DNA from: Methylobacterium sp. SyP6R
GTDB taxonomy: Bacteria; Pseudomonadota; Alphaproteobacteria; Rhizobiales; Beijerinckiaceae
Length of the DNA stretch: 64,000 bases
Reading direction: 5' to 3'
NCBI RefSeq assembly: GCF_019216885.1
Contig: NZ_JAAQRC020000001.1
Location: forward strand, 2,542,001-2,606,000
Under the pieces are notes generated by a model. That model saw only the letters and a list, made by a program, of their open reading frames with translations. It had not been told where the DNA came from and searched no databases. A program made the position numbers and the translations under genes. How positions within the stretch are numbered: the stretch's first letter is position 1; each line of letters starts with the position of its first letter. Below, in pieces: positions 1 through 64,000 of the stretch.

Positions 1-940
1 CCACCACCCGGTCGGGCAGCCGCAGGTCGACCGCGATGATGTCCTTCTCGAGCAGGCTCGACTCGGCCTCGAGCTTGACGAGGCGGGCCACCGCGTCGCG
101 GGCGCCGGCCTCGGGCAGGCGGATGTCGATGCCGTCGAGCTTGAGGGTCCAGCGCCGGCCGGACACCAGGGTGCCGGCCCGGATGCGGTCCTTGAGCGGG
201 CCCGCCGCCTCGAGGAGCGCCAGGTATTCCTTGGTGCGGGTGTTCGCCTCGTCGCCCACCACCAGCGGCAGGTTGGCGAAGCGGCCGTCGCGCATCTGGT
301 CGATCACCGTGCCGTCGGCGGCGATCACGGCGATCTCGCCGTTGCGCTGCCACAGGGCGCTCGGCTCGCGCTCGGTCAGCGTGATCAGGAGCTCGCGCGG
401 GTAGATCTTGCGGACCGAGACCGCGCCGATCAGCGGCACGGTGGAGAGACGGTCGCGCACGTCGACCACGCTGAGGAAGGGCAGCGAGTTGCGCTGGTCG
501 ATGCCGGCGGCCTTCAGGATCTCGGACGAGTGCAGCTGCACCAGCCCCGAGATCGTGACCTTGTCGAGGCCGAAGCCGAGCGCCCGGGCGGCCATGTCGA
601 AGGGCGTGCCGTAGCGGGCCGAGACCTCGGCATAGCCGCCGCCGGACACGAAGCCCGCCCCCGCGACGAGGCCGAAGAACCCGAAGGCCAGGCCCATCCC
701 GAGATGGCGCGGCATCCGCCGCTCGATCGGCACCGCCACCGAGGCGCGGCGCGGGCGCAGGAACCGCGGCAGGACGCGGGCCAGCAGCGATTCGCCGAGG
801 CGCGGGTCACCGACGCGCGCATCGCGCGCAGGCGCGCTCCAGGCCGGCGCCGCCCCGGGAGGGGGAGCGGTCATGCCGGCCTCCGCACCGGCATAGCCGG
901 CGGCGGTCAGCGGCTCAGGGAAGCGTCCACCACCATCCAT
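1..940 (-). CDS. ftsQ: Cell division protein FtsQ (3' end outside window)
   Basis: Bitopic divisome protein that links FtsB/FtsL to the FtsA-FtsZ ring. Reading back from the ATG at 938-940 gives 313 codons with no stop before the edge. About 75 Pro/Ala-rich cytoplasmic residues come first, then a basic PRHLGMG stretch and one membrane segment (about residues 77-100). A POTRA-like domain follows, beginning near VTISGLVQLHSSEI, and then the FtsQ beta domain (IYPRELLITLTEREPSALW, IAVIAADGTVID). It follows murB on the same strand, the usual dcw order, but after a gap of about 500 bases. The C-terminus and ftsA/ftsZ would lie to the left. Confidence 0.93.
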   Translation of the reverse strand, partial: MDGGGRFPEPLTAAGYAGAEAGMTAPPPGAAPAWSAPARDARVGDPRLGESLLARVLPRFLRPRRASVAVPIERRMPRHLGMGLAFGFFGLVAGAGFVSGGGYAEVSARYGTPFDMAARALGFGLDKVTISGLVQLHSSEILKAAGIDQRNSLPFLSVVDVRDRLSTVPLIGAVSVRKIYPRELLITLTEREPSALWQRNGEIAVIAADGTVIDQMRDGRFANLPLVVGDEANTRTKEYLALLEAAGPLKDRIRAGTLVSGRRWTLKLDGIDIRLPEAGARDAVARLVKLEAESSLLEKDIIAVDLRLPDRVV

Positions 941-1443
941 GGGGCGAGTTCACCGAAAACGATACCCGACACGGGCTGCGATCTCCGGCGCGGGGGCGCT
1001 TGGGTGGTCCGGGGTTCGCGTACCGGCCCGCCGCACCACCGTCATACCGGGCATCGGAGCCGGCATGGCGTCGTCGCGAAGGGTCGGCACGGCTCACGCC
1101 CGGCATCCAAGTGCTTGATGCGCCGTTAACCCCGACTGTCGAACTCGCTGGTAAATATCCGGTAAAATTTTCGCCCCGCGCACAGGGATCGCGTAACCCC
1201 GGAGCCCCCCGTCGCCGGGGGGCCACGCCCGGGCGGCGGGTCGGAGCGGGGCCTGCCGGCCGGTCGGGCAGAAGCCGGGAAGCGGCGCGTCTTCAAGAGC
1301 TTACATGCCGATCGGCCGGGCCGCGCCTGTATCGGGAGGTGGCCCCGGCGGGGAACGGGGCGCCCCCGACCGCGGCAAACCGGGACGGCCTGAATGGTTA
1401 CCGTCCGGGCCGCGCCGGGGCCGCGGCCCTGGTGATTCGCGAA
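941..1443. other. Long murB-ftsQ intergenic region
   Basis: 503 bases with no convincing gene. No ddl (D-Ala-D-Ala ligase) coding is seen, although ddl often sits here. An AT-rich patch stands out at 1125-1170. On the minus strand it holds TTAC-N7-TTAC (1151-1165), close to the alphaproteobacterial CtrA consensus TTAA-N7-TTAA, and a GTTAAC at 1125-1130. It probably carries a promoter for ftsQ. Promoter and CtrA assignment are inference. Confidence 0.4.
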
Positions 1444-2364
1444 TCATCGCGCGGCGACGCCGATGCGCTTGATCTCCCAATGCAGGTCGATGCCGGAGGT
1501 CTCGCGCACCCGCGCCCGCACCTCCTCGCCCAGGCCCTCGATGTCGGCGGCGGTGGCGCCGCCGCGGTTGATCAGGAAGTTGCAGTGCATCTCCGACACC
1601 TGCGCGCCGCCGCGGGTCAGCCCGCGGCAGCCGGCGGCATCGACGAGCTGCCACGCCTTGGCCCCGTCCGGGTTCTTGAAAGTCGAGCCGCCGGTGCGCT
1701 CGCGGATCGGCTGCGCCGCCTCCCGGGCCGCGGTGACCCGGTCCATCTCGGCCTCGATCGACGCCCGGTCGCCGGGCCTGCCGCGATAGGTCGCCTGGGT
1801 GAAGATCAGGTCGGCGGGCGCCGCGCAGTGGCGGTAGGCGAACCCCATCTCCGAATGGGACAGGACGTGCAGGGCGCCCGAGCGATCGACGGCCCGGGCC
1901 TCGACCAGCACGTCGGTGGTCTCGCCGCCATGCGCCCCGGCATTCATCCTGAGCGCCCCGCCGATCGAGCCCGGGATGCCGCGATAGAAGGCGAGCCCGT
2001 CGAGCCCGGCCTCGGCCGCGGCACGGGCGAGCTTCATGTCGGGCACCGCCGTGCCGGCCCGGATCGTCTCGCCCTCGATGAGGATGGACCCGAAGGCCTT
2101 GCCGCCGAGGCGGATGACGAGGCCGGGCACGCCGCCGTCGCGCACGATCAGGTTCGAGCCGAGCCCGATCACCGTCACGGGGACCTCCGCCGGCAAGGCC
2201 GAGAGCGCCGCGGCGAGGTCGTCCTCGTCGGCGGGGGTGAACAGCACGTCGGCCGGTCCCCCGACCCGGAACCAGGTGAGGTCGGCGAGGGGATGATCGG
2301 GCAGGAGGCGGCCGCGCAAGGCGGCGGGCTCCAGAGCGGCGAGGATGGCGGCGGAGGTCGTCAT
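1444..2364 (-). CDS. murB: UDP-N-acetylenolpyruvoylglucosamine reductase MurB
   Basis: FAD/NADPH enzyme that reduces UDP-GlcNAc-enolpyruvate to UDP-MurNAc in the cytoplasm. 306 residues, normal for the family. The FAD-binding domain holds [10 protein letters not shown] near residue 35, [12 protein letters not shown] near 66 and [20 protein letters not shown] near 127. The C-terminal domain holds the catalytic serine in GGSTFKNP and the WEIKRIG end typical of MurB. Its ATG overlaps the TGA of the DUF559 frame upstream (ATGA), so the two may be translationally coupled. Confidence 0.97.
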
Positions 2365-3044
2365 GGATCCGTTCGGGATGATGCGGGATGCCCCTCCCCG
2401 CTTGCGGCGGGGCTGTCTTGGGCCAGGAAAAGGCGCGGGTTCTCTCCTCTCCCCGCGGGCGGGGAGAGGGCTGCGTCCCCGTTCAGGGGATGCAGCGAGC
2501 CCGAAGGGCGAGGGTGAGGGGGTGGTTCCGGAGGAGCCTCACGCGTCGAGACCCCCTCACCCTCGCTTCGGCTTCGCCTCCGCTTGCCGTGTCCCCTGAA
2601 CGGGAACACGGCCCTCTCCCCGCCCGCGGGGAGAGGAGAAACCCGCGCCTCTCCTTTCTCCGGACGAGTCTGCCGCCCGCGAGAAGAGGAGGAGGGGCGG
2701 CGCTCCACGATGGCGGCCAGGATGGTTTCGAGGACGCCCGTCACGTTGCGCGCGACCTCGCCGTTCCAGAACCGGAGCACGTGCCAGCCCTGCGAGGTCA
2801 GCCAGGCGTCCCGCTCACGGTCGTAACCGCTCTCGGCATGCTGGCTGCCGTCGAGCTCGACGATCAGCTTCGCCTCACGGCAGGCAAAATCGGCAAAGTA
2901 GCGACCGATCGGCAATTGACGCATGAACTTGGCCTCCGCCAGGCGTCGGTCGCGCAAGTGCGACCAGAGCGCCTGCTCGGCGGCGGTTTGAGCCCGCCTC
3001 AGGGTGCGGGCCCGCGCCGTACCGGGATCGTCGGGGCCGCGCAT
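2361..3044 (-). CDS. DUF559 (PD-(D/E)XK nuclease-like) protein with repeat-encoded tail
   Basis: Residues 10-115 match DUF559, a very-short-patch-repair-like restriction endonuclease fold: [40 protein letters not shown] and [11 protein letters not shown], with the expected acidic core residues. Biochemical role unknown. From about residue 118 the frame runs through the inverted repeat at 2431-2650 and gives a low-complexity [14 protein letters not shown] tail of about 110 residues that is probably not part of the original protein. The gene lies between murC (15 bases) and murB (4-base overlap) inside the cell-wall operon, where no such gene is expected, so it looks inserted. The domain call is good; the true C-terminus is uncertain. 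Confidence 0.8.
2431..2650. repeat. Large GC-rich inverted repeat (family D, copy 1)
   Basis: Two imperfect inverted halves, each with a smaller palindrome of the form CTCTCCCCGCnnGCGGGGAGAG (about 2443-2470 and 2613-2638). Between them lie CCCCGTTCAGGGG-type segments and a central GAGGGTGAGGGGG / CCCCCTCACCCTC pair. A close relative is at 7551-7782 and a more distant one at 42701-42907. It lies inside the 3' half of the DUF559 frame, so that protein's tail is repeat-encoded. Confidence 0.85.
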
Positions 3045-3059
3045 CGCAGTGTCAGCGGC

Positions 3060-4475
3060 TCACGCCGCCTTCTCGCCGCTCGCGGCGAGCTCGCCCGGGA
3101 GCGCATAGGCCCATTGGGTGATGTTGCCGGCGCCCAGGCACACCACGTAGTCGCCGGGACGCGCGAGCCCGCCGACGATGCCGGCCAGGTCCTCGGTGCG
3201 CTCGAGCGCGATGGCGTTGCGGTGGCCGCGGGAGGTCAGGCCCGCCACCAGGGTGTCGCGGTCGATCCCCTCGACCGGCGCCTCGCCGGCGGCGTAGACG
3301 GGGGCGACGATCACCGTGTCGGCGTCGTTGAAGCAGGTGCAGAAATCGTCGAACAGCGAGGCGAGGCGCGAGTAGCGGTGGGGCTGGACCACCGCGATCA
3401 CGCCGCCGTCGGTCGAGGCGCGGGCGGCCTTGAGCACCGCCCGGATCTCGACCGGGTGGTGGCCGTAATCATCGAAGATCTGCACGCCGTTCCACTCGCC
3501 GGTGCGGGTGAAGCGCCGCTTGACGCCGCCGAAATTCGCCAGCGCCTTGCGGATCGCGTCGGGCGAGACGCCGAGCTCGTGGGCGACCGCCAGCGCCGCG
3601 GTGGCGTTGAGCGCGTTGTGCTTGCCCGGCATCGGCAGGACCAGGTCCTCCATCTCCAGGCGGAAGCCGGGACGGCGGTCGCGGATCATCACCCGGAACC
3701 GGCTCTGGCCGCCCTTCAGGTCGACGTCGATCAGGCGCACGTCGGCCTGCGGGTTCTCGCCATAGGTGACGATGCGCCGGTCCTCGATGCGCCCGACGAG
3801 GTCCTGCACCGTCGGGTGGTCGATGCACATCACGGCGAAGCCGTAGAACGGGATGTTGTCGATGAAGGCGCGGAAGGCGTCCTTGATCGCGTCGAACGAG
3901 CCGAAATGGTCGAGATGCTCGGGATCGATGTTGGTGACGATGGCGATGTCGGCCGGCAGCTTCAGGAAGGTGCCGTCGGATTCGTCGGCCTCGACCACCA
4001 TCCAGTCGCCCTCGCCCATCCGGGCATTGGTGCCGTAGGCGTTGATGATGCCGCCGTTGATCACCGTCGGATCGAGGCTGCCGGCGTCGAGCAGGGTGGC
4101 GACGAGGGAGGTGGTGGTGGTCTTGCCGTGGGTACCGGCCACCGCCACGCAGGACTTGAAGCGCATCAGCTCGGCCAGCATCTCGGCCCGGCGCACCACC
4201 GGCAGGCGGCGCTCGCGGGCGGAGACCAGCTCCGGGTTGTCGCGGCGGATCGCGGTCGAGACCACGACGAGGGCGGCCTCGGCGAGGTTCTCGGCCCGGT
4301 GGCCCACGAAGGTGCGGATGCCCTTCTCGGACAGGCGGCGCACGTTGGCGTTGTCGGACGCGTCCGAGCCCTGCACCGTGTAGCCGAGATTGTGCATCAC
4401 CTCGGCGATGCCGGACATGCCGATGCCGCCGATGCCGATGAAGTGGATGGGTCCGAGCTTGTCCGGCAGCTTCAT
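3060..4475 (-). CDS. murC: UDP-N-acetylmuramate--L-alanine ligase MurC
   Basis: ATP-dependent ligase that adds L-Ala to UDP-MurNAc. 471 residues from the ATG at 4473-4475 ([19 protein letters not shown]); the open frame extends further upstream, but that stretch has no family similarity. N-terminal Rossmann [17 protein letters not shown] loop GTHGKTTT, then [18 protein letters not shown] and the C-terminal [10 protein letters not shown] are all present. It sits about 100 bases after murG on the same strand. Confidence 0.97.
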
Positions 4476-4581
4476 GGAGTCGGGGTCCTTCACGTCTTCT
4501 TGTTCGATCGACGGCCGCGAGCGGGCCGAGATGTTCGATGGGCGGCCGTCGGCGGGCCGACATTGTTTGCTTTTGCGGCTG

Positions 4582-5697
4582 CTAACGGGCCGCTTGGGCG
4601 GTCTCGACCACCAGGGCGGCGAGGCGCTCGGCGGCATCCGGCAGGCCGGCCCCCTTGGCGGCGGCGGCGGCTTTCGCGAGCCGGTCGGGATCGCCGAGCA
4701 GCGCGCCGAGATCGGCGGCCAGCCGCTCAGGGGTGAAGTCCGTTTGTGGTCTGGGAAAGGCGGCGCCGATTCCGCCCAGAACCGCGGCATTGGCCGCCTG
4801 GTCCTGGTCGAGGGATCCTGGCAGCGGCACCAGGATCGACGGCCGGCCGATCACCGCCAGTTCCGCCACCGTCGAGGCGCCGGAGCGCGCCACCACGAGG
4901 TGGGACGAGGCCATCTTGGCCGGCAGGTCCTTGAAGAACGGCGCCGCCGTGAAGGCGGCAAGGCCCGCGCCCTCGTAGAGCGTCTGCACCCGGGCGAGGT
5001 CTTCCGAGCGGGCCTGCTGGATCACCGTGAGACGGGCGCGCAAGGCGGGGTCCAGGCGCAGGACGGCGTCCGGCACCACGTCGCTCATCACCCGGGCGCC
5101 CTGGCTGCCGCCGAAGGCGAGGAGCTGGAGCGGGGCGTCCGGCCCGACCGCCGGATAGGGCATCGCGGCGGCCGCCAGAACCGCCGGGCGGACCGGATTG
5201 CCGGTATGGACCCGGCGCGCCCGCGCCTTCACGGGCACGCCCCGCACCTCGGGGAAGCCGGTGGCGATCACGGTCGCGCCGCGGGCGAGAAAGCCGTTGG
5301 CGCGGCCCATCACGGCATTCTGCTCGTGCAGCAGGGTCGGCACCCGCAGCATCTGGGCGGCAAGCAGCGGCGGCACGGTCGGATAGCCGCCGAAGCCCAC
5401 GACCACCGCCGGGTTGAGGCGGCGCACCTCGCGCACGGCCGCCGCGAAGCCGCGCCCGAGGGTCGCGAAGGCGGCGACGCGGCGCAAGGGGGAGCGCCCG
5501 CTCGACGGGGTGGCGGAGGGCACCGCCACGATCTCCGAGGCCGGGAACTCGCCCGACAACGCCGCGACACGGCTGTCGGTGGCGAGCACCACCCGGATGC
5601 CGCGCTCGCGCAGGCGCAACGCCAGGGCCTCGGCCGGGAAGAGGTGGCCGCCGGTGCCGCCGGCGGCGAGCAGGACGAGGGGCTGGGCGACGGTCAT
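4582..5697 (-). CDS. murG: Lipid II synthase MurG (UDP-GlcNAc transferase)
   Basis: Peripheral membrane glycosyltransferase that makes lipid II from lipid I and UDP-GlcNAc. 371 residues. Visible motifs: N-terminal [12 protein letters not shown] glycine loop, [21 protein letters not shown], the second loop [23 protein letters not shown] and the donor-binding LDQDQAANA. It lies between ftsW and murC on the same strand. Confidence 0.97.
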
Positions 5698-5802
5698 CGG
5701 GCGGCCGGTGTGCGGGGGATGGACAATGCGGTCTCCGGTCAGGGATCGGCGTCGAGGGGCCCCCGTGTGTCACGGCGGGCCCCCGAGGTCACCCCCGGGC
5801 GC

Positions 5803-6942
5803 TTACCGCGCCGCGTTCTCGTCGCGGTTGAGGAGCGTGGTGCGCGGCCGGCGCCGGGTCAGCGCCACGAGGAAGCCCATGCCGAGGGCGAGCGAGATCA
5901 GCGACGAGCCGCCATAGGAGATGAACGGCAGGGTCATGCCCTTGGCCGGCATCATCCGGGTGTTCACCGCCATGTTGATGCAGGCCTGGAGGCCGAACAG
6001 GGCGGTGAGCCCGGTGATGGCGAGCCGGCAGAAGATGTCGTCGCTGCGCCGCGCCAGCATCAGGCCGCGCATCACGATGAAGGCGAACAAGAGCACGATG
6101 GCGATACAGACGATGACGCCGAATTCCTCGCCCGCCACCGAGAAGATGAAGTCGGTATGCGCGTCGGGCAGGTGGCGCTTGGCGACGCCCTCGCCCGGGC
6201 CGGTGCCGAACCAGCCGCCGGAATTGAACGATTCCTGCGACCAGAAGGTCTGGAAGTTGTCGCCCGAATCCTTGTCCATGAAGCGCTGGATGCGGGCGCG
6301 CACGTGGGGCAGGAACTGGTAGGCCGCCGCCACGCCGATCAGGCCGGCCCCGCCGAGGCCGCCGACCCAGAACCAGTGCAGGCCGGCCACGAACACCATC
6401 GAGCACCACACCATGGTGACCAGCATGGTCTGGCCGAAATCCGGCTGCAGGATCAGCGGCACGATGGTCATCGGCAGGAGCAGGACCGCGAGCGTGCCGC
6501 CGGGCATGTCGCGCCGGCGCGACCCCTCGGCGAAGGCCCAGGCGGCCAGGATCACGAAGGCGGGCTTGACGAATTCGGACGGCTGGACGCCGATCGGGCC
6601 GAACTGGATCCAGCGATGCGCGCCCTTGATCTCCGGCCCGTACTTGGTGGCCGCGATGCACAGCACGATGCCGAGGCTGTAGGTCACCAGCGCCATGCGC
6701 CGGATGTGGCGCAGCGACAGGAACGACACCGCCAGGATCAGCGCGATGGTCGGCAGCAGGTACATCACCTGCCGGTTGAGGAAGTGGAAGGTTGGCAGGC
6801 CGAGGCGTTCCGCCACCGGCGGACCGCCGGCCATCAGGAAGACCAGCCCGGCCGTCATCAGCACGCCGAGGCCGGCGAGCAAGGCCCGGTCGACGGTCCA
6901 CCACCAGTCGCCGAGATGCGAGCGTTCCGCACGGGACATCAT
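5803..6942 (-). CDS. ftsW: SEDS peptidoglycan polymerase FtsW
   Basis: Septal peptidoglycan glycosyltransferase of the SEDS family with about ten membrane segments. 379 residues from the tandem ATGATG at 6937-6942, which follows a GAGGGG ribosome site; an ATG at 6978 lacks one. Motifs: QPSEFVKPAFV, GWFGTGPGEG, AHTDFIFSVAGEEFG and NTRMMPAKGMTLPFISYGGS. It is the first dcw gene here. murD and mraY, usual upstream neighbours, are not present within the window. Confidence 0.96.
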   Translation of the reverse strand: MMSRAERSHLGDWWWTVDRALLAGLGVLMTAGLVFLMAGGPPVAERLGLPTFHFLNRQVMYLLPTIALILAVSFLSLRHIRRMALVTYSLGIVLCIAATKYGPEIKGAHRWIQFGPIGVQPSEFVKPAFVILAAWAFAEGSRRRDMPGGTLAVLLLPMTIVPLILQPDFGQTMLVTMVWCSMVFVAGLHWFWVGGLGGAGLIGVAAAYQFLPHVRARIQRFMDKDSGDNFQTFWSQESFNSGGWFGTGPGEGVAKRHLPDAHTDFIFSVAGEEFGVIVCIAIVLLFAFIVMRGLMLARRSDDIFCRLAITGLTALFGLQACINMAVNTRMMPAKGMTLPFISYGGSSLISLALGMGFLVALTRRRPRTTLLNRDENAAR

Positions 6943-7083
6943 GGCTTGAAGGGCCCCTCGTTCACCAGCCGCGACCATCGGACGGAATGGTAAACCGAGT
7001 GTTGCCGCGCCGCCGCAGCGAAGCGGATCGTCGTGGCGCAGAAGCGGGCCCGCGCGGAGGCTGAGGCCTTCAGCCTCGAAACG

Positions 7084-7326
7084 TCAACCTTGGAACATGC
7101 CGTGCGGCGCCGGCTCGAAGTGCCGGGCGTACTCGTCCTCGAGCGTCTCCCACGGCATCAGCATCACGCCGTGGAGCGGCGCCGCGCCGGCCGTCAGCGC
7201 CCCGAAGCGCCGCAGGATCAGGGCGAGCTCGTAGGCCGTAATGTCGGGCTTCGGCGTGAACTTGTAGAAATGGGTCTCGTTGTCGACCGGATCGGCACCG
7301 ATGCTCTTCAGGAGCGTATCGAACAT
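7084..7326 (-). CDS. Small protein of unknown function (80 aa)
   Basis: An 80-residue acidic protein, MFDTLLKSIGADPVDNETHF to APHGMFQG, with no signal peptide or membrane segment. The frame is open to 7542, but the ATG at 7324-7326 is preferred because the upstream part reads as noise and the ATG follows a GGGGGA motif. The codon usage and the natural sequence (ITAYELALILRRFGAL, LMPWETLEDEYARHF) suggest a real gene. I do not recognise the family. It is divided from ftsW by about 140 bases. Confidence 0.6.
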   Translation of the reverse strand: MFDTLLKSIGADPVDNETHFYKFTPKPDITAYELALILRRFGALTAGAAPLHGVMLMPWETLEDEYARHFEPAPHGMFQG

Positions 7327-7884
7327 GACGAAGTCCCCCCGTTCCGACGCGACCCGCCGCGCGCCCGACGGGAAGGCTAGGCCGGATGGAGGCGTGCGGC
7401 AAATAAACTTGATGGGAGGGGATGACGCTCGGAGCGGAGCCCGGTGCCAAGGTCTTGCGGACGGACCCATTCCATCGTTTGCACCGGCCGATGTCAGGGA
7501 GGGCTCGGCCTCTTTACCGGCGGGCAGCGGGGCTGTCCGCAAACAAGAATAGCGCGGGTTTCCTCCTCCCCCCGCGGGCGGGGAGAGGGCCGTGTTCCTG
7601 TCCAGGGAACACGGCGAGCGGAGGCGCAGCCGAAGCGAGGGTGAGGGGGTCTCGACGACTGAGACTCTTCTGGAAACACCCCCTCACCCTCGCGGCGAAC
7701 CTGCGGTTCTCTGCTCCCTTCGTCCCCGACAAGGGGGACGAAGGCCTCTCCCCGCCCGCGGGGAGAGGGGATTTCCTGCGCCATTCCTTTCCCCCGGACA
7801 GCCCTGCCGCCCGAGGGGAGAGGAGATTTCTGGCGCCTCGTCCTTTCCCAAACGTCCTTGTCGCTCGCGGAGGCCAAAGAGCGC
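7327..7884. other. Intergenic block rich in repeats
   Basis: No gene seen in this 558-base stretch. About 7327-7550 is featureless. The large inverted repeat D2 fills 7551-7782, and a partial unit (GGGGAGAGGAGATTTCTGGCGCC) follows at about 7814-7838. Confidence 0.6.
7551..7782. repeat. Large GC-rich inverted repeat (family D, copy 2)
   Basis: Same plan as 2431-2650: GCGCGGGTTTCCTC, the palindrome CCCCGCGGGCGGGGAGAGG, a GTGTTCC/GGAACAC pair and GAGGGTGAGGGGGT on one side. On the other side are CCCCCTCACCCTCGC, a CTTCGTCCCC/GGGGACGAAG pair, CTCTCCCCGCCCGCGGGGAG and CTGCGCC. The internal spacer differs from copy 1, so the halves look like modules. Confidence 0.85.
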
Positions 7885-8179
7885 TCACGCCTGTTCCGTC
7901 GGACCCTCGGATGACCGCGCACCCCGCGGGACGCGCCGCATCTCGTGGAGCTCGACGGTTGCAAGCGTTCCCTCCTGCAAGCGTTCCCTCCGGCTCGGCG
8001 AACTCGACGGTGTACGTCTCGCCCGAGTTGTCGACCGACACGATCGTCCCCTCGGTCCCCGCAGGGATCACGGCACCATCGTCGGCGATGACCGCGGCGG
8101 CGGGAACGACGTCGTCGAGATCCCGCAGGCCCGGTCCCGCGACGACCTCGCGAAAGACATATGTCAGGGAGAGCGGCAA
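7885..8179 (-). pseudogene. DUF4926-like gene frameshifted by a 16-bp tandem duplication
   Basis: From a TTG at 8177-8179 the frame gives LRDLDDVVPAAAVIADDG, IPAGTEGTIVSVDNSGETY and TVEFAEPEGTLA, like DUF4926 small proteins. It then breaks: TGCAAGCGTTCCCTCC occurs twice head to tail (7960-7975 and 7976-7991, plus strand). Removing one copy restores a sensible end, EGTLATVELHEMRRVPRGAR and so on, with a TGA at 7885-7887, giving 92 residues. With both copies the frame runs on through repeat D2. It starts 3 bases after the ParB-like gene, so the two are probably co-transcribed. Family identification is moderate; the duplication is seen directly. Confidence 0.65.
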
Positions 8180-8182
8180 CGG

Positions 8183-8800
8183 TCAGCCCTCGTGCGGCCC
8201 GCACCAGCCCGGCAGGTACACCGCGTGCTTGGAGCGGGCGAGCGACAGGGCCTCCTCCAGGGCCTCGGAGAAATCCTGCTTCACGTCCTTGCGCTTGATG
8301 TTCCGGCGCAGGAAATCGGCCCACAGGAACTCGCTGAACGGGGTCGTGTCCTTGGCGAAGCCCCCGGCGCGACGCAATTCGCCGGCGAGGCTGCGGAAGG
8401 GGTCGTCGGCCAGGTCCTCGATGCGCTTGGGCAGGTCGCCGACGTCCCGGCGCACGCCGTCCGCATCGTAGGGGTGGACCCAGGCGCGGTGGTCGGCCAC
8501 GATCCAGAACGCGTCCTTCTCCAGGTGGTGGAGGTCGGCCACCACGGTGGTGAGCACGCTCTCGACCCCCTCCTCCTGGAGGGCGCGGGCGAGGTGGTGG
8601 TGGTCGATCACGTAGCGGCGCTTCTTCGGCCCGAGCAGGACCGGGATCATGTGCGAGGCGAGGAACGCCTCGCGGTCCTTGTCGTCGATCTCGCGCCAGC
8701 GCCGGCGCTTGGCCCCCACCTCCCGGTAGCCGACCGTCATCTGGGTCGGGCGCAGCTCGGCGAGCGGGACGCTGTGGAGAATCGGGTCGCGAACGGACAT
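8183..8800 (-). CDS. ParB-like nuclease-fold protein (PF08857-type)
   Basis: 205 residues from the ATG at 8798-8800. The start has the ParB-like layout: PLAELRPTQMTVGYREVGAK, then FLASHMIPVLLGPKKRRYVIDHHHLARAL, where the DHHHL box resembles the conserved (D/G)HHR region of ParB/sulfiredoxin folds. This is the 'putative ParB-like nuclease' family, not the chromosome-partition ParB: no central HTH domain and no parA neighbour. Substrate unknown. Followed 3 bases later by the broken DUF4926-like gene. Confidence 0.8.
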   Translation of the reverse strand: MSVRDPILHSVPLAELRPTQMTVGYREVGAKRRRWREIDDKDREAFLASHMIPVLLGPKKRRYVIDHHHLARALQEEGVESVLTTVVADLHHLEKDAFWIVADHRAWVHPYDADGVRRDVGDLPKRIEDLADDPFRSLAGELRRAGGFAKDTTPFSEFLWADFLRRNIKRKDVKQDFSEALEEALSLARSKHAVYLPGWCGPHEG

Positions 8801-9336
8801 GCGGGTTATCGAGGCTCTGCGCGCGGGGTCTTCCGCGCCGGGGTGTCGAAATTCGGCCACACCCTCCCCAGGGTCAAGGCGCCGGACCGAAGCCTCACGA
8901 GCTAACAAGTGCCCCCGAAACCGGCCGAACGGCCTAATCCGATCGTCGAAGGACACTGTTTCTATCGCGTAAAGTCCTTTGCCACAAAGGCATTTTCTCT
9001 GTAAAGTGACGCGGGCGGCCTCGTGCCGATCGATGCCTGCGCGGTGAAAGGCGCCGCTCCCGGCCATCCTTGACTTGGCTTCGGTTTGCTCGCCAAGAGA
9101 CGACCACGGGATGCCGGCCGCGAGGCGGCGCCCCGGCCCGGATTCTGCTTCGTCGTCCGTTCCTGTCATGGATCTGACGCAGGGACAGGGCAGGACACCC
9201 GGGAGATCCCGGACTCGAGGCACAGACAGGGCCGGTCGGCCGGCCCGGGACCGCTCGGACGCCACCCCGTCGCGGGGTGGACCGCCCGGTGGTCCCGAGA
9301 TCCGGCCGCACCGCCCCGGCGAATGGTCGGCGCGCG
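8801..9336. other. Divergent intergenic region before the RND operon
   Basis: 536 bases between the divergent ParB-like gene and the RND adaptor. No convincing gene. A less GC-rich patch at 8943-9010 contains a small inverted repeat, CCTTTGCCACAAAGG (8972-8986), and is the likely promoter area. Nothing else recognised. Confidence 0.4.
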
Positions 9337-10641
9337 ATGGACACCAACAACCCCCTGACCATGGAGCCCGCGACCTCCCGGGCGCCGGCGCGCCGCCGCG
9401 GCTGGATCGTCGCGATCCTGCTCGTCGCGGGCGCGGGCGCCGCGATCTGGTTCGTGCCGGCCCTCGCCCCCGTTCGCGAGCGGCTGGAAGGCCTCCTGGC
9501 GCAGCGACAGGGGGTGGAGGGTCAGGGACCGGAGACCGGCGAGACGCAAGCCGCGCCGACCTTCCGGCCGACGAAGCAGCAGCTCGCGAGCTTCGGCATC
9601 CAGACCGTGGAGGCGAAGGCGTTCCGGCCCGAGGGTTTTGCGGAAGGGCGGATCGGCGTCAACGAGGACGACAACGTCCCGGTCTACTCTCCTTACGCGG
9701 GCCGGGTGACCAAGGTGATGGTCCGGGCCGGCGACCGGGTGAAGGCCAACCAGGTGCTGTTCACCCTGGAGGCCGCCGACATGGTCTCCGCCCTCAACGA
9801 CTACCAGGCGGCGACGAACGCACTGGCCAAGAACGCCGCCCTGCTCAAGCTCAACCAGACCGTGGCGGCCCGGCTCCAGGAGCTGTTCCAGGCCAAGGCG
9901 GTGGCGCTGAAGGACTGGCAGCAGGCGCAGAACGACGTGATCGCGGCGCAGAGCGACCAGCGCTCGGCCGAGGCCGCGCTCCAGGCGGTGCGCAACCGCC
10001 TGCGCATCCTCGGCAAGTCGGATGCGGAGATCGACGCCTTCGCGCGGAGCGGCGTGATGAGCCCCGAGACCGAGATCCGCGCGCCGATCGCCGGCACCAT
10101 CGTGCAGCGCAAGGTGGGCCTCGGTCAGTATCTCGCCGCGGGCAGCGACCCGGCCTTCGTCATCGGCGACCTCTCGACGGTGTGGCTCGTCGCCAACGTG
10201 CGCGAGACCGAGGTGCCGCGGATCAAGCTCGGCCAGGAGCTGGAGGCGAGCGTGATCGGCTTCCCCGACCGGGTGTTCAAGGCGAAGATCAGCTACATGG
10301 CCGCCGCCCTCGACCCGGCCACGCGCCGCCTGCCGGTGCGGGCCGAGATCGACAATGCCGAGGGCCTGCTGCGCCCCGAGATGTTCGCGACCTTCACGAT
10401 CCTGACCGGCCGCGACGAGAGCGCCCCGGCGATTCCGGCCTCCGCCATCGTCTACGAGGGCGCCCGCGCCCGGGTCTGGATCGAGCGGCCGGACGGCACC
10501 ATCGCGTCGCGCAAGGTCACGCTGGGCCTCAGCGGCGGCGGCCTCGTCCAGGTCGTCGACGGGCTCAAGGTCGGCGACCGCGTGGTCACCCGCGGCAGCC
10601 TGTTCATCGACCGCGCCGCCTCCGGCGACAAGGCGTCGTGA
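9337..10641 (+). CDS. RND efflux periplasmic adaptor (CzcB/CusB-type)
   Basis: Membrane-fusion subunit that joins an inner-membrane RND pump to an outer-membrane channel. 434 residues from the ATG at 9337 (MDTNNPLTMEPATSR); a second ATG is at 9361. Short basic N-terminus, one membrane anchor (GWIVAILLVAGAGAAIWFV), the split biotinyl-lipoyl domain (VPVYSPYAGRVTKVMVRAGD near residue 125), a helical hairpin (about 160-250), the second lipoyl half (IRAPIAGTIVQRKVGLGQYL), then beta-barrel and membrane-proximal domains. No His/Met-rich metal tail was seen, so the substrate is uncertain. First gene of an adaptor-pump-channel operon. Confidence 0.93.
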   Translation: MDTNNPLTMEPATSRAPARRRGWIVAILLVAGAGAAIWFVPALAPVRERLEGLLAQRQGVEGQGPETGETQAAPTFRPTKQQLASFGIQTVEAKAFRPEGFAEGRIGVNEDDNVPVYSPYAGRVTKVMVRAGDRVKANQVLFTLEAADMVSALNDYQAATNALAKNAALLKLNQTVAARLQELFQAKAVALKDWQQAQNDVIAAQSDQRSAEAALQAVRNRLRILGKSDAEIDAFARSGVMSPETEIRAPIAGTIVQRKVGLGQYLAAGSDPAFVIGDLSTVWLVANVRETEVPRIKLGQELEASVIGFPDRVFKAKISYMAAALDPATRRLPVRAEIDNAEGLLRPEMFATFTILTGRDESAPAIPASAIVYEGARARVWIERPDGTIASRKVTLGLSGGGLVQVVDGLKVGDRVVTRGSLFIDRAASGDKAS

Positions 10642-10714
10642 TGGCCGCCCTCATGACCCTCGACCTCCCGAAGCTCGACCTGCCGCATCCCGGCCTCCCG
10701 ACCCCGAGCCGCGC

Positions 10715-13700
10715 ATGAACCGCCTGATCGACTTCGCCCTGCGCCAGCGGGTGCTGGTGCTGCTCCTGTTCCTGGCGATGCTCGCGATCGGCTATGCCAG
10801 CTTCATGCAGCTCAACATCGAGGCCTATCCGGACCCGGTGCCGCCGCTCGTCGACGTGATCACCCAGAATCCGGGCCAGTCGGCCGAGGAGATCGAGCGC
10901 TACATCACCATCCCGCTCGAGGTGCAGCTCGCCGGCATCCCCAACGCCACGGTGACGCGGACGATCTCGCTGTTCGGCCTCTCGGACGTGAAGATCCAGT
11001 TCACCTACGACTTCACCTACCAGGAGGCGCTGCAGCGGGTGCTCAACCGGCTGTCGCAGCTGCCGCCCCTGCCGAACAACGCCCAGCCGCAGATCTCCCC
11101 GACGAGCCCGATCGGCGAGATCATGCGCTACCAGGTGATGGGACCGCCGGGCTTCTCCTCGACCGACCTGAAGACCCTGCAGGACTGGGTGCTCCAGCGC
11201 CGCTTCAAGGCGATTCCCGGCGTCGTCGACGTCTCGGCCTTCGGCGGCAAGACCAAGGAATTCGAGGTCGCGGTCGACCTGCACAAGCTCCAGGCGCAAG
11301 GCCTGACCCTGGTCCAGGTCGTCTCGGCGCTCAACAATTCCAGCACCAATGTCGGCGGCCAGACGCTGAACGTCGGCGAGCAATCGGCGGTGGTGCGCGG
11401 CGTCGGCCTGATCCGCGACATGGACGACGTCCGCAACACCATGATCACGCAAGTGAACGGCGTGCCGGTGCTGATCAAGGACGTGGCCGAGGTGCAGGTC
11501 AGCAACGCGCCGCGGCTCGGCATCGTCGGCCACGAGAACAACGGCGACATCGTCGAGGGGATCGTGCTGCTCAGCCGCGGCGGCAAGAGCCTGCCGACGA
11601 TCCAGCGCGTCGAGGCCGAGATCGAGAAGATCAACTCCTCGGGCATCCTGCCGCCCGGCGTGAAGGTGGTGCCGCTCTACGACCGCAGCGCGCTCATCCA
11701 CACCACCACCCACACGGTGATGCACAACCTCGTCTTCGGCGTGGTGCTGGTGTTCCTGGTGCAGTGGCTGTTTCTCGGCAGCCTGAAGAGCGCGATCATC
11801 GTGGCGGCCACGATTCCCTTCGCGCTCGGATTCGCCATCGCCATCATGGTGGCGCGGGGCGAGTCGGCCAACCTCCTGTCGCTCGGCGCGATCGATTTCG
11901 GCCTCATCGTCGACGCGACGGTGATCATGGTGGAGAACATCTTCCGCCACCTCGCCGAGCACAAGGGACCGGCGCGAGCCGGCAGCGGCGTCAAGCTCGG
12001 GCTGATCGCCTCGGCCGCCCGCGAGGTGAACCGGGCGATCTTCTTCTCCGCCTCGATCATCATCGTCGGCTTCCTGCCGCTCTTCACGCTCACCGGCGTC
12101 GAGGGCCACATCTTCGGGCCGATGGCGAAGACCTACGCCTACGCGCTCGTCGGCGGGCTCATCGCCACCTACACGGTGTCGCCGGCGCTCTCGGCCCTGA
12201 TCCTGCCGAACCACGTCGAGGAGCGCGACACGATCGTGGTGAAGATCCTGCGGGCCCTGTTCCGTCCGCTCCAGGGCTTCACCCTCCACAACCGGGTCCT
12301 GACGATCCTGGTGACGGTGGCGATGCTCGGCTGCACCGGGCTCGCCATGCGCACGCTCGGCCTCGAGTTCCTCCCCACCCTGGAGGAGGGCAACCTCTAC
12401 ATCCGCGGCACGATGCCGGCCTCGATCTCGCTGGAGGCGGGCAACCCTTACGTCGAGCGGATGCGCAAGCTGATCGGCTCCTACCCGGAGGTGACCACGG
12501 TCGTCTCGCACCAGGGACGGCCCGACGACGGCACCGACGCCACCGGCTTCTTCAACGTCGAGATCTTCGCGCCGCTCAAGCCCGCCGACCAGTGGCGTCC
12601 CGGGCTCACCAAGGACAAGCTGATCGAAGAGATGTCGGCCCGCCTGCGCGAGGAATTGCCCGGCATCGAGTTCAACTTCTCGCAATACATCCAGGACAAC
12701 GTCCAGGAGGCGGCCTCCGGCGTGAAGGGCGAGAACTCGGTCAAGATCTACGGCACCGACCTCGAACAGATCACCCGCACCGCCGAGGACGTGAAGGCGG
12801 CGCTCGCCACGGTGCCGGGGGTGACCGACCTCGCGGTGTTCACCTCGCTCGGTCAGCCGACGGTGCGCATCGACATCGACCGGGCGCGGGCCGCCCGCTA
12901 CGGGCTGGCGCCCGGCGACATCGCCACCACCATCTCGGCGGCGATCGGCGGCCAGACCGCGGGCGACCTCTACGAATACGGCAGCGACCGCCACTTCCCG
13001 ATGCGGGTGCGGCTGGCACCGGATTACCGCCGTTCGCTCGAGACGATCCGCAACATCACGGTCGGCGTCACGACGGCGAGCGGCAGCGTGATGCAGGTGC
13101 CGCTGTCGGAGATCGCCAAGGTCCAGCTCGTCTCGGGCGCGGCCTTCATCTACCGCGAGAACCAGGAGCGCTACATCCCGGTCAAGTTCAGCGTGCGCGG
13201 GCGCGACCTCGGCGGCGCGGTGATCGAGGCGCAACGGCGCGTATCCGAGCAGGTCGATCTGCCGGCCGGCTACCACCTCGAATGGGTCGGCGAGTTCAGC
13301 AACCTGCAAGGGGCGATCGCCCGGCTGAAGCTGGTGGTGCCGGTGACGATCGGGCTGATCGCGCTCCTGCTCTACGTCAACTTCGCCTCGCTCACCGATA
13401 CGCTGCTCACCTTGAGCGTGATCCCGATGGCCTTGATCGGCGGCATCTTCGCGCTGGTCCTCACGGGGACACCGTTCTCGGTCTCGGCGGCGATCGGCTT
13501 CATCGCGCTGTTCGGCATCTCGACCATGGAGGGCGTGATCCTGCTCTCCTATTGCAACCAGCTGATGGACGAGGGCTGGGCCCGGGCGCAGGCCATCCAC
13601 CACGCCGCCGACGTGCGCATGCGCCCGGTGATGATGACCTGCGTGGCGGCCTGCGTCGGCCTCCTGCCGGCGGCGATCTCGACCGGCATCGGCTCGCAGG

Positions 13701-13852
13701 TGCAGAAACCCCTGGCGCTGGTGGTGGTGGGCGGCATCCTGCTCGCCCCGATCCTGATCCTGGTGGTACTGCCGGTGCTGATCGCAGCCTTCTCCCGCCA
13801 CCGTCCGCGGGCACCTGTCGCCCCGGCGCGACAGCCCGAGCCGGCGGAGTGA
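10715..13852 (+). CDS. RND efflux pump, heavy-metal (HME/CzcA-CusA) type
   Basis: Inner-membrane proton antiporter of 1045 residues, full length. Starts MNRLIDFALRQRVLVLLLFL, typical of HME-RND pumps. The TM4 motif GAIDFGLIVDATVIMVEN keeps two aspartates and a glutamate in the positions of the CzcA proton-relay residues. Two periplasmic domains and about twelve membrane segments are evident, the second half starting near LVVPVTIGLIALLLYVNF. The adaptor ends 73 bases upstream and the outer-membrane channel begins 5 bases downstream. Export of divalent metal ions is the family expectation; the true substrate is not shown by sequence. Confidence 0.94.
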   Translation: MNRLIDFALRQRVLVLLLFLAMLAIGYASFMQLNIEAYPDPVPPLVDVITQNPGQSAEEIERYITIPLEVQLAGIPNATVTRTISLFGLSDVKIQFTYDFTYQEALQRVLNRLSQLPPLPNNAQPQISPTSPIGEIMRYQVMGPPGFSSTDLKTLQDWVLQRRFKAIPGVVDVSAFGGKTKEFEVAVDLHKLQAQGLTLVQVVSALNNSSTNVGGQTLNVGEQSAVVRGVGLIRDMDDVRNTMITQVNGVPVLIKDVAEVQVSNAPRLGIVGHENNGDIVEGIVLLSRGGKSLPTIQRVEAEIEKINSSGILPPGVKVVPLYDRSALIHTTTHTVMHNLVFGVVLVFLVQWLFLGSLKSAIIVAATIPFALGFAIAIMVARGESANLLSLGAIDFGLIVDATVIMVENIFRHLAEHKGPARAGSGVKLGLIASAAREVNRAIFFSASIIIVGFLPLFTLTGVEGHIFGPMAKTYAYALVGGLIATYTVSPALSALILPNHVEERDTIVVKILRALFRPLQGFTLHNRVLTILVTVAMLGCTGLAMRTLGLEFLPTLEEGNLYIRGTMPASISLEAGNPYVERMRKLIGSYPEVTTVVSHQGRPDDGTDATGFFNVEIFAPLKPADQWRPGLTKDKLIEEMSARLREELPGIEFNFSQYIQDNVQEAASGVKGENSVKIYGTDLEQITRTAEDVKAALATVPGVTDLAVFTSLGQPTVRIDIDRARAARYGLAPGDIATTISAAIGGQTAGDLYEYGSDRHFPMRVRLAPDYRRSLETIRNITVGVTTASGSVMQVPLSEIAKVQLVSGAAFIYRENQERYIPVKFSVRGRDLGGAVIEAQRRVSEQVDLPAGYHLEWVGEFSNLQGAIARLKLVVPVTIGLIALLLYVNFASLTDTLLTLSVIPMALIGGIFALVLTGTPFSVSAAIGFIALFGISTMEGVILLSYCNQLMDEGWARAQAIHHAADVRMRPVMMTCVAACVGLLPAAISTGIGSQVQKPLALVVVGGILLAPILILVVLPVLIAAFSRHRPRAPVAPARQPEPAE

Positions 13853-13857
13853 GATAG

Positions 13858-15582
13858 ATGCTGTCCCGATCCGACGCGCCCTCCCCTGCCGAATCCAGCA
13901 TGCCCCCTTCCATGCGCGCCATCCTGCGCCTCTCGACCGCGATCCCGGTCCCCCGCGCCGCCGCGTCCGCCGCGGCGCCGGCCGGGTCGGGCGACGCGGA
14001 TTCGCGTGACAGGGATGCGCGCGACCTGGATGGGGATGCACAGGACGAGGCCCCCGGAGGACGCCCGACCGCCCGCGCCGCGGCCCGCATCCTGGCGGCG
14101 GCGCTTGCAGCCGCGTCGGCCTCGGCCTGCATGGTCGGGCCCGACTTCCAGGGCGCGACGCCGCCGCCGGTGACCCGCTACACCAAGGAGTCTTTGCGCG
14201 ATCCGCAGGTGAGCGGGGAGGCCCGCCAGGGCGGCGCGGTCGGCCAGAGCTTCGCGCAAGGGCGCGACGTGCCGGGCGAGTGGTGGACGCTGTTCCGGTC
14301 CAAGGCGCTGAACAGCCTGGTGGCGGAGGCGCTCGCCCGCAACCCGAACCTCGAAGCCGCCCAGGCCAGCTTGCGGGCGGCGCGGGCCACCACGGAAGCG
14401 CAGCGCGGCGCGCTGTTCCCGCAGGTCGGGTTCAACGCCCAATCCTCCTACAACAAGGCCCCGGGCGGCGACCTGCAATCGCCCCTCAACAACAACGCGC
14501 TCCTCTACAGCCTCGTCACCCCGCAGGTGACGGTGAGCTTTACCCCCGACGTGTTCGGCGGCACGAGGCGGTCCCTCGAATCGCAGGCGGCGCAGGAGGA
14601 GGGGCAGCTCTGGCAGCTGGAAGCGGCCTATCTCACGCTCTCCTCCAACGTCGTCGCGGCGGCGATCCAGGAGGCGTCGCTCCGGGCCCAGATCGCCGCG
14701 ACCGAGAAGGTGATCCAGGCCCAGACCGACCTGCTGAACCTGATCACCAAGCAGCAGAATGCCGGCCAGGTCGCAGGCGCCGACGTGGTGCAGCAGACCG
14801 CTTTGCTCGCCCAGTCGCAGCAATTGCTGCCGCCGCTGCAGCGGGCGCTGTCGCAGCAGCGCAACCTCCTGACGGCGCTCGCCGGCCGCTTCCCGAGCGA
14901 GGAGGTGAGCCAGACCTTCACGCTCGCCTCGCTGCACCTGCCCCGCACCCTGCCCGTCAGCCTGCCCTCGCGGCTGATCGAGCAGCGCCCCGACGTGAAG
15001 GCGGCGGAAGCCGCGGTCCACGCGGCGAGCGCCCAGGTCGGCGTCGCGGTGGCCAACCGCCTGCCGCAATTCACCATCTCGGGCTCGGCCGGCGCCAGCG
15101 CCACCAACTTCGCCGCGCTGCTCAACCCGGCCGCCAGCCTCTGGACCATCGCCGGCGCGGTGGCCCAGCCGCTCTTCGATGCCGGCACCCTGTTCCGCCG
15201 CCAGCAGGCGGCGGAGGAGACCCTGGTCCAGGCGCAGGCCCAGTACCGCGCCACCGTCATCACCGCCTACCAGAACGTGGCGGACGCCTTGCGCGCCCTC
15301 CAGGCCGATGGCCGCGCGGTGGCCGCCGCCAACGCCGCCGTCAAGGCGAGCCAGCAGAGTGTGGAACTGGTGCGCAAGCAGTTCGGCCTCGGCGCGGTCA
15401 GCAGCGCCTCGCTGCTGATCACCCAGTCGGCCTATCTCCAGGCGGTGGTGACCCAGGCCCAGGCCCAGGCCAATCAGTACGCGGATACTGCGGCCCTGTT
15501 CCAGGCCCTCGGCGGCGGCTGGTGGAACCGGCGTGACGTGAAGCCGATGCGGGACCCGAAGGATATCGCGCCGTTCCTGTGA
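13858..15582 (+). CDS. NodT-family RND outer-membrane lipoprotein
   Basis: TolC-like outer-membrane channel that completes the RND system. 574 residues. The lipobox ASASAC lies near residue 90, followed by MVGPDFQGATPPPVTRY, the hallmark start of mature NodT/OprM proteins. Two OEP repeats (about 160-345 and 360-560) contain PNLEAAQASLRAARA and RPDVKAAEAAVHAASAQVG. The roughly 75 residues before the signal peptide are unusually long and Ala/Arg/Asp-rich. The true start may be an internal codon closer to RAAARILAAALAAAS. Confidence 0.92.
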   Translation: MLSRSDAPSPAESSMPPSMRAILRLSTAIPVPRAAASAAAPAGSGDADSRDRDARDLDGDAQDEAPGGRPTARAAARILAAALAAASASACMVGPDFQGATPPPVTRYTKESLRDPQVSGEARQGGAVGQSFAQGRDVPGEWWTLFRSKALNSLVAEALARNPNLEAAQASLRAARATTEAQRGALFPQVGFNAQSSYNKAPGGDLQSPLNNNALLYSLVTPQVTVSFTPDVFGGTRRSLESQAAQEEGQLWQLEAAYLTLSSNVVAAAIQEASLRAQIAATEKVIQAQTDLLNLITKQQNAGQVAGADVVQQTALLAQSQQLLPPLQRALSQQRNLLTALAGRFPSEEVSQTFTLASLHLPRTLPVSLPSRLIEQRPDVKAAEAAVHAASAQVGVAVANRLPQFTISGSAGASATNFAALLNPAASLWTIAGAVAQPLFDAGTLFRRQQAAEETLVQAQAQYRATVITAYQNVADALRALQADGRAVAAANAAVKASQQSVELVRKQFGLGAVSSASLLITQSAYLQAVVTQAQAQANQYADTAALFQALGGGWWNRRDVKPMRDPKDIAPFL

Positions 15583-15689
15583 GGAGCGCGATCGGCCGCA
15601 CGGGATCATCATGACAACCGCGGCACGCGCTGCTAGCGTGACCGGGTGAGTCATTTCAGCCGCCCCATCGATGTCCCAGAGGGTTAGCG

Positions 15690-16094
15690 ATGGCCAGGGC
15701 ACCCCGCAGCCGTTCCACCGACAGCTACAAGACGGTCGGCCGCACCTACGACGGCGTAGAGGTCCTGGCTCCCAAGACGCGCTCGAAGACCTTCACGTCC
15801 GCCGAGGTCCGGCAGGCGATCAAGCTGGCCCTGAAGCAGGCCGGCGTACCGAGCACACCTCGCAACACCAAAGCCACGAAGTCTCTGGTCGAGACGGACA
15901 AGCTTCGCGTGCAGCAGCGCGAGGACGGCCGCTACGAGGTCCGCAAGCCCGGGGCCAAGCGAGCCAGCGCGGTCATGGACACGCAGAAGGAGGCTGTGGC
16001 CCGCGCCCGTGAGCTTGAACCCGGCAACGCCCCGATCGCCAAGCGCGTCCGTCGCTCGCCTGCCGGGAAGAGGAAGACGTGGCGCGAGACGTGA
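15690..16094 (+). CDS. DUF2188-domain protein
   Basis: 134 basic residues. The C-terminal half fits DUF2188 (QQREDGRYEVRKPGAKRASA then DTQKEAVARARE), a small basic domain with a repeated beta-beta-alpha pattern and unknown role. The N-terminal 60 residues (SYKTVGRTYDGVEVLAPKTR) are not recognised. ATG at 15690 follows GAGGG by 6 bases. Its end overlaps the next gene by 16 bases, suggesting co-translation with the NDT/TIR-like protein. Confidence 0.75.
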   Translation: MARAPRSRSTDSYKTVGRTYDGVEVLAPKTRSKTFTSAEVRQAIKLALKQAGVPSTPRNTKATKSLVETDKLRVQQREDGRYEVRKPGAKRASAVMDTQKEAVARARELEPGNAPIAKRVRRSPAGKRKTWRET

Positions 16095-16870
16095 GCCCGC
16101 GGACGGCCGCGAAGAGGAAGCAGAAACCGAGTACGGCGCTCGACGTTTTCATCAATTGCCCGTTCGATCCGGAATACACCGAGATCTTCAACGCGATCGT
16201 CTTCACGGTGGTCCGTTCCGGCTACCGAGCTCGGTGTGCCCTTGAGATGGACGATGGCGCCGAGAACCGGCTCTATAAGATCATCAAGATCATCGGGGAG
16301 TGTCCGTTCGGCATCCACGACATCTCTCGAACCGAGACGAACGGCGAGCCACCACTGCCGCGTTTCAATATGCCGCTCGAACTGGGTCTCTGGCTGGGAG
16401 CGCATCACCTCGGCCGCACGGATCAAGCCGGCAAGCGCTGTATTGTATTCGATCGTGAGCCCTACCGCTATCATCGTTTCATACGCTTTCCGATTGATCG
16501 CTTCGCGATGCGGAAAGCGGCTTCGCTCAGGCGCCGCGCGGGCTGATGATACGAAATCCGGAAGTGATCTTCCGGATTTCGTATCATTTCCGACATTGGC
16601 GGGCAGGACATCCACTCCCATGACCGCTGCGTTCGAACGCTGATCGCGAAACTCGCCACTTGGCTGCGGCATCTCCCCGGTGGCATCCATGCAGGGGGAG
16701 GTCAAAGTATTCTGCGCGAGTACGAGGCCTTCCGGTCCATCCTGCCGGTCCTGTGCAGGCAGAAAGACATGACCCCGGAAGAACTCCAATTCGCTGACTT
16801 CAACCTGATGGCCACCGAGTACATCGTCAGCCTGAGGGAGGAGGTGATCGCTCCGGTCGATATTCCTTAG
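16079..16870 (+). pseudogene. NDT/TIR-like protein gene interrupted by a 105-bp palindromic element
   Basis: GTG start at 16079 behind GGGAAGAGGAAGAC. The intact frame gives DVFINCPFDPEYTEIFNAIV, GYRARCALEMDDGAENRLYK, CPFGIHDISRTE, LPRFNMPLELGLWLGAHHLG and KRCIVFDREPYRYHRF, then meets repeat sequence and a TGA at 16544. In the same frame, right after the repeat, the protein resumes: ISDIGGQDIHSHDRCVRTLI to the TAG at 16868-16870. Without the insert it would be 228 residues. The Cys-Pro-Phe-Asp start and the ELGLWLGA segment recall nucleoside 2-deoxyribosyltransferase/TIR-like folds; that link is inference and the family is otherwise unnamed to me. Confidence 0.8.
16479..16587 (+). mobile_element. 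MITE-like palindromic element inserted in a gene (family B, copy 1)
   Basis: 105 inserted bases with TCAT on both sides (16479-16482 and 16584-16587), consistent with a 3-4 bp target duplication. The 3' part is a perfect hairpin: 19-bp arms 16546-16564 and 16569-16587 (ATGATACGAAATCCGGAAG) around TGAT. The 5' part (TTCGCGATGCGGAAAG, GCTTCGCTCAGGCG, CCGCGCGGGCTG) is shared with copies at 23836-23960 and 30236-30317. No transposase gene inside. The insert keeps phase but brings three in-frame TGA codons. Confidence 0.8.
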
Positions 16871-17040
16871 AAGATCGTAAAGTGCCCGGCGGCAGGATCG
16901 GCTCGACCCGGCGGCGGGAGGAGATCTGCGGAAGAAGCACACACGACCTCAAGAGCAGTGGGATCGACGATGTGGCGCCGTCCCGGCGGCTGCCGCTCCC
17001 GCCGCGAGCTTGGGTCTGACCACCGCCTGGCTTTAGTCTA

Positions 17041-17150
17041 CCCGCACCCATCCCAACCCTTCGACCTCACGGCGGCGAATACCGGCTCCGCCGTCGTCCT
17101 CGACCGGACCGGCGCGCTCCTGCGCCTCGCCGCGATGGCAGGGAGCGGAG
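17041..17150 (+). pseudogene. Fragment of a second pbpC-like gene
   Basis: The plus-strand translation PFDLTAANTGSAVVLDRTGA then LLRLAAMA closely matches the start of the intact pbpC at 24010 (PLDLTAANARSTIVLDRAGT then LLRPFATA). At DNA level GACCTCACGGCGGCGAA and GTCCTCGACCGG are shared. Only about 110 bases are recognisable, with no signal anchor or catalytic region. This is a duplicated, decayed 5' fragment 7 kb from its relative. The rest of 16871-17248 contains nothing I recognise except the DUF808 ribosome site. Confidence 0.65.
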
Positions 17151-17248
17151 GGAGTCGGCGGTGGCAGCGTCGCGGGGATCGCGGCACGGAGCCGAATCTG
17201 TTCTGGTCCGTTTCCAGCGAAGCTGTCGCGGGTTGGAAGGGGGGTGCC

Positions 17249-18265
17249 GTGAGCGTCGGATTGTTGGCTCTGCTGGACGACGTCGCGTTCATGGTCAGAT
17301 CGGCGGCGGCCTCCCTCGACGACGTCGCCGCGCAAGCCGCGAGAGCCGGAACGAAGGCCGCCGGCGTCGTCATCGACGATGCGGCCGTGACGCCGCGCTA
17401 CGTCGTGGGCTTCGCGGCCGAGCGCGAATTGCCGATCGTCGGCAAGATCGCGCTCGGTTCGCTGCGCAACAAGCTCCTGTTCCTGCTCCCCGGCGCCCTG
17501 GCGCTGAGCGCCTTCGCGCCGTGGGCGATCACCCCGCTCCTGATGCTGGGCGGCGCCTATCTCTGCTACGAGGGCGCCGAGAAGGTCTACGAGGCCGTGG
17601 TCCCGCACCACGCGCACGCCGACGAGGAGCAGGCCCAGGCCGGGGCCGGAAACGATCCGGCGCTTGAGGAGCGCCGCGTGGCCGGCGCCATCAAGACCGA
17701 CTTCATCCTGTCGGCCGAGATCATGGCCATCACGCTGGCCGCCCTGCCGGAAGGCAGCGTCTGGATGAAGGCGGTCGTCCTCGCGATCGTCGGAATCGGC
17801 ATCACCGTGGCGGTCTACGGCGCCGTCGCCCTGATCGTGAAAGCCGACGATGTCGGGCTCGTCCTCGCCCGGAGCACCGTGAAGCCGCCCGTCGGCAGCC
17901 TCGTCCGGGGGATCGGCCGGGGCGTGGTCAAGGGCATGCCGATCCTGCTGAAAATCCTCTCGATCGTCGGCACGGCCGCGATGGTCTGGGTCGGCGGCGG
18001 CATCCTGCTGCACGGGCTCGAAGGCTACGGCCTGTCGGCTCCGGCGCATGCGGCGCATGACGCGGCGGAGAGGCTGGGGGCGCTCGTCCCCTCGATCCGG
18101 GGCCTCGTCGAGTGGCTGGTGACGGCGGTGGCGTCGGGGCTCGTCGGCCTCCTCGTCGGCGGGGCGCTGATCCCGGTGGCGAGCGTCGCGTCGGGCCTGC
18201 TGCGGCGTGGTGGAAAAACTCCCGAGCCCAGCACCGGACAACGCCCCGCGCGGAAAGGGGCGTGA
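17249..18265 (+). CDS. DUF808 family inner-membrane protein (YedI-like)
   Basis: 338 residues from a GTG at 17249-17251 preceded by GGAAGGGGGG; the frame is open further upstream, but that part covers the pbpC fragment. Starts MSVGLLALLDDVAFMVRSAA, characteristic of DUF808. Contains a hydrophobic pair (NKLLFLLPGALALSAFAPWA, TPLLMLGGAYLCYEGAEKVY) and further membrane helices near residues 160-200 and 255-320. Function unknown; the Escherichia coli relative YedI is an uncharacterised membrane protein. Stands alone. Confidence 0.88.
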   Translation: MSVGLLALLDDVAFMVRSAAASLDDVAAQAARAGTKAAGVVIDDAAVTPRYVVGFAAERELPIVGKIALGSLRNKLLFLLPGALALSAFAPWAITPLLMLGGAYLCYEGAEKVYEAVVPHHAHADEEQAQAGAGNDPALEERRVAGAIKTDFILSAEIMAITLAALPEGSVWMKAVVLAIVGIGITVAVYGAVALIVKADDVGLVLARSTVKPPVGSLVRGIGRGVVKGMPILLKILSIVGTAAMVWVGGGILLHGLEGYGLSAPAHAAHDAAERLGALVPSIRGLVEWLVTAVASGLVGLLVGGALIPVASVASGLLRRGGKTPEPSTGQRPARKGA

Positions 18266-18360
18266 TCGCCGGTGCGGTCGCCCGGCCGCTCCTCGACCGC
18301 GGCCCGCCGTTCCCGTGATCCGACCTGCGAGCGGGCAACGTCGTCGGGTCGCACCATCCC

Positions 18361-19767
18361 TCAGGGAGCCGCCGGCGCGATCATCGCCCTCGGGTCGACG
18401 ACGCGGTCGTATTCCTCGCCCGTCACGTAGCCGAGCGCGATGGCGGCCGCACGCGGAGTGATGGTCTCCGCCATCGCCTTCCGGGTGATCGCGGCGACGC
18501 GGTCGTAGCCGAGCAGCGGGTTGAGCGCCGTCGCCAGCAGGAGCGCGTTCGCGACGTTCGCGGCGAGGCGCTCGCGGTCGACGTCGAGGCCGTGGACCAG
18601 CTTCGCCGCGAAGACCCGGGACCCGTCCGCCAGCAGGCGGATCGATTGCAGCAGGTTGTGGACGAGCACCGGCTTGGCGACGTTCAGTTCGAAGGTGCCG
18701 GACGCCCCCGCCGCCGCGATCGTCGCGTGGTTGCCGACGACCTGGAAGGCGACCTGCAGCAGGGCCTCGGCGATCGTCGGGTTGCGCTTGCCCGGCATGA
18801 TCGACGACGACAGGCCGTCATCGGGAAAGACGAGTTCGCCGAGGCCGGTGCGCGGCCCGGAGCCGAGCAGCCGGATGTCGTTGGCGATCTTGATCAGCGA
18901 GACCGCCAGCACGTGGAGCGCGCCCGAGACCTCGACGAGGGCGTCGTGGGCGCCCATGCCCTCGAACTTGCTCGGATTGGGCCGGAAGGGCAGCCCGGTC
19001 AGGCCCGCGACTTCCTCGCAGAAGACGTCGTCGAACCCGGCCGGCGCGTTGAGGCCGGAGCCGACGGCGGTGCCCCCTTGAGCGAGCCGGTACAGGCGCG
19101 GGGCCGTGGCCTCGATCCGCTCGATCCCGAGGCCGACCTGCCGGGCGAAGGCGTCGAAGGCCTGCCCGACCGTCATCGGGACCGCATCCATGAGGTGGGT
19201 GCGGCCGATCTTCACGACGTCGTCGAACTCGGCCGCCTTGGCGGCGAGGGTGTCGCGCAAGGTTCCGAGGGCGGGCATCAGCCGCTCGTGCAGCTCGATC
19301 GCGACGCAGAGATGCATGACGGTCGGGAAGCTGTCGTTCGAGGATTGCGAGCGGTTGACGTGGTCGTTGGGATGGACCGGCCGGCGCAGGCCGAGCGGCT
19401 GGCCCAGGGTCTCGTTGGCGCGGTTGGCGATGACCTCGTTGGCGTTCATGTTGGTCTGGGTGCCGGATCCGGTCTGCCAGATCGGCAGCGGGAAATGGCC
19501 GTCGAAGCGGCCCTTCCACAGCTCCCGCGCCGCCGCCTCGACGGCCTCGGCGAGGGCGGGGTCGAGCGTCCCGAGGCGGCGGTTGGCGCGGGCGGCCGCG
19601 AGCTTCTGCAGGCCGAAGGTCCGCACGAGGCAGGCCGGGAAGCGCTCGTCGCCGATCTCGAACACGCCGAGCGCCCGCTGCGTCTGCGCACCCCAGTACC
19701 GGTCGGCGGGGATCTCGACCGGACCGAAGGCGTCGTGCTCGATCCTGATTCCGGGTTTGTCGGTCAT
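18361..19767 (-). CDS. fumC: Class II fumarate hydratase FumC
   Basis: Iron-independent fumarase that interconverts fumarate and L-malate. 468 residues. Signature FPDDGLSSSIMPGKRNPTIA, TGSGTQTNMNANEVIANRA, HPNDHVNRSQSSNDSFPT and the catalytic KIGRTHLMDAVPMT region are present. It lies 70 bases downstream of dctA on the same strand, with a fumarase-superfamily lyase further upstream, suggesting it serves a catabolic module as well as, or instead of, the TCA cycle. Confidence 0.95.
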   Translation of the reverse strand: MTDKPGIRIEHDAFGPVEIPADRYWGAQTQRALGVFEIGDERFPACLVRTFGLQKLAAARANRRLGTLDPALAEAVEAAARELWKGRFDGHFPLPIWQTGSGTQTNMNANEVIANRANETLGQPLGLRRPVHPNDHVNRSQSSNDSFPTVMHLCVAIELHERLMPALGTLRDTLAAKAAEFDDVVKIGRTHLMDAVPMTVGQAFDAFARQVGLGIERIEATAPRLYRLAQGGTAVGSGLNAPAGFDDVFCEEVAGLTGLPFRPNPSKFEGMGAHDALVEVSGALHVLAVSLIKIANDIRLLGSGPRTGLGELVFPDDGLSSSIMPGKRNPTIAEALLQVAFQVVGNHATIAAAGASGTFELNVAKPVLVHNLLQSIRLLADGSRVFAAKLVHGLDVDRERLAANVANALLLATALNPLLGYDRVAAITRKAMAETITPRAAAIALGYVTGEEYDRVVDPRAMIAPAAP

Positions 19768-19837
19768 GTGGGCTTGCGGTCCTGCGAGGGGGCGTGTCGA
19801 TCACGGTGTCGGGGAGCCCGCGGGCTCCCCGGATGCG

Positions 19838-21178
19838 TCAGGCCGCGGCGGCGCGCTCGGCGCGCAGGCGGGCCATCGCCTCCTGCGCCATGGCGGGATC
19901 GAACTCGCCGGCGAGCTTGGCCGTGACCACGGTGGCGACGCTGTTGCCGATGGCGTTGGTGGTGGCGACGGCGATCGACATGAAGCGGTAGACGCCGAAC
20001 AGGATCGGCAGGCCTTCGAGCGGCAGGATTCCGGTCGCCGCCACCGTCGCGGCGAAGACCACGAAGCTGCCGCCCGAGACGGTCGCCGCGCCCTTCGAGG
20101 TCAGGAGCATGACGCCGAGGATGCCGAGTTGCTGCCAGAGATCGAGCGGCACGTGATAGGCATTGGCCAGGAAGACGATGCCCATCGACATGTAGATCGA
20201 GGTGCCGTCGAGGTTGAAGGCGTAGCCCGTCGGCAGCACGAGGCCGACGCTCTGGCGCGAGCAGCCATAGGTCGGCAGCTTCTCGATGAGGCGCGGCAGC
20301 ACGCTCTCGGACGAGGCGGTTCCGAGCACGATGTAGATCTCCTCGCGAATGAAGTCGAGGAACTGGAACAGGTTGATCTTGAACAGGGCCGAGATCGCGC
20401 CGAGCACCACCACGATGAACAGGATCACCACGGCGTAGAAGCTGAGAATCAGGTAGATCAGCGACAGGAGCACGCTGGTGCCGCTCGATCCGACCGCGAA
20501 GGCGACCGCCCCGAAGGTGCCGATCGGCGCCACCAGCATGATCAGGTGGATGAACTCGAAGAAGGCGTCGGAGATGCGGTTGAGGCCGTTCTCGATCGGC
20601 TGGCGCTTCTCGGCGGGCAAGTGCAGCAGGGCGGCGCCGAAGATCAGCGCGATGACGAGCACCTGGAGCAGCTCGCCCTTGGCGAAGGCGCCGATGAAGT
20701 TGTCGGGAAAGACGTTGAGGATGAAGTCGAGGGCGGAATGCGGCGCGGTCGCGCCGGTCGGCGCCTTGCCGTGGGCGAGGTCGGCCCGGGTCGAGGCGGC
20801 CATGCCCTGGCCGACGCCGAGCAGGTTGCCGGCGAGCAGGCCGACGCCGAGCGCGATGGTCGAGACGATCTCGAAGTAGAGCATCGCGATCAGGCCGACC
20901 TTTCCGACCCGCTTGAAGTCGCCGGCCGAGGTGACGCCGATCACGACGCACAGGAAGACCAGCGGCGCCACGGCCGTCTTGATCAGGCGCAGGAAGATGT
21001 CACCGAGAACCTTGAGCTGGACCGCGACGCCCGGGAGGAGGAAACCGATGGCGGCGCCGAGCACCATGGCGACGACGATCTGGACGCCGAGGTTGCGCCA
21101 GAGCGCCTTCCTCTTCGGCTTCGCGGCGGTGGCGGGTCTCGGGGCGATCGCGTGTGGATCGAGCGTGGCGTCGGGCAT
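19838..21178 (-). CDS. dctA: C4-dicarboxylate:cation symporter DctA
   Basis: DAACS-family carrier for succinate, fumarate and malate. 446 residues from the ATG at 21176-21178, which follows GAGGAAG by 5-6 bases. Motifs of the family: LKTAVAPLVF-like IKTAVAPLVFLCVVIG, re-entrant loop GTASSESVLPRLIEKL, substrate site NLDGTSIYMSM and SKGAATVSGGSF, and TTNAIGNSVATVV. About eight membrane helices. Neighbours are a lyase and fumC, fitting uptake or recycling of C4 acids or C4-substituted substrates. Confidence 0.94.
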   Translation of the reverse strand: MPDATLDPHAIAPRPATAAKPKRKALWRNLGVQIVVAMVLGAAIGFLLPGVAVQLKVLGDIFLRLIKTAVAPLVFLCVVIGVTSAGDFKRVGKVGLIAMLYFEIVSTIALGVGLLAGNLLGVGQGMAASTRADLAHGKAPTGATAPHSALDFILNVFPDNFIGAFAKGELLQVLVIALIFGAALLHLPAEKRQPIENGLNRISDAFFEFIHLIMLVAPIGTFGAVAFAVGSSGTSVLLSLIYLILSFYAVVILFIVVVLGAISALFKINLFQFLDFIREEIYIVLGTASSESVLPRLIEKLPTYGCSRQSVGLVLPTGYAFNLDGTSIYMSMGIVFLANAYHVPLDLWQQLGILGVMLLTSKGAATVSGGSFVVFAATVAATGILPLEGLPILFGVYRFMSIAVATTNAIGNSVATVVTAKLAGEFDPAMAQEAMARLRAERAAAA

Positions 21179-21493
21179 GGCTTCCTCGGGTCGGGGGTGA
21201 GAGGGCACGCGCTCCCGTTGTCGCCGGGCGGAGAGCCCGGCGATGCGGCGCGTTCGACGATGACGACACTCATGACGGTGCGGCGTCGAAGATCATCGGG
21301 CGATCTCCGGTGTCATCGCTCGTCCACCGCCAGGATTCCGACTGAACATGACTTCGTCTTTCCGCGAGGCCGACGAGCCTGGAGCACTTTTTCGACGACG
21401 CGGATGCCGGCTCGTCGCAGTCAATGCGGCGAACCCAAAGACCTGGAGCGGCATCCGATTGCGACGTGATCGGGCGCTGCTCCAGCGTCGGAG
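21179..21493. other. dctA-lyase intergenic region
   Basis: 315 bases between the lyase stop and the dctA start, carrying repeat A1 (21379-21485). No gene recognised. The length means dctA may have its own promoter; no sigma-54 -24/-12 site was found on reading. Confidence 0.4.
21379..21485 (+). repeat. Dispersed 107-bp repeat (family A, copy 1)
   Basis: Begins CTGGAGCACTTTTTCGACGA and ends GCGCTGCTCCAG, so the ends are inverted (CTGGAGCA/TGCTCCAG). Inside are a CGACGnCGCGGATGCCGGCTCGTCG stem and the block GACCTGGAGCGGCATCCGAT TGCGACGTGATCGG. Matches copies at 31089, 33796 and 35230. Located just downstream of the lyase stop. Confidence 0.8.
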
Positions 21494-22846
21494 TCAGGCA
21501 CCGCGGGCCGCGCCGGAGAGCACGCGGTCGACCATCTCGGGCGCCGAGCCGAGATAGTTCGCCGGGTCGGTCAGGCGGTCGATCGCGGCGCGGTCGAGAT
21601 GCGCCGTCACTTCGGGCATGGCGGTCAGGGCCTCGGCCAGCGTCCCGCCCCGCTCGTTGACGAAGCGGCAGGCGGCGTAGACGAGGTCGTGGGCCTGCTG
21701 CCGCCCGGTATGGGGAGCGAGCGCCATCATCGCCGCCTCGGCGACGATCAGCCCGCGGCTGATCCCGAGATTCTCGCGCATCCGCGCCTCGTCGACGATC
21801 AGGCCGCCCAGCGCGAACTTGGCCTGGTGCAGGGCGCCGGCGGTCAGCACGAAGCTCTCGGGGATCGCCATCCACTCGGCGTGCCACGGGCCGGTCGCCC
21901 GCTCGAAGTCCTGGACCATCGCATCCAGCATCAGGCCGGCCTGCTGGCGCACGCCCTTGGCGGCGGCGAGCATCAGTTCGGAGGAGATCGGGTTGCGCTT
22001 CTGCGGCATGGTCGAGGAGGCGCCGCGCCCGGTGACGAAGGGTTCATAGACCTCGGCGAACTCGGTCGAGGCCATGATCATGATGTCGAGGGCGATCTTG
22101 CCGAGCGTGCCGGTGACGAGCGCCAGCAGGTTGACGGCCTCGGCAAAACCGTCGCGGGCGACGTGCCAGGTCGAGGCCGGGACGCCGAGCCCGAGTTCCC
22201 GGCAGAACGCCTCCTGTACGCGCAGCCCCTCCGCGCCGAGCGACGCGAGCGTCCCGGCCGCTCCGGCGAACTGGCCGACCAGCACCCGCGGCTTCAGCTC
22301 TTCGAGGCGCTCGGCGTGGCGGTCGATCATGGCGAGCCAGATCGCCGTCTTGTAGCCGAAGGTGACGGGCAGGGCCTGCTGCAGGTGGGTGCGCCCGGCC
22401 ATCGGCGTGTCGCGGTAACGAGCCGACAGGTCGGCCAGGATCCCCCGCAGGGCGGCGAGGTCGGCCGCGACGATCTCCAGGCCGGCCCGGATCTGGAGCA
22501 CGGTGGCGGTGTCCATGATGTCCTGGGTGGTCGCGCCCCAATGGACGTAGCGCCCGGCCTCGCCGCACTGATGCACGAGCTGATGGACGAGCGGCAGGAT
22601 CGGGTAGCCGACATTGTCGGTCTCCCGGCGCAGGAGATCGAGATCGAGCGCCTCGAAAGAGCAGGTGCGGGCGATCGCCTCGGCGGCCTCGGCCGGGATC
22701 ACGCCGCAAGCGGCTTCAGCCCGCGCCAGGGCGACCTCGACCTCGATGTAGCGCCGGATCAGGGCCCGATCGGAAAAAACCTCCCGCATTGCCGGTGTGC
22801 CGAAGGCATCCCGGAACAGCAGCGAATCGATGACGGTGGCGGCCAT
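21494..22846 (-). CDS. Fumarase/aspartase-superfamily lyase (PcaB/adenylosuccinate-lyase-like)
   Basis: 450 residues from the ATG at 22844-22846, behind GGGAGGG. The superfamily signature GRGASSTMPQKRNPISSELM, HWGATTQDIMDTATVLQIRA and GRTHLQQALPVTFGYKTAIW are clear. The family makes fumarate (or a muconate lactone) by beta-elimination from succinyl compounds. purB and argH normally lie elsewhere, and no aromatic-pathway genes are near, so neither purine nor beta-ketoadipate function is supported. With dctA and fumC downstream and a divergent GntR regulator, a fumarate-releasing catabolic enzyme is the best inference. Exact substrate unknown. Confidence 0.85.
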   Translation of the reverse strand: MAATVIDSLLFRDAFGTPAMREVFSDRALIRRYIEVEVALARAEAACGVIPAEAAEAIARTCSFEALDLDLLRRETDNVGYPILPLVHQLVHQCGEAGRYVHWGATTQDIMDTATVLQIRAGLEIVAADLAALRGILADLSARYRDTPMAGRTHLQQALPVTFGYKTAIWLAMIDRHAERLEELKPRVLVGQFAGAAGTLASLGAEGLRVQEAFCRELGLGVPASTWHVARDGFAEAVNLLALVTGTLGKIALDIMIMASTEFAEVYEPFVTGRGASSTMPQKRNPISSELMLAAAKGVRQQAGLMLDAMVQDFERATGPWHAEWMAIPESFVLTAGALHQAKFALGGLIVDEARMRENLGISRGLIVAEAAMMALAPHTGRQQAHDLVYAACRFVNERGGTLAEALTAMPEVTAHLDRAAIDRLTDPANYLGSAPEMVDRVLSGAARGA

Positions 22847-22860
22847 GCCGCTGTCCCTCC

Positions 22861-22905
22861 CAGTTGTTATGTTCGTACAAAAATTATGTACGAACATAAC
22901 AACTG
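22861..22905. promoter_or_regulatory. Perfect 45-bp palindromic operator over the lyase promoter
   Basis: Arms of 19 bases, CAGTTGTTATGTTCGTACA at 22861-22879 and its exact complement at 22887-22905, flank the 7-base spacer AAAAATT. On the minus strand TTGACA (22904-22909), a 17-base spacer and TAATTT (22881-22886) form a near-consensus sigma-70 promoter for the lyase; the palindrome covers it from -35 to beyond the start site. It is strikingly AT-rich for this genome. The adjacent GntR protein is the obvious ligand, with repression until an inducer binds. The binding itself is inference. Confidence 0.85.
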
Positions 22906-22979
22906 TCAAGCCCCTTGACGGGCCGCGGGCGCTTCCGTCTTCTCGCGGGGCTGCCGGCTCGGGCGGAGGTTCGGTCTCG

Positions 22980-23759
22980 TTGGAAACGCGTTACGCATAC
23001 GTCGCACGCCTGCTCACCGAGGCGATCGCGGATGGGCGCTACCCCGTGGGCTCGCTCCTTCCCAACGAGCACGCGCTCGCGGACCAGTTCGCGGTCAGCC
23101 GGGCGACGGTGCGGGCGGCGATGCGCGAGTTGCAGAATTCGGGGCTGATCAGCCGCCGCAAGAGCGCGGGAACCCGGGTCGAGGCGGCCACCGCGTCACC
23201 GGCCGCGGGCTTCTCGCAGAACCTCGAATCCATCGAGGCGGTGCAGCAATTCGGCGCCGAGACCGAGCGCCAGATTCAGGACATCGCCGACGTGGTCGCC
23301 GATGCCGATCTCGCCGCGGCGCTCGACTGCCAGCCGGGCCGGCGCTGGCTGCGCGTATCGTTCCTGCGGCGCGTGCCCGGCACCCCGTCGGCGCCGCCGA
23401 TCTGCTGGACCGACGTCTATCTCGACGCCGCTTACGGCGACGCGCTGCGCGAGCGCATCGCCTCGCATTCGGGCATCTACGGCACGTTGCTGGAAGCCGT
23501 GTCCGGCCGGCGCATCGTCGAGATCCGCCAGAGCATCCGCGCGGTGGGAGTGCCCGCATCCTGCGCCGACGACCTGCAGGTCGCGCCGGGAAGCCACGCG
23601 CTCGCGATCCGGCGCCAGTACGTCCTCAGCCCCTACGGCATGGCGGAGGTCTCCCTCAGCATCCATCCTGCCGAGCGCTACAGCTATCAGAGCGTCCTCA
23701 AGCGGCACGACGGCGAGCCGCCTGCATCGTCCGGTTCCGCCGACGCGCCCGGCGCGTGA
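22980..23759 (+). CDS. GntR-family (HutC/UTRA) transcriptional regulator
   Basis: 259 residues from a TTG at 22980-22982 with GGAGG 10 bases before. Winged-helix domain first (YAYVARLLTEAIADGRYPVG, SLLPNEHALADQFAVSRATV, ELQNSGLISRRKSAGTRV), then a UTRA ligand domain (about 85-235) with CWTDVYLDAAYGDALRERIA and YSPY-like VLSPYGMAEVSLSIHPAERY. The domain order marks the HutC subfamily. Divergent from the lyase and next to the 45-bp palindrome, so probably a substrate-responsive repressor of the lyase and of itself. The TTG start is the most likely choice but not certain. Confidence 0.88.
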   Translation: METRYAYVARLLTEAIADGRYPVGSLLPNEHALADQFAVSRATVRAAMRELQNSGLISRRKSAGTRVEAATASPAAGFSQNLESIEAVQQFGAETERQIQDIADVVADADLAAALDCQPGRRWLRVSFLRRVPGTPSAPPICWTDVYLDAAYGDALRERIASHSGIYGTLLEAVSGRRIVEIRQSIRAVGVPASCADDLQVAPGSHALAIRRQYVLSPYGMAEVSLSIHPAERYSYQSVLKRHDGEPPASSGSADAPGA

Positions 23760-23835
23760 GGGGATGCGGCCGATCGAGGCCGGCCCGCATCGCGGCGCCG
23801 AGCCCCGAACCGGCCGTCGCGCCGGCTCGCGACCT

Positions 23836-23960
23836 GTGATACGGCGTCCGGAAGATTCCTTCCGGACGCCGTATCACCAGCCCGCGCGGTGAAGCCGTAG
23901 GCTTCACACGCCTGAGCGAAGCCGGTTTCCGCATCGCGAAGCGATCAATCGGCGACTGTA
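23836..23960 (-). repeat. Family B palindromic element, copy 2
   Basis: Perfect hairpin with 19-bp arms (GTGATACGGCGTCCGGAAG, 23836-23854; complement 23859-23877) around ATTC. Then CCGCGCGG-type sequence, an extra small hairpin GTGAAGCCGTAGGCTTCAC (about 23887-23905) and the shared flank CGCCTGAGCGAAGCCGGTTT CCGCATCGCGAAGCGATCAA. It is the reverse orientation of copy 1 at 16479. The outer bases CCTGTSATAC / GTATCACAGG are near-symmetric. Fills most of the gap between the GntR gene and pbpC. Confidence 0.8.
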
Positions 23961-24009
23961 TGACAGGATCGGCCTGAGCCGGCCGCAGGAACGACCGGGG
24001 GGAGCGAGC

Positions 24010-26076
24010 GTGCGCACGACACCGGCAACGCGACGGCGCCTGTCCGTCCTGATCCTCATCGGATCCGTGCTGGTCGCCGCCTGCTGGATCGGGTCCACCG
24101 TCGCGTACCTCCCTCCCCTCGACCTCACGGCGGCGAACGCCCGCTCCACCATCGTCCTCGACCGGGCCGGCACGCTGCTGCGTCCCTTCGCCACCGCCGA
24201 CGGCCGCTGGCGGCTGCCGCTCGAACCCGCGGCGACCAATCCCCGCTTCCTCGCCATGCTGACCGCCTACGAGGACCGGCGCTTCCGCGACCATCCGGGG
24301 GTCGATGCGCGGGCGCTCCTGCGCGCCGCCGGGCAGTGGCTCGCGGCGGGGCGGATCGTGTCGGGGGCCTCGACCCTGTCGATGCAGGTGGCGCGCCTGA
24401 TCGAGCCGCGGGGCGAGCGCTCGCTCACCGCCAAGCTCCGCCAGATCGCCCGGGCGATCGAACTGGAGCGGCGCCTCGGCAAGGACGGGGTCTTGCGGCT
24501 CTACCTCGCGCTCGCGCCCTATGGCGGGCCGATCGAGGGGTTGCGGGCGGCGAGCCTCGCCTATTTCGGGCGCGAGCCGGCGCGGCTGACGCTTGCCGAG
24601 GCCGCCCTGCTGGTGGCTTTGCCCCAGGCGCCGGAGGGGCGGCGGCCCGACCGGTTCCCGGAGGCCGCGCGCCGGGCCCGCGACCGGGTGCTCGACATCG
24701 CGGCCGCCCGCTTCGTGGTGCCGGCGGCGGACGCCGCCGCCGCCAAGGCCGAGCCGGTGCCGCACGGGCGAAAGCCCTTCCCGATGCTGGCTCCCCACGC
24801 CGCCGAGGCGGCTCTGGCGCAGGAGCCGGCCTTAGCCGTGCACCGCCTCACCCTCGACGCGCGGCTCCAGGCCCGGCTCGAACCGCTGGTGGCCGAGCGG
24901 GCGGCGGCGATCGCTCCCGGCCTGTCGGCGGCGCTTCTCGTCATCGACGACGCCACCGGCGAGGTGCGGGCTCAAGTGGGCAGCGCCGGCTACCTCGATG
25001 CCACCCGCTCGGGCGCCATCGACATGACCGGGGCGGTCCGCTCGCCGGGCTCGGCGCTGAAACCCTTCGTCTACGCCATGGCGTTCGAATCGGGGCTGGC
25101 CCATCCCGAGACCCTGATCGAGGACCGCCCGTCCCGGTTCGGCGCGAGTTACGCGCCGGAGAATTTCGACCTCACCTTCCAGGGCACGGTGACGGCGCGG
25201 CGCGCGCTCCAGCTCTCCCTCAACGTCCCGGCGGTGGAGCTGATGGAGGCGGTGGGGCCGGCCCGCTTCATCGCCCGCCTGCGCTCCGCCGGCGCCGCCA
25301 TCGCGCTGCCCAGGGACGCCGCGCCGGGCCTGCCGGTGGCGCTCGGGGGCCTCGGCATCACGCTCGCCGACCTCGCCCGGCTCTATGCCGGGCTCGCCCG
25401 CGGCGGCGAGGTGCCGGTGCTGAGGCGCCGCCTCGACGCTCCGGCGACCGATGCGGTGCTGCCGCGCATCGCCGAGCCGGTGGCGTCCTGGTACGTCGCC
25501 GACGTGTTGCGCGGCACGCCGCCGCCCGAGAGCGCCCTGCCGAACCGCCTCGCCTACAAGACCGGTACGTCCTACGGCTACCGCGACGCCTGGGCGGTCG
25601 GGTTCGATCGCCGATACACCGTGGCGGTCTGGCTCGGCCGGCCGGACGGGGCCGGGGTGCCGGGCCTCGTCGGGCGGATCGCCGCCGCTCCGCTGCTGTT
25701 CGACGCCTTCGCCCGCCTCGGCGGCGACCCGGAGCCCGTGGCGCGCCCCCGCGACGCCCTGGTGGCGACGACGAGCACCTTGCCGCCGCCCTTGCGGCAC
25801 CTGCGCCGGGAGGCCGGCCCGACCGACCGCCTGCGCATCGCCTATCCGCCGGACGGGGCGCGGATCGACCTCGGCGCACAGGAGGGGGCGCCCGCCGGCC
25901 TCGCCCTCAAGGCGCTCGGCGGCACCCTGCCGCTGACCTGGCTCGTCGGCGGCCTGCCGGTGACCGAATCGGACCGGCGCCAGGCCGAGTGGCAGCCCGA
26001 CGGCGCCGGCTTCGTGCGCATCTCGGTGCTGGACGCGACGGGGGCCAGCGACAGCGTGATGGTGCGGGTCGAGTAG
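24010..26076 (+). CDS. pbpC: Penicillin-binding protein 1C PbpC
   Basis: Bifunctional class A peptidoglycan synthase anchored by an N-terminal membrane segment (VLILIGSVLVAACWIG). 688 residues. GT51 glycosyltransferase region with the catalytic glutamate in EDRRFRDHPG (about residue 88) and GASTLSMQVARLIEP. Transpeptidase motifs: SALK with Ser348 and Lys351, SLN at 403-405, KTG at 517-519. C-terminal BiPBP domain (about 600-688). PbpC proteins often show weak transpeptidase activity. Usually next to an alpha-2-macroglobulin (yfhM) gene, which is not seen here. Confidence 0.94.
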   Translation: MRTTPATRRRLSVLILIGSVLVAACWIGSTVAYLPPLDLTAANARSTIVLDRAGTLLRPFATADGRWRLPLEPAATNPRFLAMLTAYEDRRFRDHPGVDARALLRAAGQWLAAGRIVSGASTLSMQVARLIEPRGERSLTAKLRQIARAIELERRLGKDGVLRLYLALAPYGGPIEGLRAASLAYFGREPARLTLAEAALLVALPQAPEGRRPDRFPEAARRARDRVLDIAAARFVVPAADAAAAKAEPVPHGRKPFPMLAPHAAEAALAQEPALAVHRLTLDARLQARLEPLVAERAAAIAPGLSAALLVIDDATGEVRAQVGSAGYLDATRSGAIDMTGAVRSPGSALKPFVYAMAFESGLAHPETLIEDRPSRFGASYAPENFDLTFQGTVTARRALQLSLNVPAVELMEAVGPARFIARLRSAGAAIALPRDAAPGLPVALGGLGITLADLARLYAGLARGGEVPVLRRRLDAPATDAVLPRIAEPVASWYVADVLRGTPPPESALPNRLAYKTGTSYGYRDAWAVGFDRRYTVAVWLGRPDGAGVPGLVGRIAAAPLLFDAFARLGGDPEPVARPRDALVATTSTLPPPLRHLRREAGPTDRLRIAYPPDGARIDLGAQEGAPAGLALKALGGTLPLTWLVGGLPVTESDRRQAEWQPDGAGFVRISVLDATGASDSVMVRVE

Positions 26077-26202
26077 GCCCGATCACATTTTCGATAGAAT
26101 GGCCCTGGGTCAGCGGCGGATCGTTTCGCCGCCCATCCCGTTCCTTCCCGGTGGAAGCGTGGCGAGACGGCGAGCGCCGCGCGCGTGGGAGTTAAGCGTC
26201 GC

Positions 26203-28296
26203 ATGGCGGATGGGCGAGACGATCGCAGGGGCCTCCTGCCGATGAAGCCGGCCCGGGTCCAGGCCGCCGAGACCCCCGGCGACGGTCTCGCGGCCCCGCT
26301 CGTGATCGCCGCGGTGATCGTGGCGGCCCTGTATTTCGGTCGCGAGATCCTGATCCCGATCGCCATCGCGGTCCTGCTCAGCTTCGTCATCGGGCCGCTG
26401 GTGGCGCTTTTGCGCAAGCTGCGGCTCGGGCGCATCCCCTCCGTCGGCGTCGCGGTGCTGCTGCTGCTCGCCGTGGTGGCGGGTTTGGGCGGGCTCATCG
26501 GCATGCAGGTCGCCGACCTCTCGACCGGCCTGCCGCGCTACCAGCGCACCATCGCCCAGAAGGCCGAGAACCTGAAGGCCGGGCCGCTCGGCGACCTCGC
26601 CGGGTACCTGCGCAGCATCAACCACCAGATCCAGCAGGCCGGAGCACCGGAGCAGAAACCGGAGGACCGGAAGGAGAAGCCCGCAGGCAAGCCCGCCCCG
26701 CCGCCCTCCGTGCAGAACCCCGACAAGCCGGTGCTGGTCGAGATGCGCGACCGCGAACCCGGCCCGGTCGAGCTCGCCGAGAAGGTGCTGGCGCCGGTCG
26801 TCTCGCCGCTGGCCACCCTCGGCATCGTGTTCGTGGTCCTGATCTTCATCCTGGTCCAGCGCGAGGATCTGCGCGACCGGATGATCCGCCTCGTCGGCTC
26901 CAGCGACCTGCACCGCACCACCGTGGCGATGGACGACGCGGCGCGGCGCCTGAGCCGGTTCTTCCTGGTCCAGCTCGCCCTCAATGCCGGGTTCGGCCTC
27001 GTCATCGGCGTCGGCCTGTGGCTGATCGGCGTGCCGAACCCGATCCTGTGGGGCATCTTCACCGCGCTGATGCGCTTCGTGCCCTATATCGGTGCCTTCC
27101 TGTCGGCCCTGCTGCCGTTGATGCTGGCGGCCGCCGTCGATCCGGGCTGGAACATGGTGCTGGCGACCGCAGCCCTGTTCCTGGTGCTGGAGCCGCTGGT
27201 CGGCCAGTTCATCGAGCCGCTGGTCTACGGCCACTCGACCGGGCTGTCGCCCTTCGCGGTCCTGGTCTCGGCCCTGTTCTGGACCTGGCTGTGGGGACCG
27301 GTGGGGCTCCTGCTCTCGACGCCGCTCACCGTCTGCCTCGTCGTGCTCGGCCGCCACGTCGACAAGCTCGAATTCCTCGACGTGCTATTCGGCGACCGCC
27401 CGGCCCTGACCCCGGTCGAGAACTTCTATCAGCGCATGCTGGCCGACGACCCGGACGAGGCGCAGGAACTGGCCGAGGTCATCCTCGCCCAGTGCTCGCT
27501 CTCTTCCTATTACGACGAGGTGGCGCTCAAAGGCCTCCAGCTCGCCGCCACCGACGCCCGGCGCGGCGTGCTGACCGGGAGCCAGTTGGAGCGCATCCGC
27601 GTCGGCATCGCGCAACTGATCGAGGATCTGGCCGACCGGGACGACGCGGCGCCGGAGGCCAAGACCACCCTCGCCGGCCGGCTCCTGTCGGGCCGCCAGG
27701 ACGAGGAGGTGCCCTGCGAGGCCGCGCCCGCCGTGCCGGACGCCCCCGCCCCGGACGCCCTGCCGGAAGCCTGGCGACGCGAGGGCGCGGTGCTCTGCGT
27801 CGCCGGCCGCGGGCCGCTCGACGAGGCCGCCTCGATGATGCTGGCCCAGCTCCTCGACAAGCACGGCTTCGGCACCCGGGTGGTGCCGTTCGAGGCGGTG
27901 TCGCGGGCCGAGATCGGGTCGCTCGACGCCTCCGCGGCGCGGATGATCTGCATCTCCTATCTCGAGATCAGCGGCACGCCGGCCCATCTGCGCTACCTCG
28001 TCCAGCGGGCGCGGCGGCGGGCGCCCGAGGCGCAGGTGCTGGTGGGCCTATGGCCGGCGGACGACGCGGTGCTGAGCGATCCCGGCGCCCGGAAATCGCT
28101 CGGCGCCGACCATTACGCGGTCTCATTGCGCGAGGGCGTCGAGGCCTGCCTGGAGGCTGTGCGCGACGCGCCGGCCGCCGCCCCCTCCCCCGCCCCGGCG
28201 CAAGAAACCCACGATCGAGAGATCCGAAACGAGACCGAGGAAGAGTACGAGACCGAGGAAGAGTTCGAGCCCGTCCCCGAGCGTGCCGGGGCCTGA
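26203..28296 (+). CDS. AI-2E family transporter (PerM-like) with long C-terminal extension
   Basis: 697 residues from the ATG at 26203 (GGGAG 11 bases upstream); an in-frame GTG at 26185 is an alternative. The first 390 residues form the AI-2E/PF01594 domain with about eight membrane helices and the conserved PNPILWGIFTALMRFVPYIG and SALFWTWLWGPVGLLLSTPL stretches. Residues 390-650 are cytoplasmic; AVLCVAGRGPLDEAASMMLA onward resembles a Rossmann/cobalamin-binding-like fold without the DxHxxG cobalamin motif. The end is Pro/Glu-rich. Family members export small molecules or ions; the name does not prove AI-2 transport. Confidence 0.85.
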   Translation: MADGRDDRRGLLPMKPARVQAAETPGDGLAAPLVIAAVIVAALYFGREILIPIAIAVLLSFVIGPLVALLRKLRLGRIPSVGVAVLLLLAVVAGLGGLIGMQVADLSTGLPRYQRTIAQKAENLKAGPLGDLAGYLRSINHQIQQAGAPEQKPEDRKEKPAGKPAPPPSVQNPDKPVLVEMRDREPGPVELAEKVLAPVVSPLATLGIVFVVLIFILVQREDLRDRMIRLVGSSDLHRTTVAMDDAARRLSRFFLVQLALNAGFGLVIGVGLWLIGVPNPILWGIFTALMRFVPYIGAFLSALLPLMLAAAVDPGWNMVLATAALFLVLEPLVGQFIEPLVYGHSTGLSPFAVLVSALFWTWLWGPVGLLLSTPLTVCLVVLGRHVDKLEFLDVLFGDRPALTPVENFYQRMLADDPDEAQELAEVILAQCSLSSYYDEVALKGLQLAATDARRGVLTGSQLERIRVGIAQLIEDLADRDDAAPEAKTTLAGRLLSGRQDEEVPCEAAPAVPDAPAPDALPEAWRREGAVLCVAGRGPLDEAASMMLAQLLDKHGFGTRVVPFEAVSRAEIGSLDASAARMICISYLEISGTPAHLRYLVQRARRRAPEAQVLVGLWPADDAVLSDPGARKSLGADHYAVSLREGVEACLEAVRDAPAAAPSPAPAQETHDREIRNETEEEYETEEEFEPVPERAGA

Positions 28297-28388
28297 AGCT
28301 CCGGGGCTTGACGCCGGGGCCGCGCCGCCGTTTCGATCCGGCGGATGCGGGCCGCGGGCCCGCGGATCGAGCGGGAATCGGGGACAGC

Positions 28389-29180
28389 ATGAGCGTGGTG
28401 GATTTCGCACGGTTCGTGGACGAGCTCGCCACCCAATCGGGCCAGGCCATCCTGCCCTTCTTCCGCGCGTCCTTCGCCACCGAGGACAAGGCCGCCGGCA
28501 AGGCCGCCTTCGACCCGGTCACCGAGGCCGACCGCGCCGGCGAGGCGGTGATGCGCCAGCTCATCAAGCGCAGCTTTCCCGACCACGGCATCCTGGGCGA
28601 GGAATTCGGCACGGAGAATCCGGATGCGGAATACGTCTGGGTGCTCGATCCGATCGACGGCACCCGCGGCTTCATCGCCGGCCTGCCGATCTGGGGGACC
28701 CTGATCGGGCTCACCAGGGGCGGCGTGCCCTGCTACGGCCTGATGAACCAGCCCTTCACCGGCGAGCGCTTCTTCGGCGACGGCGAGGCCGCCCACTACC
28801 AGGGCCCGCACGGCCACCGCCGCCTGCGCACCCGCCGGAAAGGCGATCTGGCGGACGCGATCCTGCACACCACCGATCCGCGCCTGTTCGGCGAGGGCAC
28901 GGCGGACCGGCAGGCCTACGAGCGCGTGGAGAAGGCCACCCGTCTCGCCCGCTACGGCGCCGATTGCTACGCCTACGCCATGCTCGCCGCCGGCCATATC
29001 GACCTCGTGATCGAGGCCGCGCTGAAGCCCTACGACATCGTGGCGATGATCCCGGTGATCGAGGGCGCCGGCGGCGTCGTCACCACCTGGGAGGGGACTT
29101 CCGCCGCCAAGGGCGGGCGGATCGTGGCGGCGGGGGACAAGCGGCTGCACGAGGCGGCGTTGGCGCTGCTGAACGCCTGA
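28389..29180 (+). CDS. hisN: Histidinol-phosphatase, inositol monophosphatase type (HisN)
   Basis: Mg2+-dependent phosphatase giving L-histidinol from histidinol phosphate, last-but-one step of histidine synthesis. 263 residues from the ATG at 28389. Metal-site motifs GILGEEFGTE, DPIDGTRGFI and KPYDIVAMIPVIEGAGG are complete. The phrase SGQAILPFFR near the start and FDPVTEADRAGE fit HisN rather than SuhB or CysQ. No other his gene is adjacent, so inositol-phosphatase activity cannot be excluded. Confidence 0.85.
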   Translation: MSVVDFARFVDELATQSGQAILPFFRASFATEDKAAGKAAFDPVTEADRAGEAVMRQLIKRSFPDHGILGEEFGTENPDAEYVWVLDPIDGTRGFIAGLPIWGTLIGLTRGGVPCYGLMNQPFTGERFFGDGEAAHYQGPHGHRRLRTRRKGDLADAILHTTDPRLFGEGTADRQAYERVEKATRLARYGADCYAYAMLAAGHIDLVIEAALKPYDIVAMIPVIEGAGGVVTTWEGTSAAKGGRIVAAGDKRLHEAALALLNA

Positions 29181-29228
29181 TGCACCGGGGTTAGGCGCCG
29201 GGACGGGGACGGGGGCGGCACTCTCCGT

Positions 29229-30212
29229 TCACGCCACCTCGGCCCGCGCCTCCCCGACCCCCGGCAACGCCGTCCCCGGCACGAACGCGTCGAACGCCGC
29301 CCAGAACTGCTCGCGGACCGCCTCCTGCTCCATCAGGATCTCGTGGCGCGCGCCGCGCAGGGTGATGGTGTGGCCGGCCGCCAGCCGGGCGGCGAAGCGC
29401 TCCACCGCAGGGGTGCTGCACACCGGATCGGCGCCGGCGGCCACCACCAGGACCGGCACGCGGATGCCCAGCGGATAGCGCGGATCCTCGAAGCGGCGCA
29501 TCGCCCGGAAGGCGGCGGCGAGCCAGCCGATGGTGGGGTCGCCGATGGCCCCGGCCCCGACCGCGAGCGCCGCGGCGGCGTTGCGGGCGTAGCGGACGGG
29601 ATCGGCGGTGAGCCGGTTGTTCGGGAACGGCTTGGTGGCGATCGAGACCGCCGAGCCCCCCGGCACGTAGCGGCGGCCGAAGCCCAAGGCCCGCAGGCAT
29701 GCCGCGAGGCGCATCGCGGCCTTCGGCCGGCGGATCATGCAGATCGCCACCATCGGGGCGAGGACGACGAGGCGGTCGAACGGCAGCCAGCCCTCCCGGG
29801 CCGCGGTGAGGCAGATCGCGCCGCCCATCGAGTGGGCGAGGCCGAAGAACGGGCGCGGCATCCGCGCCTCCATCACCTGGCTCTCCACCGCCGCGAGGTC
29901 GAGCTTGTACTCCGAGAAATCGTCGACATGGCCCTTGTGCGGGTCCTCGACGGTGCGGTCGGAGCCGCCCTGGCCGCGCCAGTCGAAGGCGACGACGTGG
30001 AAGCCGCGGCCGCGCAGCTCCGCCACGGTCTCGAAGTACTTCTCGATGAACTCCGCCCGGCCCTGCACCAGGCAGACCGTGCCGTGGACGACCCGCGCCG
30101 TCGGCGCCCAGGTGGCGACCCGCAAGGAAAGGCCGTCGGCGGTCCGGACCGTCAGGAGCGCGGCCCCGGGCGGGATCGGGTTGTCGGGCGTGGCGAGCAG
30201 CGGCACGGTCAC
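29229..30212 (-). CDS. Alpha/beta hydrolase (lysophospholipase/monoglyceride lipase-like)
   Basis: 327 residues from a GTG at 30210-30212 with GGAGG 7 bases before; an upstream ATG at 30248 lies inside repeat B3 and is less likely. Hydrolase_4 features: FDWRGQGGSD, nucleophile elbow GLAHSMGG (Ser), the acid in VVAAGADPVCS and the catalytic His in LRGARHEILMEQE. No signal peptide. This is the PldB-type group cleaving acyl glycerols or lysophospholipids; substrate unknown. Convergent with hisN (48 bases). Confidence 0.85.
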   Translation of the reverse strand: MTVPLLATPDNPIPPGAALLTVRTADGLSLRVATWAPTARVVHGTVCLVQGRAEFIEKYFETVAELRGRGFHVVAFDWRGQGGSDRTVEDPHKGHVDDFSEYKLDLAAVESQVMEARMPRPFFGLAHSMGGAICLTAAREGWLPFDRLVVLAPMVAICMIRRPKAAMRLAACLRALGFGRRYVPGGSAVSIATKPFPNNRLTADPVRYARNAAAALAVGAGAIGDPTIGWLAAAFRAMRRFEDPRYPLGIRVPVLVVAAGADPVCSTPAVERFAARLAAGHTITLRGARHEILMEQEAVREQFWAAFDAFVPGTALPGVGEARAEVA

Positions 30213-30235
30213 GAGAAGGCCTCCGAGGCTGGCAT

Positions 30236-30317
30236 ACGGTTTCCGCATCGCTCAAGCGCCGCGCGGGCTGGATGACCCGGTGTCCGAACGGATCGTTCGG
30301 ACACCGGGTCATCCAGC
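30236..30317 (+). repeat. Family B palindromic element, copy 3 (truncated 5' part)
   Basis: Hairpin with 23-bp arms (30267-30289 and 30295-30317, GCTGGATGACCCGGTGTCCG core) preceded by TTTCCGCATCGCTCAAGCGC and CGCGCGGGCTG, as in copies 1 and 2. Sits upstream of the hydrolase start and downstream of nothing else, in the hydrolase-hsp20 divergent gap. Confidence 0.75.
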
Positions 30318-30520
30318 GCATCCTGGCACGGCACCCCCTAACAAGTGGAGCGCGAGGCCGGCTTGTCCGGCCCTTGGATCGGCCCCCTCGCAAAAAATTC
30401 GCAACCTCCCGCTTGCGGCGGTCTTGATCAGCCGAAAGCCCAATCCAATATGCGAAGGGCGCCGGCCGATACGGCGGCGCGCAAGACCGGGACCGGCCCG
30501 TGCGGCGGTTCCACCAGACT

Positions 30521-30551
30521 ACATATTGCTTCAGACGGAGAATATGTCATG
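30521..30551 (+). promoter_or_regulatory. Putative ROSE-type RNA thermometer ahead of hsp20
   Basis: The segment ACATATTGCTTCAGACGGAG AATATGTCATG has the two conserved parts of the 3' hairpin of ROSE elements: TTGCT (30526-30530) positioned to pair with the Shine-Dalgarno CGGAG (30536-30540). ACATATT/AATATGT also complement each other (30521-30527 and 30541-30547), closing a hairpin that would hide the ribosome site until heated. ROSE leaders are typical of rhizobial small heat-shock genes. Upstream helices were not worked out. Confidence 0.65.
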
Positions 30552-31013
30552 CGTCAGTTCGATCTCGCTCCCCTGTACCGTTCGACCGTCGGCTTCGACC
30601 GCCTGTTTTCCGCTCTCGACCAGTTCGTGACCTCGGATGCGGCGCCGACCTACCCGCCCTACAACATCGAGCGTACGGCCGAGAACGCCTACCGCATCAC
30701 CCTCGCGGTGGCGGGCTTCACGGATCAGGACCTGTCGATCGAGACCCGCGAGAACGCGCTCACCGTGAAGGGCGAGCGCAAGGCCGAGGCCAAGCAGGCC
30801 GAGTTCCTGCACCAGGGCATCGCGGCCCGCGGCTTCGAGCGGCGCTTCCAGCTCGCCGACCACGTTCAGGTGACGGGTGCGGTGCTGGAGAACGGCCTGC
30901 TCCACGTCGATCTCGTCCGCGAGATCCCGGAGGCCAAGAAGCCGCGCCAGATCCAGATCGCCTCGGGCTCCCGCCCGCAATCGATCGAGGGCAGCGTCCA
31001 GAAGGCCGCGTAA
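30549..31013 (+). CDS. Small heat-shock protein Hsp20 (IbpA-like)
   Basis: ATP-independent chaperone that holds unfolding proteins. 154 residues, start MRQFDLAPLYRSTVGFDRLF, the class A rhizobial/IbpA pattern. The alpha-crystallin domain (about 35-130) contains YNIERTAENAYRITLAVAGF, ALTVKGERKAE, FERRFQLADHVQV and ENGLLHVDLVREIPE. Preceded by a ROSE-like leader, so translation is likely heat-controlled, and followed by an intrinsic terminator. Confidence 0.95.
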   Translation: MRQFDLAPLYRSTVGFDRLFSALDQFVTSDAAPTYPPYNIERTAENAYRITLAVAGFTDQDLSIETRENALTVKGERKAEAKQAEFLHQGIAARGFERRFQLADHVQVTGAVLENGLLHVDLVREIPEAKKPRQIQIASGSRPQSIEGSVQKAA

Positions 31014-31041
31014 GCGTTCAAGCCTACTCATCCCTAGGGGA

Positions 31042-31073
31042 GCGTCCCGGCCGCGAGGCCGGGGCGCTTCTTC
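31042..31073 (+). terminator. Intrinsic terminator after hsp20
   Basis: GCGTCCCGGCC (31042-31052), loop GCGA, GGCCGGGGCGC (31057-31067) with one G-T pair, then TTCTTC. Directly follows the Hsp20 stop. Confidence 0.75.
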
Positions 31074-31088
31074 GTATGGAGGGCAGGG

Positions 31089-31195
31089 CTGGAGCATTTT
31101 CCGACGAAGCGGATGCCGGTTCGTCGGAAAAAATGCGCCAGAATCGACGGCCTGGAGAGCTTCACGATTGCAACGCGGTCGCGAAGCGCTCTAAG
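31089..31195 (+). repeat. Family A repeat, copy 2
   Basis: CTGGAGCATTTTCCGACGAA GCGGATGCCGGTTCGTCGG forms a stem with GCATTTTCCGACGAA / TTCGTCGGAAAAAATGC. Then AGAATCGACGGCCTGGAG and ACGATTGCAACGCGGTCGCG, ending near GCGCTCTAAG. Confidence 0.8.
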
Positions 31196-31247
31196 CAGAC
31201 TTGCGTTGGCAGGCCAACGCTTCGTCCGCTTAGATCCTTGTTTTATC

Positions 31248-31292
31248 GCAGATTTTTTCCGCAAAACCGGCGGCCACTTTTGCGAAATCTGC
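31248..31292. repeat. Imperfect palindrome (family G)
   Basis: GCAGATTTTTTCCGCAAAAC then a short spacer and CCACTTTTGCGAAATCTGC, inverted with a few mismatches. The TTTCCGCAAAACCGG / CCACTTTTGCG pattern recalls short palindromes scattered in Hyphomicrobiales genomes. It abuts the stop of the AhpD-like gene and could act as its terminator. Confidence 0.6.
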
Positions 31293-31298
31293 TTAGCG

Positions 31299-31613
31299 TC
31301 AGGGCAGGAGATGCGTGCCGTGGGTGAGCGCCGCGCCGGCCCGCAGGGCCACCGCCACGAAGACGGTCTCGGCCAGTTCCTGCTCGGTCGCGCCGGCCTT
31401 CTTCGCCGCCTCGCGGTGCACTTCGAGGCAGTAGGGGCATTGGGTGGTGAGGGCGACGGCGAGCGCCATCAGCTCCTTGTACTTGCGCGGGATCGCGCCG
31501 TCCGCGAGCGCGGCCTTGTCGAGGGCCTCGAACGCCCCCATCGCCTCCGGGGCGAGGGTCTTCAGGGCGGGCAGCTTCTGGAGGTTGGCGGAATCGTACA
31601 TCGCGTGGGACAT
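31299..31613 (-). CDS. Carboxymuconolactone decarboxylase (AhpD-like) family protein
   Basis: 104 residues from the ATG at 31611-31613 behind GGGAGG. The AhpD-like redox box QCPYCLEVHREAAKKAGAT (CxxC followed by His) is intact, as in alkylhydroperoxidase D proteins. FEALDKAALADGAIPRKYKE and the C-terminal VFVAVALRAGAALTHGTHLL fit the family. A thiol peroxidase or stress role is likely; true decarboxylase activity is not. Confidence 0.88.
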   Translation of the reverse strand: MSHAMYDSANLQKLPALKTLAPEAMGAFEALDKAALADGAIPRKYKELMALAVALTTQCPYCLEVHREAAKKAGATEQELAETVFVAVALRAGAALTHGTHLLP

Positions 31614-31755
31614 GGCGTGATCCTCCCGGGTTGGCCGGTGTCGTGACCGGCCGCCCATCGGTCGGGGCGGCTCGGCCTCGTGACAGTTAGAGGATCACGG
31701 GCCGCCGCCCAATGCGGCTTTGGGCCCGTCCGCGCGGCTTACCTCAGAGATCGCC

Positions 31756-32235
31756 TCAGAGATCCCCGAAGGCGAGCTGCGCCGTCGCCGGGGCCTTCGG
31801 CGACTTGCCGGGCTTGTCCTTGGCCGTGCCGGCCTTGGCGCTCCTGGCCCCGGCCTTGGCCCCCGCTTTGGCGGCGGCCTTGCGCGGCCGCTTCGGCTCG
31901 GCGCCCTGGATGCGCGCCTTGCCCTTGTCGCGGGCCACGGCCTCGGGCGCGGTCTGGTCGCCCGAGAGCCACTTGCCGCGCTTGATCACCTCGTTCACCC
32001 GGCCCTGGTTGACGCCGAGCTTGAAGGCGATCTCCTGCTGGGTCATCTCCGTCGAGCCGTGCAGCTCGAGGATCTCGCGAGCGAGTTCCGGAGTCATCTT
32101 CTTGCCGACGATGCGGCGGCCGGGCTTGACCACCCGGGTGGCGCGGTCGCGCTCGCGCAGGCGCTCGAGAATCGCCAGCGCCATCTGCATGCCGTTCTCG
32201 CGCAGGGCTTCCTCGAATTCCTTCAGCGTCGCCAT
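31756..32235 (-). CDS. HTH DNA-binding protein with basic Lys/Ala/Pro tail
   Basis: 159 residues. After a helical start (MATLKEFEEALRENGMQMAL) comes KMTPELAREILELHGSTEMT QQEIAFKLGVNQGRVNEVIK, a helix-turn-helix of the resolvase/Cro type. From about residue 85 the protein is a low-complexity tail rich in K, A, P, R and G (KRPRKAAAKAGAKAGARSAK), like bacterial histone-H1-like tails. Probably a nucleoid or regulatory DNA-binding protein; target unknown. Starts divergently from the monooxygenase-like gene. Confidence 0.7.
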   Translation of the reverse strand: MATLKEFEEALRENGMQMALAILERLRERDRATRVVKPGRRIVGKKMTPELAREILELHGSTEMTQQEIAFKLGVNQGRVNEVIKRGKWLSGDQTAPEAVARDKGKARIQGAEPKRPRKAAAKAGAKAGARSAKAGTAKDKPGKSPKAPATAQLAFGDL

Positions 32236-32450
32236 CGGGACCGAACTCCGCTGTCACGTTCCGGCAGGGAAACGGCCGCCGGTCGGCGCCGGTTGCCACC
32301 GTGCACAGGTCATCCACGGTTTGTGCGCGTCCTGTTCCGGCTTGGCAACCGGCCGCCGGAGGCCATCCACCGCTCTCGCCGCCGCCCGTCGCGTTGGACA
32401 AGGCCGGCGGCTTCGCGCATGGCTTGACCCCGATCGGACAGGAGACCGGC

Positions 32451-32750
32451 ATGGTTCTGGAAATCGCGCAGATCGAGGTGAAACCCGGGCACGAGAGCGC
32501 CTTCGAGGCCGGCGTCGGCCGGGCGGCGGAGCTGTTTCGCCGTGCCAAGGGCTGCCGTGGCATGGAGCTGCAACGCTCGGTCGAGATCCCGACCCGCTAC
32601 CGCCTGATGGTGCGGTGGGAGACCCTGGAGAACCACACGGTCGACTTTCGCGAATCGGCGGATTTCCCGGCCTGGCGCGCCCTGGTCTCGGAGCATTTCG
32701 CCGCTCCGCCGCAGGTCGAGCACACGGTGCTGGCGGTCCAGGGCTCCTGA
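32451..32750 (+). CDS. Antibiotic biosynthesis monooxygenase (ABM) domain protein
   Basis: 99 residues, single ferredoxin-like ABM domain: VLEIAQIEVKPGHESAFEAG, CRGMELQRSVEIPTRYRLMV and WETLENHTVDFRESADFPAW. ATG at 32451 follows AGGAG by 6 bases. The family includes cofactor-free monooxygenases and many uncharacterised stress proteins, so the reaction is unknown. Stands alone between the HTH gene and hemC. Confidence 0.85.
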   Translation: MVLEIAQIEVKPGHESAFEAGVGRAAELFRRAKGCRGMELQRSVEIPTRYRLMVRWETLENHTVDFRESADFPAWRALVSEHFAAPPQVEHTVLAVQGS

Positions 32751-32862
32751 ACCGCGGGACGCGCCGCGCCCGGGCGCGCGCCTCGAGCGCAGCCGCAGCG
32801 TGACATGAGGCGCCCGACCCGCTACTCGCGAGTCAAGGTTCCTCGATCTCACGGCACCCGAC

Positions 32863-33798
32863 ATGGCCCGACGTCCCCTGCGCATCGGCACCCGCGGCAG
32901 CCCGATGGCGCTCGCCCAGACCGGGATGGTGCGCGACCGCATCGCGGCGGCCCATCCCGACCTCGCCGAGCCCGGCGCGATGGAGCTCGTCGTCGTCACC
33001 ACGGTGGCCGACAAGGTGCTCGACCGGCCGCTCTCCGAGATCGGCGGCAAGGGGCTGTTCACCAAGGAGCTGGAGCAGGCGCTGCTGACCGATCAGGTCG
33101 ACATCGCCGTCCATTCGATGAAGGACGTCGAGACCTGGCTGCCGGACGGGCTCGTCATCGCCTGCATCCTGGAGCGGGACGATCCCCGCGACGCCTTCCT
33201 GTCGCCGCGGGCGCAGAGCCTCGCCACCCTGGCGCCGGGCAGCCGGGTCGGCACGTCGTCCCTGCGCCGCGGCGCGCAGGTGCTGATGCACCGGCCCGAC
33301 CTCACGATCGTCCCCTTGCGCGGCAACGCCAATACCCGGATGAAGCGCCTCGAGGAGGGCGCCTGCGACGCCACCCTGCTCGCCATCGCGGGACTGGAGC
33401 GCCTCGGCCTCGCCGACCGCGCGCAGGAGATCCTGCCGGTGAGCGCGATGCTGCCGGCGGTGGCGCAAGGGGCGCTCGGCATCGAGTGCCGGGCCGGCGA
33501 CACCGAGGTGATCGCGCGCCTTCAGGTGGTGGCCTGCCCCACGACCACGATCGCGGTGGGAGCCGAACGGGCCCTGCTCGAAGAGCTCGACGGCTCGTGC
33601 CGCACCCCGATCGCGGCGCTCGCCCAGATCGACGGCGACCGCCTGACCCTCGACGGGATCCTGTTCCTGCCCGACGGCAGCGCCCATTGGACGACCCACC
33701 GCGCCGGCGCCGCCGCCGACGCCCTGACGATCGGGCGCGAGGCGGGCGCGGAGCTGAAGGCGAAAGCGGGCGAGACCTACCGGGACAAGCTGCAATAG
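32863..33798 (+). CDS. hemC: Porphobilinogen deaminase HemC
   Basis: Makes hydroxymethylbilane from four porphobilinogens in tetrapyrrole synthesis. 311 residues. RIGTRGSPMALAQTGMVRDR, VHSMKDVETWLPDG, RGNANTRMKRLEEGACDATL and the dipyrromethane-cofactor cysteine in LDGSCRTPIAAL are present. The TAG stop (33796-33798) is the first triplet of repeat A3. Confidence 0.97.
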   Translation: MARRPLRIGTRGSPMALAQTGMVRDRIAAAHPDLAEPGAMELVVVTTVADKVLDRPLSEIGGKGLFTKELEQALLTDQVDIAVHSMKDVETWLPDGLVIACILERDDPRDAFLSPRAQSLATLAPGSRVGTSSLRRGAQVLMHRPDLTIVPLRGNANTRMKRLEEGACDATLLAIAGLERLGLADRAQEILPVSAMLPAVAQGALGIECRAGDTEVIARLQVVACPTTTIAVGAERALLEELDGSCRTPIAALAQIDGDRLTLDGILFLPDGSAHWTTHRAGAAADALTIGREAGAELKAKAGETYRDKLQ

Positions 33799-33900
33799 AG
33801 CGTTTGCCGACGAAGCGGGTGCCGGTTCGTCGAGAGAGAATGCGGCACAATCGAAAATCCAGAGCAGCGTCCGATCGCAAGGTGATCGGGGGCTGCGCCC
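33796..33900 (+). repeat. Family A repeat, copy 3
   Basis: TAGAGCGTTTGCCGACGAAG CGGGTGCCGGTTCGTCG, then GAATGCGGCACAATCGAAAA and CAGAGCAGCGTCCGATCGCA AGGTGATCGGGGGCTGC. Its leading TAG is the hemC stop codon. Confidence 0.8.
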
Positions 33901-33937
33901 GCGGGCGGACCGCCGCACGGAGTGATCGGCGCGCGGG

Positions 33938-35089
33938 TCACACCCGCATCGTTCCAGCTCGCCGCTCCTGCTCCCGGGCGCCGCCGAGCCCGCCCGCGGC
34001 GACCCCGCCGCCCCGCCGCTTGACCGCGTAGGAGGCCGCGTCCGCTTCCCGGAGCAGATCGTCGAGATCCGCCGAGGCCGAGGGCGCGCAGGCAAAGCCC
34101 AGGCTCAGTCCGACGGTGACGGTCTGCGTCCCGAGCTGGTAGGGTGCGCCGAGGGCGTGGACGATACGGCGGGCGAGAGTTTCCGCCTCCTCGACGTGCC
34201 GTACCCCGGGCTGGAGCACCACGAACTCGTCCCCGCCGATCCGGGCCGCCAGGGCGGGCGCGGCGAGAAGCAGGCGCAGTCGCGCGCCGAGCTCCTGCAG
34301 CAGGGCGTCCCCGGCCGCGTGGCCGAAGCGGTCGTTGACGGGCTTGAAGCCGTCGAGATCGAAGCAGTGGATCGCCACGCTGTCGTTCCCCGTCGCCGAC
34401 AAGCCGTCGAACGCCCCGCGCAGCCCGAGCCGGTTGGCGAGCCCGGTCAGGGCGTCGCTGCGGGCGAGCGCCGCCATGTCGAGGCGCAGCCGGATCTGCC
34501 GGATGGCCGTGCGATGGGCCGACAGGACGCTCTGCAGCGCCCCGACGAGGAAGAGGCTGAACATCGTCGCCAGGATGCCGTGGGACATGCCCCCGCCCCA
34601 GGCTGCCGAGACGATCGCCGGCAGGGCCGCCAGCAGCAGCGCGCCGGCCGCGATGAAGGGCCTGACCGAGAGGTGGGTGACGACGCCGGAGCAATAGCCG
34701 AACAACAACCCGGTCGCGAGCATCTGCAGATCCATCCGGGGCTGCGCGAAGACCGTGCCGACGAGCGCGCCGACCGAGGAGGCGACCCCGATGGTGGTCA
34801 GGATCTGGCCCCACTCCCAGCGGCGGGCCTCCTTGCGCGCGAGCGGACCCCTCGCCAGCCGCCGCATCTGCAGGACGATGAGGGCGAGCTTGCATGCCGA
34901 AGCCAGGAGGCCGACCGCGACCGCCGCGAACAGGAAGGCATGGCCGAGGACCTGGGCGATGAACAGGCCCACCGCCGCCAGCGTGATGGCCATGATGGTC
35001 GTCGGCAGGGCGATGCGCGCAAGCTCGGCGACCAGCGCGGCGTAGACATCGTCCGTTTCAGCGCCTGCGGGCATCCGCCGTGTGTCCAC
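33938..35089 (-). CDS. Membrane-bound diguanylate cyclase (GGDEF)
   Basis: 383 residues from a GTG at 35087-35089 after AGGA. About five or six membrane helices fill residues 25-190 (LPTTIMAITLAAVGLFIAQV, FLFAAVAVGLLASACKLALI and others). The GGDEF domain follows: DALTGLANRLGL, FDLDGFKPVNDRFGHAAGD and the intact active-site IGGDEFVVL, so it should make c-di-GMP. No RxxD inhibitory site is seen in the usual place before GGDEF. The C-terminus is short and Gly/Arg-rich. The sensed signal is unknown. Confidence 0.9.
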   Translation of the reverse strand: MDTRRMPAGAETDDVYAALVAELARIALPTTIMAITLAAVGLFIAQVLGHAFLFAAVAVGLLASACKLALIVLQMRRLARGPLARKEARRWEWGQILTTIGVASSVGALVGTVFAQPRMDLQMLATGLLFGYCSGVVTHLSVRPFIAAGALLLAALPAIVSAAWGGGMSHGILATMFSLFLVGALQSVLSAHRTAIRQIRLRLDMAALARSDALTGLANRLGLRGAFDGLSATGNDSVAIHCFDLDGFKPVNDRFGHAAGDALLQELGARLRLLLAAPALAARIGGDEFVVLQPGVRHVEEAETLARRIVHALGAPYQLGTQTVTVGLSLGFACAPSASADLDDLLREADAASYAVKRRGGGVAAGGLGGAREQERRAGTMRV

Positions 35090-35229
35090 CCCGTTTCCTG
35101 ACGTGACGGAACCACGGGATCTATGACGATTCCGACAATATCCCTGGGATCGGGCAGAATCTTCGCGGCACGGCCTCTCGTGTCACAGCCTGAGGAAAGC
35201 GGAAGCCATCTGCCGTTCGGAATACTCCC

Positions 35230-35335
35230 CTGGAGCGTTGTCAGATCGCGCTGCAATCGGACGGCACTACAGGTCTTCGATTTCGACGCGCTTTCTTCGG
35301 CGGACCGGTATCCGCTTCGTCGGCAAATGCTCTAG
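35230..35335 (-). repeat. Family A repeat, copy 4
   Basis: Reverse orientation: on the minus strand TAGAGCATTTGCCGACGAAG CGGATACCGGTCCGCCG, GAAATCGAAGACCTGTAG, CCGTCCGATTGCAGCGCGAT and a CGCTCCAG end. Its TAG (35332-35334) is the stop codon of pncB, exactly as copy 3 supplies the hemC stop. Confidence 0.8.
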
Positions 35336-36624
35336 ACCAGTACCGGCACCGCCCGCTGCGCGCCGACGCCGAAGACCCGCTTGTATCGCTCGACCTCGTC
35401 CTCGGGTCCGAGCGCCTTGGTGGGATTGTCGGAGAGCTTCACGGTCGGGTGGCCGTTGGCGGAGATCACCTTGCAGACGATCGAGATCGGGTCGAGGCGG
35501 CCATCCGGCGCCAGCCCGCGGAAATCGTTGGTGAGGAGCGTGCCCCAGCCGTAGCCGATGCGCAGGCGGCCGTGGAAATGGCGGTGGATCCGCTCGATCA
35601 CGTCGACGTCGAGCCCGTCGGAGAAGATCGCCAGCTTCTCCCGCGGGTTGCGGCCGTGCTTGGTCCACCAGCGAATCGCCTCCTCGCCCCCCTCGATCGG
35701 GTCCTTCGAATCGATGCGGATGCCGGTCCAGTCGGCCATCCAGGCCGGCCCGCGCTCCAGGAAGCCGGTGGTGCCGTAGGTATCGGGCAGGATCACCAGG
35801 AGGTTGCCGGCGTAATCCCGCTGCCAGTCGGCCAGCACCAGGTAGGGCGCGCGGGCGAGCTCCTCCTCGGTCTCGGCCAGCGCCGAATAGACCATCGGCA
35901 GCTCGTGGGCGTTGGTGCCCACCGCCTCGATGTCGTGGCGAAGCGCGATCAGGCAGTTCGAGGTGCCGAGGAAGCTCGAGCCCAAGCCTTCGATCATCGC
36001 CTCGACGCACCAGTCCTGCCACAGGAAGCCGTGGCGGCGGCGGGTGCCGAAATCGGCGATGGAAAGACCCGGCAGGTTCTTCAGCCGCTCGATCTTCTCC
36101 CAGATCCGGGTCATCGCGCGGGCATAGAGCACCTGCAGCTCGAACTTGCCCATGCCCTTGAGCACGCCGCGCGAGCGCAGCTCGTTGAGGATGGCGAGTG
36201 CGGGCACCTCCCACATCGTGGTCTCGATCCACGGGCCGTGGAAGGTGAGCACGTATTGACCGTCCTGCTTCTCCAGGAGGTAATCGGGGAAGCGGAAATT
36301 CTCGAGCCAGTCCATGAAGTCCGGCGAGAACATCTGGCGCCTTCCGTAGAAGGTGTTGCCGCGCAGCCAGGTCGATTCGCCCCGCGTCAGCCGCAGCGAT
36401 CGGCAATGATCGAGCTGCTCGCGCAATTCGCCGGGATCGATGAGGTCGGCGAGCCTGATCCGGCTGGTGCGGTTCTGGATGCCGAAGGTGACCGAGACGT
36501 TCCGGTGCCGCCGGAAGATCGTCTGGGCCATCAGGAGCTTGTAGAAATCCGTGTCGAGCACGGAGCGGATGATCGGGTCGATCTTCCAGGTGTGGTTGTA
36601 GACCCTGGTCGCGAGATCGAGCAT
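35332..36624 (-). CDS. pncB: Nicotinate phosphoribosyltransferase PncB
   Basis: ATP-stimulated enzyme that joins nicotinate and PRPP to give nicotinate mononucleotide in NAD salvage. 430 residues. [15 protein letters not shown] near the start, [34 protein letters not shown] with the autophosphorylated-type histidine, [20 protein letters not shown] and [14 protein letters not shown] support the call. Single gene; its stop lies in repeat A4. Confidence 0.96.
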
Positions 36625-36791
36625 CGCCCGTGCCTGCCTGCCTCGGGCCGCCTCCTGCGAGCGGCCGGACCGTCGCCCCTCGGGCGGGGCGACGGCGGGT
36701 GCGAAGCCCGCACGGTTCGGGCGCCTGAGTCAAGCGTGCGAGCCGAGCGACCGCTCAGCTTCCGCTGCAATCCTCAGCCGGCGCCTCGCCT

Positions 36792-37301
36792 TCAGCGGGC
36801 GCCGAGGTCGACGGCCTTCTTCTCGGTCTTCGGCGACTCGCCGGTCACCGCCGCCTTCACGTAGCCGTAGAGATGGAGCATCGTCGAGTTCGGGCTGTCC
36901 CAGTACTCGCCCTTCTCCGGGTGGACGCGGATCAGCGCAACCGACGGATCGTCCTTGCCGCCGGGGAACCAGGTCTTCAGGCTCTCGCTCCACTTGGCAT
37001 CGATCTGTGCCTTGTCGCGCACGATCTCGGCCTTGCCCGACACCGACACGTAGTTCTGGCTCGACGGATCGGAATAGGAGAGGTTGACCTGGTTGTCGCG
37101 GCCGATCTCGTTGGTCACCGGCGCGTCCTGCTTGACGAAGAACCACAGGTCGCCGGCTTCGTCCGCGTCCTGGTTCCACATCGGGCGGCTGCGCAGCTGC
37201 CCGTCGGAATCGGCCGTGGTCATCATCGCGACCTTCACGTCCTTGATCATCGCGAAGAGCTTCTTAGCGCCCTCGTGGTCGCGGTGGCTGCCCTGGTGCA
37301 T
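36792..37301 (-). CDS. Pyridoxamine 5'-phosphate oxidase-like general stress protein
   Basis: 169 residues from the ATG at 37299-37301 after GAGGGAG. Split-barrel flavin-binding fold: FAMIKDVKVAMMTTADSDGQ, RSRPMWNQDADEAGDLWFFV, VNLSYSDPSSQNYVSVSGKA and KWSESLKTWFPGGKDDPSVA. Matches the GsiB/YdaG-type general stress protein 26 group, whose members bind FMN or FAD. Reaction unknown. Confidence 0.87.
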   Translation of the reverse strand: MHQGSHRDHEGAKKLFAMIKDVKVAMMTTADSDGQLRSRPMWNQDADEAGDLWFFVKQDAPVTNEIGRDNQVNLSYSDPSSQNYVSVSGKAEIVRDKAQIDAKWSESLKTWFPGGKDDPSVALIRVHPEKGEYWDSPNSTMLHLYGYVKAAVTGESPKTEKKAVDLGAR

Positions 37302-37511
37302 CGGTCGATCTCCCTCGAAACACGTCGCGAGCGGGCAAAGCCGCTCGAAGCTGCACGACAACGGACGATGCCGGCTTTGGTTTCGGTTGCCCGCGGCCGA
37401 AACTCGGCCGTGATGTCGGACTCGCCTGACAGGGCGGCGCGCCTATCTGTGCGGTAACGGCGGCCGCATGGCGGGGCACCGCCATATCCGATGCGAAGAC
37501 ACGAGTCCGAG

Positions 37512-37721
37512 ATGAAGATCAGCGCGCGCAACCAGCTCGACGGCAAGGTCGTCGAGGTCAAGAAGGGCGCCACCACCGCCCATATCCGGGTCGAGCTCGC
37601 CGGCGGGCAGATCGTCACAGCGGCGATCACCAATGAATCCGCCGACGAGCTGGGCCTGGCGCCCGGCAAGACCGTGAAGGCGGTGATCAAGTCCAGCGAC
37701 GTGATGATCGCCACGGATTGA
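37512..37721 (+). CDS. Molbindin (TOBE/Mop domain protein)
   Basis: 69 residues, one Mop domain: MKISARNQLDGKVVEVKKGA TTAHIRVELAGGQIVTAAIT NESADELGLAPGKTVKAVIK then SSDVMIATD. Such proteins assemble into hexamers that bind molybdate or tungstate and buffer it in the cytoplasm. The ATG at 37512 is chosen over 37491 because the family starts here. It precedes an ABC importer and lies within 15 kb of mobA and moaA, which hints at a molybdenum theme. Confidence 0.92.
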   Translation: MKISARNQLDGKVVEVKKGATTAHIRVELAGGQIVTAAITNESADELGLAPGKTVKAVIKSSDVMIATD

Positions 37722-37767
37722 GATGCAATGTGGTGGGCTGAAGCGGGATCGCAGACGCCGTGCTCAC

Positions 37768-37909
37768 CCCACCCACGACCTCATCCTGAGGTGTCAGTCG
37801 ATTGAAAATCGACTGACCTCGAAGGAGGGCTCCGGAAGTCTCCGCGATCCCTGGAGCCCTCCTTCGACGCTCCCTGACGGTCGCACCTCAGGATGAGGTC
37901 GTGGGTGGG
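37768..37909. repeat. Multi-hairpin inverted repeat (family C)
   Basis: Outer 26-bp perfect arms (CCCACCCACGACCTCATCCT..., 37768-37793; complement 37884-37909) enclose two further hairpins: GTCAGTCGATTGAAAATCGA CTGAC (37793-37817) and GGAGGGCTCC / GGAGCCCTCC. The CCTCATCCTGAGG core is a common intergenic motif in Hyphomicrobiales. It separates the molbindin gene from the ABC importer. Confidence 0.85.
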
Positions 37910-37951
37910 ATCATTCATGATGCCGGACGGCAGGTTGTGAGTGCCTTTGCG

Positions 37952-38974
37952 ATGCCGCTCGACCGACGCTCCCTCCTGATCGGCTCCGCAGCCTTCGCGC
38001 TGGCAAACGCGGCCCGCGCCGCCGAGCCCCCGCGGGACGATGCCGGCCGGACGCTCGACACCCTGAGACATCCCGTCACCAGGGTGTTTCCCGCAGGTCC
38101 CCCGGCGGCGATCCTGCTCTACACGCTCGCCCCCGACCTGCTGCTCGGCTGGCCGCGGGCGATCCGCCCGGCGGAAAAACCCTACCTGCTGCCGCCGGCC
38201 GCCGACCTGCCGGAGGTCGGGCGGCTCACCGGGCGCGGCAACACCGCCAACCTCGAGGCGGTGCTGGCGCTCAAGCCCGACCTGATCCTCGATGTCGGCT
38301 CCACCGCCGAGACCTACCGCTCGCTGGCCGACCGGGTGCAGGGCCAGACCGGCATCCCCTACGCCCTTCTCGACGGGCGCCTCGCCTCGGCACCCGCCAC
38401 CTATCGCAGCCTCGGCGGCCTGATCGGGCGCGACGCCGAGCCCCTGGCCTCCCTCACCGAGGGTATCCTGGCGACGATGCGCGAGCGCGTCGCGACGGTG
38501 CCGGAGGCCCAGCGCCCCCGGGTCTACCTCGCCCGGGGGCCCCGCGGCCTCGAGACGGCGCGGGCGGGCTCGATCAACGTCGAGGCGCTGACGCTGATGG
38601 GCGCCGTCGACGTCGCCGGCCCGGGTAGCGGCCTGGCGCAGGTCTCGCCGGAGGACGTGGTGGCCTGGGCGCCCGAGGTGATCGTCGCCCTCGACCCCGC
38701 CTTCACGGCCGCAGCGCGGCAGGACCCGCTGTGGCAGGCGACCCCGGCCCTGCGATCCGGGCGGCTCCACGTGAGCCCAACGCTGCCCTTCGGCTGGGTC
38801 GATTTCCCGCCTTCGGTCAACCGCCTGATCGGCCTGTGGTGGCTCGGAAAAATCCTCTATCCGGCGCTGTTCCCCGAGGACATCAAGGGCGTTGCCCGCG
38901 ACCTCTACGGCCGGCTCTACCACGTGACGCCGGACGAATCGGCCCTCGACCGCGTGCTGGCGGGAGCGCTGTGA
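37952..38974 (+). CDS. ABC transporter substrate-binding protein, FecB/MolA type
   Basis: Periplasmic binding protein of 340 residues from the ATG at 37952. The signal MPLDRRSLLIGSAAFALANA has a twin arginine, so Tat export is possible. Cluster A-II (PF01497) fold: LPEVGRLTGRGNTANLEAVL, ALKPDLILDVGSTAETYRSL, GWVDFPPSVNRLIGLWWLGK. The same class binds ferric siderophores, haem, B12, molybdate or tungstate. A molbindin gene 230 bases upstream makes a MolABC-like molybdate role plausible but unproved. Overlaps the permease by 4 bases (GTGA). Confidence 0.88.
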   Translation: MPLDRRSLLIGSAAFALANAARAAEPPRDDAGRTLDTLRHPVTRVFPAGPPAAILLYTLAPDLLLGWPRAIRPAEKPYLLPPAADLPEVGRLTGRGNTANLEAVLALKPDLILDVGSTAETYRSLADRVQGQTGIPYALLDGRLASAPATYRSLGGLIGRDAEPLASLTEGILATMRERVATVPEAQRPRVYLARGPRGLETARAGSINVEALTLMGAVDVAGPGSGLAQVSPEDVVAWAPEVIVALDPAFTAAARQDPLWQATPALRSGRLHVSPTLPFGWVDFPPSVNRLIGLWWLGKILYPALFPEDIKGVARDLYGRLYHVTPDESALDRVLAGAL

Positions 38975-40008
38975 GCGGCATCGCCCTCGCGGGCATCCGG
39001 GCGGTGCGGCTCGGCGGGCCGTGGCTGGCGCTGCTGGCCCTGGTGCTCGCCGCCGCCCTCGCCTTCGGGGTCGGGCGCTATCCGGTCTCACTTCTCGACG
39101 TCGCCCGGGTGCTCCTCGGCCGCCTCACCGGCCACGCGCCGGACGTGGCGCCTGCCGTCGAGGCGGTGGTGCTGCAGATCCGCGGGCCCCGCATCGCCGC
39201 CGCGATCCTGATCGGCGCCGCCCTCTCGGTCGCCGGCACCGCCTTCCAGGGGCTGTTTCGCAATCCCCTCGTCTCGCCCGACATCCTCGGCGCCTCGTCG
39301 GGGGCGGCACTCGGCGCGGTCGTCGGCATCTGGCTGTCCCTCGGGGTGCTGGCGATCGAGGGGCTGGCCTTCGCGGGCGGGCTGATCGCGGTCGCTTGCG
39401 TCTACGCGCTCGGTACCGCCCTGTCGGGGCGCGATCCGGTCCTGGTGCTGGTGCTGGCCGGCGTCGTCATCGGCTCGCTCCTCGGCGCCGGGGTCGGGCT
39501 GATCAAGTATCTCGCCGACCCCTACAACCAGCTCCCGGCGATGACCTTCTGGCTCTTAGGGAGCCTGTCGGGCACGCACCCCGCCGACCTGCTGCCGCTC
39601 GCCGGTCCCGTGATCCTCGGCACCGCGCTCCTCCTGCTGCTGCGCTGGCGCCTCGACGTGCTGTCCCTGCCGGACGAGGAGGCGCGCGCGCTCGGCCTCG
39701 CCACCGGGCCTTTGCGGGTCGCCGTCGTGGCCGCCGCCACCCTGGTCACGGCGGCGAGCGTCGCGACGGCCGGCATCGTCGGCTGGGTCGGGCTGGTGGT
39801 GCCGCATCTCGCCCGGTTCCTCGTCGGCCCCGGCTTCGGCCGGCTGATCCCGACCGCGGCGCTTCTCGGGGCCGGGACGCTACTCACCATCGACACCCTC
39901 GCCCGCACCGTGGCGCCGGTCGAGGTGCCGCTCGGCATCCTCACCGCCTTCGTGGGCACGCCGGTGTTTCTCTGGCTGCTCGCCCGGGCGGAGCGGGACT
40001 GGTCGTGA
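38971..40008 (+). CDS. ABC transporter permease, FecCD/BtuC/MolB type
   Basis: 345 residues from the GTG at 38971 that overlaps the previous stop. About ten helices. IRGPRIAAAILIGAALSVAG TAFQGLFRNPLVSPDILGAS is the FecCD hallmark, as are GWVGLVVPHLARFLVG and LGILTAFVGTPVFLWLLAR. Forms the membrane channel between the binding protein and the ATPase; the next gene again overlaps by 4 bases. Confidence 0.93.
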   Translation: MSGIALAGIRAVRLGGPWLALLALVLAAALAFGVGRYPVSLLDVARVLLGRLTGHAPDVAPAVEAVVLQIRGPRIAAAILIGAALSVAGTAFQGLFRNPLVSPDILGASSGAALGAVVGIWLSLGVLAIEGLAFAGGLIAVACVYALGTALSGRDPVLVLVLAGVVIGSLLGAGVGLIKYLADPYNQLPAMTFWLLGSLSGTHPADLLPLAGPVILGTALLLLLRWRLDVLSLPDEEARALGLATGPLRVAVVAAATLVTAASVATAGIVGWVGLVVPHLARFLVGPGFGRLIPTAALLGAGTLLTIDTLARTVAPVEVPLGILTAFVGTPVFLWLLARAERDWS

Positions 40009-40778
40009 CCCTGCTCCAGGCCGACGACCTCGCCTTCGGCTATCCCGGCCGGGAGATCGGGCGGGGGCTCACGATGCAGCTCGCCGCCGGCGAGGCCCTG
40101 GCGCTGCTCGGACCGAATGGCGGCGGCAAGACCACTTTGCTGAAGACCCTGTTGGGCCTGCTGCCCGCTCTGGGCGGCACGATCCGGGTCGAGGGCCGGC
40201 CGCTCGGCAGTCTCACCGCCCGGGAGCGGGCGCAGGCGATGGCCTACGTACCGCAGGCCGCGGCGAGCGCCTTCGCCTTCACGGCACGGGCGGTCGTGCT
40301 GATGGGGCGCACCAGCCGCACCGGCCTGCTCGCCGCCCCGTCCCGGGCCGACCACGCGGCGGCGGAGGCGGCGCTTGCCCGCATGGGCATCGCCCATCTC
40401 GCCGAGCGCCCGGTGACGCGGTTGTCGGGTGGCGAGCGGCAACTGGTGCTGGTCGCCCGGGCGCTCGCCCAGGAGCCCCGCATCGTGGTGCTCGACGAGC
40501 CGACCGCCAGCCTCGATTTCGGCAACCAGGGCCGGGTGATGGCCGAGATTCTGCGCCTGCGCGCCGACGGGCTCGGCCTGCTCTTCACCACCCACGACCC
40601 CAACCAGGCCGCCCGCTACGCCGACCGGGCGCTGCTGCTGCGCGGCGGCTCGGCCCTCGCCGCCGGCCCGGTGGCGGAGGTGCTGGACGCCGCCAGCTTG
40701 AGCCGGCTCTACGGCGCGCCGGTCGAGGAGGTGCGGGATTCAGGCACCGGCGCCCGGGCCTTCCTGCCAGGCGGGTGA
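40005..40778 (+). CDS. ABC transporter ATP-binding protein, FecE/MolC type
   Basis: 257 residues from the GTG at 40005 (GTGA overlap with the permease). Walker A LLGPNGGGKTTLLKTL, Q-loop YVPQAAA, signature RLSGGERQLVLVARAL, Walker B RIVVLDEPTASLD and switch H in TTHDPNQAARYAD. Drives uptake by the upstream permease/binding-protein pair. Confidence 0.94.
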   Translation: MTLLQADDLAFGYPGREIGRGLTMQLAAGEALALLGPNGGGKTTLLKTLLGLLPALGGTIRVEGRPLGSLTARERAQAMAYVPQAAASAFAFTARAVVLMGRTSRTGLLAAPSRADHAAAEAALARMGIAHLAERPVTRLSGGERQLVLVARALAQEPRIVVLDEPTASLDFGNQGRVMAEILRLRADGLGLLFTTHDPNQAARYADRALLLRGGSALAAGPVAEVLDAASLSRLYGAPVEEVRDSGTGARAFLPGG

Positions 40779-40907
40779 GGACGCCGTTCCGAGACCTGCG
40801 CCTCACGCTGCCCCCCACCGATGACCGTCCCCGCCGCGCTGGCGTTTCCCGGCGCAGGGGTTACATGACGCCGGACGGATACGCGTGGCGGACAGGAGCG
40901 AGACGAC

Positions 40908-42053
40908 GTGGCGATCACCCGGGACGACGTGCTGAAGGCGCTCGCGGGCGTGACGGTCGATGCGGCGGGGACCAGCCTGCCGGCCTCCGGCCGCCTGTCG
41001 GAGATCGTCATCGACCCTTCCGGCCGGGTCGTCTTCTCGATCGGCATCGCGCCGCCGGAGGCCAAGGCCTTCGAGGCGGTGCGCCAGGCGGCCGAGATCG
41101 CGGTGCTCAAGGTGCCCGGCGTCAAGGCGGCTCTGGCGAGCCTCACCGCCGAGCGCGGTCCGGGTGCCGGAACCGGCGCCGGCCCCGCCCCCCGCCCCGC
41201 CGCCCCGGGCGGCGCGCCGCAAGGTGGCCCCCGGCCCGGCCCGGCCCTGCCGGGGGTGCGCCACATCGTGGCGGTGGCCTCGGGCAAGGGCGGCGTCGGC
41301 AAGTCGACCACCGCCTGCAACCTCGCCCTGGCTTTGCGCGCCCAGGGGCTCAAGGTCGGCCTGCTCGATGCCGACATCTACGGCCCCTCGGTCCCGAAGC
41401 TGTTCGGCCTCGACCGCAAGCCGGAGACGATCAACACGCCGCAAGGCCAGCGCATCGTGCCGCTCAACGGCTACGGCCTTCCGGTGATGTCGATCGGCTT
41501 CCTGATCTCCGCCGACACGGCGATGATCTGGCGTGGCCCGATGGTGCAATCGGCCCTGACCCAGCTCCTGCGCGAGGTCGCCTGGGGCGAACTCGACGTG
41601 CTGATCGTCGACATGCCCCCGGGCACCGGCGACGCGCAGCTGACGCTGGCGCAAGCCACGCCGCTCGCCGGCGCGGTGATCGTCTCGACGCCGCAGGATC
41701 TCGCGCTCATCGACGCGCGGCGCGCGGTCACGATGTTCCGCCGGGTCGAGGTGCCGATCCTCGGCGTGGTCGAGAACATGGCGACCTTCGTCTGCCCGCA
41801 TTGCGGCGGCACCTCGCACATCTTCGGCCATGGCGGCGCCCGCCACGAGGCCGACACGATGGGCGTGCCGTTCCTCGGCGAGGTCCCGCTCAACATGACG
41901 ATCCGCGAATCCTCGGATGCCGGTCGCCCGGTCGTGGCGGTCGATCCCGACGGGCCGCAGGCCGCCGCCTACCGGGCGATCGCTGCGGCGCTCTGGACGA
42001 ATCTCAGCGGCGGCGCCGGCCCGCGCCCGGCGCCGCGGATCGTGATCGAGTGA
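40908..42053 (+). CDS. apbC: Mrp/ApbC Fe-S cluster carrier ATPase
   Basis: P-loop ATPase that carries and inserts Fe-S clusters. 381 residues from the GTG at 40908 (AGGAG upstream). An N-terminal MIP18/DUF59 domain (about 1-85) is joined by a Pro/Gly/Ala linker to the NTPase: VASGKGGVGKSTTACNLALA, DADIYGPSVPKLFG, VDMPPGTGDAQLTL and the cluster-binding CPHCGG. Overlaps mobA by 4 bases, which is notable because molybdoenzymes also need Fe-S clusters. Confidence 0.95.
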   Translation: MAITRDDVLKALAGVTVDAAGTSLPASGRLSEIVIDPSGRVVFSIGIAPPEAKAFEAVRQAAEIAVLKVPGVKAALASLTAERGPGAGTGAGPAPRPAAPGGAPQGGPRPGPALPGVRHIVAVASGKGGVGKSTTACNLALALRAQGLKVGLLDADIYGPSVPKLFGLDRKPETINTPQGQRIVPLNGYGLPVMSIGFLISADTAMIWRGPMVQSALTQLLREVAWGELDVLIVDMPPGTGDAQLTLAQATPLAGAVIVSTPQDLALIDARRAVTMFRRVEVPILGVVENMATFVCPHCGGTSHIFGHGGARHEADTMGVPFLGEVPLNMTIRESSDAGRPVVAVDPDGPQAAAYRAIAAALWTNLSGGAGPRPAPRIVIE

Positions 42054-42688
42054 GTATTCCTCCGACCCTCGGGGTGATCCTGGCCGGCGGGCTCTCCCGC
42101 CGGATGGGCGGCGGCGACAAGCCGCTGCTGCGGCTCGGCGACAGGACCCTGCTCGAACGGGTGGCCGAGCGCCTGGGCCCGCAATGCTCCGCCGGGCTGA
42201 TCCTCAACGCCAACGGCGATCCGGGGCGGTTCCGCGCCTTCACGGGCTTCGTGGTACCGGATTCGCTGCCCGATGCGCCGGGGCCCCTCGCCGGCGTGCT
42301 CGCCGCCCTCGATTTCTGCGCGAGCCACCATCCGGACGTTCCTTACGTCGCGAGCGTCGCCGGCGACACGCCGTTCCTGCCCCACGACTTCGTCGCCCGG
42401 CTCCATGCGGCGCGGGCCCGCGACGGCGTCGAGATGGCGGTCGCGGCCTCCGGCGGGCAGCTGCATTTCGTGAACGGGGTCTGGGCGGTGTCCTTGCGCC
42501 ACGACCTGCGGACCGCCCTCGTCGAGCGGGGCCTGCGGCGGGTCGGCATGTGGATCGCCCGGCACAATGCCGCGGAAGCGGCGTGGGAGACGGAGCCGGT
42601 GGACCCGTTCCTGAACCTCAACACGCCGGAGGATTTTTTCGCGGCGGAGCGGCTGGTGGCGGGCGAGGGCCGCACGCTTATCCATTGA
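42050..42688 (+). CDS. mobA: Molybdenum cofactor guanylyltransferase MobA
   Basis: Transfers GMP from GTP to Mo-molybdopterin, giving the MGD cofactor of DMSO-reductase-family enzymes. 212 residues from a GTG at 42050 overlapping the apbC stop. LGVILAGGLSRRMGGGDKPL is the nucleotide-binding signature; DAPGPLAGVLAALDF, VAGDTPFLPHDFVARL and a C-terminal PFLNLNTPEDF follow. Confidence 0.94.
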   Translation: MSIPPTLGVILAGGLSRRMGGGDKPLLRLGDRTLLERVAERLGPQCSAGLILNANGDPGRFRAFTGFVVPDSLPDAPGPLAGVLAALDFCASHHPDVPYVASVAGDTPFLPHDFVARLHAARARDGVEMAVAASGGQLHFVNGVWAVSLRHDLRTALVERGLRRVGMWIARHNAAEAAWETEPVDPFLNLNTPEDFFAAERLVAGEGRTLIH

Positions 42689-42700
42689 GGCTCGGGCTTG

Positions 42701-42907
42701 AACCCTCCCCCCTCTGCGGGGGAGGGTGCCCCACGGCGAGTGCGAAGCACTCGCGCTGGGGCGGGAGAGGGGACGCCGCTTCCGGAGAAGTCGCGACCGT
42801 CATGAAGGGCGCCCTCTGGATCACCGTCGCGCTGCCCCTCTCGGCGGGACCTTCGTCCCGCTGCGCTCACTCCGTTCGCCACCCTCCCCCGCAGAGGGGG
42901 GAGGGTT
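42701..42907. repeat. Inverted repeat (family D-like, copy 3)
   Basis: 28-bp nearly perfect end arms, 42701-42728 and 42880-42907 (AACCCTCCCCCCTCTGCGGG... and its complement). GGCGAGTGCGAAGCACTCGC (about 42735-42754) makes an inner hairpin. Lies between mobA and the convergent ppiB and may terminate both. Confidence 0.8.
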
Positions 42908-42948
42908 CCCGCGGTCATCGCGGCAGCGTCGGCTCGCCGATGATGAGA

Positions 42949-43400
<452 letters not shown>

Positions 43401-43404
<4 letters not shown>

Positions 43405-43863
43405 GGTCGGTCTCCTTGAATCGGACCAGGGTAGACGAAACGCAGGGCAATGGGACGCCCCGCGACGGCGCCGCCGAGCCCCGCCGTCAGCCGCGCCGGT
43501 GTGCAGCGGGCCAGCGACGCCAGGGTCTCGGCGACGAGCGCATCCCGCCATCGGGGCGAAACGCGCGAAAACGTGATCCGCGGGGTGCCCTGAAGGCTCC
43601 CGTCCCGCCCGCAGCGCGAAGCGCGCGGTGATCGCGCCGGGCCCGAGACCGGCCGGGGCGCGCCAGCAGGTGGCGAGGTGCGGATAAAGCGCCGCCAGGG
43701 TGTCGGCGGGCCCCTCCGGCGGCGTCACCGGAACCCGCACGGTCGCCCGCAGGGTGGTCGGCAGCGAGAGCACCGAGGGGTTGTCGTAGACGTCGAACTG
43801 CGCGGCGGCGGGCGAGATCGACACCACCAGCGCGAGGCCGGCGCGAAAAAACCCGCCGCGCAA
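43401..43863 (-). pseudogene. Secreted TonB-C-like protein, one-base frameshift
   Basis: Starts MRGGFFRAGLALVVSISPAA with a signal peptide, then FDVYDNPSVLSLPTTLRATV RVPVTPPEG, LAALYPHLATCWRAPAGLGP and ITARFALRA. There the frame becomes nonsense. The +1 frame continues sensibly: GSLQGTPRITFSRVSPRWRD, TLASLARCTPARLTAGLGGA, RPIALRFVYPGP, ending at a TGA that overlaps the ppiB ATG. One extra C in the run at 43604-43606 (plus strand) explains it and would restore LRADGSLQGTP. This could be a real mutation or a sequencing error. The intact protein would have 153 residues; role unknown. Confidence 0.7.
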
Positions 43864-43866
43864 GGC

Positions 43867-44415
43867 TTACTGGCCGTCCTGCGCCAGGCTCATCCGGACG
43901 ATCTTGTCCGGGTTCTGCACGGTGCCGTTCTGGGCCGACGAGCCCTTCTTGATCTTGTCGACCACGTCCATGCCGGAGGTCACCTCGCCCACCACCGTGT
44001 ACTGGTTGTTGAGGAACGAGGCGTCGCCGAAGCAGATGAAGAACTGCGAATTGGCCGAGTTCGGGTCCTGCGAACGGGCCATGCCGACGGTGCCGCGCTT
44101 GAACGGCGTCTTGGAGAACTCCGCCGGGATGTTCGGCAGGTCGGACTTGCCCATGCCGGTACCGGTCGGGTCGCCGGTCTGCGCCATGAAGCCGTCGATG
44201 ACGCGGTGGAACACGATGCCGTTGTAGAAGCCGCGCTTCGTCAGCGTCTTGATCTGCTGGACGTGCTTGGGTGCGAGGTCGGGACGCAGCTGGATGGTGA
44301 TCCGGCCGTCCTTGGTGTCGAGATAGACGGTGTTCTGGTCGGGCGCGGCGCTCGCCGGGACGGCGGCACCGAAGGCGGCGACGGACAGCACCAGGGCTGC
44401 GAGCCAGCGGATCAT
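43867..44415 (-). CDS. ppiA: Cyclophilin-type peptidyl-prolyl isomerase, periplasmic (PpiA)
   Basis: 182 residues from the ATG at 44413-44415 (AGGAG before). Sec signal MIRWLAALVLSVAAFGAAVP ASAA, then a cyclophilin domain with GFYNGIVFHRVIDGFMAQTG, GTVGMARSQDPNSANSQFFI and YTVVGEVTSGMDVVDKIK. Near paralogue of the cytoplasmic ppiB next to it, so the two probably arose by tandem duplication. Confidence 0.95.
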   Translation of the reverse strand: MIRWLAALVLSVAAFGAAVPASAAPDQNTVYLDTKDGRITIQLRPDLAPKHVQQIKTLTKRGFYNGIVFHRVIDGFMAQTGDPTGTGMGKSDLPNIPAEFSKTPFKRGTVGMARSQDPNSANSQFFICFGDASFLNNQYTVVGEVTSGMDVVDKIKKGSSAQNGTVQNPDKIVRMSLAQDGQ

Positions 44416-44446
44416 GGAGGAACTCCTGGGTGGAAGAAGGGCCGCG

Positions 44447-44950
44447 TCAGGCGGACGGGGCGAAGCGGGCGCCGAGGCGGTCGGCCACCGCCGCGGGCAC
44501 GAAGGGCCGCACGTCGCCGCCCATGGCGGCGATCTGGCGGACCAGGGTGGCGGTGATCGGCCGCACGCCGGTCGAGGCCGGCAGGAACACGGTCTGCACC
44601 TCCGGCGCCATGGCACCGTTCATGCCGGCGAGCTGCATCTCGTAATCGAGATCGGTGCCGTCGCGCAAACCGCGGATGAACAGGCTGGCGCCGTGCCGCC
44701 GCGCCGCCGCCACCGCGAGGTCGGCAAAGGTGACGACCTCGAGGCTCGTGCCGGTCTCGGCGGCGAGCGGCCCGCAGGTGACCCGGATCAGCTCCGCCCG
44801 CTCCTCGGCGGAGAAGAGCGGGGTCTTGCCCGGATGCACGCCGATCGCCACGACCAGGCGGCCGACCAGGCGGCAGGCCTGGCGCACCACGTCGAGATGG
44901 CCGTTGGTCACCGGATCGAAGGAGCCGGCATAGAGCGCGGTGCGGTTCAT
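44447..44950 (-). CDS. coaD: Phosphopantetheine adenylyltransferase CoaD
   Basis: Makes dephospho-CoA from 4'-phosphopantetheine and ATP. 167 residues from the second of two ATGs (44948-44950), best spaced from [26 protein letters not shown] with the TxGH motif, [21 protein letters not shown] and [16 protein letters not shown] replacing the usual ISSTLVR are seen. Precedes ppiA on the same strand. Confidence 0.95.
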
Positions 44951-44960
44951 CATGGTCCCC

Positions 44961-44990
44961 CTAGAGCATTTTCGGGCCCGACGGAACCGC
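44961..44990. repeat. Possible short family A remnant
   Basis: CCTAGAGCATTTTCGGGCCC GACGGAACCG shares the TAGAGCATTTTC start of family A, but the rest is lost. Lies between coaD and the DUF2233 gene. Confidence 0.4.
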
Positions 44991-45008
44991 CCGTCATTGC
45001 GTCCGGTC

Positions 45009-45800
45009 TCACTTGGTGACGGCGCCGACGAGCGGGCCGAGGGGCCGGCTCAGGTCCTGTCGCCCCAGGGACGGGGCGTAGAGGCTCGACACGCTGCCGT
45101 CGAGGAAGAGCGCGTTGGGGCAGCCGAGATCGTCGCGAAACAGCCGCGCGAAGGCCCCGAAGCTCACCGGCGCCTCCGAGATCGCGAACACCGCAATATG
45201 CCCGTCCGGCCGCACGCCAACGCCGTTGCGGATCTTCTGCGAGGGGCCGTCCTCGGAGATCTTGGGGTGGATGCGGTTGTTGATCACCAGCATCGGGCCG
45301 GACTGGGTCGCGAACTCGGCGCGCGGACGGGCCTTCAGGTAGCGGCCGGTCTCGATCACCCCGGCGCGGTCGCCCGCGACGTAGAACACCCCGTTGGGCT
45401 TCATGTGGAAGTTGCCCGGGCCGTTGGCGGTGTTGGCGGCCTTCAATTCGCGCCCGTCCTCGACGTAGAGGCCGACGGGGCCGAGGCCGTTGTCGTACAT
45501 GCCGGCATTCATCGCGAAGGCGAGCTTGTCGCCCTGCTGGCCGGCGAGCCGCGAGAGCGAGCCGTAGGGCAGGCCGTCGGGCCCGCGCCAGAACAGCTTC
45601 ACCCGGGCGCGCCGCAGGTCGACGGTGCAGACGGCGTAGGCCTGGCCTTCATGGGTCTGAGGCCGGCAGGAGGCCGCCGGGGTGGAGGCGGGGACAGGGC
45701 CGGGCGCCGCAGCGGCAGGGCCGGCGGGAAGCCACGCGAGCCCCGCCCCTAGCAACACCGCCCCGATACGCCCGGTCATACCCGCCATCAGACCCACCAT
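45009..45800 (-). CDS. Phosphodiester glycosidase (NAGPA/DUF2233) family, secreted
   Basis: 263 residues from the ATG at 45798-45800 (GGAGAGG before). Signal [20 protein letters not shown] then PAGPAAAA. The domain has [71 protein letters not shown] and [17 protein letters not shown], the standard NAGPA/YigE-type pattern. Members cleave GlcNAc phosphodiesters or related envelope polymers; the bacterial substrate is unknown. Confidence 0.87.
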
Positions 45801-45948
45801 GTGCCTCTCCGCTCCTCGCCCGTGCGACCGGTTTTCGGGATACCGGTATAGGGCGATCGTGACGTTTTGCAGCATGAACCGGAGAACGAGCGTCGGCGTT
45901 CTGAGTGCCTGGGGGTTCACGGATTATCTCTCGAAGGGAGATCGGATC

Positions 45949-46524
45949 ATGAAGGGCATGTTGGCGGCATCGGCGGCCCTCGCGGGTGCGCTGCTCGTCG
46001 TGCCGGCCACCGCCGAGGCGCGGGGCTTCGGCGGTGGCGGGTTCCATGGTGGTGGCTTCCATGGCGGCGGCTTCGGCGGCGGCGGGTTCCGGGGCGGCTT
46101 CGGCGGCGGCGGGTTCCGGGGCGGCTTCGGCGGCGGTGGCTTCCGCGGCGGCTTCGGCGGGTATCGCGGGGTCGGCTTCGGTGGCTACCGGGGCGGATTC
46201 GGCGGCTGGCGCGGCGGTTACGGCGGCTATCGCGGCGTGGGCTTCGGTGGCTGGCGCGGGGGCTATGGCGGCTGGCGCGGCGGCTACGGCTATCGCCGCG
46301 GCTACGGCTGGGGCGCGGCGGGCCTCGGGCTCGGCGTCGGGCTCGGCCTCGCGGCGGCCACGGCCTACCCGTATTACGGCGGCTACGGCTACGGCGGATA
46401 CGCCCCGGTCGGGTATTACGGCGGCGGCTACGATTACGGCTATGGCGGCGGCTGCTACGAGGTGCCGCGCGTGCGCTGGACCCCGTGGGGCTACCGCCGC
46501 GTCCTCGTGACCCGCTGCTACTGA
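45949..46524 (+). CDS. Secreted glycine-rich repeat protein
   Basis: 191 residues: signal peptide MKGMLAASAALAGALLVVPA TAEA, then tandem GGGGFRGGFG units (about residues 26-70), GGYRGVGFGGYRGGFGGWRG units (70-115), a hydrophobic glycine stretch (GLGLGVGLGLAAATA) and a Tyr/Gly end. It closes with YEVPRVRWTPWGYRRVLVTR CY, a conserved tail with two cysteines found in many rhizobial glycine-rich secreted proteins. ATG at 45949 follows AAGGGAG. Role unknown, perhaps envelope or surface structure. Confidence 0.85.
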   Translation: MKGMLAASAALAGALLVVPATAEARGFGGGGFHGGGFHGGGFGGGGFRGGFGGGGFRGGFGGGGFRGGFGGYRGVGFGGYRGGFGGWRGGYGGYRGVGFGGWRGGYGGWRGGYGYRRGYGWGAAGLGLGVGLGLAAATAYPYYGGYGYGGYAPVGYYGGGYDYGYGGGCYEVPRVRWTPWGYRRVLVTRCY

Positions 46525-46548
46525 CGGCGACCGACTGCGATCCAACGA

Positions 46549-46575
46549 GGGCCGCCCGCGCAAGGGCGGCCCTTT
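46549..46575 (+). terminator. Intrinsic terminator after the glycine-rich gene
   Basis: GGGCCGCCC (46549-46557), loop GCGCAA, GGGCGGCCC (46564-46572), then TTT. Placed 25 bases after the stop and before the convergent DUF4174 gene. Confidence 0.7.
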
Positions 46576-46590
46576 CCCGTTACGGGCCCA

Positions 46591-46995
46591 TCAGCGGCGT
46601 CCCGCCGCCTCCTCCCGCCGCATCGGCATGGCGTCGATGGTGGAGAAGAGGCGCTCGGCCGGGATCGGCTCCTCGGCGGTGAGCTTCGCCCCGCCATCCT
46701 TGCCGACCAGCACCGCCCGGAATCCCGTCGCCGGCAGGCCGAGGCGGCGACGCAAGGCGGCCGCCCCCCTCCCCTCGCCGATCGCCCGCACCACCACGAG
46801 GTCGCGCTCGCGCATCCCCGACGCCGCCGCCTCGGCGATGCGTCCTTGCGCGGCGGCGCGGGGATCGCCGGCATCGGCCGCGATCACCAGCACCCGGGAC
46901 TTCCAGCGGTAGCGGTCGAGATCGGAGCCGGCGGCTGCAGCCGGGATCGCTGCCGCGAGCAGGAGCGCGCCGGCGAGGAGCGAGGACGGGAGCAT
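46591..46995 (-). CDS. Secreted DUF4174 protein
   Basis: 134 residues from the ATG at 46993-46995. Signal MLPSSLLAGALLLAAAIPAA AAG, then DUF4174: LDRYRWKSRVLVIAADAGDP, ARERDL-like SGMRERDLVVVRAIGEGRG, FRAVLVGKDGGAKLTAEEPI and LFSTIDAMPMRREEA. DUF4174 has a thioredoxin-like fold without CxxC and no known role. Confidence 0.85.
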   Translation of the reverse strand: MLPSSLLAGALLLAAAIPAAAAGSDLDRYRWKSRVLVIAADAGDPRAAAQGRIAEAAASGMRERDLVVVRAIGEGRGAAALRRRLGLPATGFRAVLVGKDGGAKLTAEEPIPAERLFSTIDAMPMRREEAAGRR

Positions 46996-47183
46996 GGCCG
47001 AACCCTTTCGCGGTGGAGCCGGGCGGGACCGGCGCATCTCTCGCAGGTAAGGCTCTTACAAACTCCGGCCAGCGCGGCGTTGACGCGCGGGGTCGCGCGT
47101 CCCAGTTGCGACGGGATCGACGCGTGGGCGTGGCCGGGAGGCCAGCCCGCACCCCGAGAAAATCCCTGAAGGGAGGTCCCCGC

Positions 47184-48197
47184 ATGTCCGACGTGAACCG
47201 CCGCATCGTCCTGGCGTCCCGGCCCCACGGCGAGCCGACCCCGGCCCATTTCCGCGTCGAGCGCGGAACGGTGCCGGTCGCCAAGGAGGGCGAGGTGCTG
47301 CTGCGCAACCGCTACCTCTCCCTCGATCCCTACATGCGCGGCCGGATGAGCGCGGCGAAGTCCTACGCCAAGCCGGTCGAGATCAACGACGTGATGGTCG
47401 GCGGCACGGTGTCGGAGGTGGTGGCCTCGCACCATCCCGGCTTCGCGGTCGGCGATACGGTGTCGGCCTATGGCGGCTGGCAGGATTTTGCCGTGTCGAA
47501 CGGCCAGGGCCTGCGCAAGCTCGATCCCGCCGCCGCCCCTGTCACCACGGCGCTGGGCGTCCTCGGCATGCCGGGCATGACCGCCTATACCGGGCTGCTC
47601 ACCATCGGGGCGCCGAAGGCCGGCGAGACCGTGGTTGTCGCCGCCGCGACCGGTCCGGTCGGCTCGCTGGTCGGCCAGATCGCCAAGCTGAAGGGGGCCC
47701 GCGCGGTCGGCATCGCCGGCGGGCCGGACAAGTGCCGGCACCTTACCGAGGAGCTGGGTTTCGACGTGGCGGTCGATCACCGCTCCGGCGACCTGCCCGC
47801 CGCGCTCGCGGCGGCCTGCCCGGACGGCATCGACGTGTATTTCGAGAATGTCGGCGGCGCGGTGTTCGACGCGGTGCTGCCGCTCCTCAACGACTTCGCC
47901 CGCATCCCGGTCTGCGGCCTCGTCGCCAACTACAACATGACCGAGCTGCCCGCCGGACCCGACCGGGTGCCGGCCCTGATGCGCGCCGTCTTGAGCAAGC
48001 GGCTGAATTTCCGCGGCTTCATCGTCTCCGATTTCGCCGATCAGGGCCCGGCCTTCCACAAGGACGTCGGCCAATGGCTGCGCGAGGGCAAGATCCGCTA
48101 CCGCGAGGACGTGGTCGAGGGGCTGGAGAACGCACCCGAGGCTTTCATCGGCCTGCTCAAGGGCCGCAACTTCGGGAAATTGATCGTGAAGCTATAG
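47184..48197 (+). CDS. NADP-dependent oxidoreductase, CurA/leukotriene B4 dehydrogenase-like
   Basis: Zinc-free medium-chain reductase of 337 residues; GGGAGG sits 7 bases before the ATG. RYLSLDPYMRGRMSAAKSYA, GVLGMPGMTAYTGLLTIGAP, the cofactor loop AAATGPVGSLVGQIAKLKGA and VYFENVGGAVFDAVLPLLND are characteristic. The group reduces alpha,beta-unsaturated ketones and aldehydes with NADPH (for example curcumin reductase). Physiological substrate unknown. Confidence 0.92.
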   Translation: MSDVNRRIVLASRPHGEPTPAHFRVERGTVPVAKEGEVLLRNRYLSLDPYMRGRMSAAKSYAKPVEINDVMVGGTVSEVVASHHPGFAVGDTVSAYGGWQDFAVSNGQGLRKLDPAAAPVTTALGVLGMPGMTAYTGLLTIGAPKAGETVVVAAATGPVGSLVGQIAKLKGARAVGIAGGPDKCRHLTEELGFDVAVDHRSGDLPAALAAACPDGIDVYFENVGGAVFDAVLPLLNDFARIPVCGLVANYNMTELPAGPDRVPALMRAVLSKRLNFRGFIVSDFADQGPAFHKDVGQWLREGKIRYREDVVEGLENAPEAFIGLLKGRNFGKLIVKL

Positions 48198-48238
48198 GAC
48201 GCATTCGTTTTTCGCAGACGAAAGCTACATCCTCCATC

Positions 48239-48274
48239 GTCATCCCGGGGCCGCGCAGCGGAACCCGGGATGAC
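48239..48274. repeat. Hairpin repeat (family F)
   Basis: GTCATCCCGGG (48239-48249) and CCCGGGATGAC (48264-48274) enclose a 14-base GC-rich loop. This motif is widely scattered in rhizobial genomes. It sits between convergent genes and may serve as a two-way terminator. Confidence 0.7.
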
Positions 48275-48321
48275 CAAGAGGGTGGCAGACGCGCCGCGGG
48301 ATCGATTGAACCCGCGGAGAC

Positions 48322-49068
48322 CTACTCGTCCTCCGCTGGCCGCCGTGCCAGCGCCCGCAACGCCCCCCGGAAGCTCTTCACGTCCTGCTCGGTCATCGCC
48401 ATGCGGTGGAACATGTCGCGCATGTTGCGGATCATTCCGTCGCGCTTCGCCGGCGGGTAGTAGCCGGCGGCGTCGAGTTCCGCTTCCAGGCTCTCGAACA
48501 GCGAGATCAGGGCCCCCCGCGGCGCCGGTCCCGAGCGCATCTCCCCGGAGAACGGCAGCACGGCCTGTCCCGCCGCCCGCCGCCACTCGTAGCCCACGAG
48601 GAGCACGCTCTGGGCGAGATTGAGCGAGGCATGCTCCGGATCGACCGGGAAGGTGACGATGGCATCGGCCAGCGAGACCTCGTCGTTCGACAGCCCGACC
48701 CGCTCGCGCCCGAACAGGATACCGACCCGCTCCCCCGCCGCGAGCCGGCCGGCCGCCTCCGCCATCCCCGCGTCGGGCCCGAAGACCCGCTTCATCTGGC
48801 CCCGTTCCCGGGCCGTGGTGGCGAGCACGTAATGCAGGTCGGCCAGGGCCTCGGGAACCGTGGGAAAGACGGTCGTGCCGTCGAGGACGTGGGTGGCGCT
48901 CGAGGCCGTCTCGCGCACGCCCTTCATCGGCCAGCCGCCCTTCGGGTTGACGATGCGCAGGGCGTCGAGCCCGAAATTCCCCATCGCGCGGGCGGTCATG
49001 CCGATATTCTCCGCGAGCTGCGGCTCGACCAGGATGATGACGGGGCGGTTCGGCAAGGAAGCGGTCAT
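48322..49068 (-). CDS. trmJ: tRNA/rRNA 2'-O-methyltransferase, TrmJ family
   Basis: SPOUT methyltransferase of 248 residues from the ATG at 49066-49068. VIILVEPQLAENIGMTARAM GNFG, VNPKGGW, YVLATTARERGQMKR, ILFGRERVGLSNDEVSLADA and HASLNLAQSVLLVGYEWRR match the group that 2'-O-methylates position 32 of tRNA. C-terminal helical extension (about 175-248) as in TrmJ. Confidence 0.92.
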   Translation of the reverse strand: MTASLPNRPVIILVEPQLAENIGMTARAMGNFGLDALRIVNPKGGWPMKGVRETASSATHVLDGTTVFPTVPEALADLHYVLATTARERGQMKRVFGPDAGMAEAAGRLAAGERVGILFGRERVGLSNDEVSLADAIVTFPVDPEHASLNLAQSVLLVGYEWRRAAGQAVLPFSGEMRSGPAPRGALISLFESLEAELDAAGYYPPAKRDGMIRNMRDMFHRMAMTEQDVKSFRGALRALARRPAEDE

Positions 49069-49209
49069 GAAATGCGATCGGTCATGGACGTGATCGGACG
49101 GGAGGAGTTGCCGGCACATAAGGCCTTCCGCCCGGATCGCGAAGGGGCGTCGCGCCTGCCCGGGAACCCACCGGCCCCGATCCGTGTTGTTAGGGCGGAC
49201 CTCCTTGCA

Positions 49210-49239
49210 GCCCCGGTGCCCCCGCGCCGGGGCTTTTTT
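49210..49239 (+). terminator. Strong intrinsic terminator in the icd leader
   Basis: GCCCCGG (49210-49216), a 10-base loop, CCGGGGC (49227-49233), then six T. It points in the plus direction, but the gene to its left (trmJ) is on the other strand. It therefore must end either a small RNA made from about 49080-49210 or an attenuated icd leader. The remainder of 49069-49375 holds nothing else recognisable. Confidence 0.75.
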
Positions 49240-49375
49240 CGTGACACCGGAGAAAAACCATTCCGTCCCGGCGCTTCCCCCTGTTTGTGCAGCGCGCTAT
49301 GACCGCGCCACGGCCGGCCGCGTGCCTTACGCGGGCATGTGGGCGGCCCCCGGATCACGGAAGGCTGGATCAGAC

Positions 49376-50590
49376 ATGGCGAAGATCAAGGTGGCGAACC
49401 CCGTCGTCGAGCTCGACGGCGACGAGATGACCCGGATCATCTGGCAGTCCATCAAGGACAAGCTGATCCACCCCTACCTCGACGTTCCGCTGGAATACTA
49501 CGACCTCGGGGTCGAGCACCGCGACGCCACCAACGATAAGGTGACGATCGAGGCCGCCGAGGCGATCAAGAAGCACGGCGTCGGCGTCAAGTGCGCCACC
49601 ATCACCCCGGACGAGGCCCGGGTGAAGGAGTTCAACCTCAAGGAGATGTGGAAGTCGCCGAACGGCACGATCCGCAACATCCTCGGCGGCGTGATCTTCC
49701 GCGAGCCGATCATCTGCAAGAACGTGCCGCGCCTCGTGCCGGGCTGGACCCAGCCGATCGTGGTCGGCCGTCACGCCTATGGCGACCAGTACCGCGCCAC
49801 CGACTTCAAGGTGCCGGGCAAGGGCCGCATGACGGTCAAGTTCGAGGGTGACGACGGCACCGTCATCGAGCGCGAGGTGTTCAAGTTCCCGGGCGCCGGC
49901 GTCGCCCTATCGATGTACAACCTCGACGAGTCGATTCGCGACTTCGCCCGCGCCTCGATGAACTATGGCCTGGCCCGCAAGTTCCCGGTCTACCTCTCGA
50001 CCAAGAACACCATCCTGAAGGCCTATGACGGCCGGTTCAAGGACATCTTCGAGGAGGTGTACGAGGCCGAGTTCAAGTCGCGGTTCCAGTCGGCCGGCAT
50101 CACCTACGAGCACCGCCTGATCGACGACATGGTCGCCTCGGCCCTGAAGTGGTCCGGCGGCTACGTCTGGGCGTGCAAGAACTACGACGGCGACGTGCAG
50201 TCGGACACCGTGGCGCAGGGCTTCGGCTCGCTCGGCCTGATGACCTCGGTGCTGCTCACCCCCGACGGCCAGACCGTCGAGGCCGAGGCCGCCCACGGCA
50301 CGGTGACCCGCCACTACCGCGAGCACCAGAAGGGCAAGGAGACCTCGACCAACTCGATCGCGTCGATCTTCGCCTGGACCCGCGGCCTGTCGCACCGCGC
50401 CAAGCTCGACTCGAACGCCGATCTCGCCAAGTTCGCCGAGACCCTGGAGAAGGTCTGCGTCGACACCGTCGAGGCCGGCTTCATGACCAAGGACCTCGCG
50501 CTGCTCGTCGGCCCCGACCAGAAGTGGCTCTCGACCACCGGCTTCCTCGACAAGATCGACGAGAACCTGAAGACCGCGATGACGGCATAA
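49376..50590 (+). CDS. icd: Isocitrate dehydrogenase, NADP-dependent
   Basis: TCA-cycle enzyme that oxidises isocitrate to 2-oxoglutarate. 404 residues from the ATG at 49376 ([20 protein letters not shown]). It belongs to the eukaryotic-like class II NADP-ICDH found in alphaproteobacteria: [68 protein letters not shown] and [19 protein letters not shown]. Followed by a terminator. Confidence 0.97.
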
Positions 50591-50596
50591 GGCCCG

Positions 50597-50623
50597 AGGC
50601 GGCCGGGCTCCCGGCCGCCTTTC
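50597..50623 (+). terminator. Intrinsic terminator after icd
   Basis: AGGCGGCCGGG (50597-50607) and its complement CCCGGCCGCCT (50610-50620) with two loop bases, then TTCC. Seven bases after the Icd stop. Confidence 0.8.
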
Positions 50624-50754
50624 CATCTTCCAATCGAAGACGATGTCGCGTGTCTCCCGAGTGGGCGGGACAAGTGCGTCCGAGATGGCCTTGGGTCGAT
50701 CTGCCCTGAACGCGAGTTCAGAGAGCGGCCTCTCCGACCAGGGAGGCCGCGCGA

Positions 50755-50957
50755 TGAATGCCGTTCCGGCCATCTTCCGCGAGGTGCGCGCCCCCCATGC
50801 TCGCCATCCTCTTGCGACCATCCCGATGCTGGCGAGCCTGGATCTGACCGGCTGCGTCGTCACCGCCGATGCCCCACACCGCCACCCGGCGATGGCCCGC
50901 ATCGTGCACCCCGTTGTGTCGTGTATCGTGTCGCACCGTGATCGGGTGCTGCTCTAA
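50755..50957 (+). pseudogene. Remnant of a DDE transposase (ISAs1-like)
   Basis: The plus-strand frame reads HPLATIPMLASLDLTGCVVT ADAPHRHPAMARIV. This matches the DDE region of ISAs1/H-repeat transposases (IPxLLxxLDLxGxVVTxDAxxxQ), including the second catalytic Asp. The flanking frame is degraded, with no intact ORF or terminal repeats visible. The rest of 50591-50953 has no other feature besides the icd terminator. Confidence 0.5.
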
Positions 50958-52003
50958 CCCCCGGTCGTGCTCATGTGCCGCGGCACCGCGGGCTTGGCCG
51001 CGCGGGCGATGACGAAGTCGTGGCCCTTCGGCTTGCGGGTGATGGCTTCTCGGATGGCCTCGGCCACCACGGCGTCGTCGGGGGAGGCGCGGAGCGCCGC
51101 CCGCAGGTCGGCGGCGTCCTCCTGGCCGAGGCATAGGTAGAGCTGGCCGGTGCAGGTCAGGCGCACCCGGTTGCAGCTCTCGCAGAAATTGTGGGTGAGC
51201 GGCGTGATGAAGCCGAGCCGTCCGCCGGTCTCCTCCACCCGCACGTAGCGGGCCGGGCCCCCGGTGCGGTCGGGCAGCGGGGTGAGGGTAAGGCGCTCGG
51301 ACAGCCGCTCGCGCACCACCGAGAGCGGCAGGAACTGGTCGACCCGGTCGGGCTCGATGTCGCCGAGCGGCATCACCTCGATCAGCGTCATCTCCATGCC
51401 GAGCCCATGGGCCCAGGCGAGCATGCCTGAAATCTCGTCCTCGTTGACGCCCTTCAGCGCCACGGCGTTGATCTTGACCTTCAGGCCGGCCTCGCGCGCC
51501 GCCGCGATGCCGTCGAGCACCGTGTCGAGGTCGCCGCGCCGCGTGATCGCCCGGAATTTCTGGGGGTCGAGGGTGTCGAGGGAGACGTTGATCCGGCGCA
51601 TGCCGAGATCCGCCAGCTCGGCGGCGTGCTGGCGCAGGCGGGTGCCGTTGGTGGTGAGCGTCATCTCCTCCAGCGCCCCGGAGGCGAGATGGCGCGAGAG
51701 GTTGCGGAACAGCCGCATGATGTCCCGGCGCACCAGCGGCTCGCCGCCGGTGATGCGCAGCTTCCTCACGCCGCGCTCCACGAAGACCGAGCAGACCCGG
51801 TCCAGCTCCTCCAGCGTGAGCAGGTCGCGCTTGGGCAGGAAGGCCATGTCCTCGGACATGCAGTAGACGCAACGCAGGTCGCAGCGATCGGTCACCGAGA
51901 CACGCAGGTAGGTGATCGCGCGCTGGAACGGATCGATCAGCGGCGCCGGCCGGGGCGGCACGGACACCGCCGGCATCGGATCGTCGGTACGGGGACCCCA
52001 CAT
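50954..52003 (-). CDS. moaA: GTP 3',8-cyclase MoaA
   Basis: Radical-SAM enzyme for the first step of molybdopterin synthesis. 349 residues from the ATG at 52001-52003 (GAGGAAG 9 bases before); an in-frame TTG at 52012 is less likely. Radical-[24 protein letters not shown], the C-terminal second cluster [20 protein letters not shown] and the conserved Gly-Gly end are all present. With mobA and molbindin in the window this organism clearly makes Mo-bis-MGD cofactor. Confidence 0.97.
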
Positions 52004-52119
52004 GCGCTTCAACTTCCTCGGCGGGACTCAAGGCTCTGGCGGCCGGGTGTCGGCCTGCATATGAGCGCTCGTGAGACCGCCGGCAAGTTGTGCCAGAGGC
52101 GTAAGGAGAGACGCAAGCC

Positions 52120-52497
52120 ATGACCGACGAGGCTGACTGGCCGACCGAGATCCGGCTGTCGCGCGACAAGCGCACGCTTCATGTCGCTTACGCCAGCGGC
52201 GCGGCCTACGCCCTGCCGGCAGAGTACCTGCGGGTCGAGAGCCCCTCGGCCGAGGTCCAGGGCCATGCGCCCTCCGAGCGCCAGTGGATTCCCGGCAAGC
52301 GCGAGGTCCAGATCCTGGCGGTGGCACCGGTCGGCAACTACGCCGTCAAGCTCACCTTCGACGACATGCACGATACCGGGATCTACGCCTTCGACTTCCT
52401 GCGCCGCCTGGGCGAAGAGCAGGCGACGCGCTTTGCCCGCTACGAGGAGGAACTGGCGGCCCGTTCCTTGAGCCGCGAGCCGGCGCGGCGGCGGTGA
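52120..52497 (+). CDS. DUF971 domain protein (GBBH-like N-terminal fold)
   Basis: 125 residues: PTEIRLSRDKRTLHVAYASG, YALPAEYLRVESPSAEVQGH, QILAVAPVGNYAVKLTFDDM HDTGIYAFDFLRRLGEEQ. DUF971 is the small zinc/metal-binding-like N-terminal domain of gamma-butyrobetaine hydroxylase and often neighbours moaA or apbC in alphaproteobacteria, hinting at an Fe-S or Mo-cofactor link. Divergent from moaA, with AAGGAG upstream. Confidence 0.9.
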   Translation: MTDEADWPTEIRLSRDKRTLHVAYASGAAYALPAEYLRVESPSAEVQGHAPSERQWIPGKREVQILAVAPVGNYAVKLTFDDMHDTGIYAFDFLRRLGEEQATRFARYEEELAARSLSREPARRR

Positions 52498-53718
52498 TCA
52501 GACCGCCGCCGGGGCCGGCCGCGACGCCGCCGCGACGGTGAGCGCCGCGACCGCCACCGCGAGCGGGCCGAACGACACCCACAGGACCACGTCCCAGCCG
52601 TAATGGGCCAGCAGCCCGCCGGAGGAGAACGAGCCGACCGCCATCGTGCCGAACACCACGAAGTCGTTGAGCGACTGCACCCGGGTGCGCTCCTCCGGCC
52701 GGTGGCAGTCGAGCACCATGGCGGAGGCGCCGACGAAGCCGAAATTCCAGCCGAGGCCAAGCAGGACCAGGAAGGCCCAGAAATGGGCGAGATCCAGGCC
52801 CGACAGCCCGACGACCGCCGCGGTCGCGGTGAGCGCGAGCCCGGCCGCCACCACGGCGGGAGCCCCGAACCGGGCGATCAGCCGCCCGGTGAAGAAGCTC
52901 GGCGCATACATGGCGATCACGTGCCATTGCAGGCCGAGATTGGCGTCGGCTTGCGTGAACCCGCACAGGTGCATCGCCAGCGGCGCGGCGGTCATCAGGA
53001 AGTTCATCAGAAGGTAGGACACCACCCCGCACAGGACCGCGGTGATGAAGCGCGGCTGGCGGGCGATCAGGCTGAGCGGGCGTCCGCCGGAGCGGTCGGC
53101 TTGCGTCGGCCCTGGCAGCCGCACGCCCATCAGCACCACGGCCGAGAGCGCCGCCACCGCGGCTTGCGCGAGGAACGTCGCGGCGAAGGCGTGGGCGGGC
53201 CACAGGTCCATCGTGTGGCTGACGAGCTGCGGCCCGATGATCCCGGCGAACACGCCGCCTGCCATGACGGCCGACAGCGCCCGCGGCCGACGCTCCGGCG
53301 CGACGCAATCGGCGGCGGCGAAGCGGAACGACAGCACCACCGCCGCGTAGGCGCCGCCGAAGAAGGTCGCCAGGCAGAAGATCCAGAACGACGACAGCAC
53401 CAGGGCGAGCGCCGACAAGAGCCCGACGAGCACGCCGCACCCGGTTCCGGCCAGGAATGCCGCGCGGCGGCCATGGGCCCGGGCGATGCGCCCGGCCGGC
53501 AGGGTGCAGGCGGCCATGCCGACGACGAAGATCGAGATCGGCAGGGTGGCGAGCGCCGGATCGGGTGCCAGCCGGCTGCCGATGACGGCGCCGGTGGCGT
53601 AGACCACGACCGAGTTGGCGCCGGCCAGGGCCTGGGCGAGCGCGAGGCGCAGCACGTTGCCGGTGCCGGTCGCGGCGGGAAGGGGGAGCCCGGCGATCGG
53701 GGCGGCGGGGTTCGACAT
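52498..53718 (-). CDS. MFS transporter
   Basis: 406 residues, about twelve helices, from the ATG at 53716-53718 (GGAG 9 bases before). RIARAHGRRAAFLAGTGCGV resembles the loop 2-3 motif; PERRPRALSAVMAGGVFAGI IGP follows. It resembles the YnfM/arabinose-efflux-like group of drug or metabolite exporters. Divergent from an AraC regulator about 500 bases away, a typical exporter-regulator pairing. Stop abuts DUF971's stop. Confidence 0.85.
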   Translation of the reverse strand: MSNPAAPIAGLPLPAATGTGNVLRLALAQALAGANSVVVYATGAVIGSRLAPDPALATLPISIFVVGMAACTLPAGRIARAHGRRAAFLAGTGCGVLVGLLSALALVLSSFWIFCLATFFGGAYAAVVLSFRFAAADCVAPERRPRALSAVMAGGVFAGIIGPQLVSHTMDLWPAHAFAATFLAQAAVAALSAVVLMGVRLPGPTQADRSGGRPLSLIARQPRFITAVLCGVVSYLLMNFLMTAAPLAMHLCGFTQADANLGLQWHVIAMYAPSFFTGRLIARFGAPAVVAAGLALTATAAVVGLSGLDLAHFWAFLVLLGLGWNFGFVGASAMVLDCHRPEERTRVQSLNDFVVFGTMAVGSFSSGGLLAHYGWDVVLWVSFGPLAVAVAALTVAAASRPAPAAV

Positions 53719-54082
53719 CGATGACTCTCCAGGATTCGAGATGGGCGAGCGGGCGCGCCAGGGCCGGCCCCGACCGGCCGTCGATCGCCAGCGACAGGAC
53801 CACGACATGGCTGCGCTCGCGCTCGGTCCCGGCGCGCGCCACACAGGCGGCGGCTCGGGTGATGCGATCTTGCGCCGCCGCCGATTCCGCCCGCATCGCG
53901 TGCAGGCGCGCCCGAGCGGCGTAGGGGAGGGCGAAATCCGGATCGGCCGCGATCGCGGCGTCGAGCGCCTCGGCGGCGCCCGGCCAAGCGGCGAGCAGGA
54001 GATCGATGCCCGCGCGGTCATGCGCGGCGGCGGCGTCGGAGCGGGTCGTGACCGGCAGGCCGCGGCGATCATGGTGGGCCAT
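53719..54082 (-). pseudogene. Truncated TTC38-like (TPR) gene, 5' part only
   Basis: From the ATG at 54080-54082: MAHHDRRGLPVTTRSDAAAA HDRAGIDLLLAAWPGAAEAL DAAIAADPDFALPYAARARL then AAQDRITRAAACVARAGTER ERSHVVVLSLAIDGRSGPAL ARPLAHLESW. This is the N-terminal TPR region of the TTC38/YcaO-neighbour family, which is normally over 400 residues. Similarity stops at LESW, immediately before the MFS start; beyond that the frame only overlaps the MFS gene. A deletion or insertion seems to have joined the two genes. Confidence 0.65.
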
Positions 54083-54208
54083 GAGGGTCTTCTTCTCCGA
54101 TTCCCGCCTGGAACAGCAAGAGTCTTCTCCTGCATGGCGGAGCACCGGCCGTCCGCATTTCGACGGGGTGCCAAGCTGTGGAGAATTTCCGCCGAACTGG
54201 AGCCCCGC

Positions 54209-55057
54209 ATGCGGTGGGTGACGATCGAGACGCCGCATGGTGTGAGGTCGCCGCAGCCGCTCACGGTGCGGGCGCAGGGCATCCCGGCGTACCACGCCTT
54301 TCCTGAGCACGCGCATGACTGGCATCAGGTCGTCTACGCCATCTCCGGCGTGCTGACCGTGGCGGTGGCCGGCCGCTCCTTCGTGATCTCACCGGAACAG
54401 GCGGTGTGGCGACCGACCGGGCATCGGGTCGGCTCGCTGCTCGGGGCCGCGTTCCGCGGCCTGTGGATCGCCGACGCGGTCGGTGCGAGGCTGCCGGGGG
54501 AGCCGACGGTGTCCGGCGTCTCGGCCCTGCTCCAGGCCCTCATCGTCGAGGCGGCGGCGATCGACGGGCAGGACGACGCCGACGGCTATGCCGGGCGCGT
54601 CGCCGGCCTGATTCTCGACCAGCTCCGCCGCGCCACTCCCCTGCCGGGAGCCTTGCCCCGGCCGCGCGGAGGCCCGCTCGTGGGGCTCTGCGAAGCGCTC
54701 TACGCCGAGCCGGCCGATGCCCGGGCCCCCGAGGCGTGGGGCCGGGCGCTCGGCCTGTCGGACCGCACCCTCGCCCGCCGCTTCGAGGCCGAGCTCGGCA
54801 TGAGCCTGCGCGACTGGCGCCGGTGCCTGCGGCTGTTCAAGGCGATCGAACCGATGGGCGGCGGGCTCGACGTGACGCGGACGGCGATGACGCCGGGCTA
54901 CGGCTCGACCTCGGTCTTCGTCTACGGGTTCCGGCACGACCTGGGCTGCGCGCCGCAGGCCTCCATGCGGGGGAGGCCGGCGGGGCTGAGGCGGCGAGGG
55001 GGACTAAGCCGTTGGGAAGACTGGCGCTTTCCCCTCCCCCTTGTGGGGAGGGGTTAG
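54209..55057 (+). CDS. AraC-family transcriptional regulator (repeat-encoded C-terminal tail)
   Basis: 282 residues from the ATG at 54209 (TGGAG 7 bases before); an ATG at 54134 is possible. An AraC_N cupin (YHAFPEHAHDWHQVVYAISG VLTVAVAGRSFVISPEQAVW) is followed by a double HTH (GRALGLSDRTLARRFEAELG MSLRDWRRCLRLFKAI and PGYGSTSVFVYGFRHDLGCA PQ). The last 20 or so residues (GGLSRWEDWRFPLPLVGRG) are encoded by repeat E1. Probably controls the divergent MFS exporter. Confidence 0.85.
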   Translation: MRWVTIETPHGVRSPQPLTVRAQGIPAYHAFPEHAHDWHQVVYAISGVLTVAVAGRSFVISPEQAVWRPTGHRVGSLLGAAFRGLWIADAVGARLPGEPTVSGVSALLQALIVEAAAIDGQDDADGYAGRVAGLILDQLRRATPLPGALPRPRGGPLVGLCEALYAEPADARAPEAWGRALGLSDRTLARRFEAELGMSLRDWRRCLRLFKAIEPMGGGLDVTRTAMTPGYGSTSVFVYGFRHDLGCAPQASMRGRPAGLRRRGGLSRWEDWRFPLPLVGRG

Positions 55058-55175
55058 GGGTGGGGGTGGTGCAGGATTAAGCGTCGAGCTCCACGCGGCA
55101 CCATCCCCACTTCCGGCTCCCCCCAACCTGCAGCGATACCGGGCAAGCCCGGGATCGCCGGGGGGAGGAGAGGCG
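55029..55175. repeat. GC-rich inverted-repeat block (family E, copy 1)
   Basis: CCCTCCCCCTTGTGGGGAGG GG, a GGGTGGGGGTGGTGC stretch, GCACCATCCCCAC in inverse, then TGCAGCGATACCGGGCAAGC CCGGGATCGCCGGGGGGAGG AGAGG. The last part recurs inverted at 57842-57885. It runs over the AraC stop. Confidence 0.75.
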
Positions 55176-55285
55176 TGCTATTCTCAAATGGCGAAGCGCT
55201 CAGACCGAGATGTGTGAATGCGATAGCCTGCTCGGGAAAGAGGGCCCCACGCCATACAACCGAGAATATCAGACGCATGAACACG

Positions 55286-55314
55286 AAAAAGGCCGGCACG
55301 AGGCCGGCCTTTTT
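55286..55314. terminator. Bidirectional intrinsic terminator
   Basis: AAAAAGGCCGGC (55286-55297), loop ACGAG, GCCGGCCTTTTT (55303-55314), a 12-bp perfect stem with T tracts on both strands. It lies 25 bases past the L,D-transpeptidase stop (minus strand). Confidence 0.85.
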
Positions 55315-55339
55315 CCATCGATTGAACCCTGCGCGCCGA

Positions 55340-55969
55340 TCAGCGCTGCACGATCACCTTCGTCCCCACCTTGGCGCGGGTATACAGGTCCATCACGTCG
55401 TCGTTGGTCATCCGGATGCAGCCGGAGGAGACGGCGGTGCCGATGGTCTCGGGCTCGTTCGAGCCGTGGATGCGGTAGAGCGAGCCGCCGAGATACATCG
55501 CGCGGGCGCCGAGCGGGTTCTCCGGGCCGCCCTTCATGTAGCGCGGCAGGTCGGGCCGGCGGCGGATCATCTGGGCCGGCGGGCGCCAATCGGGCCATTC
55601 GCGCTTCATCGAGATGGACTGCACGCCGTTCCAGGCGAAGCCCGGGCGGCCGACGCCGACGCCGTAGCGCAGGGCCTGGCCGTTGCCGAGGACGTAGTAC
55701 AGGCGGCGCTCGGCGGTGGAGACCACGATGGTGCCGGCGCCGTAGGGGCCGGAATAGGCCACCGTCTCGCGCGGGATCGGGCTCAGCTTCGGCACCGAGG
55801 CGTCGAGGGGATCGGCAGCGGCCGCCGGAGCGGCGGAGCGCACCGTGACGGCGAGCGGCTGGTCGAGGGGCTGGCGGGTGAGCGGGTCGATCTCGTAGGC
55901 GGCGGCGGGCGCCGCCCAGGCGGTGACGGCGCAGACCAGCCCGGCCAGGGCGGGAACGAAGCGGCGCAT
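55340..55969 (-). CDS. L,D-transpeptidase (YkuD), periplasmic
   Basis: 209 residues from the ATG at 55967-55969. Signal MRRFVPALAGLVCAVTAWAA PAAA. The YkuD domain (about 85-209) begins GTIVVSTAERRLYYVLGNGQ and contains the catalytic IHGSNEPETIGTAVSSGCIR M with His, Ser, Gly-Cys. Makes 3-3 peptidoglycan cross-links or anchors proteins. Ends with VGTKVIVQR, typical of the family. Confidence 0.94.
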   Translation of the reverse strand: MRRFVPALAGLVCAVTAWAAPAAAYEIDPLTRQPLDQPLAVTVRSAAPAAAADPLDASVPKLSPIPRETVAYSGPYGAGTIVVSTAERRLYYVLGNGQALRYGVGVGRPGFAWNGVQSISMKREWPDWRPPAQMIRRRPDLPRYMKGGPENPLGARAMYLGGSLYRIHGSNEPETIGTAVSSGCIRMTNDDVMDLYTRAKVGTKVIVQR

Positions 55970-56175
55970 GAAAGCCTCTTGGCAAGGACAGCTTGGACGG
56001 GGACGCGCGGAGCGAGGACGGTGCGAACGCGACCAGCACCGTACGGCGGAACCAATAGCCAAGCCGTAAACGCCCACGTCTCAAAGCCAAGCTTAAATCC
56101 GGCCAAGCTTCGCGGTTGCGAAGGCGGCGTTGTGCCCGCGCCACACCGTGGCGGCGCGGGCACGTTTCCGGTGTG

Positions 56176-56820
56176 TTACTGAAGCGCCGCGAGGGTGCGC
56201 CGCGCCCGCTCGGTGATGGCGGAGAAATTCCCGGCGCGAATCTCGGCCTCCGGCGCCAGCCACGAGCCGCCCACCGCCGCGACGTTCGGGAGCGCCAGCC
56301 AGGCCTTCGCATCGGCCTCGCCGATCCCGCCGGTCGGACAGAACCGGGCCTGCGGGAACGGGCCGCCGAGGGCCTTGAGCGCCGCCATGCCGCCCGCCGG
56401 CACGGCGGGGAAGAACTTCGCCACCGTGAAGCCGGCGGCGAGCACCTGCATCAGGTCGGAGGGCGTGGCGATGCCGGGCATGAACACCATGTCGCTGGCG
56501 GCCGCCGCCCGCAGGAGGTCCGGCGTCGCCCCGGGGCTGAGCGCGAAGCGGGCGCCGAGGGCATGGGCGGTCTCGAGGTCGGCCGGCGTGAGCACCGTGC
56601 CGAGGCCGACCACGGCCTCGGGCACCTCCGCCATGATCGCCTTCGCGGCGTCCCGCGCCACCGGGGTGCGCAGGGTGATCTCCAGCGTGGTGATGCCGCC
56701 GGCCACCAGGGCGCGGGCGAGCGGCACCGCATGGGCGAGTTCCGGTACGGTAATGACCGGGATCACCGGCGAGGCGGCGAGCAGCGCGTCGAGGCGCTGG
56801 CTGCGGGATTCGGTGGTCAT
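56176..56820 (-). CDS. eda: 2-dehydro-3-deoxy-6-phosphogluconate (KDPG) aldolase
   Basis: Class I aldolase cleaving KDPG to pyruvate and glyceraldehyde 3-phosphate. 214 residues. IPVITVPELAHAVPLARALV AGG, TTLEITLRTPVARDA, VVGLGTVLTPADLETAHALG, FALSPGATPDLL, and the Schiff-base lysine in FTVAKFFPAVPAGGMAALKA LGGPFPQARFCPTGGI. Follows kdgK by 16 bases, one operon. Confidence 0.95.
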   Translation of the reverse strand: MTTESRSQRLDALLAASPVIPVITVPELAHAVPLARALVAGGITTLEITLRTPVARDAAKAIMAEVPEAVVGLGTVLTPADLETAHALGARFALSPGATPDLLRAAAASDMVFMPGIATPSDLMQVLAAGFTVAKFFPAVPAGGMAALKALGGPFPQARFCPTGGIGEADAKAWLALPNVAAVGGSWLAPEAEIRAGNFSAITERARRTLAALQ

Positions 56821-56836
56821 GGACGTCCCTGTCCTT

Positions 56837-57757
56837 TCAAGCGAGCGGCAGGTCGGGCATCGCCGACCGGGGGATCACGGCGCCGCGATGGCCGATCACG
56901 GTGCCGGCGAGGCGGTGGCCGCACGCGGCGGCCTCGGCGGGAGCGCGACCGGCGAGCCGCGCCGCCATGTAGGCCGCCGCGAAGCTGTCGCCCGCCGCGG
57001 TGGTGTCGACGACCGCGTCCACGGCCAGGGCCGGAACCGTGACGTCCTCGGTTCCGCTCAGCACCCGCACGCTCGGCGGCGAGCCGCCGCCCTTCAGCAC
57101 GATCTCGCAGCGGCCGTGATGGCGCAAAACCTCCTCCTCAGCGTCCGGCCCGTAGAGCCAGTCGAGGTCTTCCGCGGAGGCGAAGATCAGGTCGGCCGCC
57201 GCCATCGCCTCGCGGAAGGCGGCTTGCGCCTTCGCCTTGTCGGGCCAGCCGCGGGGCCGGTAATTGGTGTCGAAGGCCACCCGCCCGCCTCGGGCCTGCA
57301 CGGCTCGGCAGGTCTCGGCAAGGGCCTCCCGCCCGGCCTCGCCGTAGAGCGACAGGCTGATGCCCGACACGTAGACGAGGTCGTAGCCCGCCAGGGCGGC
57401 ACGCGTCTCGGCGGCACCGGGGCCGGAAAACAGGTCGCGGGCGGCGGCGCTGTCGCGCCAGTAATGGAAGCTGCGCTCGCCCGATGCGTCGGTGCGGATG
57501 ATGTAGAGCCCCGGCATCCGCCCGGGCAGGCGCCGCACCTGGCCCGTGCCGACCCCTTCGGCGGCCCAGGCCGCCAGCATCTCCTCGCTCCACGGATCGT
57601 CGCCGAGCGCCGTCACGTAATCGACCGCGACGCCGAGGCGAGCGAGGTAGAGGGCGGTGTTGAGCGTATCGCCGCCGTAGCCGCGCAGCAGGCTGCCGTC
57701 GGGTCGCTCCGACAGCTCCATCATGCACTCGCCGATGCAGGCGACCCTGGTTGCCAT
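56837..57757 (-). CDS. kdgK: 2-keto-3-deoxygluconate kinase (PfkB family)
   Basis: 306 residues. Ribokinase-fold: CIGECMMELSERPDGSLLRG YGGDTLNTALYLARLG at the start and the DTTAAGDSFAAAYMA anion-hole/catalytic Asp near the end. GLYIIRTDASGERSFHYWRD is the KDG-kinase pattern. Phosphorylates KDG to KDPG, the substrate of the adjacent aldolase, so the pair feeds KDG from uronate or sugar-acid breakdown into central metabolism. No edd or transporter is adjacent. Confidence 0.93.
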   Translation of the reverse strand: MATRVACIGECMMELSERPDGSLLRGYGGDTLNTALYLARLGVAVDYVTALGDDPWSEEMLAAWAAEGVGTGQVRRLPGRMPGLYIIRTDASGERSFHYWRDSAAARDLFSGPGAAETRAALAGYDLVYVSGISLSLYGEAGREALAETCRAVQARGGRVAFDTNYRPRGWPDKAKAQAAFREAMAAADLIFASAEDLDWLYGPDAEEEVLRHHGRCEIVLKGGGSPPSVRVLSGTEDVTVPALAVDAVVDTTAAGDSFAAAYMAARLAGRAPAEAAACGHRLAGTVIGHRGAVIPRSAMPDLPLA

Positions 57758-58224
57758 CGTGTTCGTTCCTCTCCCGTCGTGCCGGCGGATCGACGCTCCG
57801 TCTCGAGATCAAGGCCGGGATCAAGGCATCGACGATGCGGGCGTCGTCCTCTCCCCGGCGATCCCGGGCCTGCCCGGTATCGCTGCAAGCTGCGGGATGG
57901 GGCCGTGCAACGCGCGAGCTTTCTCCGGCACCCCCCACCTCCGGCTCCTCCCCACAAGGCGGAGGAGAGGTGCCGTGTCAACGGCCTCTCCTCCGCCGCG
58001 CAACGTGCTGCCCTTGGGTGATATGTCCTGAGTTAACTCTTGAACGGTCCGGGGACGGGGTTAAAAGCGTTGACCCAGCGTCGCCTTTGGGCGAACGCAG
58101 CGAAGGAGCCCGCGACGGTCTGAACCCGCCGCGGAGGACGGTTCGACACCAAAAAAGGCAGCCGCCGATCACGTCAGACACCCGGGATCGCCAGACCCCC
58201 GCCGTCTTCCGGAGTTCGCTCGCC
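57758..58224. other. Intergenic region with family E repeat
   Basis: 467 bases with no gene. Repeat E2 occupies about 57842-57985. The remainder, 57986-58224, has a mildly AT-rich segment (GAGTTAACTCTTGAACGG near 58031-58048) that may hold the promoter of the small genes to the right. Otherwise nothing seen. Confidence 0.45.
57842..57985. repeat. Family E repeat, copy 2
   Basis: CCTCTCCCCGGCGATCCCGG GCCTGCCCGGTATCGCTGCA is the reverse complement of the 3' part of copy 1. It is followed by GGCACCCCCCACCTCCGGCT and a TCCTCC/GGAGGA pair ending in GCGGAGGAGAGGTGCC. Confidence 0.7.
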
Positions 58225-58458
58225 ATGCCCCTCTATCGCCTGCTCTCCACCTCACGCGACCGAAGCGGGGCCCATCCGCTTCACGATCTGCCGATCGTGG
58301 CGCCGAGCGTGCGCCACGCCGCCGCCCGTGTGCTCGGACGGGCCGACGAGGTCTTCGGCGACCGGACCGGCGAGGCCTGGCTCGTGACCGAGGACGGCGC
58401 CCGGGTCTGGAGCCTGAGCCTCGAGGCCGAGGAGGCCGAGGGCGGGGCCCTGTCCTGA
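58225..58458 (+). CDS. Small conserved-type hypothetical protein (77 aa)
   Basis: MPLYRLLSTSRDRSGAHPLH DLPIVAPSVRHAAARVLGRA DEVFGDRTGEAWLVTEDGAR VWSLSLEAEEAEGGALS. Natural-looking composition, no signal peptide or membrane segment, GGAG 11 bases before the ATG. Not recognised. Lies 85 bases before a secreted small protein on the same strand. Confidence 0.55.
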   Translation: MPLYRLLSTSRDRSGAHPLHDLPIVAPSVRHAAARVLGRADEVFGDRTGEAWLVTEDGARVWSLSLEAEEAEGGALS

Positions 58459-58543
58459 CCCATTCGCCTTCTTGCGCCTTGCTGACGCCGCATGCGCCGC
58501 GCATCGGGACGGCCCCGAGACCCGTTCCGAGATCCCCGATTCG

Positions 58544-58912
58544 ATGAGAATCCCGCTTCAGAGCGCTGCGTTACCGAAGCTCGTGTTCCTGGGCGCCGCG
58601 ACCGGACTCGCCCTGGCCGCCACCCCGGCCGCCGCCGATTGGCGCTACTGTCTCGCCCGCGGGCCCTCCCGCACGGTCTACCTGTCGGCGCCGTTCTCGA
58701 CCGTCGCCGCGATGCCGTCCCTCGACGCCGCTTTCGGGCGCATGCTCGACCGGACCCACCGCGCCCACGACCCCGTCCAGTGTCCCCGCGCCGAGGATGC
58801 CGCGTCCTTGCGGGCGATGCGGCACACCGCCCTGCGCTACAACCGCCAGGACGGCGTGACCGTGGTCGAGATCGACTGGACCCCCGACCGCGACGCCGCC
58901 GCCAAGCTTTAG
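58544..58912 (+). CDS. Small secreted protein of unknown function (122 aa)
   Basis: Sec signal MRIPLQSAALPKLVFLGAAT GLALAATPAAA, then DWRYCLARGPSRTVYLSAPF and HDPVQCPRAEDAASLRAMRH with two cysteines that could form a disulfide. Ends VVEIDWTPDRDAAAKL. I do not recognise the family; similar small proteins with WRYC...VYLS motifs seem typical of Methylobacterium-like genomes, which is an impression rather than a search result. Confidence 0.65.
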   Translation: MRIPLQSAALPKLVFLGAATGLALAATPAAADWRYCLARGPSRTVYLSAPFSTVAAMPSLDAAFGRMLDRTHRAHDPVQCPRAEDAASLRAMRHTALRYNRQDGVTVVEIDWTPDRDAAAKL

Positions 58913-58959
58913 CACGTCGCTCCCGTGCAGGGTCGCCCCTGCGCTTCCGCGCCGACAAT

Positions 58960-59036
58960 CGACCACGCGCGTCCGCGCGGATGGCGACCACGCGCGTCCG
59001 CGCGCATGACCGATCACGCGCTTCCACGCGCATGGC
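58960..59036. repeat. Three imperfect 25-26 bp tandem repeats
   Basis: Units at 58960-58984, 58985-59010 and 59011-59036 of the form CGACCACGCGCGTCCGCGCG nATGG; the third is more divergent. Located between the secreted protein and marR; each unit contains a CGCGCG palindromic core. Confidence 0.7.
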
Positions 59037-59124
59037 CGTCCCGCGCCGGCCGCGCTTCCAGCCGAATCGTTAGCATCCTATCTATGAGGCCGATCAATCA
59101 TCGGTTTGGCCGAACGCGACGGCG

Positions 59125-59616
59125 ATGCGACGCGACCTTCTGCAATCCCTCACCCTCACCCTGCTCCAGGCCGGGCGCGTCTGGCGGCGGGCCGCCGACG
59201 AGGTCGTGACCGCCTACGGGCTGACCGAGGCGACGGCCCTGCCGCTCCTGCTGATCGGGCGGCTCGGCGGCGACCTGCGCCAGACCACGCTCGCCGACGC
59301 GCTGGGCGTCGAGGGCCCGAGCCTGGTGCGGCTCCTCGACCAGCTCTGCGAGGCCGGCCTCGTCACCCGCCGGGAGGACCCGACCGATCGCCGCGCCAAG
59401 GTCCTGCACCTGACGGAGGAGGGCCGCGCCCGCGCCGCCGCCATCGAGGCGCGGTTCGACACGTTGCGCGCGGCGGTCTTCACCCATGTCGGCGACGACG
59501 ACCTGCGGGCGGCGTTGACGGTGTTGCGCGCGCTCCAGGCCGAGGGCCCGCGCGGGGCGAGCCTCGCCTGCGGCTCGGACGCCTCACCGCATCCGGTCAC
59601 CGGAGGACGCCCGTGA
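59125..59616 (+). CDS. MarR-family transcriptional regulator
   Basis: 163 residues. Winged-helix core: AYGLTEATALPLLLIGRLGG DLRQTTLADALGVEGPSLVR LLDQLCEAGLVTRREDPTDR RAKVLHLTEEG, with the conserved DxRxK wing. First gene of a marR-FUSC-DUF1656-hlyD operon (GTGA overlap with the FUSC gene), so it probably controls that exporter in response to an aromatic or phenolic ligand. Confidence 0.93.
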   Translation: MRRDLLQSLTLTLLQAGRVWRRAADEVVTAYGLTEATALPLLLIGRLGGDLRQTTLADALGVEGPSLVRLLDQLCEAGLVTRREDPTDRRAKVLHLTEEGRARAAAIEARFDTLRAAVFTHVGDDDLRAALTVLRALQAEGPRGASLACGSDASPHPVTGGRP

Positions 59617-61655
59617 TCCTGCCCGGCTGGCGCCAATGGCTCTTCGCCCTCAAGGTCAGCGGGGCGGCGCTGCTTGCCCTCGGGATCGCCCTGTGGGTCG
59701 ACCTGCCGCGGCCGTACTGGGCGATGGCGACCGTCTACATCACCATGCAGCCGCTCTCCGGCGCCACCCGCTCCAAGGCCCTCTACCGGGTCGTCGGCAC
59801 GCTGATCGGCGTCTCGGCCGCGGTCGCGATGGTGCCGCCCCTCGTCAACGCCCCGGAGGTGCTGACCCTGGCGCTCGCCCTCTGGACCGCCGGCTGCCTC
59901 TATCTCTCGCTCCTCGACCGCACGCCGCGGGCCTACCTGTTCATGCTCGCCGGCTACACCGCCGCGCTGATCGGCTTCCCGGCGGTCACGAACCCCGAGA
60001 CCATCTTCGACACCGCGGTGTCGCGGGCCGAGGAGATCACGCTCGGCATCCTCTGCGCCTCCCTGGTGGCGAGCCTCGTCGTCCCCGAGCCGGTCGGTCC
60101 GGTACTGGCGGCCCGGGTCGGGGCCTGGCTGGGGGAGGCCGGGCGCTGGACCGGCGACGTGCTCTCAGGCGTCGGCGAGGCGCCCGCCCTCCGGGCCCGG
60201 CGCCTGCGGCTGGCCGCGGAGGCCGCGGAGATCGACGCTCTCTCGACCCATCTCGCCTACGACACCTCGGCCCAGAGCCGAGCGGTGCCGCTGGTGCAGC
60301 TCCTGCGCGGCCGGATGCTGATGCTGCTGCCGGTCCTCTCCTCCCTCGCCGATCGGATCGCGGCGCTCAAGAGCCTGTCGGGCCTCACGCCGGAGCTGCG
60401 CCACCTGCTCGCCGATGTCGAGGCGTGGTCGGCGGAAGGAGCGCCGGCCGCCGGGGCGGACGCGCTCACGGCCCGCATCGAGGCCTCCGACCGCGCGCTC
60501 TCCACTCATCCATCCTGGAGCGCCCTGGTGCGGGCGAGCCTGATCGAGCGCCTGCGCGAGCTGGTGGCGATCGGCCGGGATTGCCGGGCGTTGCAGGACG
60601 GCGTTGCCCGCGGCGACGGTTCGTTGCGCGAGCCCCTGGCCTATGCGGGCGAGTTCGGCGGCCGGGCGCCGCGCCACCGCGACCACGGCATGGCGTTCCG
60701 CTCCGCCCTCGGGGCGTTCTTCGGCATCGTCGCCTGCGTGGTGGTGTGGATCGCCACCGCCTGGCCCGACGGCGCCACCGCGGCGATGATGGGCGCGGTG
60801 CTGTGCTGCATGTTCGCGACCCAGGACGATCCGGTCCCGGCGATCCTGAGCTTCGCCACCTGGACCGGGGTGGCCGCTCTGGCGATCGGCGTGCTGCTGT
60901 TCGGCGTGATGCCGCTGGTGCACGATTTCGTCAGCCTCGCCCTGGTGCTGGCGCCGCCCCTGATCCTGTGCGGCCTGCTGATGACGAATCCCAAAACCCT
61001 GCCGGTGGGGCTGGCGCTCGGCGTCAACGGCAACGCGCTGCTGGCGATCCAGGACCGCTACGCGTCGGAATTCGGAGCTTACGTCAATTCGGGCATCGCG
61101 CTGGTCGGCGGCATCTGGCTCGCCGCCCTGGTGACCCGGCTGGTGCGCTCGGTCGGGGCGGAGCACGGCGCCCGCCGGCTGGTCGCGGCGAGCCGCGCCG
61201 ATCTCGCCCGGGCGGCGCGGCGGCGCGGGCACGGCGACCGCACCGCCTTCGCCCACCTGATGCTCGACCGCCTCGGCCTCCTGGTGCCGCGGCTGGCCGC
61301 CGCCGGGCCCGACAGCGACCTGTCCCGGATCGACACCCTGGCGGCCCTGCGGGTCGGCATGAACCTCGTCTCGCTGCGGCGCGCCCGCCACGGCCTGCCG
61401 CGCGAGGCCGTCGCCGCGCTCGATGCCGCCCTCGACGCGGTGGCCGGCCATTACGAGGGGCCGCGCGGGCCGGCCCCCGAAACCTTGCTCCGCCGCATCG
61501 ACGCGGCGCTCGCGCGGATCGAGGCGGAACCCGTCGGCGCGTCGGGACACGACGCCCGGCGCGACGCGCTCCTCGGCCTCGTGGGCCTGCGCCGGGCGCT
61601 GTTTCCCGCGGCGGCGCCTCCCGGCGCCGCCCTGCTCGCGAGGGAGGCCGCCTGA
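59613..61655 (+). CDS. FUSC-family inner-membrane exporter (AaeB-like)
   Basis: 680 residues from the GTG at 59613. Two copies of a five- or six-helix membrane block: about 10-165 (WLFALKVSGAALLALGIALW, PYWAMATVYITMQPLSGATR SKALYRVVGTLIG) and 355-510 (FRSALGAFFGIVACVVVWIA, MMGAVLCCMFATQDDP). Each is followed by a cytoplasmic helical domain. Matches the aromatic-acid/fusaric-acid efflux family. Works with the DUF1656 and HlyD proteins; substrate unknown. Confidence 0.92.
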   Translation: MILPGWRQWLFALKVSGAALLALGIALWVDLPRPYWAMATVYITMQPLSGATRSKALYRVVGTLIGVSAAVAMVPPLVNAPEVLTLALALWTAGCLYLSLLDRTPRAYLFMLAGYTAALIGFPAVTNPETIFDTAVSRAEEITLGILCASLVASLVVPEPVGPVLAARVGAWLGEAGRWTGDVLSGVGEAPALRARRLRLAAEAAEIDALSTHLAYDTSAQSRAVPLVQLLRGRMLMLLPVLSSLADRIAALKSLSGLTPELRHLLADVEAWSAEGAPAAGADALTARIEASDRALSTHPSWSALVRASLIERLRELVAIGRDCRALQDGVARGDGSLREPLAYAGEFGGRAPRHRDHGMAFRSALGAFFGIVACVVVWIATAWPDGATAAMMGAVLCCMFATQDDPVPAILSFATWTGVAALAIGVLLFGVMPLVHDFVSLALVLAPPLILCGLLMTNPKTLPVGLALGVNGNALLAIQDRYASEFGAYVNSGIALVGGIWLAALVTRLVRSVGAEHGARRLVAASRADLARAARRRGHGDRTAFAHLMLDRLGLLVPRLAAAGPDSDLSRIDTLAALRVGMNLVSLRRARHGLPREAVAALDAALDAVAGHYEGPRGPAPETLLRRIDAALARIEAEPVGASGHDARRDALLGLVGLRRALFPAAAPPGAALLAREAA

Positions 61656-61858
61656 TGGCCGATATCGACCTCTACGGCGTCTTCGTGCCGGCCCTGCTGG
61701 TCTGGGCCCTCGCCGCCTTCCTGATCAACCTCGTGGTGCGCCGCCTGATCGGTGCCCTCGGGCTCTACCGGCTGGTCTGGCACCGGCCGCTCTTCGACCT
61801 CTGCCTCTACCTCGTGTGCCTCGGCGGCGTCGTCTCGCTCGCCGGCCGCCTGACCTGA
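61655..61858 (+). CDS. DUF1656 small membrane protein (AaeX-like)
   Basis: 67 residues, MADIDLYGVFVPALLVWALA AFLINLVVRRLIGALGLYRL VWHRPLFDLCLYLVCLGGVV, two membrane helices with the DIDLYGVFVP and WH(R/P)PLFDL signatures of DUF1656. Starts on the FUSC stop (TGATG) and ends 9 bases before hlyD. Constant companion of FUSC exporters; exact role unknown. Confidence 0.93.
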   Translation: MADIDLYGVFVPALLVWALAAFLINLVVRRLIGALGLYRLVWHRPLFDLCLYLVCLGGVVSLAGRLT

Positions 61859-61867
61859 AGAACCACC

Positions 61868-62851
61868 ATGACCCGCGCGCTCGCCTTCCTCGGCCGCTTC
61901 GCCGTCACCGCCGCCATGCTGGCGCTCGCCGTCATCGTCGGGACGGCCCTCTGGGACTATTACCTCGAAGCTCCCTGGACCCGCGACGGACGGGTGCGGG
62001 CCGAGGTCATCGGTGTCGCCCCCGACGTGTCGGGGCTGGTGCGCGACGTCGAGGTGCGCGACAACCAGCGCGTCAAGCGCGGCGACGTGCTGTTCCGCAT
62101 CGATCCGGACCGCTTCGGCCTCGCGCTTCGCCAGGCCGAGGCCGTGGTGGCCGGCCGCAAGGCGAACCTCGTCCAGGCCGAGGCCGATCTCGCCCGCTAC
62201 CGCCAGCTCAGCGACAACGTCGTGTCGCAGCAGAAGCTCGAGGCGACGCTCGCCGCCGATCAGAGTGCCCGGGCCGCCTACGACCAGGCGGTCGCCGACC
62301 GCGACCTCGCCAGGCTCAACCTCGACCGCTCCGAGGTGCGCGCCTCGGTCAACGGCCGGATCAGCAACCTCGAACTGCGCCCCGGCGCCTATGTCGGGGT
62401 CGGCAAGGCCGTGATGGCGCTCGTCGACAGCGACACCCTGCACGTCCAGGGCTATTTCGAGGAGACGAAGCTCGACCGCATCCATCCCGGCGACCCGGTC
62501 ACCGTGCGGCTGATGGGCGAGGACCGCGACGTCACCGGCACGGTCGAGAGCGTCGCCGCCGGCATCGAGGACCGGGAGCGCAGCGCCGGCGCGTCGCTCC
62601 TCGCCAACGTCAACCCGACCTTCGCCTGGGTGCGCCTCGCCCAGCGCGTCCCGGTGCGGATCGCCCTCGATCCCGCCATCGACCGCGACCGACTCACCGT
62701 CGGGCGCACCGCCACCGTGGTGGTGCACCCGCGCGGCGAGCGGCCGGAGATCCGTCCCTTCGACAATCTCAGGAATTTGGGTTTGCGCCATCTCGGCCTG
62801 CGCGACGGCTGGGAAGCGCTGAAGGCCGCACTGCCGGCGACCAAGGGCTAA
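61868..62851 (+). CDS. HlyD-family periplasmic adaptor (AaeA-like)
   Basis: 327 residues with an N-terminal membrane anchor (FAVTAAMLALAVIVGTALW), the conserved YYLEAPWTRDGRVRAEVIGV APDVSGLV of AaeA/EmrA-like adaptors, a short coiled coil (about 95-150) and lipoyl/barrel halves (RASVNGRISNLELRPGAYVG). Links the FUSC exporter to an outer-membrane channel, which is not encoded in this operon. Confidence 0.94.
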   Translation: MTRALAFLGRFAVTAAMLALAVIVGTALWDYYLEAPWTRDGRVRAEVIGVAPDVSGLVRDVEVRDNQRVKRGDVLFRIDPDRFGLALRQAEAVVAGRKANLVQAEADLARYRQLSDNVVSQQKLEATLAADQSARAAYDQAVADRDLARLNLDRSEVRASVNGRISNLELRPGAYVGVGKAVMALVDSDTLHVQGYFEETKLDRIHPGDPVTVRLMGEDRDVTGTVESVAAGIEDRERSAGASLLANVNPTFAWVRLAQRVPVRIALDPAIDRDRLTVGRTATVVVHPRGERPEIRPFDNLRNLGLRHLGLRDGWEALKAALPATKG

Positions 62852-62967
62852 CGCCCGGCAGGTCACGCCTCGCTTGTGTGGTACCGATATCACTTCCGCC
62901 CCGCACGAGGCCGGATTAAGGAGCGCCGACAAGACGCAATATCCAGCGCGGCCGGGAGGAGGCCCCC

Positions 62968-64000
62968 ATGGCAGACCAGAACAGGGCAGCCCAGAACAGG
63001 GCGGACCCGCAGCAGGACGCCCTCGGCGCCCGCACCATCGCGACGATCACCTGGCGGCTGATGCCGCTGCTCGGCCTGATGTACCTGATCGCCTACATCG
63101 ACCGGCAGAACGTCTCCTATGCCAAGCTCCAGATGGTGGGCGATCTCGGCTTGAGCGAGGCGGCCTACGGCTTCGGCGCCTCGCTGTTCTTCCTCGCCTA
63201 CTTCCTGTTCGAGGTCCCCTCGAACGTGATCCTGGAGCGGGTCGGCGCCCGGGTGTGGTTCACCCGCATCATGGCGACCTGGGGGATCATCACGATCCTG
63301 CTCGGCTTCTCGACCGGGCCGGTGATGTTCTACGTGCTGCGCTTCCTCCTCGGCGCGGCGGAGGCCGGGTTCTTCCCCGGCGTGCTCTACGCGCTGACCC
63401 TGTGGTTCCCGCAGGTCTTCCGCGGCCGGATGGTCGGCTGGTTCATGATCGCGAGCGCGGTGGCCAACGCCGTCGGCGCGGCGATCGGCGGCGCGCTCCT
63501 CGACCTCGACGGGGCGCTCGGCTACCGCGGCTGGCAATGGGTGTTCATCGCCACCGGCGTGCCGGCGGTGCTGCTCGCCTTCGTGGTGTTCTTCATCCTG
63601 CCCGACCGGCCCGAGAAGGCGCCCTGGCTGGGGGCCGACGAGAAGAGGTGGCTCGCCGACACCCTGGCGCGCGAGGCGGCGACCACCCCGCACACCGACC
63701 ACAGCAACCCGTTCCGGGTGCTCGCCGACACCCGCGTCGTGCTGCTCGCGCTGCTCTACGTCGCCTTCCCGCTCGCGGCCTACGGCCTGAGCTACTGGCT
63801 GCCCACGGTGGTGAAGGGCTTCGGCGTCTCGAACACCATGAACGGCGTCATCAACATCATCCCGTGGATCTGCGTCGGCTTCGCCCTGTGGTGGGTGCCC
63901 CGGCACGCGGCGCGCACCGGAGAGACCACCTGGCACATCGCCGGCCCGGCCCTCGTCGGGGCGCTCGGCCTCGTCCTCAGCGTCGTGCTGCCCGGCGACG
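62968..64000 (+). CDS. MFS transporter, anion:cation symporter type (3' end outside window)
   Basis: From the ATG at 62968 (GGGAGGAGG 6 bases before) 344 codons are open to the right edge. ITWRLMPLLGLMYLIAYIDR QNVSYAKLQMVGDLGLSEAA YGFGASLFFLAYFLFEVPSN VILERVGARVWFTRIM is the classic ACS/phthalate-permease start. About eight helices are visible. Members import organic anions such as tartrate, phthalate or sugar acids. Separate from the FUSC operon by about 115 bases. Confidence 0.92.
   Translation, partial: MADQNRAAQNRADPQQDALGARTIATITWRLMPLLGLMYLIAYIDRQNVSYAKLQMVGDLGLSEAAYGFGASLFFLAYFLFEVPSNVILERVGARVWFTRIMATWGIITILLGFSTGPVMFYVLRFLLGAAEAGFFPGVLYALTLWFPQVFRGRMVGWFMIASAVANAVGAAIGGALLDLDGALGYRGWQWVFIATGVPAVLLAFVVFFILPDRPEKAPWLGADEKRWLADTLAREAATTPHTDHSNPFRVLADTRVVLLALLYVAFPLAAYGLSYWLPTVVKGFGVSNTMNGVINIIPWICVGFALWWVPRHAARTGETTWHIAGPALVGALGLVLSVVLPGD

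Follow-up and report, generated by a model that had tools for sequence, protein, structure and literature searches.

A 102-bp palindromic mobile element with a TCA target duplication interrupts a gene of Methylobacterium sp. SyP6R

The window analyzed here, a 64,000-nt stretch of the Methylobacterium sp. SyP6R genome (positions 2542001 to 2606000 of contig C1 of genome G000, a 7.5-Mb assembly in 6 contigs with completeness given as 100), contains a forward-strand gene that opens at position 16079 and, as a single frame read across an insert, reaches its native stop at 16868-16870. The insert divides this gene into a truncated frame (16079..16546), in which 134 native codons are followed by insert-derived codons and a TGA at 16544, and an orphaned 3' part (16587..16870, same strand) that remains open and aligns with homologous proteins. 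As the original prediction had it, the frames on the two sides are parts of one protein: all 12 aligned full-length homologs (202 to 235 aa) join the sequence ending in YRF, or a close variant of it, directly to ISDIGGQD with no gap, and the consensus of 38 homologs is likewise continuous across the insertion site. The 134-residue front piece has 5555 protein matches at E values of ≤0.001; no Pfam domain is found on the 120 matches listed, and searches of Pfam, PADLOC, and NCBIfam with the gene pieces yielded no useful family match. The codon usage of the interrupted gene differs from that of the long genes of the window. Its closest homolog among 111 genomes of the genus (locus L253, genome G069) also contains two in-frame TGA codons. 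The upstream neighbor (15690-16094) matches DUF2188 (E value of 3.7e-10) and the PADLOC candidate-defense model PDC-S16 (E value of 1.8e-8).

The insert adds a net 105 bp, the length originally assigned to the element itself, but this figure is the sum of a 102-bp palindromic element, TACG...CGTA (16482..16583, forward strand; model match of 130.8 bits), and a 3-bp duplication of its target, TCA, read in the sequence at 16479..16481 (left copy) and 16584..16586 (right copy). The direct repeat that had been described as TCAT on both sides is real, but only the three bases TCA are duplicated; the fourth letter agrees by coincidence, since T is both the first base of the element and the next base of the flank. 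The clean empty site that alignment with homologs was proposed to reveal is seen in the 12 proteins and at two homologous loci (L097 and L121), each of which has a single TTCATTTC at the place of the insertion. By landing at TCA, the element ends the reading frame of the window gene, bringing with it the three expected in-frame TGA codons, located at 16544, 16547, and 16565. A recent insertion fits the state of the rear piece, which is still open and can be aligned with its homologs.

In its main form, the element is 102 bp long, with two terminal hairpins separated by a short linker. The left hairpin (16484..16519, forward strand), as folded, has a 9-bp outer stem and a 5-bp inner stem; the right hairpin (16550..16583, forward strand) has a 15-bp stem and a 4-nt loop within the element, and its arms grow to the 19 bp of the perfect hairpin described earlier once the duplication and the flank are included. 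Folding of a 118-nt stretch gave a z score of -7.19, with none of 200 shuffled sequences being as stable. In an alignment of 42 copies (33 distinct sequences), 98.2% of the cells are paired, and four pairs are changed on both sides (three in the right hairpin and, in 17 of the 33 distinct copies, the outer pair 5-36 of the left one), which amounts to 44 cells versus 14.4 in shuffles, a value that 0 of 500 shuffles reached; the counts of covarying pairs and of pair types in the same 42 copies were no higher than in the shuffles. The terminal inverted repeats are short and imperfect, most of the 42 copies carrying TACGNNNTCCG at each end. An Rfam scan of the window returned no family at its gathering score. 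A second, 121-bp form has an additional hairpin in the middle and is represented in the window by a reverse-strand copy at 23840..23960 (101.3 bits; TCA on both sides in its own orientation), and a third, decayed copy lies on the forward strand at 30235..30308 (50 bits; E value of 9.8e-9). The interrupting sequence thus does have two relatives in the window, as predicted, but these are the 121-bp form and a decayed copy rather than plain 105-bp repeats.

A genome-wide search for the unit, suggested along with the original prediction, found 114 matches to its 24-nt core at up to 3 mismatches; since the control search with the reversed pattern found none, chance matches can be excluded. The element shares with MITEs a short length (102 or 121 bp), a lack of coding capacity, with stop codons in frame, and a high copy number, as well as terminal inverted repeats and the target site duplication described below. 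Of the core matches, 102 were fetched and parsed, and both ends were recognized in 70 copies, the other 32 falling outside the triplet count given below (of the 73 rows from a previous version of the parser, two were spurious 21-nt matches). Seven parsed copies, including the one that interrupts the window gene, are identical to the letter; six of them are on contig C1 and one is on contig C2. The family resides mostly between genes. In a codon-usage test of the flanks of the 70 copies, coding-like sequence was detected on both sides of none, on one side of 3, and on neither side of 67; because genes with atypical codon usage, such as the window gene, escape this test, further intragenic copies may have gone unseen. 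The threshold was calibrated so that 95% of the 180-nt pieces of training genes scored at least 0.168, and an uncalibrated threshold gave the same counts. The exceptions to intergenic placement are the window copy and a copy of the left half lying within the remnant of a transposase (L356). Such an intergenic bias is compatible with mobility. The search for a long version of the element among partial copies and lone right hairpins covered loci L232 to L241 of the 20 loci that extend to L251; at one of them (L235; G000:C1:4165900-4168400), a lone right hairpin lies between 12-nt complementary arms, forming one long palindrome.

The same triplet is present on each side of 58 of the 70 copies (TCA in 51, TGA in 5, TTA in 1, and TAA in 1), and the next triplet outward is identical in 5 of the 70. 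Were TCA the only such triplet, it might belong to the element itself; since TGA, TTA, and TAA pairs also occur, the triplet is a duplication of the target. The 12 copies with no matching triplets are mostly one base off TCA on one side, and three of them have mixed triplets (TCA/TGA, TGA/TCA, and TTA/TCA). Matching triplets flank 33 of 41 copies in three related genomes (TCA in 32 and TGA in 1); in another count, 9 of 30 copies from relatives were without identical triplets, and an earlier parser had found identical ones in 41 of 45 copies.

Filled and empty target sites can be compared directly at a second repeat, R2 (CTCATCCTGAGGTG...), which has 136 matches in the genome when up to 3 mismatches are allowed and into which the element has been inserted repeatedly. 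The empty copies contain a single triplet, GGTG-TCA-GTC or GGTG-TTA-GTC, and one of them lies in the window (37780..37827, forward strand; G000:C1:2579780-2579827); elsewhere, R2 holds insertions at GGTG-TCA-GTC. In the filled copies, the triplet is found on both sides of the element, as TCA/TCA or TTA/TTA and, in the reverse orientation, as TGA/TGA or TAA/TAA; insertions in the two orientations have 8 and 2 distinct left flanks, respectively. These sites bear directly on whether the repeat moves at all. The strong hairpins and the lack of coding-like flanks around 67 of the 70 copies would also suit a fixed structural or regulatory repeat, such as a terminator or a methylation or nucleoid site, in which case a different rearrangement would have disrupted the window gene. 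That explanation, to which hardly any credence can be given, is contradicted by the empty-site evidence: the insertion in the gene is a clean 105 bp, R2 sites exist both filled and empty, the triplets are duplicated, and identical copies are found on two contigs. The same observations uphold the original view of a recently mobile, nonautonomous MITE-like element.

The sites chosen for insertion fit the palindrome CGTnTNAnACG, which at the scored positions coincides with the abutted ends of the element, CGTA-TNA-TACG. For 37 target sites, left after removal of those adjoining IS110 or another element end, the mean score was 3.27 of 6 positions, compared to 1.22 for 1253 TCA triplets in the window, and none of 10,000 resamples reached it, the six positions being derived from the very 37 sites that were scored. 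With R2-like sites removed, the score was 3.52 (25 sites), and in related genomes that had not been used in deriving the motif, it was 2.54 (28 sites), again with 0 of 10,000 resamples reaching either value. The orientation of the element tracks the central base of the target, with 51 TCA to 5 TGA sites in this genome and 32 to 1 in the relatives. A target consensus that mimics abutted ends and an orientation that follows the central base are both features expected of a circle moved by site-specific recombination, whose CGTA-TNA-TACG junction would recombine with a similar chromosomal site, the TNA core fixing the orientation with no cut-and-fill duplication; the three copies with mixed triplets would then be copies with mixed cores. 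This explanation appears distinctly unlikely. Seven copies are flanked by a matching pair of non-TCA triplets, more than the three with mixed TNA triplets, R2 has received insertions in both orientations, and a second palindromic family, TACC...GGTA, has varied triplets of its own. This family (123 to 187 nt; L078, L088, L262, L274, L277, L288, L289, and L306), met in the fetched loci of the same genome, has identical TNA triplets at 7 of its 8 copies (TCA at 4 and TTA, TAA, and TGA at one each; TTA/TAA at the eighth), although its orientation was set arbitrarily.

As for the enzyme, a reading of TCA as a fixed insertion site with no duplication would make the element a REP/IS200-type sequence, moved as single-stranded DNA by a hairpin-recognizing Y1 (HUH) transposase. 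The covarying hairpins at both ends and a TCA that is nearly constant in the orientation of the element could be so explained, but TGA, TTA, and TAA are duplicated at R2 sites, and the genome contains no match to the Y1 transposase domain PF01797 at E values of ≤0.001, a control search having produced matches in 5 of 14 genomes. A Y1-driven origin is therefore largely refuted for this genome and very improbable overall. The other source named in the original prediction, IS110, has a different relation to the element. In the IS110-family element of this genome (PF02371 and PF01548; L261 to L277), 13 of the 17 listed left ends directly follow the GTATCA end of the palindromic element, 3 of the remaining ones follow ends of the second or a similar palindromic family, and 1 is in a tandem of the IS itself. 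These ends mark the palindromic element as a target of IS110, which was accordingly set aside as its mover; insertion of IS110 elements into palindromic repeats has been reported for REPs (PMC1525189). In two copies (L232 and L233), the right hairpin is interrupted by another insertion, whose frame is IS110-like by appearance.

The explanation that we favor, and consider likely, is that of a nonautonomous, MITE-like element moved in trans by a DDE transposase of the IS5/IS1031 type, or by an enzyme that works similarly, with duplication of TNA at a palindromic site. The enzyme supplied in trans would recognize the hairpin-bearing TACG ends and make a 3-nt staggered cut at TNA within CGTnTNAnACG, and joining of the element at this cut would leave TNA duplicated. 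The assignment to the DDE class is suggested by the 3-bp duplication. An exclusive 3-bp duplication at a TNA target has been reported for the IS1031 group of the IS5 family (PMC12016507), and a similar pattern is seen in a resident IS5-family element (PF13340 and PF01609; L182 to L192), whose 10 full copies of 927 bp, nearly identical to each other, have identical 3-bp flanks in 8 cases (TGA in 5 and TCA, TTA, and TCT in one each); by analogy, both would speak for a DDE enzyme. The 927-bp element shares TCCGG at end positions 8 to 12 with the palindromic element, but it encodes a transposase, its tips (GAGTCTGTCCGGG; GAG/GTG) are unlike TACG, and its target flanks look different; the tips of a described member of the group, ISLrh (GAACCTG; PMC12016507), differ from TACG as does the GAGTCTG of the resident element. 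With the protein of the resident IS5-family element as the query, tblastn matched 2436 plasmid records. No convincing autonomous partner, combining TAC tips with a DDE frame, was recognized among 24 PF13340 and 22 PF01609 loci (overlapping sets) in a scan of 1.5 kb on each side for exact TNATAC and GTATNA tips, which, with the PF01797 search, represents the families covered; the best inverted matches, at 5/20 and 9/20 positions, amount to none.

Along with the missing partner and the differing tips of the 927-bp IS, several other observations count against a DDE enzyme. The main one is the orientation bias, which symmetric insertion would not predict. The 12 of 70 copies with unmatched triplets and the conserved hairpins weigh in the same direction, since ordinary DDE terminal repeats do not need conserved hairpins, as do the counts of covarying pairs and pair types that fail to exceed those in shuffles.

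In its design, the palindromic element appears closest to the CIR repeats of Caulobacter, Brucella, and other alphaproteobacteria, as this work of Chen and Shapiro (2003) is described in a 2007 review (PMC2229807). According to that description, CIR elements are ∼110 bp long, consist of two stem-loop arms and a linker, have TA termini and stop codons in the reading frames, and lie between genes, features that are also seen in the present, mostly intergenic family. The review also mentions a conserved GANTC in the terminal loop, which is found here in 28 of 73 parsed rows and is missing from the window copy, and it lists the target duplication of CIR as “?” and no copies inside genes, whereas both a target duplication and an intragenic copy are seen here; it further states that more information is needed on the movement of CIR repeats. 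The Bru-RS of Brucella (103 to 105 bp, a similar length) and RIME of Rhizobium, compared by description only, are also palindromic intergenic repeats (PMC3163539, PMC2267715, and PMC2573895). MiniMdi3 from Methylobacterium extorquens, present as 4 and 8 MITEs in two genomes (PMC2680597), is likewise nonautonomous and comes from the same genus, but it is ∼400 bp long and related to ISMdi3. The consulted portions of the literature on Methylobacterium and alphaproteobacterial MITEs (including PMC2680597, PMC10969869, and PMC2229807) contained no description of the element. A broader proposal, which we regard as tentative and rather doubtful, envisages a general, undescribed alphaproteobacterial mobility system, in which one enzyme would serve elements that share hairpin ends and TAC/GTA tips but not their inner sequence, the target would be equivalent to the abutted ends, the center of the 3-bp core would set the orientation, and CIR-like repeats would be among the products.

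Matches to a model of the element (R1) were found in 67 of the 111 genomes of the genus; in a sample of 297 genomes from the order, 8 had matches, 3 of these lying outside the family. Among the loci from these three genomes, one has TCA on both sides (L315), and the others, as cut, have no matching pair. A first DNA search of relatives had matched 22 of 61 genomes, all from the same genus, and 0 of 24 genomes outside it. All four named plasmid records that contain similar elements belong to Methylobacterium, and in 34 named, mostly alphaproteobacterial loci of the 80 fetched, the R1 model found nothing above chance.

Two-armed palindromic repeats are frequent in the intergenic DNA of alphaproteobacteria, and for one family of this kind, a target duplication has now been measured, a target rule derived, and a clean intragenic insertion documented; the end of the element also doubles as an IS110 landing site. 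With these three gains, the mover can be sought by its TNA duplication, palindromic target, and TAC/GTA tips.
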